A stretch of 64,000 nt of DNA, taken from NCBI GenBank assembly GCA_903904605.1, contig CAIVDC010000118.1:1-64000 (forward strand), given 5' to 3'. The DNA is from an uncultured Sterolibacterium sp. GTDB lineage: Bacteria > Pseudomonadota > Gammaproteobacteria > Burkholderiales > Rhodocyclaceae. Under the pieces are notes generated by a model. The model did not search any database and had not been told where the DNA came from. It saw only the letters and a program-made list of their open reading frames with translations. The first letter of the stretch is position 1. Each line of letters begins with the position of its first letter. This document shows positions 1 to 64,000 of this stretch, piece by piece. The position numbers and the translations under genes were made by a program.

Positions 1-119
1 CGGCCCTCGCCCGTTGACCGCTTTATCCCCATTTCGCGCACAACATTTCCACAGCTTATCCACTCCCCCCGCAGCCCCATGTGCCGGTAGACTGTGGGTC
101 AACCCTAGGAGACGATGTC

Positions 120-1532
120 ATGGTACAGGCTTTGCCAAACGCGCACGCATTCTCCTCGAACCGATCCGACGATCCGCAACTTGCGGCGCTCAAACTGCCG
201 CCGCACTCGATCGAGGCGGAGCAGTCGCTGTTGGGCGGCCTGCTGCTCGACAACAGCGCCTGGGACCGGATCGCCGATATCGTCACCGAGAGCGATTTCT
301 ACCGCGACGATCACCGCCGCATCTTCCGTCACATCGCCCGGCTGATCGAGCGGGCGCGGCCGGCCGACGTGGTCACGGTGTACGAATCGATCGAGAAGAG
401 CAACGAGGTGGAGCAGGCCGGCGGTCTGGCCTATCTCGGCGAGATCGCCAACAACACGCCCTCGGCCGCCAACATCCGCCGCTATGCCGAGATCGTGCGC
501 GAGCGCGCCGTGCTGCGCCGCCTGGTCACGGTGGGCGATGAGATCGCCGCCAGTGCCCTGAATCCCGCCGGGCGCGACGCCAAGACCCTGCTCGATCAGG
601 CCGAAGCCAAAGTCTTCGAAATCGCCGAGGCTGGCGCGCGCAGCAACCAGGGCTTCGTGGCGATACAGCCGCTGCTGGGCGAGGTGGTGGACCGCATCCA
701 GGAGCTCTACGAGCAGGAGAATCCTTCGGACGTCACCGGCGTTCCGACCGGTTTCGCCGATCTCGACAAGATGACCTCCGGCTTGCAGCCGGGCGACATG
801 ATCGTCGTCGCCGGCCGTCCGTCGATGGGCAAGACCGCCTTCGCGCTCAACATCGCCGAGCATGTCGGCGTCGATCTCGGCCTGCCGGTGGCGATATTCA
901 GCCTGGAAATGTCCGGGCCGCAACTGGCAATGCGCTTCCTCTCTTCCGTCGGCCGCCTGGACGCGCACCGCATCCGCACCGGCCGGCTCAATGACGACGA
1001 GTGGGACAAGATGACCGTGGCTCTGGGCAAGCTGCACGGCGCACCCATCCACATCGACGAGACCGGCGCCTTGAACGTCACCGACCTGCGCGCCCGGGCG
1101 CGGCGCCTGGCACGACAGTTCGGCGGCAAGCTGGGCCTGATCGTGATCGACTATCTGCAGTTGATGACCTCGACCCGGGACAACGAAAATCGCGCCACCG
1201 AGATCTCCGAGATCTCGCGCTCGATCAAGGCGCTGGCCAAGGAACTTCAGGTGCCGGTGATCGCCCTGTCGCAGCTTTCGCGCAAGGTCGAGGAACGCAA
1301 CGACAAGCGTCCGCTGATGTCTGACCTGCGCGAGTCGGGCGCCATCGAGCAGGACGCCGACATCATCCTGATGATGTACCGGGAGGAGTACTACAAGCCA
1401 GACACCCAGGAGAAGGGCACGGCCGAAGTCATCATCGGCAAGCACCGGAACGGACCTACGGGCATCGTCCGGCTCACCTTCCTCGGCGAATACACCCGCT
1501 TCCAGAGTTTCGCCCAGCCGGGGAGCTATTGA
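120..1532 (+). CDS. dnaB: Replicative DNA helicase DnaB
   Basis: ORF 81..1532, ATG at 120. DnaB signatures PPHSIEAEQSLLGGLLLD, Walker A GRPSMGKTAFALN, VIDYLQLM, SQLSRKVEERNDKRP, DLRESGAIEQDADII. Confidence 0.97.
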   Translation: MVQALPNAHAFSSNRSDDPQLAALKLPPHSIEAEQSLLGGLLLDNSAWDRIADIVTESDFYRDDHRRIFRHIARLIERARPADVVTVYESIEKSNEVEQAGGLAYLGEIANNTPSAANIRRYAEIVRERAVLRRLVTVGDEIAASALNPAGRDAKTLLDQAEAKVFEIAEAGARSNQGFVAIQPLLGEVVDRIQELYEQENPSDVTGVPTGFADLDKMTSGLQPGDMIVVAGRPSMGKTAFALNIAEHVGVDLGLPVAIFSLEMSGPQLAMRFLSSVGRLDAHRIRTGRLNDDEWDKMTVALGKLHGAPIHIDETGALNVTDLRARARRLARQFGGKLGLIVIDYLQLMTSTRDNENRATEISEISRSIKALAKELQVPVIALSQLSRKVEERNDKRPLMSDLRESGAIEQDADIILMMYREEYYKPDTQEKGTAEVIIGKHRNGPTGIVRLTFLGEYTRFQSFAQPGSY

Positions 1533-1540
1533 AATTTGCC

Positions 1541-1565
1541 CTTGCCGGGTCTCGCCCCCGGCAGG
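1541..1565. terminator. Hairpin between convergent dnaB and PIN-PhoH gene, possible bidirectional terminator
   Basis: CTTGCCGGG (1541-1549), 7-nt loop, CCCGGCAGG (1557-1565). 9-bp stem with one wobble; no T-tract. Confidence 0.4.
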
Positions 1566-1571
1566 CCGTCG

Positions 1572-2972
1572 CTATAGCACTTCTCCGGCGTGGTCGGCCA
1601 GGCGCGAGCGCTCGCCGCGTTGCAGGGTGATGTGTCCCGAATGCGGCCAGCCCTTGAAACGGTCGACGACGTAGGTGAGGCCGGAGCTGCCTTCGGTCAG
1701 GTAAGGCGTGTCGATCTGTGCGATGTTGCCGAGACAGACCACCTTGGTGCCCGGTCCGGCGCGGGTGATCAGCGTCTTCATCTGCTTCGGCGTCAGGTTT
1801 TGGGCCTCGTCGATGATCACGAACTTGTTCAGGAAGGTACGGCCGCGCATGAAGTTGAGCGACTTGATCTTGATCCGGTTGCGGATCAGGTCCATGGTCG
1901 CGGCGCGACCCCAATCGCCGCCTTGCGCGTCATCGGCGGGGTGGTTCAGGACATCGAGGTTGTCCTCGAGCGCACCCATCCATGGCGTCATCTTCTCTTC
2001 CTCGGTGCCGGGCAGGAAGCCGATGTCTTCACCCACCGGGATGGTGACGCGAGTGATGATGATCTCCGCGTAACGCTTGGCTTCCAGCACCTGGGTGAGG
2101 CTTGCGGCCAGGGTGAGCAGTGTCTTGCCGGTGCCCGCCTGGCCGAGCAGGGTGACAAAGTCGATCTCGGGATTCATCAGCAGGTTGAGCGCGAAATTCT
2201 GCTCCCGGTTCTTCGCCGTGATGCCCCAGACGGCGTTCCTGTGGTGGGTGTAATCGGTCAGTGTCTCCAGCACGGCGCTCTTGCCGCCGGCCTCGCGCAC
2301 CCAGGCGTGAAGCGGCTGGGAACCTTCCTGCCAGACGAACTCATTGATCAGGAGTTCGGCGCACAGCGGCCCCTGGAGCCGATAGAAAGCGCGGCCATCC
2401 TGTTTCCAGGACTGCATGTCCTTGCCGTGGCTATCCCAGAAGTCGGCGGGCAGTTCCCGTGCGCCGGTGTACAGGAGGTCGCTGTCTTCGAGAACCTTGT
2501 CGTTGAAATAATCCTGCGCATCGAGGCCCAGCGCGCGGGCCTTGATGCGCATATTGATGTCCTTGGTGACCAGAATGACCGGGCGCTTCGGGAATTTCTC
2601 CGACAGGTGCAGCGCCACTGCGATGATCTGGTTGTCCGCCTTGGCGGTGGGCAGCGAAGCGGGAACGGCGTCGTTGATCGCCTCGGTCTGCAGAAACAGG
2701 CGGCCGCTCGCGAGTTCGCGCGACGGTCGGGTCAGGGCGATGCCCCGCTTGATGTCATGCTCGTCGGCCGAGACGATATCGTCGAGCAGACGACTGGCCT
2801 GGCGGGCGTTGCGCGCCACCTCCGACATACCCTTCTTGTTGTTGTCGAGCTCTTCTAGGGTCATCATCGGCACGAAGATATCGTGCTCCTCGAAGCGGAA
2901 CAGGCTGGTCGGGTCATGCATCAGGACATTGGTGTCGAGAACGAACAGCTTGGTGATGCGCTTGGCGTTCAT
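1572..2972 (-). CDS. PhoH family ATPase with N-terminal PIN domain (PhoH2/YlaK-like)
   Basis: Start MNAKRITKLFVLDTNVLMHDPTSL (PIN-type). C-terminal PhoH motifs LLGQAGTGKTLLTLAA, FVIIDEAQNLTPKQMKTLITRAGPGTKVV. Confidence 0.93.
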   Translation of the reverse strand: MNAKRITKLFVLDTNVLMHDPTSLFRFEEHDIFVPMMTLEELDNNKKGMSEVARNARQASRLLDDIVSADEHDIKRGIALTRPSRELASGRLFLQTEAINDAVPASLPTAKADNQIIAVALHLSEKFPKRPVILVTKDINMRIKARALGLDAQDYFNDKVLEDSDLLYTGARELPADFWDSHGKDMQSWKQDGRAFYRLQGPLCAELLINEFVWQEGSQPLHAWVREAGGKSAVLETLTDYTHHRNAVWGITAKNREQNFALNLLMNPEIDFVTLLGQAGTGKTLLTLAASLTQVLEAKRYAEIIITRVTIPVGEDIGFLPGTEEEKMTPWMGALEDNLDVLNHPADDAQGGDWGRAATMDLIRNRIKIKSLNFMRGRTFLNKFVIIDEAQNLTPKQMKTLITRAGPGTKVVCLGNIAQIDTPYLTEGSSGLTYVVDRFKGWPHSGHITLQRGERSRLADHAGEVL

Positions 2973-3448
2973 CAGGGCAGGGTTCCCGCGTTGAGGGATT
3001 TGACCGCGTCGAGGACCTCGGCGGCGTGGCCGTCCGCCTTGACCCCACGCCATTCGCGGCGCAGCACGCCATTGCCGTCGATAAGGAAGGTGCTGCGCTC
3101 TATCCCGCGCACTTGCTTGCCGTACATGTTCTTCATCTTGATGACGGAGAACACGGTGCTGGCGATTTCCTCCTCGTCGGCCAGAAGTTCGAAAGGCAGC
3201 GCCAGCTTGGCCTTAAAACTCTCGTGAGACTTCAGGCTGTCGCGCGAGATGCCGTAGACCGCGCAGTTCTGGCGGACGAATTCCTCGTGCAGATCGCGGA
3301 ACTGGCCGGCCTCGGTGGTGCAGCCGGGCGTGCTGTCCTTGGGATAGAAATAGAGCAGGAGCATCGTTCCGCGCATGGCGTCGAGTTCGAAGTTCTTGCC
3401 TCCGGTTGCCGGCAGGGAAAAATTCGGGACGATTTTGTTCAGCATCAT
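2972..3448 (-). CDS. bcp: Thioredoxin-dependent peroxiredoxin, Bcp/PrxQ family
   Basis: LYFYPKDSTPGCTTEAGQFRDL peroxidatic motif; 158 aa. Confidence 0.92.
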   Translation of the reverse strand: MMLNKIVPNFSLPATGGKNFELDAMRGTMLLLYFYPKDSTPGCTTEAGQFRDLHEEFVRQNCAVYGISRDSLKSHESFKAKLALPFELLADEEEIASTVFSVIKMKNMYGKQVRGIERSTFLIDGNGVLRREWRGVKADGHAAEVLDAVKSLNAGTLP

Positions 3449-3454
3449 TTCCTC

Positions 3455-4384
3455 CTAGGGGTTGGCGGATGAGAGGAATTCGTCGCCTTGCAGCATCAGC
3501 GTGCCGCCGCGGCCCGGAATCTCTCCCCGGATCACTTCGTGCCTGGGCAGCTTCCGCAGATCCAGCCCGGCATAGATCGCCCGGGTCGAAGTCAATTCAT
3601 AACCCTGATCGAGCCAGCCTTTGAGCAGGCGCTCCAGGACCGGTAGGAGCTTCATGCCTTCCAGCTCCGCGTGCAGCGTGTATACCTGGTCGCGCTGGGG
3701 CGATTCCCGCGTGAGCTTGAGCAGCGTCTCATGAACATTCTCGGCGTTCACGCCTGAGCGCCCGATCAGCTCATCCAGCGTCGGCAGGGTGGTCGGCAGC
3801 TGCGGGCAGGCGATCACCTCTGCATTGCACACGGGCATGAAGGGGTGGCTGCCGCGCGTATCCGAGGCGTAGTCGAAGCCCAGCCGCTGGGTCAGGCGCA
3901 GCGCATGGGCGTTCATTTGCCAGCCGGCGGCGCCGTGGGTCCTGGCCGCCATGCCGAAGATCGCGGCAAAGCGCTCGCAGGCGCGCCCCATCTCGCCTTC
4001 GGTCCAGGCGGGGCTGGCCTGCAGGATGCCGTCTTGCCACTTGACGTGATCCCAGCAGTGGATGCCGACTTCATAACCTGCGTCGCGGACGCTCTTCAGG
4101 ACGTCCGCGCAGGCGCGGCCGATGTCGGGTCCGGGCAGGAGAGTGCCGTACATCAGCGTCTTCAAGCCGTAATGGGACAGCACGGAAGTGCGTGACACCT
4201 TTTTCATGAAGCTCGGCCGGAAGGCGCGCTTGATGGCCCGGCCGGTATGGTCGGGACCGAGCGAGAACAGGAAGGTGGCCTGGGCGTCGAAGCGGCGCAG
4301 CAGATCCACCAGCCCGGGCACTCCTTTCAGCGTACCGCGGTAGGTGTCGACGTCGATCTTCAGGGCGAGCTTCAAATTCGCCAT
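3455..4384 (-). CDS. arnD: ArnD: polysaccharide deacetylase family, 4-deoxy-4-formamido-L-arabinose-phosphoundecaprenol deformylase
   Basis: Start MANLKLALKIDVDTYRGTLKGVPGLVDLLRRFDAQATFLFSLGPDHTGRAIKR, typical ArnD; arn operon context. Confidence 0.95.
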   Translation of the reverse strand: MANLKLALKIDVDTYRGTLKGVPGLVDLLRRFDAQATFLFSLGPDHTGRAIKRAFRPSFMKKVSRTSVLSHYGLKTLMYGTLLPGPDIGRACADVLKSVRDAGYEVGIHCWDHVKWQDGILQASPAWTEGEMGRACERFAAIFGMAARTHGAAGWQMNAHALRLTQRLGFDYASDTRGSHPFMPVCNAEVIACPQLPTTLPTLDELIGRSGVNAENVHETLLKLTRESPQRDQVYTLHAELEGMKLLPVLERLLKGWLDQGYELTSTRAIYAGLDLRKLPRHEVIRGEIPGRGGTLMLQGDEFLSSANP

Positions 4385-5427
4385 CAATCGACCAGGCTGC
4401 GCGCCGCAGCGACGTCGCCGCGATACGCATCGAGAATGTGGCGCAAGGCATCCTGCATGTTCACCTTCGGCGCCCAGTCGAAGTCGGCCATGGTGTTCTC
4501 GATCTTGGGCACGCGGTTTTGCACATCCTGGTAGCCGCTGCCGTAGTACTCTCCGGAAGTGGTCTCCTGAATCTCGACCTTCTCGGCGCTCGCGCGGTAT
4601 TCCGGATACTGCTTGGCCATGCTGAGCATCATGCCGGCCAGTTCGCGCACCGAGTAATTGTTGCCGGGATTGCCGATGTTGTAGATCTTGCCGCTGGCGA
4701 TCCCGTTCCGGTTCTCGATGATTTTCATCAAGGCTGCGATGCCGTCGGCGACATAGGTGAATGCGCGCTTCTGGGCACCGCCGTCGACCAGCTTGATCGG
4801 TTCGCCGCGCACGATATGGCCCAGGAACTGGGTGATGACGCGGCTGCTGCCCTCCTTCGGCGTGTGGATAGAGTCGAGTCCGGCGCCGATCCAGTTGAAC
4901 GGACGGAACAGCGTGTAATCGAGTCCTTCCTGCTGCCCGTAGGCGGCGATCACGCGGTCCATCAGCTGCTTGGCGCAGGCATAGATCCAGCGCGGCTTGT
5001 TGATCGGGCCGTAGACCAGATTGGACGTTTCCGGGTCGAATTCTGCATCGGCAGACATCCCATAGACTTCGGAGGTCGAGGGAAAGATCACCCGCTTGCC
5101 GTATTTCACGGCATGGCGAATGATCGGCAGGTTGGCCTCGAAATCCAGTTCGAAGACCCGCAGCGGCTCCTTGACATAGGTCGCCGGCGTGGCGATGGCC
5201 ACCAGCGGCAGTACCGTGTCGCATTTCCTGACGTGATATTCGATCCACTCCTTGTTGATGGTGATGTCGCCCTCGAAAAAATGAAAGCGCGGGTGATCGA
5301 TGAGGTCGGCGACGCGCTCCGACTGCATGTCCATGCCATGGACCTCCCAGTCGGTGGTTTCGATGATGCGTTGCGACAGATGGTGGCCGATGAAGCCATT
5401 GACGCCGAGGATGAGGATTTTTTTCAT
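4384..5427 (-). CDS. arnA: NAD-dependent UDP-glucuronic acid decarboxylase, stand-alone ArnA C-terminal domain
   Basis: MKKILILGVNGFIGHHLSQRI Rossmann motif, STSEVYGM, GPINKPRWIYACAKQLMDRV, DGGAQKRAFTYVADGI. Confidence 0.93.
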   Translation of the reverse strand: MKKILILGVNGFIGHHLSQRIIETTDWEVHGMDMQSERVADLIDHPRFHFFEGDITINKEWIEYHVRKCDTVLPLVAIATPATYVKEPLRVFELDFEANLPIIRHAVKYGKRVIFPSTSEVYGMSADAEFDPETSNLVYGPINKPRWIYACAKQLMDRVIAAYGQQEGLDYTLFRPFNWIGAGLDSIHTPKEGSSRVITQFLGHIVRGEPIKLVDGGAQKRAFTYVADGIAALMKIIENRNGIASGKIYNIGNPGNNYSVRELAGMMLSMAKQYPEYRASAEKVEIQETTSGEYYGSGYQDVQNRVPKIENTMADFDWAPKVNMQDALRHILDAYRGDVAAARSLVD

Positions 5428-5433
5428 GATGGC

Positions 5434-6372
5434 CTAGGTGAGTGAGAGTTTTTCCGGGCCGAAACGGCCCAGGAAGCGGGCCGCATCAAGCGCCATACCG
5501 TCGTATTCGAGCGCGAGCAAACGCAACACCTTGCCGTCGGCGCAATCGGCATAGATCGCGCTTCCTTCGGCATAGAGCCCGGACGACGGGCTTCTCGGCT
5601 TGCGGCCCGGTTGCAGCATGCTCCTGTAAAGCGCCAGGCGCTTGCCGGACAGATCGCAGAAGGCGCCTGGGTAAGGCGGCGCTACGGCGCGTATCAGGTC
5701 GTGGATGGTCTGTGCCCCCTGACGCCAATCGATCAGGCCGTCAGCGGGCTTCCTGCCGCCGAAATAGGAAGCTTGCAGAGGATCCTGAACCTTTTCCGGT
5801 GCGCAATCGGCCAGGAGCTGCGGCAAGACGCCATGGAGCGCCATTTCGGCGGCCACCGTGACCTTGTTGAAGACCTCGGCCGCCGTGTCGTCGGGCAGGA
5901 TGGGCACGGCCTGCTGCGCCACGATAGCGCCTGCGTCGGGCTTGTCCAGCATGCGGTGCAGGGTGGCCCCGGTCTCTCGCTCGCCCTTCAGTACCGCCCA
6001 GTTCACCGGCGTGCGGCCGCGGTATTTCGGCAGCAGCGAACCGTGCATGTTGTAGGCGCCGCGTCGGGGCGTGGCGAGCAGGGGTTTCCCGAGCATCTGC
6101 CGGTAGTAGAACGAGAACAGGAAATCCGGCGCCAGCGCCGAGATTCGTTCGACGATCGCCGGGTCGTTGGGGTCCGTCGGCGTAATGCACGGGATGCCGT
6201 GCAACTCGGCGAGCGCCGCGACACTGCCGAACCAGATCGTCTCATTCGGGCTGTCCTGGTGCGTCACGACCAGCTTCACGTCGACCGCGCCGGCCAACAG
6301 CACCGACAGGCAGCGCACCCCGACTTGGTGGTAGGCGAAAACGACGGCGCTGGCGGGGACGGCGGGCATCAT
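5434..6372 (-). CDS. arnA: Formyltransferase, stand-alone ArnA N-terminal domain
   Basis: YNMHGSLLPKYRGRTPVNWAVLKGERETGATLHRMLDKPDAGAIVAQ; no fused decarboxylase domain (stop at 5434). Confidence 0.92.
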   Translation of the reverse strand: MMPAVPASAVVFAYHQVGVRCLSVLLAGAVDVKLVVTHQDSPNETIWFGSVAALAELHGIPCITPTDPNDPAIVERISALAPDFLFSFYYRQMLGKPLLATPRRGAYNMHGSLLPKYRGRTPVNWAVLKGERETGATLHRMLDKPDAGAIVAQQAVPILPDDTAAEVFNKVTVAAEMALHGVLPQLLADCAPEKVQDPLQASYFGGRKPADGLIDWRQGAQTIHDLIRAVAPPYPGAFCDLSGKRLALYRSMLQPGRKPRSPSSGLYAEGSAIYADCADGKVLRLLALEYDGMALDAARFLGRFGPEKLSLT

Positions 6373-7310
6373 GGTTGCCTCGTCTCGAGGATCGCCTCGA
6401 TGATGTACCGCGGCCGCTGGCGCACCTGCTGATAGATGCGGCCGACGTATTCGCCGAGCAGGCCGACGCCGAACAGCGTCAGGCCGATCAGGAAGAAGGC
6501 GATGCCGAACAGGGTGAACAGGCCTTCGGCCTCCGGGCCGACCAGGACCCGGCGCAATGCGAGATAGGCGACGAACAGCACCGACAGCGTCGAGATGAGG
6601 ATGCCGATCATGGAGAACCATTGCAGCGGCACCACCGAGAAGCCGGTCATCAGGTCGAAGTTGAGGCGGATCAGGCTGTAGAGGGAATACTTCGATTCGC
6701 CGGCGTGGCGCTCTTCGTGGCCGATCTCGATTTCGGTCGGGTGTTTCGCGAAAGCGTAGCCCAGCGCCGGCATGAAGGTGCTGACCTCGTGGCAACTGTT
6801 GATGGTCTCGACGATGGATCTCGAATAGGCGCGCATCATGCATCCCTGATCGGTCATCTTGATGCGGGTGATCCGCTCGCGCAGCCGGTTCATGGCGCGC
6901 GAGGCCCAGCGCCGGAAGAGACTGTCCCGGCGGAGCTTGCGGATGGTGCCGACGTAGTCGTAGCCCTCGCGGACCTTATCGACCAGCGCGCCGATTTCTT
7001 CGGGCGGATTTTGCAGATCGGCATCGAGGGTGATCACCATTTCTCCGCGGCTTTGCTCGAAGCCCGCCGTAATCGCCATATGCTGGCCGAAGTTGGCGGC
7101 GAACAGCACGATACGGGTGACCTCGGGGCGTGCCTGCCATTGCTGGCGGAGAATGGCGGCGGAGCGATCGCTGCTGCCGTCGTTGATGAAGATCACTTCG
7201 TAGCGGGCGCCCAAGGCGTCCAGCGCCGGATAAAGCCGATCGAACAGCGCGGCCAAGCCGTCCTCTTCGTTGTAGACGGGAATGACGACGGAAATTTCTG
7301 GCTGATTCAT
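6369..7310 (-). CDS. arnC: ArnC: undecaprenyl-phosphate 4-deoxy-4-formamido-L-arabinose transferase (GT2)
   Basis: Start MNQPEISVVIPVYNEEDGLAALFDRL; DADLQNPPEEI; two C-terminal TM helices. Confidence 0.95.
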   Translation of the reverse strand: MNQPEISVVIPVYNEEDGLAALFDRLYPALDALGARYEVIFINDGSSDRSAAILRQQWQARPEVTRIVLFAANFGQHMAITAGFEQSRGEMVITLDADLQNPPEEIGALVDKVREGYDYVGTIRKLRRDSLFRRWASRAMNRLRERITRIKMTDQGCMMRAYSRSIVETINSCHEVSTFMPALGYAFAKHPTEIEIGHEERHAGESKYSLYSLIRLNFDLMTGFSVVPLQWFSMIGILISTLSVLFVAYLALRRVLVGPEAEGLFTLFGIAFFLIGLTLFGVGLLGEYVGRIYQQVRQRPRYIIEAILETRQP

Positions 7311-8425
7311 GCGGAGGGCTTGAGGATGGCGGCCAAGGCCGTGCAGACGCGGTCGACGTCCGAGTCCTGCATGGCCGGGAAAAGGGGGAGTGTAATAGTT
7401 TGACCGCCAACCCGCTCGGCCTGCGGAAAATCGCCCGCCCGGTAGCCCTGCTGGCGATACAGGGAAAACAGATGCAGCGCCGGGTAATGCACGCCGATGC
7501 CGATGCCGTGCTCCTTCATCGCGGCGATGACCTGCCCGCGCCGGCTGCCGGAAGGCAGCAGCACCTGATACATGTGCCAGTTGGAATTGTCGAAATCGCG
7601 CAGCGGCAGTTCCAGGCCGGCGATGGCCAGTTCGTCGAAATGTTCGAAGTAGCGATGCGCCAGTTCGCGGCGTCTCTGCGTGAACGCTGCCAGGCGCTTC
7701 AACTGTCCGAGCCCGATCGTCGCGGCGATGTCGGTGAGATTGAACTTGCCGCCGAGCACGTCGGCGTCCATGGAGCCGTCGGCAAAGCGCGTCACCCCCT
7801 GCAGGCGCAGCCGCTCGCAAAGCCCGGCATCGACGTCCTGGGGCAGCACCAGCGCGCCGCCTTCTCCCGTGGTGATGTTCTTGTTGGCATGAAAGCTGAA
7901 GGAAACGAAATCGCCTGTGGCGCCTATGCGCCGGCCGCGCCATTGGGCACCGAAGGCTTGGGCGGCATCCTCGATCACGCGCAGTTTGTGATCGCCGGCG
8001 ATGGCGTAGAGCCGGTCGCGAGCCACCGGCAGGCCGGCCAGATCGACCGGAATGATCGCCCGGGTTCTGGCGGTGACGGCGGCCTCGATCCGCTCCAGGT
8101 CGATGTTGCGGGTGACCGGGTCGATGTCGACGAACACCGGCCGGGCCCCTGCGGCGAGCACCACGCTGGCGCTGGCAACCCAGGTCAGCGGCGCGGTGAT
8201 GACCTCGTCGCCCGGGCCTATTCCGGCCAGCGTCAGCGCCACCTGCATGGTAGCCGTGCCGGAACTGAAGGCGCGCACCGGACGTCCGCCGCAGTAGTCG
8301 GACAGCGCCGCCTCGAACTCCTTGACCTTCGGACCGCTGGTGATCCAGCCGGAGCGCAGGACATCGCCGACGGCGGCGATGGTTTCCTCGTCGATGGAGG
8401 GGCGGGTAAAAGGCAGAAAGGTCAT
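7307..8425 (-). CDS. arnB: ArnB: UDP-4-amino-4-deoxy-L-arabinose aminotransferase (DegT/DnrJ/EryC1)
   Basis: Start MTFLPFTRPSIDEETIAAVGDVLRSGWITSGPKVKEFE; FSFHANKNITTGEGG PLP-lysine motif. Confidence 0.95.
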   Translation of the reverse strand: MTFLPFTRPSIDEETIAAVGDVLRSGWITSGPKVKEFEAALSDYCGGRPVRAFSSGTATMQVALTLAGIGPGDEVITAPLTWVASASVVLAAGARPVFVDIDPVTRNIDLERIEAAVTARTRAIIPVDLAGLPVARDRLYAIAGDHKLRVIEDAAQAFGAQWRGRRIGATGDFVSFSFHANKNITTGEGGALVLPQDVDAGLCERLRLQGVTRFADGSMDADVLGGKFNLTDIAATIGLGQLKRLAAFTQRRRELAHRYFEHFDELAIAGLELPLRDFDNSNWHMYQVLLPSGSRRGQVIAAMKEHGIGIGVHYPALHLFSLYRQQGYRAGDFPQAERVGGQTITLPLFPAMQDSDVDRVCTALAAILKPSA

Positions 8426-8793
8426 GAACGCGCGACCAGATAGACGCCGACGACGACGAAGGCGATGCCGGCAATCTTCTGCGCCGTCAGCGCTTCGCCG
8501 AACCACTGCCAGGCGACGAAGGCATTGATCACGTAGCCGATGGAGAGCATCGGATAGGCGATGGAGACCGGCACCCTCGACAGCGCCATGATCCATACCA
8601 TCACGCTCACGGCATAGCAGGCCATGCCGCCGACGATGTGCGGTTCCAGGCCGAGCTTCAAGCCGATCGGGACGACGTTGCTCAACTGGAACTCGAAATG
8701 GCCTACGGCGTTGGTCCCCGCCTTGAGCAGCAGTTGGGCGGCCGCGTTGAGCAGCACGCCGGTGAGTACGAGGGAGAAGCTGAGGGCGTTCAT
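8422..8793 (-). CDS. Small SMR/EamA-like membrane protein, putative L-Ara4N-phosphoundecaprenol flippase (ArnE/ArnF-like)
   Basis: 123 aa, four predicted TM helices, MNALSFSLVLTGVLLNAAAQLLLKAG...SIAYPMLSIGYVINAFVAWQWFGEALTAQKIAGIAFVVVGVYLV; between arnT and arnB. Confidence 0.85.
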   Translation of the reverse strand: MNALSFSLVLTGVLLNAAAQLLLKAGTNAVGHFEFQLSNVVPIGLKLGLEPHIVGGMACYAVSVMVWIMALSRVPVSIAYPMLSIGYVINAFVAWQWFGEALTAQKIAGIAFVVVGVYLVARS

Positions 8794-10451
8794 GGTTTCC
8801 TTATTATGACGCGGCGGGTGTCTTGTGCGACGAGTTGCATCGGCAAGCCTTTGGCCAGGAACTGCCGGTAGGTGTCGGGCCCCATCAGCGCCCAGGCATC
8901 GGGCGCGGCGCGCCAGGCCGCGGCGAAGCCGGCGAGGTCCGGAATGAATTTGCCCGGTTCCTGATCGATGCCGAAGCCCAGTTCGTCCTTGTAGCCAACC
9001 ATCGTCAGGGTGCGCTTCAAATAGAAAGGCAACGTCTGGTCGTAGGTGTCGACGCTGTAGAAGGGCACGCCGGGCTTTACCTGGTCGCGGATCCGCAAGT
9101 CGATGGCGTAGGCCGAGTTGGACGGCGCCAGGCTGTCGTGGCCGAGCAGGATCAGCTGCGAGAAGAACAGGCCGCCGGCTGCCAGACTGATCAGCGCCGC
9201 GCGCGGCAGCGCCCGCCAGGAAAACGCGAAAGCCGCCAGCGCGCCCGCCAGCAGCGCGCCGCCGGCGGCTTCGAGCCAAGGCTGGTAAGCGGCGTAGAGC
9301 GCCACCGGTACCTCCGGGCTGGCCAGCCGGGTGACCTGCCGCGCCAGCGCCAGGCAACCGAGTGCCAGCAGGATCAGCGGCAGGGCGTGCCAGCGCAGCG
9401 CGCGCGGGTCGCGATGGGAAATTTCGGCGAAATGCCAGCCGATCAGGGCCGCCAGTGCCGGAAACAGGGGCAGGATGTAGGAGGCCAGCTTGGAGTCGGA
9501 CAGCGAGAAGAAGCAGAACACCACGGCGACCCAGACCAACAGGAAACGTCTGGGCTGGAAGCGGACGGCGGGGTCGCGGCGCGCCGCACGCCACGGGGCC
9601 GAAAAGAGCGAAACCAGCCAGGGCAGCATGCCGGCGAGCAGAATCGGGAGGAAGTACCAGATCGGCTGGTAGCGGCCGTGCACCTTGGTGAGGAAACGCT
9701 CGAAGTGCTCGTGGATGAAGAAGAATCGGGCGAACTCCGGGTTGGCCGCCGAGACGGCGACGAACCACGGCGCTGTGACGGCGATCAGCAGTGCCAGGCC
9801 GGCGAGGAGATGCAACCGGCGCCACAAGCCGAAGTCGCGCTGCCAAAGCGAGTACAGCACCACAGTGGCGGCGGGCAGCAGCAGGCCGATCAGCCCCTTG
9901 CTGAGCACGGCGAGCGCTAGCGCCAGCCAAGCGCCCAGCATGTAGCTGCGGTTTTCCGTCGGCGTGGCCGGGTCGCGCTGGGCCAGGACGAAGGCGAACA
10001 CGGCGGCCGAGAGGAAAAAGGAGACGCCCATGTCGAGCGTATTGACATGCCCGATGAGGCTGTAAAACAGGCTGCCGCCCAGCACGGCGGCGGCATAGAG
10101 CGCGGCGTCCCGTCCCCACAGGCGGCGTGCCGCGAACCAGGCGGCCAGAACGCCGAGAAAGCCGGTCGCCGCACTCCACAGCCGCGCCGTCCAGTGGTAC
10201 TCGCCGAACAGGGTGAAGGCCGTGGCGGTGGCCCAATACTGCAGGGCCGGCTTCTCGAAATACTTGATGCCGTTCAGTCGCGGCGTCAGCCAGTCGCCCG
10301 AGGCCACCATCTCGCGCGGAATCTCGGCATAGCGGCCCTCGTCGGGCTTGATCAGCTTGCGATAGTCGATCGTGCCGAACCAGAGCACTGCGAACAGTGC
10401 CAGCAGGAACAGCAAGATCTTCGGGGATAAGGACCGTTCCTGCACCATCAA
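8790..10451 (-). CDS. arnT: ArnT: lipid A 4-amino-4-deoxy-L-arabinosyltransferase (GT83)
   Basis: Multi-TM glycosyltransferase; LIKPDEGRYAEIPREMVASGDWLTPRLNGIKYFEKPALQYW motif. Confidence 0.94.
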   Translation of the reverse strand: MMVQERSLSPKILLFLLALFAVLWFGTIDYRKLIKPDEGRYAEIPREMVASGDWLTPRLNGIKYFEKPALQYWATATAFTLFGEYHWTARLWSAATGFLGVLAAWFAARRLWGRDAALYAAAVLGGSLFYSLIGHVNTLDMGVSFFLSAAVFAFVLAQRDPATPTENRSYMLGAWLALALAVLSKGLIGLLLPAATVVLYSLWQRDFGLWRRLHLLAGLALLIAVTAPWFVAVSAANPEFARFFFIHEHFERFLTKVHGRYQPIWYFLPILLAGMLPWLVSLFSAPWRAARRDPAVRFQPRRFLLVWVAVVFCFFSLSDSKLASYILPLFPALAALIGWHFAEISHRDPRALRWHALPLILLALGCLALARQVTRLASPEVPVALYAAYQPWLEAAGGALLAGALAAFAFSWRALPRAALISLAAGGLFFSQLILLGHDSLAPSNSAYAIDLRIRDQVKPGVPFYSVDTYDQTLPFYLKRTLTMVGYKDELGFGIDQEPGKFIPDLAGFAAAWRAAPDAWALMGPDTYRQFLAKGLPMQLVAQDTRRVIIRKP

Positions 10452-10876
10452 GCCAGGTCCAGCAGCAGGAAGGCGGCGACATTGCGCCCCTCCGCCGTGA
10501 GGACATTGTAGGTGCGGGCCGCGGCGCCGCTGTCCATCACTTCGAGGCCTATCCTCGCCGTCATCAGGGGGCGCAACAAGGAAGGTTGCGGGAAGCGCTG
10601 GCGGCTGCCGGTGCCGAGCAGCAGGACATCGCAGCCGAGTTGCGCAAGTCTTGCAAAATCGGCCTCGGTGAGCGTCTCGAATCCGCCGGCGCTCCAGTCC
10701 GTTTCGAGGCGTTGCGGCATGAGCAGCAGACTTCGGGTGTGGCGTACGCCGTTGACAGCGATATAGCCCTCCCCGTAGGCAGTCACAATATTCCGGCCGA
10801 CAGGTCGATCAGCTTGCAGTTTCATGCAGGGCGGTATGGCGCGTAGGGTCGGTTTGGGCGGGTCTGTTTGCGGCAT
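10448..10876 (-). CDS. Mth938-like domain protein (DUF498/NDUFAF3-like)
   Basis: LGCDVLLLGTGSRQRFPQPSLLRPLMTARIGLEVMDSGAAARTYNVLTAEGRNVAAFLLL; alternative start at 10825 (MKLQADRP). Confidence 0.8.
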   Translation of the reverse strand: MPQTDPPKPTLRAIPPCMKLQADRPVGRNIVTAYGEGYIAVNGVRHTRSLLLMPQRLETDWSAGGFETLTEADFARLAQLGCDVLLLGTGSRQRFPQPSLLRPLMTARIGLEVMDSGAAARTYNVLTAEGRNVAAFLLLDLA

Positions 10877-10894
10877 GGTGCCGGCTTCGGTAAG

Positions 10895-10900
10895 ATTATA
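10895..10900 (-). promoter_or_regulatory. Candidate -10 element (TATAAT) for the Mth938-arn operon
   Basis: Plus-strand ATTATA reads TATAAT on the minus strand within the divergent gap; no good -35 seen. Confidence 0.4.
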
Positions 10901-10973
10901 GCTTTTTGGCGCCTGCCTCGCAGCCGTGTGGCGTTATGCCGCGTTCGGGCGCCACTCTGTGGTGAATGGATTT

Positions 10974-12200
10974 ATGCAACCAGTAATGAAATCAGCGAAG
11001 CTTGCCTCGGTCTGCTACGACATCCGCGGACCGGTCCTGGCGCGCGCCAAAGAGATGGAGGACGACGGCCATCGCATCATCAAGCTGAACATCGGCAACA
11101 CCGCGCCCTTCGGTTTCGAGACGCCCGAGGAGATCGTCCAGGACGTCATCCACAATCTGCCGGCGGCATCGGGCTACTGCGACTCCAAAGGCCTGTTCGC
11201 GGCGCGCAAGGCGATCATGCAGTACACGCAGGAGAAGAGAATCGCCGGCGTGCAGGTCGAGGACATCTACATCGGCAACGGCGTCTCCGAGCTGATCGTG
11301 ATGGCGATGAACGCGCTGCTCGACGCCGGCGACGAGGTCCTGGTGCCGGCCCCCGACTACCCGCTGTGGACGGCGGCGGTCAGCCTGTCAGGCGGCAGCG
11401 CCCGCCACTACATTTGCGACGAGGGGTCGGGCTGGCTGCCCGATCTCGCCGATATCCGCGCCAAGATCGGCCCGACCACGCGCGCCATCGTCATCATCAA
11501 CCCGAACAATCCGACCGGCGCGCTCTACCCCGTCGAACTGCTGCGGGAGATCGTCGAGATCGCGCGCAGCCACCAGCTCATCATCTATGCCGACGAGATC
11601 TACGACAAGGTGCTCTACGACGGCGCGACCCATACCTCGATCGCCTCCCTGGCCGAGGATGTGCTCTGCATCACCTTCAACGGGCTGTCGAAGAACTACC
11701 GCGCGCCGGGATTCCGCGCCGGCTGGCTGATCGTCTCGGGCGAGAAGCGCCATGCCCAGGACTACATCGAGGGGCTCAACATGCTCGCCTCGATGCGCCT
11801 GTGTTCCAACGTGCCGGCGCAGTTCGGCATCCAGACCGCGCTGGGCGGTTACCAGAGCATAAACGACCTGGTCGCGCCGAGCGGGCGTCTTTGCCGTCAG
11901 CGGGACCTCGCCTGGAAGCTGCTGACCGAGATACCCGGCGTCACCTGCGTCAAGCCGCAGGCGGCGATGTACCTGTTCCCGCGCCTCGACCCCCGGACCT
12001 ACCCGATCGACGACGACCAGCAGTTCATCCTCGAACTGCTGGAAGAGGAGCGGGTGCTCTTGGTTCAGGGGACGGGATTCAACTGGCCCAAGCCCGACCA
12101 CTTCCGCGTCGTCTTCCTGCCCAACGCCGACGATCTCGCCGAGGCCATCGGCCGTGTCGCACGGTTCCTCGAGCATTACCGCAAGAGGCACTCGACCTAG
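10974..12200 (+). CDS. alaA: PLP-dependent aminotransferase, AlaA-like (alanine transaminase)
   Basis: KLNIGNTAPFGFETPEEI, VIINPNNPTGALYPVELL, ADEIYDKVLYDG, FNGLSKNYRAPGFRAGW; precedes hom-thrC. Confidence 0.9.
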   Translation: MQPVMKSAKLASVCYDIRGPVLARAKEMEDDGHRIIKLNIGNTAPFGFETPEEIVQDVIHNLPAASGYCDSKGLFAARKAIMQYTQEKRIAGVQVEDIYIGNGVSELIVMAMNALLDAGDEVLVPAPDYPLWTAAVSLSGGSARHYICDEGSGWLPDLADIRAKIGPTTRAIVIINPNNPTGALYPVELLREIVEIARSHQLIIYADEIYDKVLYDGATHTSIASLAEDVLCITFNGLSKNYRAPGFRAGWLIVSGEKRHAQDYIEGLNMLASMRLCSNVPAQFGIQTALGGYQSINDLVAPSGRLCRQRDLAWKLLTEIPGVTCVKPQAAMYLFPRLDPRTYPIDDDQQFILELLEEERVLLVQGTGFNWPKPDHFRVVFLPNADDLAEAIGRVARFLEHYRKRHST

Positions 12201-12277
12201 CCCCCCCCCGACCTGCGTCGGTGCGGGTATCTGCGCCCGTCGGGCTCCCCAGCAATTCCTTATCGGATGGTCACTGA

Positions 12278-13603
12278 ATGAAACCAATCAACGTAGGCCT
12301 GCTCGGCATCGGCACCGTCGGCAGCGGCACCTTTACCGTACTGGGCCGCAACGAGGCCGAGATCACGCGCCGTGCCGGTCGCCAGATCCTGATCAGCAAG
12401 GTCGCCGACAAGAACCTCGAACTGGCGAGGAAGGTCACGCAGGGCAAGGCGTTGCTGACCGACGATGCCTTCTCGATCGTCACCGATCCCGACATCGACA
12501 TTGTCGTCGAACTGATCGGCGGCTGCGGTATCGCCAAGGAACTGGTGCTGAAGGCCATAGAAAACGGCAAGCATGTCGTCACCGCCAATAAGGCGCTGGT
12601 CGCGACGCACGGCAACGAGATTTTCGCGGCGGCGCAGAAGAAGGGCGTGATGGTGGCTTTCGAGGCCGCGGTGGCCGGCGGCATTCCGATCATCAAGGCA
12701 CTGCGCGAGGGGCTCACCGCCAACCGCATCCAGTGGATCGCCGGCATCATCAACGGCACCACCAACTTCATTCTGTCCGAGATGCGCGAAAAGGGACTTT
12801 CCTTTGCGGAAGTGCTGAAGGAGGCACAGCGCCTGGGCTATGCCGAGGCCGATCCGACCTTCGACATCGAGGGCGTCGATGCGGCCCACAAGCTCACCAT
12901 CATGGCGGCGATCGCCTTCGGCATTCCGATGCAGTTCGACAAGGTGCATATCGAGGGTATCGCCCGGCTCGAGGCCGCCGACATCAAGTATGCCGAACAG
13001 CTCGGTTATCGCATCAAGCTGCTCGGGATCACCAAGCGCGTCTCCGCCAATGGCGCGGATGCGATAGAGCTGCGCGTGCATCCGACGCTGATCCCGAGCA
13101 GGCGCCTGATCGCCAATGTCGAGGGGGCGATGAATGCCGTTCTGGTTCACGGCGATGCCGTCGGCGCCACGCTCTACTACGGCAAGGGCGCGGGCGCCGA
13201 GCCGACGGCATCGGCGGTGATCGCCGACCTGGTCGATGTCACCCGCATGCACACCGCAGATCCCGGACACCGCGTGCCGCATCTGGCTTTCCAGCCGGAT
13301 GCGGTGATGGACACGCCGATCCTGCCGATGGCCGAGGTGGAGACGCGCTACTACCTGCGCCTGTCGGTCTCCGACCAGCCCGGCGTGCTCGCCGACATCA
13401 CACGCATTCTCGCCGACCAGCATATTTCGATCGATGCGATGATTCAGCGCGAGCCCGGCGAGGGCGAGGAGCAGACCGACATCATCATGCTCACCCATTT
13501 GTCGCGGGAGAAGCATGTCGATGCCGCAATTCTCCAGATCGAGGCGCTGCCGGTGGTGAAAAGCCGCGTGACCCGCCTGCGCCTCGAAGAACTGGACAAG
13601 TAG
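12278..13603 (+). CDS. hom: Homoserine dehydrogenase
   Basis: MKPINVGLLGIGTVGSGTFTVL, VTANKALVATHG, GIINGTTNFILSEM; C-terminal ACT domain. Confidence 0.96.
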   Translation: MKPINVGLLGIGTVGSGTFTVLGRNEAEITRRAGRQILISKVADKNLELARKVTQGKALLTDDAFSIVTDPDIDIVVELIGGCGIAKELVLKAIENGKHVVTANKALVATHGNEIFAAAQKKGVMVAFEAAVAGGIPIIKALREGLTANRIQWIAGIINGTTNFILSEMREKGLSFAEVLKEAQRLGYAEADPTFDIEGVDAAHKLTIMAAIAFGIPMQFDKVHIEGIARLEAADIKYAEQLGYRIKLLGITKRVSANGADAIELRVHPTLIPSRRLIANVEGAMNAVLVHGDAVGATLYYGKGAGAEPTASAVIADLVDVTRMHTADPGHRVPHLAFQPDAVMDTPILPMAEVETRYYLRLSVSDQPGVLADITRILADQHISIDAMIQREPGEGEEQTDIIMLTHLSREKHVDAAILQIEALPVVKSRVTRLRLEELDK

Positions 13604-15070
13604 ATGCGTTACATCTCAACGAGAGGCAACTCGCCGGCCCGGACCTTCACCGAGATCCTGCTGGCCGGCCTCGCCCCGGACGGCGGCCTCTATCTGCCGG
13701 AAGTCTACCCGAGCGTCTCCCGCGCCGAGCTAGACCAGTGGCGGGGGCTGTCTTATCCGGCACTGGCGTTCAAGGTGCTGGAAAAATTCATCGACGACAT
13801 TCCCGCGGCCGACCTGAAGGCGCTGATCGACCGCACCTACACCCCGGCGGTCTATTGCAACATCCGTCCGGGCGACGACAGCGCTGAGATCACGCCGCTG
13901 CGCTGGCTGGAACCGGGGCTGGCCATTCTCGAACTCTCCAACGGTCCGACGCTGGCCTTCAAGGACATGGCGATGCAACTGCTCGGCAACCTGTTCGAGT
14001 ATGCGCTGGAGAAGACCGGGCAGGAACTCAACATTCTCGGCGCGACTTCCGGCGACACGGGCTCGTCCGCCGAATATGCGATGCGCGGGAAACGCGGCAT
14101 CCGCGTCTTCATGCTCTCGCCGCACGGCAAGATGAGCCGCTTCCAGACGGCACAGATGTTTTCACTGGCCGACCCGAACATTTTCAACATCGCGGTGAAA
14201 GGTGTATTCGACGATTGCCAGGACATCGTCAAGAGCGTGAGCAACGACCACGCCTTCAAGTCGGAATACCGGATCGGCACGGTCAATTCAATCAACTGGG
14301 CGCGCGTGGCGGCTCAGATCGTCTATTACTTCAAAGGCTATTTCGCCGCGACCGGCGGTGCGGGCGGCAGCAACGATCAGGAGGTGGCGTTTTCCGTGCC
14401 CTCGGGCAACTTCGGCAACATCTGCGCCGGTCACATCGCACGCACGATGGGCCTGCCGATCCGGCAACTGATCCTCGCCACCAACGAGAACAACGTCCTC
14501 GACGAGTTCTTCAGGACCGGCGTCTATCGTCCGCGCAGCAACGCCGAGACGCGCCAGACCAGCAGTCCTTCGATGGATATCTCGAAGGCCTCGAATTTCG
14601 AGCGCTTCGTCTTCGACCTGGTCGGCCGCGATGCGGGGACGGTGCGTGCGCTTTGGGCAGGGATAGAGTCGGGTGCCAAGAGCAGTGCTGGCGCCTTCGA
14701 TCTGTCAGGCGGTCCGCATTTCGCCCGCATCCGCGACTACGGCTTCGTTTCCGGGACGAGCACTCACGCCGACCGCCTGGCCACGATCCGCCGCATCTGG
14801 GCGCAATACGGCATCATGGTGGATACCCACAGCGCAGACGGGCTCAAGGTGGGCCTCGAGTTGCGCGAGCCGGGACTTCCTCTGGTCTGCCTGGAGACCG
14901 CCTTGCCGGCCAAGTTTGACGAGACCATCCGCGAAGCGCTGGGCCGGGAACCGGAGCGGCCTGCCGGGCTCGAGGGAATAGAACAGCTGCCGCAACGGTT
15001 CGCGGTGATGGATGCCGACGCGATGGCGATCAAGCGCTACATCGAGGAGCATTGCCGCGCGCCTTTCTGA
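13604..15070 (+). CDS. thrC: Threonine synthase
   Basis: MRYISTRGNSPARTFTEILLAGLAPDGGLYLPE, LSNGPTLAFKDMAMQLL, GATSGDTGSSAEYA. Confidence 0.96.
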   Translation: MRYISTRGNSPARTFTEILLAGLAPDGGLYLPEVYPSVSRAELDQWRGLSYPALAFKVLEKFIDDIPAADLKALIDRTYTPAVYCNIRPGDDSAEITPLRWLEPGLAILELSNGPTLAFKDMAMQLLGNLFEYALEKTGQELNILGATSGDTGSSAEYAMRGKRGIRVFMLSPHGKMSRFQTAQMFSLADPNIFNIAVKGVFDDCQDIVKSVSNDHAFKSEYRIGTVNSINWARVAAQIVYYFKGYFAATGGAGGSNDQEVAFSVPSGNFGNICAGHIARTMGLPIRQLILATNENNVLDEFFRTGVYRPRSNAETRQTSSPSMDISKASNFERFVFDLVGRDAGTVRALWAGIESGAKSSAGAFDLSGGPHFARIRDYGFVSGTSTHADRLATIRRIWAQYGIMVDTHSADGLKVGLELREPGLPLVCLETALPAKFDETIREALGREPERPAGLEGIEQLPQRFAVMDADAMAIKRYIEEHCRAPF

Positions 15071-15093
15071 TCCGGACCTGCGAAGCCGGCCGG

Positions 15094-15990
15094 TCAGCCT
15101 TCGGCCCTCAGCGCCCGACGTGGCGGCCGCCGATCGGAAACAGCAATGGACAGGCCGCTGCCGGCGATGGCGAGCATGCCGAGGATGGAGAGGTGGTCGG
15201 GCAATTGGCCGAATATCTGCCAGCCCAGCAGCGTCGCCCAGATCAGCTGGACGTACATCAGGGGCGACAGGGTCGAGGCCGGCGTGTGGCGAAAGGCGCG
15301 CGTCAGCAGGTAGTGTCCGGTGCCGCCGAAGATGCCGAGCGAGGCGATCAGCAGCGCCTCCAGCGGGCTGGGCACAGGTCCGCTCCAGAACCAGGGCAGG
15401 GCCAGGCTCATCGCCACGGTGCCGGTCAGTGCGGTGTAAAAGAGCATCGTGACGGCGCTCTCGGTCGTCGATAATTGTCGTGTCTGGATCTGATAGACGC
15501 TGTAGCACAGGGCCGCCGCCAGCGAGAAGAGGATGCCGAGTCCCGACAGCGCGCCGCCGGGCCTGGCAATCAGCAGGGCCCCGGCGAATCCCGTCGCGAC
15601 CGAAACCCAGCGCAAGACGCTGACCTTTTCGCCGAGAAACGGCCCGGACAACAAGACCACCAGGAGCGGCGTCACGTACAAGATCGCCGTCGTCTCCGCC
15701 AGCGGCATCAGCCGCAGCGCCGCAAGGGCGAACAGGGATACGCCGAGCAGCAGCAGGGCCCGGACCACCTGGATCAGGGGCCGCTGGGTGGCCAGCAGCT
15801 TGCTCCGCATCGAGGGCGCCAGGAAGACCACCATCAGCAGGCAGTGCAGGGTGAAGCGCGCCCAGACCAGGAGCGGCAGGGCGAAGGTGAGCAGGAGATG
15901 CTTGGAGGTGGCGTCCAGTGCCGCGAAAAAGAACAAGGCCAGCAGCATTAGCAGCACGCCGTAAAACGGGTGCTTCACGGTCTCAGGCAT
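15094..15990 (-). CDS. DMT/EamA family transporter
   Basis: About ten predicted TM helices, two EamA repeats. Confidence 0.88.
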   Translation of the reverse strand: MPETVKHPFYGVLLMLLALFFFAALDATSKHLLLTFALPLLVWARFTLHCLLMVVFLAPSMRSKLLATQRPLIQVVRALLLLGVSLFALAALRLMPLAETTAILYVTPLLVVLLSGPFLGEKVSVLRWVSVATGFAGALLIARPGGALSGLGILFSLAAALCYSVYQIQTRQLSTTESAVTMLFYTALTGTVAMSLALPWFWSGPVPSPLEALLIASLGIFGGTGHYLLTRAFRHTPASTLSPLMYVQLIWATLLGWQIFGQLPDHLSILGMLAIAGSGLSIAVSDRRPPRRALRAEG

Positions 15991-17467
15991 GGTTCCAATC
16001 GTTCATGACGCGGCGCGCCTTGGCCGACAATTCGCCGGCAGTGAGGCCTATCGGGCCGATCCCCGCCGCGACGCAGGCATCGGCCGCGCGACCATGGAGA
16101 TGCACCGCTGCCAGCAAGGCGTGCTCGGCCGCCCAGCCCTGGGCCAGGAGGGCGACCGCGAAGCCGGAGAGCACGTCGCCCGTGCCGGCGGAGGCCAGGC
16201 CAGGATTGCCCGAGGTATTGATGAACCAGCGTCCGTCGGGCGTGGCGATCACGCTGCCGCAACCTTTCAGGACGACGCAGGCATTCAGGCGTCGCGCCAG
16301 TCCCAGGGCCGCGGCGCGGCGGTCGGCCTGAATCGCCTCGATGGTGCATTCCTGCAGGCGCGCGGCCTCGGCCGGGTGCGGCGTGAGCAGCGTGGGCGCG
16401 GTGCGGCGCGCGAGTTCCCGCTGCAGCACCGGATGGGCGGCAAGCAGGTTGAGCGCATCGGCATCGAGCAGCAGCGGCATTTGGCAGGCCAGTGCGCGGC
16501 GCAACAGGGCGGCCGCGGCATCCGACTGTCCCAGGCCGGGGCCGACGGCCAGGCAAGTGGCCAGACCGAACACCTCATCGGCCTTCTTCAGCATTATTTC
16601 GGGTTGCAGGAGATCGACTGCGATCGGGTCCAGCATGCCGAGATAGACGCGGCCGGCTCCCAGTTGCAGCGCCGCGCGCCCGGCCAGTAGCGCCGCGCCC
16701 GCCATGCCCGGCGCGCCGCCGATGATTCCGGCGCTGCCGTAGCTGCCCTTGTGCGAGTTCTGCCGGCGCGGCGAGAGTGCTGAGGCAAACAGCCCGGGCG
16801 CGATGGTGTGCCCGGTTTCGCCGGACGGGTCCGGGTCGCTGCCCTGATCAATGAGCAGGCCGAGCGCATGGACTGCGACCTTGCCGCAGTGATCGGGACC
16901 GTCCAGGGTCAGGAGCCCGGGTTTCAGGGCGATGAAGCTGAGGGTGTGCTGGGCCCGCACCGCTATGCCGAGGATGCGCCCGGTCTCGGAATCCAAGCCG
17001 CTCGGCAGGTCGAGCGAGAGCACCGGACAGTCCAGGGCGTTGATGCGCGCCACCAGCGCCGCAAACGAACCGGATAGCGGCCTCGTCAAGCCGATGCCGA
17101 ACAGGCCGTCGACAGCGAGGGAGAAGCGGCCTTCGGGTATTTGCCCATGGAGGGCGCCGCCCTGCGCGGTCCAGGCATCGAAGGCGGCGCGGGCATCGGT
17201 CGGCAGCTTCGCGCCTTCGCCGGCGAAGACCAGAACGGGGTCGAGACCGTTTTGTCTCAGCAGGCGGGCCGCGACAAAGGCGTCGCCGCCGTTATTGCCC
17301 GGGCCGGCGACGACCAGGGGCGGCAGGGCGCTGCGGTCGATCAGGGCCAGCGCCAGTTCTGCGGCGGCAGAGCCGGCGCGCTCCATCAGCGGCGGTTTGG
17401 CCCCGCGGTGGCGATGTTCGATGACCCGCAGTGCCTCCTGGCAAAGGATGGTTCTTGGCTGTTCCAT
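15983..17467 (-). CDS. nnr: Bifunctional ADP-dependent NAD(P)H-hydrate dehydratase/NAD(P)H-hydrate epimerase
   Basis: YjeF_N motif VVAGPGNNGGDAFVAARLL; C-terminal kinase-like part NTSGNPGLASAGTGDVLSGF. Confidence 0.94.
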   Translation of the reverse strand: MEQPRTILCQEALRVIEHRHRGAKPPLMERAGSAAAELALALIDRSALPPLVVAGPGNNGGDAFVAARLLRQNGLDPVLVFAGEGAKLPTDARAAFDAWTAQGGALHGQIPEGRFSLAVDGLFGIGLTRPLSGSFAALVARINALDCPVLSLDLPSGLDSETGRILGIAVRAQHTLSFIALKPGLLTLDGPDHCGKVAVHALGLLIDQGSDPDPSGETGHTIAPGLFASALSPRRQNSHKGSYGSAGIIGGAPGMAGAALLAGRAALQLGAGRVYLGMLDPIAVDLLQPEIMLKKADEVFGLATCLAVGPGLGQSDAAAALLRRALACQMPLLLDADALNLLAAHPVLQRELARRTAPTLLTPHPAEAARLQECTIEAIQADRRAAALGLARRLNACVVLKGCGSVIATPDGRWFINTSGNPGLASAGTGDVLSGFAVALLAQGWAAEHALLAAVHLHGRAADACVAAGIGPIGLTAGELSAKARRVMNDWNHA

Positions 17468-17482
17468 TCTTCCGGCTGTCGT

Positions 17483-17764
17483 TCAATGATCCTCGATATG
17501 CGGAATGTGGCCTTCGGCGGGTTCGCCCGTGTCCGGATCGATCCAGTCGGCGATGCCCAGTTCATCTTCCGCTTCGAAGATGCTTTCGCCCGGTTCGATG
17601 GCGGCGTCGGCGTTGTATTTCATGTCTTCGACGGCCTCGACGAGGCTGGCGAAAGGACCGAATTCTTCAGCCGTCCCACGGTACTGCCAGTAGAACCCGT
17701 CCGGCCGTTCGATGATCCGCGTCTTGTCGTATTCGGCGGGCGTTTCCGGAATAACTGGACTCAT
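17483..17764 (-). CDS. Small acidic protein of unknown function (93 aa)
   Basis: Good minus-strand ORF between co-directional genes; MSPVIPETPAEYDKTRIIERPDGFYWQYRGTAEEFGPFASLVEAVEDM; SD-like AGGAGAAGATC upstream. Confidence 0.8.
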   Translation of the reverse strand: MSPVIPETPAEYDKTRIIERPDGFYWQYRGTAEEFGPFASLVEAVEDMKYNADAAIEPGESIFEAEDELGIADWIDPDTGEPAEGHIPHIEDH

Positions 17765-17823
17765 GATCTTCTCCTCTTCATTGGCAATGCGCTGCCCCGC
17801 GCTTGGTTCAAAGCATACACCGT

Positions 17824-18936
17824 TCAGCGCATATCTTCGGCGAGCAGTCTGAGCGAAAATTCCGCCAGGGCCAGGCTGGCGGTAAGTCCCGGCGACTCGA
17901 TGCCGTAGAGGCAGACCAGCCCCTTGATGCCGTGGCGGCGCGGGCCGTGCACCAGGAAGTCCTGCGCCGGCTCGCCCGGCCGGTGCGGCTTGGGACGTAT
18001 CCCGGCGTAGGCCGGGACGAGCGCGCCGTCAGGCAACGCCGGCCAGTAGCGGCGGATCTCGGCGTAGAACCCCTCGGCGCGCGCGGGTTCGACGACGTAG
18101 TCAATTCGCTCCGTCCATTCCACGTCGGGGCCGAAGCGCGCACTGCCGGCCAGGTCCAGCGTCAGATGCACGCCCAACCCTCCCGGTTGGGGTACCGGAT
18201 AGATCAGTCGCGAGAACGGGGCGCGTCCGGAGAGGGCGAAGTAATTCCCTTTGGCGTAGCAAAGCGGTGGCACGGTGTCGCTTGGCAGCCCCGAAAGCGA
18301 TCTGGCGAACCCTTGTGCGCCGAGTCCGGCGCAGTTGATCACGCTGTTGGCCATGAGTTCCATCGGTTCGGCGCCGCCGACCCGAAGGCGAATGCCTTCG
18401 GCACTCGCCGTGCCGCCGGTCACCGGGCTGTTCACCGCGAGCACGGCGCCGCCGCGCTCCGCGTCGCCGAGCAGGGAGAGCATCAGCCCGTGGCTGTCGA
18501 TGATTCCGGTGGCGGGCGAGAACAATGCGGCGACGCATTCCAGTTCCGGCTCCATGGCCTGCGCCTCGGCGCGGGTCATGGCCTTTAAATCGCTCACGCC
18601 GTTGGCGCGGGCGTGCGCGGCGATGCCGACGAGTTGCCGGCGCTGGGCTTCGGCGGTGGCGACGATCAGCTTGCCGCAACGGCTGTGCTGGACGCCGCGC
18701 TCGCGGCAATAGTCGTAGAGCATGTTCCGGCCGGCGACGCAGAGCCTCGCCTTCAAGGATCCTTCCGGGTAGTAGATGCCGGCGTGGATCACCTCGCTGT
18801 TTCTCGCGCTGATGCCGCTGCCGAAACGATCCTCCGCTTCGAGAATCAGCACTTCCCGCCCGTTCCTGGCCAGGCGGCCAGCCATGGCCAGGCCGACGAC
18901 ACCGGCGCCGATGATGACGCAGTCAATTTTTTCCAT
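17824..18936 (-). CDS. FAD-dependent oxidoreductase (L-2-hydroxyglutarate oxidase LhgO/DadA-like)
   Basis: [66 protein letters not shown]. Confidence 0.88.
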
Positions 18937-19026
18937 GAGGAGCGGCTATGGCAGAATGAGCGTCCAAGCATAACCGAAAGCGGGCGTCTTCTTCTTTTTG
19001 AGACGAACGCCAATAGCGAGGCGGCG

Positions 19027-20205
19027 ATGGACATCAATGAACTGCTGCGAACTCTCGGGCCCCGGATCGCGACCATCCGCCGCGACCTCCACGCCCATCC
19101 GGAACTGGCCTTCGGCGAGTGGCGCACCGCCGACGTCGTGGCGGCGCATCTGCAAGGCCTTGGCTTCGAAGTCCACCGCGGCCTGGCCGGCACCGGCGTC
19201 ATAGGCCGGTTGAAGCGCGGCAGCAGCGAGCGCGCCATCGGTCTGCGCGCCGACATGGACGCCCTGCCGTTGGAGGAACTCAACGCTTTCGCCCATCGCT
19301 CGAGCCATCCGGGATGCATGCACGCCTGTGGCCACGACGGCCACACGGCGATGCTGCTGGGCGCCGCGGAGGCACTGGCCGCGACGCCTGAATGCGCTCG
19401 TTTCGACGGCAGCGTCTATTTCATCTTTCAGCCCGCCGAGGAGCATGAGGGGGGTGCCCGGGTAATGATCGAGCAAGGACTGTTCGAGCGATTCCCGATG
19501 CAGGCGGTGTTCGGCCTGCATAACTGGCCCGGACTGCCGGTGGGCCAGATGGCGCTCATGGAAGGGCCGGTGATGGCCGGCACGGACCGTTTTGACATCA
19601 CCGTCACCGGGCGCGGCGGCCATGCCGCGATGCCACACCTGGCGGCTGATTCCGTGGTCGCCGGCGCCGCCCTGGTCCAGGCCTTGCAGACCCTGGTCAG
19701 CCGCAACACCGACCCGCTGGAGCCGGCGGTGCTCTCGGTGACGCGCTTCCACGCCGGCCATGCCGACAACGTCCTGCCCGAGGAGGCTTTGCTGGGCGGC
19801 ACCGTCCGCACCTTCAGCGCGGCGCAGCAGGCGATGATGGAAACCGGCATGCGGCGCATCTGCGACGGCGTCGCCGCGACCTACGGCGTCGCCATCGGTC
19901 TGGCCTTCGAGCACGGCTATCCGCCGACCATCAACTCGGCGGCGGAGACCGCGCTGTGCCGGGAAGTGGCCGAGGACGTCCTGGCCGCCGGGAATGTCCG
20001 GAACGATCTCAGACCGAGCATGGGTGCCGAGGATTTCGCCTTCTTGCTGAAAGAGCGGCCGGGTTGCTATGTCTGGCTCGGCAACGGCCCGGGCGAAGGC
20101 GGCTGCCTCCTGCACAGCCCGCGTTACGACTTCAACGACGAACTCATCCCGCTCGGCATACGCTACTGGCTGCGCCTGGTGGAGCGGGCCCTGCCGACGG
20201 GCTAG
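19027..20205 (+). CDS. M20 family metallopeptidase/amidohydrolase (hippurate hydrolase-like)
   Basis: [62 protein letters not shown]. Confidence 0.93.
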
Positions 20206-21776
20206 GCAATTTCCCGCGTCTCCAGGAACTGCAATTTCGGAAAGCGCTCCTGGGTGCCGGTCAGGTTCCACAAGCTGGGCGCCAGGTATACCGGCTCGTC
20301 GGCGCCGTCCAGCGCGATGTTGTCGAAATGCAGTTCGGTCAGCCGCTTCAGTTCTTCCGCGCTGCCCTTCAGCCAGCGCGCCGTGGCCACCGGACAGGGC
20401 TCGAAAATGGCGTCGACGCCGTATTCGTGTTCCAGCCTGTGGGCGACCACATCGAACTGCAAGGTGCCGACCGCCCCGAGGAGCAGGTCGCTCGACGCGA
20501 GCGGGCGAAACAGCTGGGTGGCGCCTTCCTCGGCCAATTGCTGCAAGCCCTTCTGCATCTGCTTCATTTTCAGCGGATTCTTCAAACGGACGCGGTGGAA
20601 ATGCTCCGGCGCGAAAGACGGGATGCCGATGAAGGAAAGGTCTTCACCCTCGGTGAAGGTCTCGCCGAGGCGTACCGTGCCGTGATTGGGGATGCCGATG
20701 ATGTCCCCGGCGAAGGATTCCTCCGTTGTGTTGCGTTCCCGCGCCATGAAGGTGATCGCGTTGTTGACTGCGACGAGTTTGCCGGTGGACATCTGCCTCA
20801 ATTTCATGCCGCGTTCGAAGCGGCCTGAGCAGATGCGCACGAAGGCGATGCGGTCGCGGTGCTTGGGGTCCATGTTGGCCTGGATCTTGAAAACGAAGCC
20901 GGTGAATGCCGGCTCGAGCGGCATGACCATGCGGGTCTTGGCCGGCCGCGGCAAGGGCGGCGGCGAGCGATCCACGACCGCGTCGAGCAAGGATTGCACG
21001 CCGAAATTATTGACTGCCGAGCCGAAGAATACCGGCGACTGCCGTCCGGCCAGGTAGGCCTCCGCATCGAAGCTATGGGAGGCCCCGCGCACCAGTTCGA
21101 TGTCGATGCGCAATTCCTCCGCCTGCTCGCCGATGAGCTCGGCCAGCCTGGGGTTGTCCAATCCCTGGATGACTTCCGCAACGCCCTTCTCGCCGTCAGG
21201 ATCGAAGACCGAGACGGTGTCGTCGTACAGATGATAGACGCCGCGAAAGCGACGACCCATGCCGATCGGCCAGGTGATCGGTGCGCACTGGATGTTCAGC
21301 ACGGACTCGATTTCATCGAGGAGTTCGATCGGCGCGCGTCCCTCGCGGTCCAGCTTGTTGATGAAGGTCAGAATGGGCGTGTTGCGCAGGCGGCAGACGT
21401 TGAGCAGCTTGATGGTCTGGGTTTCGACGCCCTTCACCGAGTCGATCACCATCACCGCGGAATCGACTGCCGTCAGGGTGCGGTAGGTGTCCTCGGAGAA
21501 GTCCTCGTGGCCCGGCGTGTCGAGGAGGTTCACGATGCACTCGCGGTAGGGAAACTGCATCACCGAAGAGGTTACCGAAATGCCCCGCTGCTTCTCCAGT
21601 TCCATCCAGTCCGAGACGGCGTGGCGCCCGGTTTTCCTCGCCCGAACGGCGCCCGCCATCTGGATTGCGCCGCCGAACCAGAGCAGCTTTTCGGTCAGGG
21701 TCGTCTTGCCCGCATCCGGATGGGAAATGATGGCGAAGGTGCGGCGGCGTTGGATTTCGGTGTCTAGGCTGGTCAC
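20202..21776 (-). CDS. prfC: Peptide chain release factor 3
   Basis: [68 protein letters not shown]. Confidence 0.97.
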
Positions 21777-21864
21777 TGGCGGCGGGCATTGATGGACAAC
21801 CGAGGATTATACTTGATGCCGCAGGCCGCCCGGCGAAGGCCCGAGGGCTCGGTCGGACTGGCGA

Positions 21865-22767
21865 TCAAGGCGATGCCGGCGGCAGTTGCTCGCGTTGCAG
21901 GATGAATATCTTGGCCTCGGCGCTGGTGCTGTCGATCCAGGTCAGGGAAAGGTGCGGGAAGGCGCGTTCGACGATGTCGCGATTGTGGCCGACCTCGACC
22001 GCGAGCAGGCCATGCGGCTCAAGATGGGCGTGCGCCTGGTCGAGAATGCGGCGCACGATGTCCAGACCGTCCTCTCCGGCGGCCAGCGCCAGGGACGGTT
22101 CGTGACGGTATTCCAGCGGCAGCATGCGCATCGCCTCGGCCGTTACGTAAGGCGGGTTGGAAAGTATCAGGTCGTAGCGGCGGCCTGAGAGGCCTTCGAA
22201 CAGGTCGGATTCGGCGAGCCGGATGCGTTTGCCGAGGTCGTAATCGTCGACGTTGCGGCGGGCCACGCTGAGCGCGTCGGCGGACAGATCGACGGCATCG
22301 ATCCGGGCATTCGGAAAGGCATGGGCCATCAGGATCGCGAGGCAGCCTGAACCGGTGCACAGATCAAGCGCCGTTTCAACCTGCTCGGCATCTTCGATCC
22401 AGGGAGAGAAGCGGTCAACGAGCAACTCGGCGAAGAAGGAGCGCGGCACGATGACGCGTTCGTCGACATAGAAGGGGAACTCTCCCAGCCAGGCTTCGTG
22501 CGTCAGGTAGGCGGCCGGTTGGCGCGTGGCGATGCGCAACTCCAGGATGCGGTCGATCGCTAGGCCTTCTGCACGGGTAAGGCGCGCGTCCAGGAATATG
22601 TCGAGCTTGTCATTGGGCAGGTGCAGCGTGTGCAGGATCAGCCAGACCGCTTCATCAAAGGCATTGTCGCAACCGTGACCGAAAAACAGGCCGGCCTCGG
22701 TAAAGCGGCTGACGGCGTAACGCAGCCAGTCGCGCAGGCTGTGGAGTTCGTCGATGATCTCGTTCAT
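21865..22767 (-). CDS. prmB: Ribosomal protein uL3 N5-glutamine methyltransferase
   Basis: DLCTGSGCLAILMAHAFP, LILSNPPYVTAEAM; PrmB-type N-terminus. Confidence 0.94.
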   Translation of the reverse strand: MNEIIDELHSLRDWLRYAVSRFTEAGLFFGHGCDNAFDEAVWLILHTLHLPNDKLDIFLDARLTRAEGLAIDRILELRIATRQPAAYLTHEAWLGEFPFYVDERVIVPRSFFAELLVDRFSPWIEDAEQVETALDLCTGSGCLAILMAHAFPNARIDAVDLSADALSVARRNVDDYDLGKRIRLAESDLFEGLSGRRYDLILSNPPYVTAEAMRMLPLEYRHEPSLALAAGEDGLDIVRRILDQAHAHLEPHGLLAVEVGHNRDIVERAFPHLSLTWIDSTSAEAKIFILQREQLPPASP

Positions 22768-22775
22768 GGCGCTGC

Positions 22776-23957
22776 TCACGGGGCGGTTGCGGGGCTCGCT
22801 GCGCCGAGCAGGGCCTGCAGTGCGCTCAGGTAGATCTCGGTGAGCGGCTCCAGGTCGGCCACGGCGATGCATTCGTCCACCTTGTGGATGGTGGCATTGA
22901 GCGGACCGAATTCCACTACCTCGGAACAGATGTCGCTGATGAAGCGGCCGTCCGACGTGCCGCCGGTGGTGGACAACTCCGTCACGACGCCGGTGGTCCG
23001 CTCGATCGCTTCCGACAGTACTTTCACCAGCCGGCCGTGCGGCGTCAGATAAGGCTTGCCGGGGGGGGCCCAGAACAGTTCGTATTCGAGCGCGTGGCGC
23101 TCCAGGATGGCATGGACTTTTTCCTGAAGTTGCCGGGGCGTACTGGCGGTGGAAAAACGGAAATTGAACAGCAGTTCGAAGCTGCCGGGGATCACGTTGC
23201 CCGCGCCGGTGCCGGCATGGGCGTTGGAGATCTGGAAAGTGGTCGGCGGGAAGTACTCGTTGCCCTGGTCCCAGGTCTCTCCGGTCAGTTCTGCCAGCGC
23301 CGGTGCGAACAGGTGCACCGGATTCTTAGCCAGTTGCGGATAGGCGACGTGTCCCTGCACGCCCTTGATCACCAGGCGTCCGGAGAGCGAACCACGGCGC
23401 CCGTTCTTGATGGTGTCGCCGAGACGATGGACGGAGGTCGGCTCGCCGACGATGCAGAAATCGATCGCCTCGCCGCGCTGTCGCAAACGCTCGACCACGC
23501 GCACGGTCCCGTCCGTGGCATCGCCTTCCTCGTCCGAGGTGAGCAATAAGGCGATCGAGCCGGCATGGCTCGGCTGCTCGGCCACGAAGCGCTCGACGGC
23601 GACGACGAAGGCGGCGAGCGAGGATTTCATGTCGGCGGCGCCGCGGCCGTATAGGTGGGCTTCACGGATCTCGGGCCGGAACGGGTCGCTGCGCCAGTCC
23701 GTGACCGATCCTGTCGGCACCACGTCGGTGTGGCCTGCGAGGCACAGCAACGGCTGACTCGTGCCGCGTCGCGCCCAGAGGTTGCCTACCCTGGGCGGAG
23801 TCTCGCTGTCGATGCGCTCGCAGGAAAAACCCAGGGAGGCGAGGCGTGCGGCGATGAGATCGAGGCAGCCCGCGTCATCCGGAGTGAGCGAACGGCGCGC
23901 GATCAATTGCTGGGCGAGCGCCAGGGTTTCGTTAGGGGGCATGACGGCGCCGCTCAA
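22776..23957 (-). CDS. dapE: Succinyl-diaminopimelate desuccinylase
   Basis: [54 protein letters not shown]. Confidence 0.96.
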
Positions 23958-25123
23958 TCGAGGTTGAGGGTGAATTCTGAAAAGGAGGCACCGCTTGGCT
24001 CGGTCTTCTCCTGGGGTTCCAGCGGCATGAGCGGCCTGGATTGATCCAGCGAACTGGCGCCGGCATGCTGGACGTTGTTGATCAGCCAGGACAGATTGGT
24101 CTGGGAGTCGGCGTGGGCCAGGGCTTCGTCAAGGGTGATGGCCCCGTCGCGGTAGAGGCGGAAGAGATCCTGTTCGAAGGTCTGCGAACCGGGCGCGAGA
24201 CTCTGTTCCATCGCTTCTTTGATGGCGTTGACTTCGCCCTTTTCGATCAGTTCCCGGATGTGGCGGGTGTTGAGCATGATCTCGGTCGCTGGCAAGCGGA
24301 TGCCGTCGGGCGCCTTGACCAGGCGCTGCGAGACGATGCCGCGCAGGCTGGCCGAGAGGTCGAGAAGCAGCGCGGCGCGATTTTCGGGCGGAAAGAAATT
24401 GATCATCCGGTTCAGCGCGTGATAGCTGTTGTTGGCATGCAGCGTGGCCAGACACAGGTGTCCGCTCTGGGCGTAGGCCAGTACCAGCGACATGGTGACC
24501 CGGTCGCGGATCTCGCCGATCAGGATGCAGTCTGGCGCCTGGCGCATGGCATTCTTCAGGGCATCCGCCCAAGACAGGGTGTCCACGCCGATTTCGCGCT
24601 GGTTGACCACCGACTTCTTGTGCTGGAACAGGTATTCGATCGGATCCTCGATGGTCAGGATGTGGCCGGAGCGGTTGCTGTTGCGGTAGTCGATCATGGA
24701 CGCGGTGGTCGTCGATTTGCCCGAGCCGGTCGCCCCGGCCACCAGCACCAGTCCGCGCCGCTCCATGACCATGGTGGCGAGCCGCTTGGGCAGGCCGAGA
24801 TCCTCGAGCCTGGGAATCTCGCTGGTGATGAAGCGGACCACGATGCCGATGGTGCTGCGCTGGTAGAACATGTTGATGCGGAAGTTGCCGACGTCGTGTA
24901 CGCCGAAGGATACGTTGATTTCCTTCTTTTCCTCGAACTGCTCGAGCTGATGGGGCGTCAGCAATTCATTGGCCATCCTCTCGATGGTGGCGGGATCCAG
25001 GATCTGCTGGTTGATCGGGATCACCGTACCCTGGATCTTGATATGGATCGGGGCGCCGGCCGAGACGAAGATGTCCGAGGCGCGCTTGTCGGCCATCAAC
25101 TGGAACAGCTTGTCGAAGATCAT
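23954..25123 (-). CDS. pilU: PilT/PilU family type IV pilus ATPase, PilU-like
   Basis: Start [33 protein letters not shown]; Walker [55 protein letters not shown]-terminal FSEFTLNLD. Confidence 0.9.
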
Positions 25124-25152
25124 GCGCCTCGATCCTTGCGCGGCCGGCCGGC

Positions 25153-25974
25153 TCAGTCGCCGCGCAACAGTTCGTTGATGGCAACCTTGCTGCGCGTCTG
25201 GGCATCGACGCGCTTGACGATGACGGCGCAATAGAGGCTGTACTTGCCGTCGGCCGAGGGCAGGCTGCCGGACACCACGACCGACCCGGCCGGGATACGG
25301 CCATAACTGACCTGGCCGGTGGCGCGCTCGTATATCTTGGTGCTCTGACCAAGGAAGACGCCCATAGAGATGACCGAGTTCTCCTCGACGATGACCCCTT
25401 CGACCACCTCCGAACGGGCGCCGATGAAGCAGTTGTCCTCGATGATGGTCGGATTGGCCTGCAGCGGTTCGAGCACGCCACCGATGCCTACGCCGCCGGA
25501 AAGGTGCACGTTCTTGCCGATCTGGGCGCAGGAGCCGACCGTCGCCCAGGTATCGACCATGCTGCCTTCATCGACGTAGGCGCCGATGTTCACATAACTG
25601 GGCATCAGCACCACGTTCCGGCCGATGAAGCTGCCGCGCCGGGCTTGCGCCGGTGGCACGACGCGAAAGCCGCCCTGGTTGAAACGATGGGCGTCGTAAT
25701 CGGCGAACTTGCTGCTCACCTTGTCGAAGTACTTGGTGACGCCGCCGTCCATCAGCCGGTTGTCCTCGAGGCGGAAAGACAGCAACACGGCCTTCTTGAG
25801 CCACTGGTGGGTCACCCACTCGCCGTTGATCTTCTCGGCGACGCGCAGCCTGCCGGCGTCGAGATCGCCGATGATGGCGTCGACGGCTTCGCCGATCTTC
25901 GCCGGCGCGCTGCCGGGCTTCAGTTCCGCGCGCTTTTCCCACGCCTGCTCGATGATTTCCTTAAGTTCCGTCAT
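25153..25974 (-). CDS. dapD: 2,3,4,5-tetrahydropyridine-2,6-dicarboxylate N-succinyltransferase
   Basis: [75 protein letters not shown]. Confidence 0.97.
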
Positions 25975-26008
25975 TTGTCTGCCCTTTGCTCGTGCATGTC
26001 GGTTGCTG

Positions 26009-27223
26009 TCAGAGTTTGCTGCAAAAATCGGCGATGCGCCGCGCTGCCTCGCGGCACTCGGCGATGTCGGGGACGAGCGCGATGCGGAGAAAGCCCGCGC
26101 CCGGATTGATGCGGCGGCCGCCCAGTTCGACCTCCCGCCCGAGAAAGCTGCCCGGCAAGACCGACACATTATATTGACGCTGGAGTTCGCGGGCGAATTC
26201 CGTGTCGCTGATGGAATACCGGGCCACCGATGCCCAGAGATAGAAGCCGGCATCGGGCCGGCTCGTGTCCAGATGGCCGGCGATCAGCGGCGTGATCTCG
26301 TCGAATTTTTCCCGATACAGACGACGGTTGTCCATGACGTGGGCCTCGTCGCTCCAGGCGGCGATGCTGGCGGTCTGGATCGCAGGGCTCATGGCGCCGC
26401 CCTGGTAGGTTCGGTAAAGCAGGAATTGCCTGATCAGGGCTCGGTCGCCGGCGACGAAGCCGGAGCGCATCCCGGGCACATTCGAGCGCTTCGACAGACT
26501 GGAGAACACCGCGAGATTGCGGTAGTCGCTGCGGCCAAGTCTGTGTGCCGCTTCCAACGCGCCCAGCGGAGCCTTTGCCTCGTCGAAGTAGATCTCCGAA
26601 TAACACTCGTCGCTGGCGATGACGAAGTCGTGACGGTCCGAAAGGGCGAACAGCGCTTGCCAGGCCGGCAAGTCCATCACCTTGCCGGTCGGGTTGCCCG
26701 GCGAGCAGACGTAGACCATCTGCACCCGACGCCAAGCGTCCTCGGACAGCGCAGAGAAATCCATCTCGAAGCCGTTTCCGGGGAAAGTATTGACGAAGAC
26801 CGGAGTGGCTCCGGCGAGTATCGCCGAGCCTTCGTAGATTTGGTAGAAGGGATTGGGGCAGACGACCAGGGCGCCGGCCCGGCTGCCGTCGATCACCGTC
26901 TGGGCGAAAGCGAACAGCGCTTCGCGCGAGCCGTTCACCGGCAATACCTGGGTCTCGGCATCCGGCACCGGCACGCCGTAGCGGCGGGCTATCCATGCGG
27001 CGACGGCGCCGCGCAAGGCGATCGATCCTTGCGTTGTCGGGTAGCTCGCCAAACCGGGGAGCCCTTCGGCAAGCGCCCGCTTGATGAAGGCCGGCGTCTC
27101 GTGCTGCGGTTCGCCGATCGAGAGCTTGATCGGCAGAAGTCCGGGCGGCGTCGCAAGGCCCCCGAACAACAGTCTCAGTTTCTCGAAGGGGTAGGGGTGG
27201 AGCCGGTCGAGCTGGGGATTCAT
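26009..27223 (-). CDS. dapC: Succinyldiaminopimelate transaminase
   Basis: [59 protein letters not shown]; adjacent to dapD. Confidence 0.94.
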
Positions 27224-27280
27224 GGCGGGTGGCGTCAGTCTGGGTTGCGCAGATTATAGGCGGTAGACTGACCTGAAACG

Positions 27281-27739
27281 TCAGTTGCGAATGGCCGAGT
27301 GCCCTTCGAAGCTCATCAGATCGATCATTTGCTGCGCCTTCCAGCCCTTCTTGCGATGCTCTGCGACGACGTTGGTGAAGATTCCGCCGCGCACGTAGAA
27401 CTTGGCCGTCAGGCGCATGAAACGGGGTTTCACGGCGTTGACCAGATCATCGAGGATGAGGTTGGTGACATCCTCGTGGAAATGCCCCTCATTGCGGAAA
27501 GCCCAGACATAAAGCTTGAGCCCTTTCAGTTCGACGCAGCGCTTGTCCGGGATGTAATCGAGAATCAGCGCGGCGAAGTCGGGCTGGCCGGTCATGGGGC
27601 AGAGGCAGGTGAATTCGGGAATTTCCATGTGGATCTGGTAATCCCTGTGAGCGGCAGGATTGGCAAAGGTTTCCAGGGTCTTGACGGGGCGGCTGGGCAT
27701 GGGCGTGGGCGGGGCTTCGGAAACGAACAAGGATTCCAT
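27281..27739 (-). CDS. queF: NADPH-dependent 7-cyano-7-deazaguanine reductase, unimodular
   Basis: [43 protein letters not shown]; 152 aa. Confidence 0.95.
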
Positions 27740-27823
27740 TATAATGCCCGATCAACGCAGGGTGGCCGCCCCATGCCTCGCGCCTTCCGTCCGATCAAAC
27801 CAAGCTGATGCCAAAACGCTGAC

Positions 27824-30800
27824 GTGCGCCTGACCAAGCTCAAACTCGCCGGATTCAAGTCCTTCGTCGACCCCACCACGGTGCTGTTTCCCGGCCAGCT
27901 GGTCGGTGTGGTCGGACCCAACGGTTGCGGCAAATCCAACATCATCGATGCCGTGCGCTGGGTCTTGGGTGAATCCAAGGCCACCGCGCTGCGCGGCGAG
28001 TCGATGCAGGACGTGATCTTCAACGGCTCCGGCACGCGTAAGCCGGTCGGCAGGGCCAGTGTCGAGTTGATTTTCGACAATGCCGAGGGGCGCGCCGGCG
28101 GCCAGTGGTCGCAGTATGCCGAAATTGCCGTGAAGCGCATCCTGGACCGCGAAGGAAATTCCAGCTACCACATCAACAATCTCCACGTGCGTCGCCGAGA
28201 CGTCATCGATCTGTTTCTCGGCACCGGCCTCGGGCCGCGTGCCTATGCCATCATCGAACAAGGCATGATCTCGCGCGTCATAGAGGCCAAGCCGGAGGAA
28301 TTGCGTTTTTACCTCGAAGAGGCAGCGGGGGTCACCAGGTACAAGGAGCGGCGCCGCGAGACGGAGAACCGCCTGGCCGATGCCGGGGACAATCTGGCCC
28401 GGGTGAATGATATCTGCAACGAGCTGGAAGCCCAGGTGGGCAGGTTGGAGAGCCAGGCCGAGGTGGCACGCCAGTACCGCGAAGCCCATGCCCGGCTGTC
28501 CCGACGGCAGAACCTGCTATGGCTGAAGAAGAGAAACGATGCCCGCGCCGACCACCTGCGGCTGTCGCGGGAAGTGGACAAGTCCGCCATCCGGCTCGAA
28601 GAGGAATCGGCCCGTTTGCGCGAACTGGAAGCCGCGATCGAACTCGCGCGCGAAGCGCATTTCGCGGCCAGCGACGCCATGCATGCCGCTCAGAGCGGGA
28701 TGGTCGCGGCCAATGCCGAAGTGAGCCGGCTCGAGAGCGAGATTCATCACCTGCGCGATGCGCGCCAGAAACTGGAGACGCGGATCGCGCAACTGGCCAC
28801 CGAAGACGGCCACTGGAGTGCCCAGCGCGTCGAACTCGAGCGCGACGAGACGCGCTGGCAGGCCATGCTGGACAATGCCCGGCAGCGTGCCGAGAGCAGC
28901 GTCGCGCGCCATGAGGAAGCGGCGACGCATCTGCCCTTGGCAGAAGCCGCCGTCAATGCCGCCCAGGAGGCAGCCAGTGCCGCCCGTCGCGCGGTCAATG
29001 AGGCGGAGCAGGGGGCCCGGCTGGGCGAGGCCAACCGCATTCATGCCCTGCGCGCCCTCGAAGCCCTTGCCCTGCGCCGCAGCCGCTCCGAGCAGGAACG
29101 TGCCGCGCTGGTCGAGCCCGATCCGGCGCTCTTGGCCAAGTCTGAGGAGGCGGTCTCGGCGGCGCAAGCCGCACTGGCCGGCCAGCAGCAGCGCCTGGCC
29201 GAGGGCCAGGCTCGAGTGCCAGAAGTGGAGGGCCAATTGCGCCGCGGGCGCGAAGAACTGCAGGCCAGCCAGCGTCTGCTCACGGAAACGCGCGCCCGGC
29301 GGGATGCCTTGCAGCAGTTGCAGCGTCGTGTCGAGCAGAGCGGCGAAATCGGCGACTGGCTCAGCCGCCAGGGTCTTGCGGCCGAAGTGCCGTTGTGGCG
29401 GGCGATCCAGGTCGAGCCGGGCTGGGAAACGGCGCTCGAATCCGTGCTGCGCGAGCGTCTGGCGGCTCTGCCGGGGGATGCCTCGACAATCAAGGCCGCC
29501 CTTGCCGATCCGCCGCCGACGACATTTGTCCTGGCATTGCCCGACGGCACCGGCAGACAGCCCGAGGCAGCCGATTCCCTGCGCGCCAGGGTGATCTGCG
29601 ACGATGCGCGCTGGGCCGCGGTGCTCGACGAATGGCTGTCCGGAGTGTTCACCTGCGACGATCTGGCCGCAGCCGAGATCACCGGCAAGGACCTCTGGGT
29701 CAATCGCCAGGGCCATCTGCGCTCTCGTTCCAGCCTCCTGCTCTACGTGCCCGATGCGCGCATCCATGGCGTGATCGAACGTCAGCGTGAAATCGAGGCA
29801 CTCGAGGCCGTGCTGGAACAGCGCGAGCGGGCGGAAGATGCCGCGCGCGCTGTCGTGGTGTCTGCCGAAGAGCGACAGGTCGATCTGCAAATCCAGCTCG
29901 CTGCGGCGCGCAAGGCGGTGGCGGAATTGCAGGGCCGCCTGCATGCGGCCGAGGTCGAGGCGCTGACCCTGAGTCAGGCGCAGGCGCGCTTCGACGAACG
30001 TGCCGCCAAGATCGATCGCGATCTGGGCGAAATCATGCAGGGCGAAGAATCGGAAGGGCTGGAACTGGCGCGCGCCGAAGAGCAGGCGGCCGATTTCCGC
30101 GACCAGCTCGAAGTGGCGCGCGGCCGCCTTGACCTGGGCATGGAAGCGCAGCGCGACTGCGATACGGCGCTGCGCGAGGCGCGCGGCCTGGAGCAGGCGC
30201 TGGCCCGCGAAGCCCAGGAGGTGCGTTTCACCGAGCGCGAGTGCGTCACCAAGCTGGCGGACAATGCCCGTGCGCTCGCGACGGCGAAGAGCCAGCTGCA
30301 ACGCGTCGCCGCGGAGCGGGCTGCCGCGGAGACTGAGATGGCCGGCATCAGCGACGAGGCGTTGCAGGAGCGGCTGCAGGCGGCGCTCGCCTCCCGCGCG
30401 GAAAGCGAGGCGCTGCTGGCCGGCCGACGCAATGCGCTCGAAGGAGCCGCCGGCGAACTGCGCGCCCTCGATGAAAGCCGGCTGATCATCGAGCAGGGAT
30501 TGCACCCCTTGCGCGAGCGCATCAATGATCAGCGTCTGAAGGCGCAGGCGGCCAAGCTCAACGAGGAGCAGTTTGCGGCGCGTCTGGTTGAGGCCAAAAT
30601 CGAGACCGAGGCCGATGAGGCGGAGTTGGCGACCGATCTCGTGCCCGGACTCAAGGAGTCTCTACTGCAGGCGGACATCCTCCGCCTCGGTCAGGAGATC
30701 GAGGCCCTGGGCCCGGTGAATCTTGCCGCGCTCGATGAGTTGAACACCGCGAAGGAGCGCAAGGGCTACCTTGACGCCCAGTCGGAAGACCTGGCCCAGG

Positions 30801-31326
30801 CCATCGGCACGCTGGAGGACGCCATCCGCCGCATCGACCGCGAAACGCGGGAACAGTTGCAGCAGACCTATGATAGCGTCAATGCCCATTTCGGAGCGCT
30901 GTTTCCCCAACTGTTCGGCGGCGGTGAAGCCCGGCTTATACTCACCGGCGAGGAGATCCTCGACGCCGGGATCCAGGTCATGGCTCAGCCCCCGGGCAAG
31001 AAGAACAGCAGCATCCATCTGCTCTCCGGCGGCGAAAAGGCATTGACCGCGACGGCGCTGGTGTTCGCCCTGTTCCAACTGAACCCGGCACCTTTCTGCC
31101 TGCTGGACGAGGTGGATGCACCGCTCGACGACACCAACACCGAGCGTTTCTGCGCCCTGGTCAGACGCATGTCGCAGCAGACGCAATTCCTGTTCATCAG
31201 CCACAACAAGATTGCGATGGAAATGGCGCAGCAACTGATCGGCGTGACCATGCAGGAGCAGGGTGTCTCCCGCGTGGTCGAGGTCGATATGGAGGAAGCG
31301 CTGCGCATGAGCGAGGAGGTCGCGGC

Positions 31327-31330
<4 letters not shown>
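27824..31330 (+). CDS. smc: Chromosome segregation protein SMC
   Basis: GTG start; [42 protein letters not shown]; long coiled coils; LLSGGEKALTATALVFALF, PAPFCLLDEVDAPLDDTN. Confidence 0.97.
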
Positions 31331-35355
<4,025 letters not shown>

Positions 35356-35388
35356 AGCGCTCCGAGTGTCGGTCGGAAGGCGGCGGAT

Positions 35389-37203
35389 CTACGCCGCCGC
35401 GCGACTGGCCCGCTTGCGGTCCTGCTCTGTCAGGTGGCGTTTGCGGATGCGGATTGACTTCGGCGTGATCTCCACCAGTTCGTCGTCGGCGATGAATTCC
35501 ACGGCCGACTCCAGGGTGATCTGAATCGGCGGTACCAGGCGCACGGCTTCGTCGGTACCGGAAGAACGGACGTTGGTGAGTTGTTTGCCCTTGATCGGGT
35601 TGACGACGAGATCGTTGTCGCGGCTATGCACGCCGATGATCATGCCCTCATAGAGCGGATCGTTATGAGAGACGAACATCCGGCCGCGATCCTGCAGCTT
35701 CCAGAGTGCATCAGCCACGGCCGGTCCGTTCTCCGCGGAGAGCAACACGCCGTTTCTGCGCTCGGCCATGATTCCTGCCAGCGGACCGTAGTCGTCGAAG
35801 ATATGGCTGGCCATGCCCGTGCCCCGCGTCAGGGTCATGAATTCCCCCTGGAAGCCGATCAGTCCGCGCGCCGGGATGCGGTACTCGAGGCGCACGCGGC
35901 CCTTGCCGTCCGACTGCATGTCCTGCAAGTCGGCTCGACGGCGGCCGAGTTCTTCCATGACGCCGCCCTGATGGGCTTCTTCGATATCGACGGTGAGCAA
36001 CTCGTAAGGCTCCAGCTTTTCGCCGTTCACCTCCTTGATGATCACGCGGGGCCGCGACACGGCCAGTTCATAGCCTTCGCGTCGCATGGTCTCGAGCAGA
36101 ATCGTCAGGTGCAGTTCGCCTCGGCCGGAAACCAGGAAGATGTCGGCATCTTCGGTTTCCTCGACGCGCAGGGCTACGTTGGCGAGCAACTCCTTGTTCA
36201 GTCGTTCGCGCAACTGGCGGCTGGTGACGAACTTTCCCTCCTTGCCGGCAAAGGGCGAAGTATTGACCTGGAAGTTCATGGTCAGCGTCGGTTCATCGAC
36301 CTTCAGCGGCGGCATGCCGAGTGGATGGTCGGTGTCGCAAATGGTGACGCCGATGCCGACCTGCTCGATGCCGGTGACCAGGACGATGTCGCCCGCTTCG
36401 GCTTCCTGCGCCTGCTCGCGCTCCAGACCCTTGAATACCAGGATCTGCCCTATCCTGGCCCGACCCTTGACTTCGTCGCCGTACATGACCGCGACTTCCT
36501 GTCCGGGTTTGATGCGCCCATGGGTGATCCGGCCGATGCCGATGCGTCCGACGTAGCTCGAGTAGTCGAGCGAACAGATCTGCAGTTGCAGCGGCCCATC
36601 GACATCGACATTGGGCTGTGCCACGTGCTGGACGATCGCCTCGAACAGCGGCCGCATGTTGCTGCCCGGATGCGCCGGGTCGAGCATGGCATAGCCGTTC
36701 AGGGCCGAGGCGAACACCACGGGGAAGTCGAGTTGCTCTTCGGTGGCGCCGAGCTTGTCGAACAAGTCGAAGGTGTGGCCGATGACCCAGTCAGGGCGTG
36801 CGCCGGGGCGGTCGATCTTGTTGATGACGACGATGGGCTTGAGGCCGAGGGCCAGGGCCTTCCTGGTGACGAAGCGCGTCTGCGGCATCGGCCCCTCGAC
36901 GGCATCGACCAGGAGCAGTGCGCCGTCCACCATCGACAATACCCGTTCCACTTCGCCGCCGAAGTCTGCGTGGCCGGGCGTATCTACAATGTTGATATGG
37001 GTGCCTTCGAAGTCGATCGCGCAGTTCTTGGCCAGAATGGTAATGCCGCGCTCTTTCTCGAGATCGTTGGAGTCCATGACCCGCTCGGTAACGTGCTGGT
37101 GGGCGGCAAAGGTACCGGACTGGCGCAGCAGTTGGTCCACCAGAGTGGTCTTGCCATGGTCGACGTGGGCGATAATGGCGATGTTGCGGATGGAGCGGGA
37201 CAT
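35389..37203 (-). CDS. typA: Translational GTPase TypA/BipA
   Basis: MSRSIRNIAIIAHVDHGKTTLVDQLLRQSGTF; ERGITILAKNCAI. Confidence 0.97.
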   Translation of the reverse strand: MSRSIRNIAIIAHVDHGKTTLVDQLLRQSGTFAAHQHVTERVMDSNDLEKERGITILAKNCAIDFEGTHINIVDTPGHADFGGEVERVLSMVDGALLLVDAVEGPMPQTRFVTRKALALGLKPIVVINKIDRPGARPDWVIGHTFDLFDKLGATEEQLDFPVVFASALNGYAMLDPAHPGSNMRPLFEAIVQHVAQPNVDVDGPLQLQICSLDYSSYVGRIGIGRITHGRIKPGQEVAVMYGDEVKGRARIGQILVFKGLEREQAQEAEAGDIVLVTGIEQVGIGVTICDTDHPLGMPPLKVDEPTLTMNFQVNTSPFAGKEGKFVTSRQLRERLNKELLANVALRVEETEDADIFLVSGRGELHLTILLETMRREGYELAVSRPRVIIKEVNGEKLEPYELLTVDIEEAHQGGVMEELGRRRADLQDMQSDGKGRVRLEYRIPARGLIGFQGEFMTLTRGTGMASHIFDDYGPLAGIMAERRNGVLLSAENGPAVADALWKLQDRGRMFVSHNDPLYEGMIIGVHSRDNDLVVNPIKGKQLTNVRSSGTDEAVRLVPPIQITLESAVEFIADDELVEITPKSIRIRKRHLTEQDRKRASRAAA

Positions 37204-37234
37204 GGAGTTTTTGCAGTGCACAATTGGGGGCAGC

Positions 37235-37240
37235 ATTATA
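37235..37240 (-). promoter_or_regulatory. Candidate extended -10 (TGCTATAAT) for typA
   Basis: Minus strand reads TGTGCTATAATGCTGCC upstream of the typA ATG. Confidence 0.45.
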
Positions 37241-37317
37241 GCACACCGGCTTTGCTATGGACTTGCTTCCGCGTCGCATGTTAGAATTGGCGCTATATTC
37301 AAGGGGAAATTAGATTT

Positions 37318-38064
37318 ATGCTGGCAGTCATCGGCGGCAGCGGGCTGACCCAATTCTCCAGTCTCGAGATTTCCCATCAGCAGGCAGTCGGCACCCCGTA
37401 TGGGGAGCCTTCGGCTGAGCTCACTTTTGGTCGCATCGGCAAGCAGCCGGTGGTGTTCATCGCACGCCACGGTCGCGGCCACACGATACCGCCGCACATG
37501 GTCAACTACCGGGCCAATATCTGGGCGCTGGCCAAGGCCGCCGGCGCGAGGCGCATTGTCTCGGTCGCCTCGGTCGGCGGTATTCGCGCGGATCTTTGCC
37601 CGGGCAGACTGGTCGTTCCGGACCAGATCATCGACTACACCTGGGGGCGGCAGACGACTTTTCACGAGAACTGCGATGCTCAGGTGGTGCACATCGACTT
37701 TACCCATCCGTATGACCAGGCGCTGCGGCAACAGCTGCTCGCGGCGGCGTCGCGCGCCGGTGAGTCCGTCGGCGATGGCGCCGTGTATGCGGCGAGCCAG
37801 GGACCGAGGCTCGAAACGGCCGCCGAAATAGACCGCTTTGAGCGCGACGGCGCGCATATGGTCGGCATGACCGGCATGCCGGAGGCGGCACTGGCGCGGG
37901 AGGCCGGGCTGCCATACGCAGCCCTGACGGTGGTCGCCAATTGGGCAGCGGGCAGGGCCGACAGCGCCCTGGCTATCCGGTTCGAGAACCTTGAAGGCGT
38001 GCTGCAGGAGGCGATGGTTCGGGTGCGCAAGGTGATCGGGCGTTTGTGCGAGGATTTGCAGTGA
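37318..38064 (+). CDS. S-methyl-5'-thioinosine/methylthioadenosine phosphorylase family
   Basis: [62 protein letters not shown]. Confidence 0.9.
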
Positions 38065-38591
38065 TACGAGAAGTCCTGCGCATGGGGGACCTCCGCCTGC
38101 TCGCGCGTTCGCAGCCGGTGGTGGATTTCGATTCTCCCGGACTTTCCGCCTTGATAGAGGACATGCAGGACACCATGGGCCATCTCGATGGCGCCGGTCT
38201 TGCGGCGCCTCAGATCGGCGTGGCGTTGCGCGTGGTGATCTTCGGCTTCGGGGCAAACCCGCGTTACCCTGAAGCCGCACCTTTGCCCTTTACCATCCTG
38301 GTAAATCCCGAGCTCACGCGACTTTCCGATGAAGAGGAGGACGGCTGGGAAGGCTGCCTGTCGGTGCCCGGTCTGCGCGGAATGGTGCCGCGCTGGAAGC
38401 GGCTGGGCTATGCCGGCTACGATGTCTCGGGTAAGCGCTTCGAGCGCGAGGCCGAAGGCTTCCACGCACGGGTTGTGCAACACGAGTGCGATCACCTGGA
38501 CGGTATTCTTTACCCGATGCGGATGCGCGATTTTTCGCGCTTCGGTTTTACCGACCTTCTGCTTCCCGGTGCGGACCCGGCCGATGATTAG
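38061..38591 (+). CDS. def: Peptide deformylase
   Basis: GTG start overlapping the upstream TGA. Motifs [30 protein letters not shown]. Confidence 0.95.
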
Positions 38592-38601
38592 CGAGGTTGG
38601 G

Positions 38602-38635
38602 GCGGGGAGATGTCGAGTGGCAGGCATCTCCCCGC
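38602..38635. terminator. Strong hairpin between convergent def and PEP-CTERM gene
   Basis: GCGGGGAGATG (38602-38612), 12-nt loop, CATCTCCCCGC (38625-38635): perfect 11-bp stem. Confidence 0.6.
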
Positions 38636-38645
38636 GGCAGAAATG

Positions 38646-39275
38646 CTAGGGAATGCGGCGGCGTTTGATCAAGGCCAGACCGGTCAAGGCTATGCCCATC
38701 AGGGCGAGGGTGCCTGGTTCCGGGACTGAGGGGTTGGTTGGGGCAGCGGGGGGCGTCCAGGCAAAGGTCGCGGTCACGTTGAAGTTGTATGTATTCGGAA
38801 TCTGTTCGTTATTCAAGAACGCGTCCAATGTGACGTCGACGGTTCCGTCTGATCCGAGATTGAAAGTAGTCGGCGCGGAGACGTATCCAGTGATGTCGTC
38901 GGCGATGTAGGTGAGATGGAAGGCGGCCTGTTGGCTGACGTTCTGAGAGACGGAACCAATGGTCAGGATCCGGCCGAGATTGAATAGTTGGTCGACCGAT
39001 ATGGCATCTATCGCCGCCTGGTCAAGTCCTGTAATGTCGTAGCCGGGCCACTCGGGCCAGAGCGCGACGAGGAAATTAGCTTGATTGATGGTCGCGCTCA
39101 CCGGGGCCGTGCTGTCGAGTAACACGGTTCCTGAGTAGGCATCCAGCGAAAAACTGTCGTTATGGAAAATGTATGGGGCGAAGGCCGTCGTCGAGATGTT
39201 GACTGAAAGGGTGGTGGCGAAGGACTGGGACGCGCCGGTTAGCAGAATGAAGAACAGCAAGGATGGCAAGCGCAT
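38646..39275 (-). CDS. PEP-CTERM sorting domain-containing secreted protein
   Basis: Signal peptide MRLPSLLFFILLTGASQSFA; C-terminal VPEPGTLALMGIALTGLALIKRRRIP; Cys-free, Asn/Ser/Thr-rich body. Confidence 0.93.
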   Translation of the reverse strand: MRLPSLLFFILLTGASQSFATTLSVNISTTAFAPYIFHNDSFSLDAYSGTVLLDSTAPVSATINQANFLVALWPEWPGYDITGLDQAAIDAISVDQLFNLGRILTIGSVSQNVSQQAAFHLTYIADDITGYVSAPTTFNLGSDGTVDVTLDAFLNNEQIPNTYNFNVTATFAWTPPAAPTNPSVPEPGTLALMGIALTGLALIKRRRIP

Positions 39276-39367
39276 GATTGATCTCCCTTATTTCCGGTTG
39301 CGAATGCGGAAACCTTTCCAGTCGGATTCTGGTCAGGTACTCCGCCATGATCGTTTTCGGACTTAAG

Positions 39368-39383
39368 GGCAATAATTGTGCCG
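39368..39383 (-). promoter_or_regulatory. Candidate sigma-54 (-24/-12) promoter of the PEP-CTERM gene
   Basis: Minus strand CGGCACAATTATTGCC: GGCAC-N5-TTGC with exactly 10 nt between GG and GC. Confidence 0.65.
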
Positions 39384-39518
39384 TGAGACGGCAGTTCTTT
39401 GATAATGCTTGAGTTTGCAAATGTGGGCGGTATTCTTCCCGGTCAGGGTGTAATGTTATTCGACAGGTAGATTGCGAGGCGGCGTGTGCTCCGTCGGAAA
39501 CTCGCTGACGCGAACGGA

Positions 39519-42119
39519 TCAGGAAACCTGCAAGGCTTCCAGCAATTCCTGCTCCATCTTTACCAGAGTCGCCGTTTGCCCCAGTTCAGGCCCGCTGACG
39601 AGAAATGTGTCCTCGACGCGTTCTCCGAGGGTGGCGATCTTGGCCGTGTGCAGGTCGACGCCGTGGCGCGCGAGTACCAGTGCGATCGAATACAACAGGC
39701 CGGGACGGTCGGCTGCCATCACCGACATGATGTAGTACTCCCCCTTTTCGTCGGGACGGATGCTGACTTCGGGGGTGATTGGAAAGTGTCGCACCTGTCG
39801 CGAAAGCCGGCCAGGGGAGGGCGGTTCCAGCGCGGCGCGAGTGGAAAGCCGCGCCACCAGATCGTGCTCGATCAGGGCAATCATGTCGCGGAAGGGCAGT
39901 TGTTGACCGGGATCGAGCAGTATGAAGCTGTCGAGCGCGTAACCGTGGCGCGTGGTGTGGATCTTGGCGTCGGCAATCGAGTAGCCCATGCGGCTGAAGA
40001 AACCGCACAATCGGGCGAACAGCTCGGGCTGGTCGGCAGTATAGATCATCACCTGAAGTCCTTCGGCGACATGGTTCAGGTGGGCTTTCACGACCGGTTC
40101 CTTGGCATCGGGGCGGTAGTAGAGCATGCGTGCGTGCCAGGCGATTTCCTCGGCGTCGTGGCGCATGAAATAGACGGTGTCGAGTTGACGCCAAAGCGCC
40201 TCCTCGACGCCCGGGCGTAATCCGTGGAGCCTCAGCAGGCGGCGCGCTTCTTCCTGGCGGCCGGCCAGGCCGACCGCCTGATGCGGTGTGTCGCCTGCCA
40301 GGAGGCGGCGGGTGGCGGCATAGAGATCCTCGAGCAGTTTGCCCTTCCAGGCGTTCCACACCTTCGGGCTGGTCCCCCGAATGTCGGCGACGGTCAACAG
40401 GTAAAGCGCGATCAGGCGTCTGTCGGTTTTCACCACCGCGGCAAAGTTGCGAATGACCGCCGGATCGCCGAGATCCTGCTTTTGGGCGATGGCCGACATG
40501 GTCAGATGGTGTTCGACGAGAAACACCACCAGATCGGTATCCTCTGTCGCCAGCCCGTGATCCTCGCAGAAGCGATGGGCATCTTTCATGCCGAGCGTGG
40601 AATGGTCGCCGCCGCGGCCCTTGGCGATGTCATGGAACAGTGCCGCTACATAAAGCAGCCAGGGGCGCTCCAAGCCGGCGATGAGGCGGCTGCAGAGCGG
40701 GTATTCGTGGGCAAACTCCGGCATGGTGAAGCGGCGCACGTTCCTCATCACCTGCAGGATATGCTGGTCGACGGTATAGACGTGGAACAAATCGTGCTGC
40801 ATCTGCCCGACGATCTTGCCGAAAGCCGGCAGATAGTGGCCGAGAATGTCGTACTGGTTCATGCGCCTGAATTCATGCACCAAGCCGCGCTTCTGCCGGA
40901 ACAGCGAAAGGAACAGGGCGCGGTTGTTGGGATTGCGGCGGAACGTCGCGTCGATGCGCGCGCGCGCGCGCCATAAGGCGCGCAAGGTGCGGGCCGTCAT
41001 GCCCTTCAACTCGGAGCGCTGCTGGAGCAGCAGGAAACTCTCCAGGATCGCGCGCGGTTGCCGCTCGAATACCTCCTCGTCGCGCACGTCGAGGAGTTCG
41101 CGGTCGGTCTGGAAATTCTCGTTGATGAAAATCGGCGTCGCCCGCTGGGACGGGAATATTCGCCCGCCGAGATTCTGCAGCAACAAGGTATTCAACTGGG
41201 TGATGCGTTTGGCGTTCTGGTAATAGCGCTGCATCAGGCGTTCCGAGGCGCGCTTGTGCGCGCTTGCGGTGATGCCGAAGGCCTTTGCCAAGGCTTCCTG
41301 ATGGTCGAACATCAGTTTTTCCTCGCGTCTCTTGGCGAGGTAGTGCAGGCGGATGCGGATATGGCGCAGAAAGGTCTCGACGCGCTCCAGTTGCCGCGCT
41401 TCCGCGGGGATGACCAGTCCGTTCCGGAGTAGTTCGCGCCAGTTCGCACCCAGCCCGGCGGCGCGGCTGATCCACAGGATTACCTGCAGATCGCGCAAGC
41501 CGCCCGGGCTCTCCTTGCAATTGGGCTCAAGGCTGTAAGGCGTATCGTTATGTCGTGCGTAGCGCTCTTCCTGTTCGAGTTGCTTGGCCTTGAAGAATGC
41601 CCTTGGATCCAGTTGGGCCTGCATGGTCTCAGCGAATTCCGCAAAGGTCTGGCGATCGCCCGCCAGGATCCGTGCTTCGAGCAGAGTTGTCTGTACCGTG
41701 ATGTCGCGTCCCGCTTCTTCGATGCATTCGGCAATACTGCGCACGCTGTGCCCGACATCGAGTCCGATGTCCCAGAGCACGCCGACCATCTGTTCGATCT
41801 TGGCAGTATGGTCTGCATGTTCCTCGTCGGGCAGGAGTACCAGGATGTCCACGTCCGAGGCCGGATAGAGTTCGCCGCGGCCGTAGCCGCCGACCGCGAG
41901 CAGGGCCAGCGGAGGCGGCAGGGCGAAGTGTTGCCAGATCTCGCGCAGCACCGAGTCTACGAGGTCGGCCCGGCCGTGTAGCATTGCCGCGGCATTGCCG
42001 CGACTTTCGTAGTTTTCACGGACCGTGGCCTGTCCCGACTGCAGGGTGGTGCGCAGCCTCTGAACAAGGCTTGGCACCCGCGCTCTGTCCGGCGATGCAG
42101 CCTCAGGCAAAGGTGACAT
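39519..42119 (-). CDS. glnD: Bifunctional [protein-PII] uridylyltransferase/uridylyl-removing enzyme
   Basis: [22 protein letters not shown] nucleotidyltransferase motif; HD domain [15 protein letters not shown]; two C-terminal ACT domains. Upstream start at 42140 possible. Confidence 0.96.
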
Positions 42120-42912
42120 TGCCGGGCTTTGGCGGGGCACCGGCGGAGAGAGTCAATACCTCGAATCCGCTCTCGGTTACCAGGATCGTATGCTCCCACT
42201 GGGCCGACAGGCTGCGGTCCTTGGTGACGATGGTCCAGCCATCGGACAGTTCGGAGATCGCCGCCTTGCCGGCGTTGATCATGGGCTCGATGGTGAAAGT
42301 CATGCCGGGGAAGAGCAGTAGGCCGGTGCCGGGTTTGCCGTAATGCAGTACCTGCGGTTCCTCGTGGAAATTCAGTCCGATGCCATGTCCGCAGAATTCG
42401 CGCACGACAGAGAAACCGTTGGCCTCGGCGTGTCTCTGGATGGCTGCCCCGATGTCGCCCAGGGTAGCTCCCGGACGCACCTTGAGGATGCCGGCCCAGA
42501 GACATTCATGGGTGACCGTGCATAACCGCCTGGCCTGAATGGAAGGTTCGCCCCCGACCATGAACATGCGGCTGGTGTCGCCGTGGTAGCCATCCTTGAT
42601 AGTGGTAATGTCGAGATTGACGATATCGCCCTTCTTCAAGGGCCGGTCATTGGGCACGCCGTGGCACACTTGATGGTTGATCGAGGCGCAGATCGACTTG
42701 GGGTAAGGTACATAGCCGGGCGGGGCATAGTTGAGCGGGGCGGGAATGCAGCCCTGGACGTGGACCATGTAGTCATGGCAGAGCCTGTCGAGTTCGGCGG
42801 TGGTCACGCCAGGCTTGACGAATGGTTCGATGTAGTCGAGCACTTCGCCCGCCAGGCGGCCGGCGACGCGCATCTTCTCTATTTCTGCGGGGGTCTTGGG
42901 AGTGATGCTCAT
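42103..42912 (-). CDS. map: Type I methionine aminopeptidase
   Basis: [62 protein letters not shown]. Confidence 0.96.
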
Positions 42913-42976
42913 CGCGGCAATGGTGAAGGTGAATGGGAGGAATTCTACCTGTAGGCTGCCGAAAATGATGCTTGGC

Positions 42977-43006
42977 TTGAAGAAAGTCATATAAAACCGT
43001 TATAAT
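42977..43006 (+). promoter_or_regulatory. Candidate sigma-70 promoter of rpsB operon
   Basis: TTGAAG (42977-42982), 18-bp spacer, TATAAT (43001-43006). Confidence 0.6.
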
Positions 43007-43012
43007 CCGAGA

Positions 43013-43150
43013 CTTGTCTTGCCCTGGCTTGTTACCGATTCACCATCAGGGGCGCGGCAAAATTCACACGCCCGGCGGCGAACAGGGTGCCTCGTTGTTT
43101 TGGGGCGGTACGGCCGGGCGGCGGATCAACCCTATTCGGAGATATATCTA
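43013..43150 (+). promoter_or_regulatory. Long GC-rich rpsB 5' leader, possible autoregulatory RNA
   Basis: About 138 nt between predicted TSS and ATG; contains CGCCCGGC (43069-43076) pairing with GCCGGGCG (43113-43120). Confidence 0.4.
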
Positions 43151-43903
43151 ATGTCTGCAACGACTATGCGTCAAATGCTGGAAGCTGGTGTGCACTTTGG
43201 GCACCAGACACGTTTCTGGAACCCGAAGATGGCCCCCTTCATCTTCGGTCATCGCAACAAGATCCACATCATCAACCTTGAGAAGACCCTGGCCAAGTAC
43301 CAGGAGGCCATGAGTTTCGTGAAGAAATTGTCGGCCAAGAAGGGCAACATCCTGTTTGTCAGCACCAAGCGCCAGGCGCGGGAAATCATCGCCGAGGAAG
43401 CGCAGCGCGCCGGTATGCCCTTTGTCGACGAGCGCTGGCTGGGCGGAATGCTGACCAACTTCAAGACGGTCAAGCTATCGATCAAGCGCCTGAAAGACCT
43501 CGAACAGATGTCGCTGGATGGCACCTTCGAGCGCATGAGCAAGAAGGAAGCCTTGATGTCCCAGCGCGAGATGGACAAGCTGCGCAAGAGCATCGGCGGG
43601 ATCAAGGACATGGCCAGCCTGCCCGACGCCCTGTTCGTGATCGATGTCGGCTACCACAAGATCGCCATCACGGAAGCCGGCAAACTCGGCATTCCGGTGA
43701 TCGGGGTAGTCGATACCAATCATTCGCCCGAAGGCGTGAGCCACGTCATTCCCGGCAACGATGACTCCAGCCGCGCCATCCGCCTCTATGCGCGCGGCGT
43801 CGCCGACGCCATCCTCGAGGGCCGCAGCGAGTCCTTCAATGAGATGGTGGCGGCTGTGGCAGGGGAAGACGAATTCGTCGAAGTCGAGGAAGCAACGGAG
43901 TAA
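43151..43903 (+). CDS. rpsB: 30S ribosomal protein S2
   Basis: [47 protein letters not shown]. Confidence 0.98.
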
Positions 43904-43916
43904 GCAAGCAGAGAGC

Positions 43917-43942
43917 CACAGAGGCATCTTGATGCCTCTGTG
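43917..43942 (+). promoter_or_regulatory. Perfect inverted repeat in rpsB-tsf intergenic region (possible attenuator/processing hairpin)
   Basis: CACAGAGGCATC-TT-GATGCCTCTGTG, 12/12 complementary arms. Confidence 0.7.
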
Positions 43943-43973
43943 CGGTGAATGGTTTTGATTCTGGAGCACGATA

Positions 43974-44861
43974 ATGGCGGAAATTACCGCAAGCATGGTT
44001 AAGGAACTGCGCGAGAAGACAGACGCGCCGATGATGGAGTGCAAGAGGGCGCTCACCGAAGCCGGTGGGGATCTGGACAAGGCGGAGGAAATCCTGCGCG
44101 TCAAGCTTGGCAGCAAGGCCAGCAAGGCGGCCGGTCGCATTGCGGCGGAAGGCGTCGTCGGCACCTATTTCTCGTCCGACGGCAAGTTGGGCAGCATGGT
44201 CGAGGTTAATTGCGAAACCGATTTCGTCGCCAAGAACGACGATTTTCTCGCCTTCACCCGAAACCTCGCTGAACTTGTAGCAAATAACAATCCCGCCGAT
44301 GTCGCCGCGCTTTCCGCCGCAAACTTGAACGATAAGACGGTCGAAGCCACGCGCACTGCGCTCGTCGGCAAGATCGGCGAGAATCTCTCGATCCGCCGCT
44401 TTGCCCGGATCGCGGCGCAGGGCAGGCTGTCCAGCTATATCCATGGCGGCGCCAAGATCGGCGTGATCGTCGATGTGGTCGGTGGCGACGAACAACTGGC
44501 CACGGATCTGGCAATGCACATCGCCGCTTCCAAACCGAAGTCTCTGGACGCCTCGGGGGTTCCCGCCGAGCTTCTGGATACCGAGCGGCGCATCGCCATC
44601 GAAAAGGCACGGGAAGCCGGCAAGCCTGAAGCGATGCTGGAGAAGATCGCGGAAGGTACCGTGCAGAAGTACCTGAAGGAAGTGACCCTGCTGGGCCAGG
44701 CCTTCGTCAAGGACGACAAGCAGACCATCGAACAGCTGCTCAAGAGCAAAGGCGCGAAGGTTGCGGGGTTCACGCTTTATATCGTCGGCGAAGGGATCGA
44801 GAAGAAACAAAACGATTTCGCCGCCGAGGTTGCCGCCCAGGCCGCGCAGGCGGCCAGGTAG
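43974..44861 (+). CDS. tsf: Elongation factor Ts
   Basis: [44 protein letters not shown]. Confidence 0.98.
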
Positions 44862-44869
44862 CCGGACTT

Positions 44870-45583
44870 ATGGCGAACGCCTATAAGCGCATTCTGGTCA
44901 AGCTCTCGGGCGAGGCGCTGATGGGCGACGATGCCTACGGCATCAATCGCGTAACGCTGGCCCGAATCGTCGCCGAGATTGCGTCCGTGGCCGAACTCGG
45001 GGTCGAGATCGGCGTCGTGATCGGCGGCGGCAACATCTTTCGCGGCCTCGCCGGCACGGCAACCGGCATGGACCGGGCGACGGCGGATTATATGGGCATG
45101 CTGGCCACGGTGATGAACGCCATGGCGCTTGCCGACGCGATGCGCCAGGCGGGGATCAACAGCCGGGTGCAGTCGGCGCTCAACATAGAGCAGGTGGTCG
45201 AGCCCTACATTCGGGGCAAAGCGATTCGTTACCTTGAAGAGGGCAAGATCGTCATATTCGCGGCCGGCACCGGCAATCCGTTCTTTACGACCGACACTGC
45301 CGCAGCGCTTCGTGGCTCGGAAATCGGCGCCGAGATCGTACTCAAGGCGACCAAGGTCGATGGCGTGTACACCGCCGATCCGATGAAGGATGCGACTGCT
45401 TCGCGCTATGCCAGAATCAGCTTCGATGAAGCCATCAATCGGAATTTGAAAGTCATGGATGCAACGGCACTGGCGCTTTGCCGCGACCAGCGTCTGCCCA
45501 TCAACGTCTTCTCGATATTCAAGCCGGGCGCCTTGAAGCGTGTCGTGATGGGCGAAGACGAGGGCACCATGGTGCATTGTTGA
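44870..45583 (+). CDS. pyrH: UMP kinase
   Basis: [47 protein letters not shown]. Confidence 0.98.
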
Positions 45584-45593
45584 GGAGACCCGG

Positions 45594-46151
45594 ATGACTG
45601 CCGAACTCAGGAAAACCACCGAACAGAAGATGCTGAAGTCGCTCGACGCTCTGAAGGCCGACTTGGGCAAGATCCGCACTGGGCGCGCTCATACAGGCAT
45701 CCTCGACCATGTTCAGGTCGACTACTACGGCTCGATGGTGCCGATCAACCAGGTTGCCAACCTGACTTTGATCGATGCCCGCACCATCGGCGTGCAGGCC
45801 TGGGAAAAACCGATGATCGGCAAGGTCGAACGGGCCATCCGTGACGCCGACCTGGGTCTCAATCCGGCGACGCAAGGAGACATGATTCGCGTGCCGATGC
45901 CCGCCTTGACCGAAGAGCGCCGCCGCGAACTGATCAAGGTGGTCAAGCATGAGGGCGAGAATGCCAAGATCGCGGTAAGAAACCTTCGCCGCGATGCCAA
46001 TGCGCATCTCAAGGAATCCCTGAAGAAGAAGGAAGTCTCGGAAGATGACGAGCGCCGTGCCCAGGATGACATCCAGAAGTTAACCGACCGCTTCGTGGCT
46101 GAGATAGACAAGGTTCTCGCTGAAAAGGAAAAGGACCTGATGGCCGTCTGA
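45594..46151 (+). CDS. frr: Ribosome recycling factor
   Basis: [41 protein letters not shown]. Confidence 0.97.
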
Positions 46152-46191
46152 CTCTGGCTTTGTCCGGATCTGTGCGAAAGAGGGAGATGGT

Positions 46192-47004
46192 TTGAGCCGC
46201 ATATCCAGTTCCACCCAGGCTATCCCTGACACCGGCGATATGCCGCGGCACATTGCGATCATCATGGACGGCAATGGCCGCTGGGCCAAGAAGCGCTTCA
46301 TGCCGCGCATTGCCGGTCACAAGCGCGGTGTCGAGAGCGTGCGCGAGATGGTCAAGGCCTGCATCCAGCGCGACATTCCCTATCTGACCCTGTTCGCCTT
46401 CAGTTCTGAGAACTGGCGGCGCCCGGCAGAGGAAGTTTCTTTCCTGATGAACCTGTTCATTCGTGCTCTGGAAGACGAGGTGGTGAAGTTGGACAGGAAC
46501 GGTGTTCGTTTCCGCGTCGTAGGCGATCTTTCTCACTTCGAGCCGAAGCTGGTCGAATTGATCACCCGCGCCGAGAGGCAGACTGCCGGAAACAAGCGCC
46601 TCGACCTGACCATCGCCGCCAACTATGGCGGTCGCTGGGACATCATGCGGGCGGTCGAGCGTCTGCTTGCAGCTCAAGGCGGAAAGTCCGGCGAATTGAC
46701 CGAAGCCGACCTCGCCCAGCATCTGGCGATGGCCTATGCCCCTGAGCCGGATCTGTTCATCCGCACCGGTGGCGAGCAGCGCATCAGCAACTTCCTGCTC
46801 TGGCAGCTTGCCTACACGGAACTCTATTTCACCGATCTGCTTTGGCCGGATTTCGGCGCTGCCGCACTCGATGACGCCATCGCCTCCTACCACAACCGAG
46901 AGCGTCGCTTTGGCCGCACCAGTGAACAACTCAGCGAGGGATGTGAGCAGGGGTCGCCAGCCGCCGCAGCGGCTGCGCTGGAGGCCCAGCAACAAGATGC
47001 TTAG
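46192..47004 (+). CDS. uppS: Isoprenyl transferase (undecaprenyl diphosphate synthase)
   Basis: TTG start; [52 protein letters not shown]. Confidence 0.96.
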
Positions 47005-47803
47005 GACGCGGGTCATCACCGCGCTGTTCCTCGCCGCAGGGCTTCTCGCCGTCTTATTCCTGCTGCCCCTGGGCGGGGCCGCGGTGGCGTTTGGCGCGAT
47101 CGTCGCGCTGGCCGCCTGGGAATGGGCCGGACTACTGCAGATCCGTCCGGGTCGGCGGTGGCTCTATGGGGCACTGACCCTGCTTCCCTGTGCCGGCATC
47201 TATGCCATAGGCATGCCAGAGCCGATTCTCGCCGGCCTTTGGTGTTTGGCCCTGGTCTTCTGGCTGTTGGTGGTGCCACTGTGGCTGCGGCGCAGATGGC
47301 CACTGCGGGCCGACATCGGCGGACTCCTGGTCGGCTGCGTGCTGCTGGTTCCGAGCTGGGCGGCGATGGTCATGCTGCACAGAAGGAGTCCGCTGCTGTT
47401 GCTCGCGGCGATGGCGCTGGTCTGGATGGCGGACATCGCCGCCTATTTCGCCGGGCGCACCTGGGGCAAGCATAAGCTTGCGCCGACGATCAGCCCTGGC
47501 AAGACCTGGGAGGGAGCCGCCGGCGCGGTGCTGGCGGTGCTCGCATACGGCTTCGTGCTCGGCTTGACGTCGGGCAGGCTAAGTCTTGCCGAGCCGGGCG
47601 GGATCGCATTGTCGGCGGCGGCACTGGCGCTTGCCACGGGCGTCAGCATTCTCGGCGACCTGTTCGAATCCTTGAGTAAACGACAGGCCGGCGTCAAGGA
47701 CAGCAGCCGGATTCTGCCCGGCCACGGCGGGGTGCTCGACCGCATCGACAGCCTCACGTCTACGCTGCCTTTTCTGGCCTTGGCCGCGCAACTCGGCAAC
47801 TGA
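46997..47803 (+). CDS. cdsA: Phosphatidate cytidylyltransferase
   Basis: Multi-[45 protein letters not shown] signature. Confidence 0.96.
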
Positions 47804-47805
47804 CA

Positions 47806-49002
47806 ATGAGGCGGCCTGACAAGCAGCGACTCACGGTGCTCGGTGCCAGCGGTTCCATCGGCGTCAGCACCCTCGACGTCGTCGCGCGTCATCCGGAACG
47901 GTTTGAAGTGGTTGCACTGACCGCCTATTCCCGCATCGATCTGCTGGCCCAGCAATGCTTCCGCCATCGCCCGCGCTATGCCGTGGTGGCGGGCGCAGCG
48001 GACGCAAAGGCGCTGGCGGCAAAGTTTTCCGACGCCGGCCTTGACACGGAGGTGCTGACGGGGCCGACGGCATTGCAGCGGGTCGCGGCACTCGATGACG
48101 TCGATACGGTGATGGCGGCGATCGTCGGTGCCGCCGGCCTGGCGCCGACTCTCGCTGCGGTCCGCGCCGGCAAGCGCATCCTGCTGGCCAACAAGGAAGC
48201 GCTGGTGATGGCGGGCGCGCTGTTCATGGCCGAGTTGCGTCGTTCCGGCGCGACCCTGCTGCCGATCGATAGCGAGCATAACGCGGTGTTCCAGTCATTG
48301 CCTGCGGACTATGCCGGTTCGTTCGCCGCCAAGGGGGTACGGCGTATCCTGCTCACCGCCTCGGGTGGGCCTTTTCTCAATACTCCCCTGGAACAGCTGT
48401 TGGCGGTCACCCCCGCACAGGCTTGCGCCCATCCGAACTGGGTGATGGGGCGGAAGATTTCGGTGGATTCGGCGACGATGATGAACAAGGGTCTTGAGGT
48501 GATCGAGGCGCACTGGTTGTTCAACGCTCCGCCGGATCGGATCGAGGTGGTGATCCATCCGCAGAGTGTGATCCATTCGATGGTCGAATACGCCGATGGT
48601 TCCGTGCTCGCCCAACTCGGTAATCCGGACATGCGCACGCCGATCGCGCACGCGCTGGCTTATCCTGAACGCATCGAGACCGGTGTGGCGCCCCTTGACC
48701 TGTGCGCCATCGGGCGCTTGAGTTTCGAGCGTCCCGACTCGAAGCGCTTCCCCTGCTTGCCCTTGGCCTACCAGGCGCTGGCCGCCGGCGGCAGCGCGCC
48801 AACCTTGCTCAACGCCGCCAACGAGGTCGCGGTCGAGGCATTTCTGGACGGGCGACTTTCATTCCTCGCCATCGCCGACGTCATCGCCGCAGTGCTCGAC
48901 GCTGTTCCCAGCCTGCCGTTGCCGGATCTCGATGCGGTGCTCGGCGCCGACCGGGTGGCGCGCGTGGCCGCCGCTGAGGCCGTGGCACGCAGACCGATAT
49001 GA
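47806..49002 (+). CDS. dxr: 1-deoxy-D-xylulose 5-phosphate reductoisomerase
   Basis: [48 protein letters not shown]. Confidence 0.97.
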
Positions 49003-50372
49003 GCGTCGGCAATTTCTTGTACTACCTCGGCGCCTTCGCACTCGCCCTGGGTACCCTGATCGTGGCGCACGAGCTGGGCCATTTTTTGGCGGCGCGGGCC
49101 ATCGGGGTCAAGGTCATACGCTTCTCACTGGGTTTCGGTCGAGTGCTGTGGTCTAAGCGCCTGGGTCGCGATGCCACTGAATGGGCCATCGCCGCCTTTC
49201 CGCTCGGCGGCTACGTCAAGATGCTCGACGAGCGCGAGGCGCCGGTTCCGCTCGATGAATTACCGCGCGCCTTCAACCGTCAGTCCGTGAGCCGGCGTTT
49301 CCTGGTCGTCCTTGCCGGTCCGCTCGCCAATCTGCTGCTGGCGATCCTGCTCTATTGGGTATTGTTCATGCACGGCGCGGAGCAACTCCGTCCTGTGCTG
49401 GCAGCGCCACCGGCGGCCACGGCTGCTGCGGCTGCCGACGTGGCCGCCGGCGAGACCGTGCGCAGCGTCAACGGCAAGGTCATCACCACCTGGCAGGACT
49501 TGCGCTGGGAAATCATGCAGGCCGCGCTCGATCATTCAACGGTGAATCTGGAAGTCATCGGCTTGCGCCACGAAATTGCCTACCGTCGCCTGGACACCGG
49601 CAGACTCAGTGCCGACGATCTTGAGAGCGACCCGCTGCAGCGACTGGGTCTGCAACCGTACCGCCCGGACTTGAAACCCATCGTCGGTAAAGTGGCGCCG
49701 GAAAGTGTTGCGGAACAGGCGGGTCTGCACAGCGGTGACCTGTTCCTCGCCATTCAGAGACAGCCGGTGACCACCTGGAGCGAGGTGGCGACCATGATCC
49801 GAAGGGCACCTGGCCAAGCGCTCAGCTTCGAGATGCTGAGAAAGAACGAGCGGATCGTGTTGCAGGCAACTCCGTCCGTTGTGGAGGAGGGCGGCATCAG
49901 GGTCGGTCGTATCGGCATCATGGTGCAGGAAGATTCCAGGCTGCGTGAGCAGCTGATGGTCGTCGTGCGCTATGGGGCCTTGCCGGCGCTGGCCAAGGCA
50001 GCGGGACAAACCTGGGACACCTCCATGTTCAGCCTGCGGATGATCGGACGCATGATCAGCGGTGAGGCGTCCTGGAAGAACCTGAGCGGTCCTGTGACCA
50101 TCGCCGACTACGCCGGGCAGTCGGCCAAGCTCGGTTGGCCGCAGTACCTGAAGTTTCTGGCGCTGATCAGCATCAGCCTGGGCGTGCTCAATCTGCTGCC
50201 TATTCCGATACTGGATGGCGGCCATTTATTGTATTATCTCGTCGAGATGATCAAGGGCGGCCCGCTCCCCGAGCGGGTAATGGAAATCGGTCAGCAAATC
50301 GGTCTGTTCCTGCTGGTTCTGTTGATGGCATTCGCCTTTTACAACGATATTAACCGTCTCGTTTCCGGATAG
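48999..50372 (+). CDS. rseP: RIP metalloprotease RseP
   Basis: [18 protein letters not shown] HExxH motif; PDZ domains; [20 protein letters not shown]. Confidence 0.96.
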
Positions 50373-50376
50373 CCGC

Positions 50377-52668
50377 ATGAATAAAAACCTGATCGCTGGA
50401 CTGGTTGCAGCACTGTTCGCGACCTCGGCTTCTGCCTTTGAGCCATTCGTCGTCAAGGACATTCGCGTCGAAGGCATCCAACGCACCGAAGCAGGGACAG
50501 TGTTCAGCTATCTTCCGGTCAAGGTCGGCGACACCATGACCGACGACAAGGCCGCGCAGGCCGTCAAAGCCCTGTTCGCGACAGGATTCTTCAAGGATGT
50601 CAGGCTCGAGATCGAAGGCGGCGTGCTGGTTGTCCTTGTCGACGAGCGGCCGGCGATCGCTTCGATCGAATTCGTCGGCCTGAAGGCGTTCGAGAAGGAT
50701 CAGATCAAGAAAGGCCTGACCGAGGTCGGCCTGGCCGAATCGCGGATTTTCGACCGCTCGTTGGTGGACAAGGCCGAACAGGAACTCAAGCGACAATATC
50801 TTTCCCGCGGCTACTATGCGGTAAAGATAACGACGACGATCACCCCGCTGGAACGTAACCGCGTCGGAATCAATTTTGCGGTAGACGAGGGTGAAGTCGC
50901 CAAGATCAGGCAGATCAACCTGGTCGGCGTAACCGCTTTCAAGGAGAAGGATCTCCTGGCGCTGTTCGTCCTTCGGACGCCTGGCTGGCTGACCTGGTAC
51001 ACCAAGAACGACCAGTATTCCAAACAAAAACTGGCCGGCGATCTGGAGACACTGCGCTCCTATTACCTCGACCATGGCTATGTCGAGTTCAACATCGATT
51101 CCACCCAGGTCTCCATCTCGCCGGACAAGCAGGACATTTACATTACAGTAAATGTTTCCGAGGGCGAGCTGTACGTGGTTTCCTCGGTCAAGCTCGCGGG
51201 CGACCTGATCGTGCCAGAGGCGGAGTTGAAGAAACTGGTCAACGTCAAACCGGGCGAGACTTTCTCTCGAGAGAAGCTGACCGAGACCACCAAGAGGATC
51301 AGCGAGCGCCTTGGCAACGAGGGCTACGCGTTCGCCAACGTCAATGCGGCGCCGGAACTCGACAAGGAGAAGCGCCAGGTGGCCTTCACGATTTATGTCG
51401 ATCCGGGCCGTCGCGTCTATGTGCGGCAAATCAACATCACCGGCAACAACCGCACCCGTGACGAGGTGATCCGCCGGGAACTGCGCCAGATGGAGTCGAG
51501 CTGGTACGACGGCGAAAAGATCAACAAGTCCCGCACACGGGTTGATCGGCTCGGCTATTTCGAGGACGTGACGGTGGAGACCCCGGCCGTCCCCGCGACG
51601 ACCGACCAGGTCGATGTCAATGTGAACGTCAAGGAGAAGCCGACCGGCAACGTGATGCTCGGAGCCGGTTTTTCCAGTTCGGAAAAACTCGTCCTGTCCG
51701 GGTCTTTGTCGCAGCAAAACCTCTTCGGCAGCGGCAAATTCGCCGGGGTGCAGCTCAACACCAGCAAGGTCAATACGGTGGTATCCCTTTCCTACACCGA
51801 CCCGTATTACACGGTTGATGGCGTCGGCCGGGGTTTCGACGTCTATCACCGGAAGACCAACACCAGTTCTCTCGTGGTGGGCGCCTACGACAGCAAATCC
51901 ACGGGAGGCGGCGTGCGCTACAGCGTTCCGGTGGCCGAGGATGATTCGGTCAGCTTTGGCCTTTCCGCCGACCTGACCAGCCTGACCGTCAATTCCTACA
52001 GTCCCCTGCAATTCCAGAACTACGTAAGAGAGTTCGGCGACACCAACACCACCCTGCTGGGTACGGCGGGCTGGGCCAAGGAAACCATCGACAGCCGCCT
52101 CTACCCGACTACGGGCTCGATAAACCGGATTGTCGGCGAACTTGGCCTGCCTGCCGGGAATCTTGGCACTCTGCACTACTACCGCGGCACCCTGCAGCAC
52201 CAGCAATTCATACCGGTCATTGCCCGCAACTACACCCTGCTGCTCAACGGCGAATTCGGCATCGCCGGCGGCTACGGAGGCAAGCCCTTGCCCTTCTTCA
52301 AGAATTACTATGCTGGCGGGATAGGTTCGGTCCGGGGTTATGACAACAGTTCGCTCGGCCCGGTCGATCCGGTGACCGATACCCGACTTGGCGGCACCCG
52401 CCGCCTGGTATTCAATGCGGAACTGCTGGTGCCGATGCCCGGAATTGGGCTCGACAAATCCGTGCGCCTGGGGGCCTTCGTTGACGGCGGCCAGGTCTGG
52501 GGACAGGGGCAGAAGATGAGTACGGGCGATTTGCGGTACAGCGCAGGCGTATCATTGGTCTGGTCTTCGCCGCTGGGCCCGCTGAAATTCAGCTTCGCCA
52601 ATCCGATCAACAGGCGGGCCGATGACAAAGTGCAGCGTCTGCAATTCCAGATGGGCACGACATTTTGA
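50377..52668 (+). CDS. bamA: Outer membrane protein assembly factor BamA
   Basis: Signal peptide; POTRA repeats ([28 protein letters not shown]); C-terminal barrel ending FQMGTTF. Confidence 0.97.
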
Positions 52669-52696
52669 TATTCTTACTGCAGCAAGGAGAACCGAG

Positions 52697-53203
52697 TTGA
52701 ACAAGATTTTAATACCGATACTGGCCGCAGCCTGCTTGATCGCCGCCGTGCCGGCCAGAGCTGAGGTCAAGATTGGCTTCGTCAATAGTCAGCGCGTCCT
52801 GAATGACGCGCCGCAGGCCACCAAGGCGAAGAAGAAGATCGAGAAGGAGTTCGAAAAGCGCGATCAGGATCTGCAGAAGGTCGCGAAGCAGCTGCAGACC
52901 ATGCAAGAAGCCCTGGAGAAGAATTCGGTCACCATGGCGGAGTCAGATCGGCACAACAAGGAGCGCGAATTCAATGACTTGAATCGCGATTTCCAGAGAA
53001 AGCAGCGGGAATTTCGCGAAGACCTCAACCTGCGTCAGAATGAAGAGATGGCGGCGATTTTCGAACGTGTGAACAAGGTCATCAAGAGTATTGCCGAAAG
53101 CGACAAGTACGACATCATTCTCCAGGAGGCGGTCTACGCAAGTCCGCGCATCGATCTCACCGACAGGGTTATCAAGGCGCTCGGCGACGGCACCACCAAA
53201 TAG
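52697..53203 (+). CDS. skp: OmpH/Skp family periplasmic chaperone
   Basis: TTG start; signal peptide MNKILIPILAAACLIAAVPARA; KIGFVNSQRVLNDAPQATKAKKKIEKEFEKRDQDLQ. Confidence 0.92.
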   Translation: MNKILIPILAAACLIAAVPARAEVKIGFVNSQRVLNDAPQATKAKKKIEKEFEKRDQDLQKVAKQLQTMQEALEKNSVTMAESDRHNKEREFNDLNRDFQRKQREFREDLNLRQNEEMAAIFERVNKVIKSIAESDKYDIILQEAVYASPRIDLTDRVIKALGDGTTK

Positions 53204-53215
53204 GCGATCCGCAAT

Positions 53216-54256
53216 TTGGCTCCCGTTCGCTTAGACGAGATCGTCTCCCGCTTCGGCGGCGAACTGATCGGCGATGGTGCCCGGACTGTCGCCCAGGTCG
53301 CGTCTCTGGAACGCGCCGGACCCGACGAGATCAGCTTCCTATCCCACCCGAAATATCGGCTTCGGCTGGGCCTCACCCGCGCCGGCGCGGTGATTCTCGG
53401 CGGCCAGGCCGCCGCCGCTTGCCCGGTCGCCTGTATCGTCTGCGACCAGCCCTACGTCTATTTTGCCCGTGTCTCCCAATGGCTCAATCCGCGTAGCCGT
53501 TCCGCGCCCGTCCGTCATCCCACAGCCGCGATCGATGCCGAATTGCCGTCCAGCGTCAGCGTCGGCGCCGGCGTCTCGATCGGCAAGGGGTGCGTCATCG
53601 GCGAACGCGTGGAAATTGGTCCAGGTTGCGTCATCGGCGAAGGAGCCAGGATCGGCGACGATTCGCAGCTTTATGCCAACATCACGCTGTATCCCGGCTC
53701 AGTCGTAGGACGGCGGGCGATTATCCATGCCGGTGCGGTGATCGGCGCGGACGGTTTCGGATTCGCCCGCGAATCCGACGGTTCATGGCTCAAGATTCCG
53801 CAGATCGGGCGGGTCGTCATCGGGGATGACGTCGAGATCGGCGCCAACACGACGATCGACCGCGGCGCCCTCGACGACACCGTGATCGAAGACGGCGTGA
53901 AGCTCGACAACCAGATCCAGGTCGGCCACAACGTCCAGATCGGCGCCCACAGTGCGCTGGCCGGCTGCGTCGGCATCGCCGGCAGCGCCAGGATCGGGCA
54001 GCGCTCAACGGTTGGCGGCGGGTCGGTGATCCTCGGTCACATAACCCTCAGCGCCGATGTCAATATTTCGGCGGGTACGCTGGTGTCGAAATCCATCAAC
54101 CGGGCCGGCACCTACACGGGTACCCTGCCGTTTCTCGAACACGCCGACTGGTTGAAAAATTTCTCGCGGCTGCGCCACCTCGATGCGATGGCGGATAAAA
54201 TACGCGCCCTCGAAGCGCAAGTGGCGCGTTTGGCCGAACCGAAGGAAAAGTCATGA
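53216..54256 (+). CDS. lpxD: UDP-3-O-(3-hydroxyacyl)glucosamine N-acyltransferase
   Basis: TTG start; hexapeptide repeats; [48 protein letters not shown]. Confidence 0.97.
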
Positions 54257-54699
54257 CCTCGATGGATATCCGCGAAATTCTGGAATACCTGCCGCATCGC
54301 TATCCTTTCCTTCTGGTCGATCGCGTGCTCGAGTGCGTTCCGGGCGAACGCATCCTGGCCTTGAAAAATGTCAGCATCAACGAACCTTTTTTCCCCGGGC
54401 ATTTTCCGCATCATCCGGTGATGCCGGGCGTGCTGATCATCGAGGCGCTGGCCCAGGCCGCAGCCCTCCTCTCCTTCAAGACCCAGGGCAACAAGTCCGA
54501 CGACAAGTCGGTGTATTACTTCGTCGGTATCGACAACGCCCGTTTCAAGAAGCCGGTCATCGCAGGCGACCAGCTGCTGCTCGACGTCTCGATCAGCCGC
54601 AATATGCGCGGTATCTGGAAATTCGCCAGCAAGGCCCGCGTCGGCGAGCAAGTCGTCGCCGAGGCGGAACTGATGTGCACGATGCGCGCCATTCCATGA
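54253..54699 (+). CDS. fabZ: 3-hydroxyacyl-ACP dehydratase FabZ
   Basis: [51 protein letters not shown]. Confidence 0.97.
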
Positions 54700-55484
54700 G
54701 CAATATGAACGCCGCGGTCCACCCGACCGCCCTGATCGGAGCAGGTGCGCACCTGGGGCAGGGCGTTGAAATCGGCGCCTATTCGATCATCGGCGAACAC
54801 GTCGAGATTGGCGACGGCTGCCGCATCGGCCCGCATGTGGTGATCGAGGGACACACCAAGATCGGCAGGGACAACCAGTTCTTCCAGTTCTGCTCGATCG
54901 GTGCTGCGCCACAGGACAAGAAGTACGCCAATGAGCCGACCCGGCTTGAAATAGGTGACCGCAACACCATCCGGGAATTTTGCACGATCAATTGCGGAAC
55001 CGCCCAGGATGCCGGCATCACCCGGCTGGGCAATGACAACTGGATCATGGCCTACGTCCATGTGGCGCACGACTGTCAGGTCGGCAGCCACACCATCTTC
55101 GCCAACAACGCGCAGTTGGCGGGCCATGTCACCGTCGGCGACTGGGCAATTCTCGGCGGCTTCTCCGGGGCGCATCAGTTCGTTCGCATCGGCGCCCACA
55201 GCCTTTCCGGTATCAACAGCATCCTGCTGCAGGACCTGCCGCCTTACGTCACGGTCTCGGGCAATCCCGCTCAGCCGCATGGAATCAACAGCGAAGGCCT
55301 GAAGCGGCGGGGCTACAGTTCCGGCGCGATCATGGCGATCAAGCGCGCTTACAAGACGCTCTACCGGTCCGGTTTCAAGCTCGAAGAAGCTCAGGCCGCG
55401 ATCGCCGCGGCCAGCGACGCGACCCCTGAACTCAAGGTGCTTGCCGAATTCCTCGCCACACCCGGCCGCGGCATCATTCGCTAG
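54696..55484 (+). CDS. lpxA: Acyl-ACP--UDP-N-acetylglucosamine O-acyltransferase
   Basis: [67 protein letters not shown]. Confidence 0.97.
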
Positions 55485-55512
55485 TCGCAGCCTCTTGGGC
55501 AGCAATCGAGAC

Positions 55513-56667
55513 ATGACCGGACAGTTCACCATAGCCATGGTCGCCGGAGAGGCCTCGGGCGACCTGCTCGCCAGTCACCTGATCGAAGCGCTGCAGGCAC
55601 ATATGCCGGAAGGCCGCTTCTGCGGCATAGGCGGACCCAAGATGCAGCGTGCGGGACTGGATGCCTGGTGGCCGGCGGAGCAACTCGCCGTTCGCGGTTA
55701 TGTCGAAGTGCTGCGCCATTACCGCGAGATCAGCGGCATACGACGGCAACTGCTGAAGCGTCTGCTGGCAGATCCTCCCGACGTCTTCATCGGCGTCGAT
55801 GCCCCCGATTTCAACCTCTGGCTGGAAACCAGGCTCAAGGCCGCGGGCATTCCGACGATACACTTCGTCAGCCCGTCGGTCTGGGCCTGGCGCGCCGGTC
55901 GGATCCGTCACATCGCGCGGGCTGTCAGCCAGATGCTCTGCCTGTTTCCGTTCGAACCGGCAATTTACGAGAAGCATGGCATATCGGTGCGCTATGTCGG
56001 TCATCCGCTGGCCGATATCATTCCCCTCGAGCCGGACCGGAACGCGGCGAGGGGACGCCTTAATCTGGAGCAGGATGGCCTGGTGTTCGCACTCTTGCCG
56101 GGAAGCCGCCAGTCAGAACTGCATTACATGGCGAGAACTTTTATCGAAACGGCCCAAGCTTTGAACAAGCGCCACCCGCAGGCACGCTTCCTGGTGCCCC
56201 TGGTGACCCGCGAGACGCGCACCAGCTTCGAGAATGCCCTGTGGCAATACGGCGCCCAGGACCTGCCGCTGACGCTGCTCTTCGGCCACGCCCACGATGC
56301 CCTGGCCGCGGCCGATGGCGTCCTGGTGGCGAGCGGGACGGCAACGCTGGAGGCGGCATTGTTCAAGAAGCCGATGGTGATTGCCTACAAGATGTCGCCG
56401 TGGTCATGGCGCCTGATGAAACGCATGCACCTCCAGCCCTGGGTGGGGCTGCCGAACATACTTGCCGGCCGTTTCGTCGTGCCGGAATTTCTGCAGGACC
56501 AGGCGACGCCCGATAATCTCGCCCAGGCGCTGGCCAATTTGGTTGCAGACCCGATTGTTCCCGGACGCCTGTTCCGGGTCTTCTCAGCACTTCATCAGCA
56601 GTTGCGCCAGAATACCGCCGAGCAGGCGGCAGCCTCGATCCTGCCCATGCTGCGCCACGCCACATGA
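55513..56667 (+). CDS. lpxB: Lipid-A-disaccharide synthase
   Basis: [68 protein letters not shown]. Confidence 0.97.
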
Positions 56668-57245
56668 AGGCGCTGCTGGTCGCCGGCGTCGACGAAGCCG
56701 GACGCGGCCCGCTCGCCGGACCGGTGTATGCGGCTGCGGTGATTCTCGATCCGGCGCGGCCGATCGAGGGGCTGGACGATTCGAAGAAGCTCTCGGCCAA
56801 GACCCGCGAACGTCTCGCGGCATCGATCCGCAGCCAAGCACTGGCCTGGGCCGTTGCGGCGAGCAGCGTGGTCGAGATCGACAGCCTGAATATCCTTCAG
56901 GCCAGCCTGCTGGCAATGCGCCGGGCGGTCGAGGCGCTGCGGCCGCAACCCGATGCCATCGAAGTCGACGGCCTCTTCTGTCCGATGGTCGCCATGCCTG
57001 CGCAGGCCATCGTCAGGGGCGATTCAAGCGTTGCGGCGATCGCCGCCGCCTCCATCCTCGCCAAGACCGCCCGCGATGCCGAGTTGCTGCGCTTGGCCGC
57101 AATCTATCCGCAATACGGCCTCGATCGGCACAAAGGCTACCCGACGGCGGTACACTTGGCTGCCTTGAAGAAGCACGGTGTGGCAATCATTCACAGGCGC
57201 AGCTTCGCTCCGGTGCGCCGCCTTCTGGAAGGAAATACGTCATGA
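56664..57245 (+). CDS. rnhB: Ribonuclease HII
   Basis: [48 protein letters not shown]. Confidence 0.97.
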
Positions 57246-57706
57246 AATTGATGCCCCTGCTGATGTTCCTGCATGTCGTCGCCGTGGTCGTCTGGGTCGG
57301 CGGCATGTTCTTCGCCTATCTCTGCCTGAGACCGGTGGCCGCCGTCCTCCTGGAACCGCCACAACGGCTGGCGCTGTGGTCAGGCGTGCTCGGCCGCTTC
57401 TTTTCCTGGGTCTGGCTGGCGGTGGCGCTGATCCTTGTATCCGGAATGAGCATGATCGGGGTGGTCGGCTGGCACGGCGCGCCTTTGCACTGGCACCTGA
57501 TGCTGACGCTCGGCGTCGTCATGATGATGATCTTCGCCCATCTCTATTTTGCGCCCTATCGCAGGCTGGGCCAGGGGGTGGCCGCTGCCGACTGGCCTAA
57601 GGCCGCGGCAGCCCTGAGTCAGATCCGGAAGATGGTCGGCATCAATCTGACGCTCGGTCTGGCCACCATCGCCATCGCCACCGTCGGTGCCTATTTCTCG
57701 CGCTGA
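57242..57706 (+). CDS. CopD-like integral membrane protein with conserved histidines
   Basis: Four predicted TM helices; [71 protein letters not shown] overlap with rnhB. Confidence 0.78.
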
Positions 57707-57727
57707 GCTGGGCACAAGCGCTGCGCC

Positions 57728-58507
57728 ATGAAGTACCTCAGTTCACGAGACAACGCCGACTTCAAGGCCTTGAAGGCGCTTGCCGCTGACGCCCGCGAGC
57801 AGCGCCGGCAGGCGAGCACCCTGCTCGAAGGCAGCCATCTCGTCGCCGCCTACCGAGACAAGGTCGGCCCGCCGGAGCGGTTGATTCTCAGCGAGCACGG
57901 CGCGGCGCAGCCGGAAATCCTCGCCTTGCAGGCCACGCTCGCTGGAACCGAGGCGCTGCTGCTGAAAGACAGCCTGTTCTCTGAACTCTCCGGCGTGGCA
58001 ACGCCGACTGGCATCCTCGCCCTGATCCGGATTCCATCGCCGCGGGAAAGTTCGCCTGGCGCCGGTTCATGCGTACTGCTCGATGCCTTGCAGGATGCCG
58101 GCAATGTCGGCTCCATCCTGCGCACTGCGGCGGCCGCGGGCATTGGCGACCTGTTTCTCGGTCCGGGTTGCGCCGGCGCCTGGACACCGAGGGTCCTGCG
58201 GGCTGCGCAGGGCGCCCATTTCGACCTTCGCATCCGCGAACACGCCGACCTTGGCAAGCTGATCGCGGAATTTCCCGGGTGCACGGTGGCCGCGACGGCA
58301 CATGGCGGCGATCCGCTCTACCTGCTCGACCTTTCCGGCCGCGTGGCCTGGCTGTTCGGCAACGAGGGCTGCGGAATCTCGCCGCAACTGGCTGCCTGCG
58401 CGCGGCTTCGGGCCGCCGTTCCGATGGCGCCCGGCAGCGAATCGCTAAACGTTGCCGCTGCCGCCGCCATCTGCCTGTTCGAGGAAGTGCGGCAAAAAAG
58501 GTTCTAG
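57728..58507 (+). CDS. TrmH/SpoU family RNA methyltransferase
   Basis: SRDNADFKALKAL...LLEGSHLV; LLDALQDAGNVGSILRTAAAAGIGDLFLGPGCA; LFGNEGCGISPQL; VPMAPGSESLNVAAAAAICLFE. Confidence 0.92.
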   Translation: MKYLSSRDNADFKALKALAADAREQRRQASTLLEGSHLVAAYRDKVGPPERLILSEHGAAQPEILALQATLAGTEALLLKDSLFSELSGVATPTGILALIRIPSPRESSPGAGSCVLLDALQDAGNVGSILRTAAAAGIGDLFLGPGCAGAWTPRVLRAAQGAHFDLRIREHADLGKLIAEFPGCTVAATAHGGDPLYLLDLSGRVAWLFGNEGCGISPQLAACARLRAAVPMAPGSESLNVAAAAAICLFEEVRQKRF

Positions 58508-58565
58508 CGCCTTCTCCCGGAAAGGGGTGACGGGCCTCCACGGCGTACGCCGCTCACTGCTGGCC

Positions 58566-59390
58566 CTAGAAGGTGTGGCGGTCCAGCTTGACCGTCTGCA
58601 TCAGCGTGGCGGCGATTTCCTCGATCGACTTGGTGGTGGAGTCGAGCCAGCGTATACCTTCGCGCTTCATCAACTTCTGCGCGGCATCGACCTCGTAGCG
58701 GCAGTTTTCCGGCGAGGCGTAATGGCTTTCGGGACGGCGTTCACGGCGAATCTGGCTCAGTCGATCCGGGCCGATGGTCAGGCCGAACAGCTTGTGGCGA
58801 TGTTTGGCCAGGCTGCCTGGCAATTTGTTGCGCTCGAAATCCTCGGGAATCAGTGGATAGTTGGCGACCATGATGCCGAATTGCAGGGCAAGATAAAGGC
58901 TGGTCGGCGTCTTGCCGCTTCTGGAGACACCGACCAGGATCACGTCGGCCTTGTCGAGTTCGGTGTCGGAGATGCCGTCGTCGTGGGCCAGCGTGAAATT
59001 GATTGCCTCGATCCGGGCCGAATAGTCCTGGCTGTTGGCACCGCCATGAGAGCGGCCGATGGTGTGGGTTGAACGCTCGCCCAGTTCGGCTTCGAGCGGC
59101 GCGATGAAGGCTTCGAAAAAGTCCAGGATCAAGGCATCGCCTTGCCTCAGGGCCGCAGAGATCTGCGGATTGACCTGCGTCGAGATGACGACGGGACGAA
59201 CCCCATCCTGCCGTCCGGCCTCGCGGATTCTGGCGACGCAGTCCTTCGCCTTGGCGACGGAATCGACGAATGGCATGCGCACCGTACGGAACTTCAGGTC
59301 GCCGAACTGGGAAAGCAGGCTGTGGCCGAGTGTCTCGGCGGTGATGCCGGTGCCGTCGGAGATGAAAAAGACCGTGCGCGGTACTGTCAT
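58566..59390 (-). CDS. ppsR: Phosphoenolpyruvate synthase regulatory protein (kinase/pyrophosphorylase)
   Basis: [41 protein letters not shown]; divergent from ppsA. Confidence 0.96.
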
Positions 59391-59474
59391 GTTCGCGGAG
59401 GAGAGTCGATAAAGACGATAAAATAGCCGCTTCCATTGTTCCGATCAATCAATCATTTCCCCGAAAGGCCAGAT

Positions 59475-61850
59475 ATGAAGCGCTACGTCATCGCATTCGA
59501 CCACCTGCGCATGATCGACGTCGAGCAAGTGGGCGGTAAGAATGCCTCTCTCGGCGAAATGATCAGCCAGCTTTCCGGCGCCGGCGTGCGCGTACCCGGT
59601 GGCTTCGCGACGACTGCCGAAGCCTACCGCGATTTCCTCGCCCACCAGGGTCTGGCGGGGCGCATCAATGAGGCGCTGGACGCACTCGACGTCGATGACG
59701 TTGCCGCCCTGGCCAATACCGGCGCGCAAATCCGCAAGTGGGTCGTCGACACACCCCTGCCGCCGGCGCTCGAGGCCGAAATCAAGACCCACTACCAGGC
59801 GCTGGCCGATGGCGGCGTCGATAACGCCTCCTTCGCGGTTCGTTCGTCCGCAACCGCGGAAGATCTTCCCGATGCCTCGTTTGCCGGGCAGCAGGAGAGT
59901 TTCCTCAATATTCAGGGTTACCAGCACATTCTTCACGCCATCAAGGAAGTGTTCGCCTCGCTCTATAACGACCGCGCCATCGCCTATCGCGTGCACAAGG
60001 GTTTCAGCCACGCCGACGTGGCCCTCTCGGCGGGCGTGCAGCGGATGGTGCGCTCCGACACGGGCGCTTCGGGCGTGATGTTCACCCTCGATACCGAATC
60101 CGGCTTCGACGGCGTGGTCTTCATCACCGCCAGTTACGGCCTGGGGGAGACCATCGTGCAGGGCGCCGTGAATCCGGACGAATTCTACGTGCACAAGAAG
60201 ACCCTGGCGCAGGGTTTCCCTGCAGTGATCCGCCGCAACCTGGGCTCCAAGCTGATCAAGATGGTATTCACCGACAGTCATCAGGCCGGGACCAGTACCA
60301 GGACGATCGAGGTCGCGGAAAGCGCGCGCAACCGCTACTCCTTGTCCGACGCCGACGTGCTCGAGCTCGCCCGCTATGCCGTGATCATCGAACGGCACTA
60401 CGGCCGGGCAATGGACATCGAATGGGGCAAGGACGGTCAGGACGGCAAGCTGTATATCCTTCAGGCCCGTCCGGAAACGGTCAAGTCCCAGAACGGCGGC
60501 GGCAACAACATCGAGAAATATCGCATCAAGCAGCATAGCAAGGTGCTCGCCTCGGGCCGCGCCATCGGCCAGAAAATAGGCTCGGGGCCGGTCCGACTGG
60601 TCAAGGACGCATCCGAAATGGGCAAGGTCAAGGCGGGCGACATCCTGGTCACCGACATGACCGATCCGAACTGGGAACCGGTGATGAAACGCGCTTCGGC
60701 CATCATCACCAACCGCGGCGGCCGCACCTGCCACGCGGCGATCATCGCCAGAGAGTTGGGCATCCCGGCCATCGTGGGCTGCGGCAGTGCGACTTCATCA
60801 TTGTCGGAGAACGAGCCGGTGACCGTCTCCTGCGCCGAGGGCGACACCGGCTATGTATACCGCGGCTTGCTGGATTTCGAGGTTACGCGCCAGGACATCA
60901 GCAATCTGCCGGAACTGCCGGTGAAAATCACCATGAATATCGGCAACCCGGAACTGGCCTTCGAATTCGCGCAGATTCCCAACAGTGGCGTCGGACTGGC
61001 TCGGCTGGAGTTTGTCATCAACAACATGATCGGCATCCATCCGAAGGCGATCCTGGAAATCGACCAGGTGCCGGCCAGTGTCCGCGACGAGATCATGCGC
61101 CGCTCTCGCGGTTATGAAAGTCCCGAGGCTTTCTTCGTCGAGAAACTGGTCGAAGGCGTTGCCACGATTGCCGCCGCCTTCTATCCGAAGCCCGTGATCG
61201 TGCGCCTGTCGGACTTCAAATCGAACGAATACCGGAAACTCCTGGGCGGTGAGATCTTCGAGCCGGACGAGGAGAATCCCATGCTCGGCTTCCGCGGCGC
61301 TTCGCGCTATGTCGCACAAAGTTTCCGCGACTGCTTCGCATTGGAATGCCGGGCTTTGAAGCGAGTCAGAAACGAGCTGGGTCTGACCAATGTCGAGATC
61401 ATGGTGCCCTTCGTGCGCAACCTCGAGGAAGCCCGCGGCGTCGTCGAGCTGCTGGCGGCGCAAGGACTGAAGCGAGGCGAGAATCAGCTGCGCCTGATCA
61501 TGATGTGCGAGATCCCCTCCAATGCGCTTCTGGCGGAAGACTTCCTGCAGTATTTCGACGGCTTCTCCATCGGTTCCAACGACCTGACCCAGCTTACCCT
61601 GGGTCTCGACCGGGATTCAGGCTTGGTGGCCCATGCCTTCGAAGAACGCGATCCGGCGGTAAAGCTGCTCCTGAGCATGGCCATTTCCGCCTGCAACCGT
61701 CTCGGCAAGTACGTCGGCATCTGCGGTCAGGGGCCCTCTGATCATGCGGATTTCGCCGAATGGCTGATGGATCAGGGCATACAGTCGATGTCGCTGAATC
61801 CAGATAGCGTCGTGGATACCTGGATGCAGCTCGCCGGCCACAACAAATAA
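59475..61850 (+). CDS. ppsA: Phosphoenolpyruvate synthase (pyruvate, water dikinase)
   Basis: [61 protein letters not shown]. Confidence 0.98.
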
Positions 61851-61862
61851 CGGCGGACGGAT

Positions 61863-63050
61863 TCAGCTACCGCCTTGCAGCAAGGGCAGCCGGGCCGAGA
61901 CAAAGAGCAATACGCCCACCGCGGCTGAGGTGAGCGCCAGGGGCAGGAGCGTCCCGTCGTAGCTCGCGCCGACCCAGGTGCTGACCAGCAACGCGGCAAC
62001 CATTGTGAAGAAGCCCATCAGCCCGGCCGCCGCTCCCGCCTGCTGCGGAAAAGGCGCGATTGCGCCCGCCTGGGTGCAGGAATAGTTGATGCCATGGGAG
62101 CACATGCAGAGGAACATGCAGAGGAGCACCACCGACCAGTGCTTGATGCCCGCCAGCGCAAGGACTGCGAAGGTCAGGCCGCCGACGAGCGACAGCGTGG
62201 TGCCGATGCGCAAGGTTGCATCGATGCCTATCCTGCCCAGGAGCCTTCGGCAGATGATGGTGCCCGCCAGGTAGCCGACGACGCCCAGGGAATGGATGTA
62301 GCCGTAGTATTCGGTGGCAACGCCCAGCACCTGGATCAGCACGAACGAGGCGCCACTGATGAAGACGAAGATCAAACCATAAGACAGGGCGCCAGGCAGG
62401 GTGTAGGCCCAAAAGGCCGGCGTGGTGGCAATCCGGGCATAGCTCGCGGCCAGACTGTCCAGGCGCATGGCCTCGGGGTCTTTCGCGCGATTGGTTTCCA
62501 CGAACCAGCGCCATGTCGCCCAAGCCAGGATGGCACAGAACAAGGCGTGCAGGCCGAAGGCTGCGCGCCAGCCGAAGACGACCTGCAGATAGCTGCCCGA
62601 GATCGGTCCGAAAATGGGCACGAGCGACAGCAGGCTGCTGGCCTTGGCGAAGATCCGCGCACCTTCGGCAGGGGCGTAGGCATCACGGATGATTGCGCGT
62701 GCCACCACGACCGCCGTGCAGCAGCCCACGGCCTGGACAAAACGGCCGGCGACGAGCAGGGACAGAGACGGCGCGAAAGCGCAGCCGATGCTGGCGAACA
62801 GATACGTCGCCAACCCGCCCTCCAGCACCGGCCTGCGGCCGTAACGGTCGGAGAGGGGACCGCTGACGAGTTGAGCCGTCCCGAAGCCGATCACGAACAA
62901 GGACAGCGTCTGTTGCACGGCGGCCGGCGTGGCCGAGAAGTAGCTCGTCAGGTGCGGCAGGGATGCGAGGTAGAGATCGGTCGACAAGGGCTGCAGCATC
63001 AGGCCGCCGGTGATCAGCCAGAGCAGGGTGGAGGCAGACATGCGGCTCAA
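61863..63050 (-). CDS. MFS transporter, Bcr/CflA multidrug efflux family
   Basis: PLSTDLYLASLPHL; LVSGPLSDRYGRRPVLEGGL; about 12 predicted TM helices. Confidence 0.9.
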   Translation of the reverse strand: MSRMSASTLLWLITGGLMLQPLSTDLYLASLPHLTSYFSATPAAVQQTLSLFVIGFGTAQLVSGPLSDRYGRRPVLEGGLATYLFASIGCAFAPSLSLLVAGRFVQAVGCCTAVVVARAIIRDAYAPAEGARIFAKASSLLSLVPIFGPISGSYLQVVFGWRAAFGLHALFCAILAWATWRWFVETNRAKDPEAMRLDSLAASYARIATTPAFWAYTLPGALSYGLIFVFISGASFVLIQVLGVATEYYGYIHSLGVVGYLAGTIICRRLLGRIGIDATLRIGTTLSLVGGLTFAVLALAGIKHWSVVLLCMFLCMCSHGINYSCTQAGAIAPFPQQAGAAAGLMGFFTMVAALLVSTWVGASYDGTLLPLALTSAAVGVLLFVSARLPLLQGGS

Positions 63051-63135
63051 GCCTGGTTGCGGATCAGGCTGGCTTCTTGACTGCGGCCGCTAACGCCTGC
63101 TATGCGCCCGGTTTGCCTGCATCGAAAGACCCGGC

Positions 63136-63585
63136 TCAAGATCGAGTCGCCTTCATGATCCGGCTCTTTTCCCGGACCCAGTCTCGATCCTTCTCTGCTT
63201 CGCGCTTGTCGTACTGTTTCTTGCCGCGGGCAAGTCCGATGGTCAGCTTGACGCGCCCTTTGGAAAAATGCAGATCGAGCGGCACCAGGGCATACCCGGC
63301 CCTTTCAACCTTGCCGATCAGCTTGCTGATTTCTTCCGCGTGGAGCAGCAACTTGCGCGTCCTCACCGGATCTGGGTTGATGTGCGTCGAGGCGGTCGGC
63401 AGCGGACTGATGTGCGCGCCGATCATATAGATTTCCTCGTTCCGCAGCACCACGTAGGCTTCCTTGATCTGCGCGCGGCCGGCGCGGATAGCCTTGACCT
63501 CCCATCCTTCGAGGGCTATGCCCGCCTCGAACTTGTCCTCGATGAAATAGTCGTGGAAGGCCTTCTTGTTTTCAGCAATGCTCAT
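63136..63585 (-). CDS. smpB: SsrA-binding protein SmpB
   Basis: [73 protein letters not shown]. Confidence 0.97.
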
Positions 63586-63633
63586 GAACGCGACGCTCGA
63601 TGGAATCACGCATTCTAACTCACAGAGCTTGCT

Positions 63634-63664
63634 GCCCGGCCGAGCGCAAAGCGCTGTACCGGGC
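63634..63664. terminator. Two-tier hairpin between smpB and the upstream minus-strand gene
   Basis: GCCCGG (63634-63639)/CCGGGC (63659-63664) enclosing AGCGC-AAA-GCGCT (63643-63655). Confidence 0.4.
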
Positions 63665-63673
63665 GGCGCTTGG

Positions 63674-64000
63674 CTACAACTGCCGCATGATGCGCAACCG
63701 GGTTGCACTCATGTCGTCGCCGCGAATTTCCCTGAGCGCGTAACCGACGAAGGACGAGACGACGTCCTTGCGCCAGTAGAGGTCGAGGTCGGTGTTGTCC
63801 AGGGGTTTGGCGGCCGACGTGGCCTTCTTGCCAGCCGCGGCGATGGCTTCGTCGGTGAGTTTGCCGCCGAGCAACAGCCCGCCGGCCTCGGTCATCAGAG
63901 GGCGCGAGGACACGGCGCCGAGGACGATGCGGGCGTCAAGGACCGTGCCGTCCGGCGCTGCGCGCACGGCCGCCGCGACGCCGAGTATCGGGAAATCGAA
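63674..64000 (-). CDS. C-terminus of an FAD-binding subunit of a xanthine dehydrogenase/CO dehydrogenase/hydroxybenzoyl-CoA reductase-type molybdoenzyme (truncated by window edge)
   Basis: Reading through the window edge gives [91 protein letters not shown]_deh_flav_C-like. Confidence 0.75.

Follow-up and report, generated by a model that had tools for sequence, protein, structure and literature searches.

A predicted PrsR/sigma-54 enhancer-dependent promoter upstream of a PEP-CTERM gene in an uncultured Sterolibacterium

A PEP-CTERM gene between glnD and def

We analysed a 64-kb stretch of DNA, hereafter the window, in which a minus-strand gene encodes a 209-aa protein ending in a PEP-CTERM signal, with scores above cut-off for both PF07589 (28.4 bits) and TIGR02595 (27.4 bits) (Table 1). 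The protein has a signal-peptide-like N-terminal stretch and its C-terminal part reads VPEPGTLALMG...KRRRIP. We rejected its assignment as the flocculation protein PepA (NF033554), for which it scores 28.9 bits where 80 are required. Upstream and on the same strand lies glnD, and the intergenic gap of 243 nt between the two genes contains the entire regulatory element described below. The downstream neighbour, def, is convergent. Between it and the PEP-CTERM gene, a strong hairpin (z -4.3) is probably the transcript end of the PEP-CTERM gene and possibly an end common to both genes; it has no T-run and is absent from the list of the terminator scan.

Table 1. Features of the PEP-CTERM locus in window coordinates
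Feature	Position	Strand	Sequence or length	Remark
Strong hairpin	38601..38636	-		between the convergent PEP-CTERM gene and def
PEP-CTERM protein gene	38646..39275	-	209 aa	ATG at 39275; PF07589 and TIGR02595
Predicted leader	39276..39358	-	83 nt	placed by position relative to -12; SD-like AAGGGAG 39289->39283
Predicted sigma-54 -24/-12 promoter	39368..39383 (39383->39368)	-	CGGCACAATTATTGCC	GG-N10-GC with GGCAC-N5-TTGC
Spacer	39384..39448	-	65 nt	between predicted activator site and -24 box
Motif 1 (predicted PrsR binding site)	39449..39465 (39465->39449)	-	TGTCGAATAACATTACA	best match to the de novo motif in the 64-kb window
glnD	39519..42140	-		upstream neighbour, same strand as PEP-CTERM gene

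The sigma-54 box and the upstream site

The first-pass annotation had read a sigma-54 promoter in this gap, and the sequence it gave, GGCACAATTATTGC, is found base for base on the minus strand (39382->39369). Scored with a sigma-54 matrix built from relatives, the box reaches 12.6 bits; it is weaker than most of the relatives' boxes, and both of its flanks are C, not T. Taken alone, GGCAC-N5-TTGC is weak evidence, since pattern searches of the 4.07-Mb genome returned 57 occurrences versus 28 for the reversed control, and the majority of the sites examined lie inside long ORFs. A regulon defined by this pattern alone was rejected on the latter ground.

Further GGCAC-N5-TTGC sites in the same genome precede flagellar-looking genes (FliE-, FliK- and FliO-like) as well as NifV-like and Rnf-like genes, these likenesses being a reading of N-termini only. 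Such genes are as expected of a sigma-54 regulon.

Upstream of the box, the dyad TGTAATGTTATTCGACA (plus strand, 39449-39465) had been offered as a mere candidate for an activator site. We found that it matches both a motif discovered de novo upstream of PEP-CTERM genes and motif 1 of Haft et al. 2006. The de novo motif, TGTCGGaaTTTTTTACA, was obtained by expectation maximisation from 26 regions upstream of PEP-CTERM genes in other genera, the window and its own genus being left out; its log-likelihood is 204, where shuffled input gave 52-57. The held-out window, searched on both strands, has exactly one good match to this motif, and it is the dyad, which scores 15.8 bits (next 11.8) and lacks part of the central T-run. 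Combined with motif 1, the sigma-54 box is far beyond chance: the composite scores 28.4 bits, elsewhere in the real window the score does not exceed 13.2, and the maximum over both strands of 100 Markov-simulated 64-kb windows is 24.7. In 20 relatives, the spacing between motif 1 and the sigma-54 box averages 69.0 +/- 9.5 nt (range 53-85 nt).

In the genome itself, a pattern search for the strict form TGTCG-N7-TTACA returned five occurrences (control 2), two of which lie upstream of the genome's only two strong PEP-CTERM genes. A motif common to the upstream regions of the genome's PEP-CTERM genes had been proposed as a check of the promoter, and motif 1 is present at the only other such gene (C117:15435-16530), where it is strong (TGTCGGAAAACTTTACA, 23.4 bits). 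The best sigma-54 box of this second gene lies 121 nt from motif 1, which exceeds the published 32-92 nt. The matrix TGTCGR-N6-TTTTACA, a spacing of 53-85 nt and TGGCAC-N5-TTGCT are usable together to find such genes in Betaproteobacteria.

Conservation in a sister genome and co-occurrence with PrsK

In the protein search, the only ortholog of the PEP-CTERM protein was found in the same-genus genome G003 (67% identity). The same search yielded none in the same-genus genomes G001, G002 and G004, where no such gene follows glnD. The orthologous promoter of G003 lies behind glnD at the end of a contig (C140), cut by one end of an IS30-family element. There, motif 1 reads CGTCGGAAAACCTTACA and is followed, after 65 nt as in the window, by the box CGGCATAGTTATTGCC. 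Between the window and G003, motif 1 is identical at 13 of 17 positions, and motif 2 with the following 12 bases at 22 of 28; the spacer, equal in length, retains 28 of 65 (43%). Conserved motifs around a diverged spacer of constant length are the pattern expected of two sites that would be functional at a fixed distance.

These observations bear on two other readings of the gap. First, the GGCAC-N5-TTGC match could be due to chance, with transcription of the gene coming through from glnD or starting at an unrecognised sigma-70 promoter. About half of the matches to the sigma-54 pattern alone are expected to be false in this genome (57 versus 28), and glnD lies 243 nt away on the same strand, but no sigma-70-type site was found in the region, motif 1 stands at the canonical distance from the box, and G003 has kept both motifs together with their constant spacing; we therefore hold this reading to be highly improbable. 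Second, an inverted repeat, TGCCGT-CTC-ACGGCA (39393-39379), overlaps the -24 box. It could be a terminator or an operator, the likeness to a sigma-54 promoter being incidental, and the terminator scan indeed lists the repeat on the plus strand. However, the scan expects 1.0 such matches by chance, the minus strand lacks a T-run, and G003 has kept GGCA...TTATTGCCC but not the repeat, so that we give this reading almost no credence.

The G003 gene itself lies at the end of another contig (C103), downstream of a 137-bp repeat that forms the other end of an IS30-family element and has at least four identical copies. That the element is IS30-like is our own reading of a readable transposase C-terminus and of an apparent terminal repeat, GAAGTGCAACT / AGTTGCACTTC. 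We had considered that the -24/-12 box was not conserved in G003. This was rejected, because the 137 bp that had been aligned are the IS30-family end and the orthologous promoter lies behind glnD, on the other contig. The IS30-family element thus separates the conserved promoter from the leader and the orthologous gene, and regulation may for this reason be lost in G003, which makes this genome a natural case of promoter-gene disconnection. It is either a disconnection by insertion or a rearrangement point; the contig of the gene shows no continuation into def or mtnP.

The machinery required by a PrsK/PrsR/RpoN regulon is encoded in the genome. A single locus (contig C109) carries PrsK (834 bits), PrsR (733), PrsT (849) and XrtA, that is exosortase A (336), together with an XrtA-associated export protein, a chain-length determinant, a tyrosine kinase, an ATPase, a deacetylase, a FemAB-like protein and a glycosyltransferase, each of them above its NCBIfam cut-off. 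The XrtA/PrsK/PrsR/PrsT/EPS locus is complete in this genome, and RpoN is encoded on contig C110 (TIGR02395, 452 bits).

Across 101 relatives, the composite element follows PrsK. We counted 218 composite sites (control 24) in the 37 PrsK-positive genomes, or 5.9 per genome, and 40 (control 21) in the 64 PrsK-negative ones, or 0.6 per genome. Two or more composite sites were found in 32/37 PrsK-positive versus 4/64 PrsK-negative genomes, a contrast whose P values overstate independence as the genomes are related. Of the four PrsK-negative exceptions, G039 has nine composite sites and G065 ten; in these two, PrsK may be divergent or have been missed at the strict threshold, or a different activator may be at work.

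An activator other than PrsR could also be considered for the window itself, where the sigma-54 promoter would be real and another enhancer-binding protein, e.g. of NtrC type, would use the upstream site. The genome encodes about eight more response regulators with this architecture, full-length or nearly so, and the upstream gene glnD is a nitrogen-control gene. Nonetheless, we judge such a use of the site very unlikely, as the motif that the site matches is specific to the upstream regions of PEP-CTERM genes, composite sites go with PrsK from genome to genome, and glnD, which lies upstream on the same strand, is not driven from 39449-39465.

The published PEP-CTERM element and the proposed regulation

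Haft et al. 2006 described, upstream of 99/167 proteobacterial PEP-CTERM genes, an element whose phylogenetic profile is the same as that of PrsK/PrsR/PrsT (PMC1569441). It consists of a motif 1 with TTTACA at its end and a sigma-54 motif 2, separated by 62.8 +/- 10.6 nt (range 32-92 nt); motif 2 lies 71 +/- 38.5 nt from the start (PMC1569441). In the window, motif 1 is also 17 nt long and ends in ATTACA, one base off the published end. The spacer of 65 nt falls inside the published range and near its mean, motif 2 is present as GG-N10-GC, and its end lies about 92 nt from the ATG, within the published range. The large gap before a PEP-CTERM gene is also found, with 243 nt (>200) ahead of a single such gene, and the genome encodes PrsK/PrsR/PrsT and an exosortase (EpsH). 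The element of the window differs from the published one by the centre of motif 1, AATAACA, which is not T-rich, and by the C on both flanks of the sigma-54 box; likeness to the published motifs was judged from the text of the paper and our own de novo motif. The element of the window is a further instance of one known since 2006, and the known picture is unchanged.

Altogether, the sequence evidence leads us to propose with high confidence that the gap 39276-39518 holds a PrsR/sigma-54 enhancer-dependent promoter for the PEP-CTERM gene, and that this gene is very probably a member of the known regulon associated with exopolysaccharide production. An orphan PEP-CTERM gene, distant from the exosortase locus and beside housekeeping genes, is in this way assigned to the PrsK/PrsR/RpoN regulon from sequence alone. 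The first-pass annotation had already suggested this regulon, and those parts of its proposal that sequence can test hold. The dyad matches the PEP-CTERM motifs, the machinery genes are present, motif 1 recurs at the second gene, and G003 conserves both motifs with their spacing. PrsR occupancy, the start site and dependence on RpoN and PrsR are what we infer.

We can propose the following course of events. PrsK would phosphorylate its partner PrsR, an NtrC-like response regulator, which in this state would bind TGTCGAATAACATTACA, some 91-107 bp ahead of the predicted start. Through looping, it would reach RNA polymerase-sigma-54 at GGCAC-N5-TTGC (39368-39383) and drive ATP-dependent open-complex formation. 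The PEP-CTERM gene would be transcribed by itself, behind a leader of about 83 nt, and regulated together with the XrtA/EPS system. After export, XrtA would sort the protein, which would come to lie with the exopolysaccharide.

A leader of about 80 nt with an AAGGGAG Shine-Dalgarno sequence had been predicted earlier, in agreement with the 83 nt that we count from the predicted start (39357-39358) to the ATG. The leader is conserved in G003 about equally to the coding part, and its fold signal is weak (z -2.4). A folded, conserved leader might add a second, post-transcriptional control to the standard PrsR/sigma-54 switch; judged on folding only and on two sequences, this seems unlikely to us.

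Among studied systems, one of the closest is pepA of Aquincola tertiaricarbonis RN12, a PEP-CTERM gene shown in 2023 to be RpoN1-dependent and whose start was mapped (PMC9850573). Its promoter has a TGGCAC/-12 box and a predicted enhancer upstream (PMC9850573), like that of the PEP-CTERM gene of the window. In contrast, the window protein is a different one, below the cut-off of the PepA family, its gene is not beside prsT, and its promoter is a prediction. The predicted promoter also resembles the enhancer-dependent sigma-54 promoters of NtrC/NifA type by an activator site about 100 bp upstream and a -24/-12 box, but its predicted activator site is the PEP-CTERM-specific TGTCG...TTACA.
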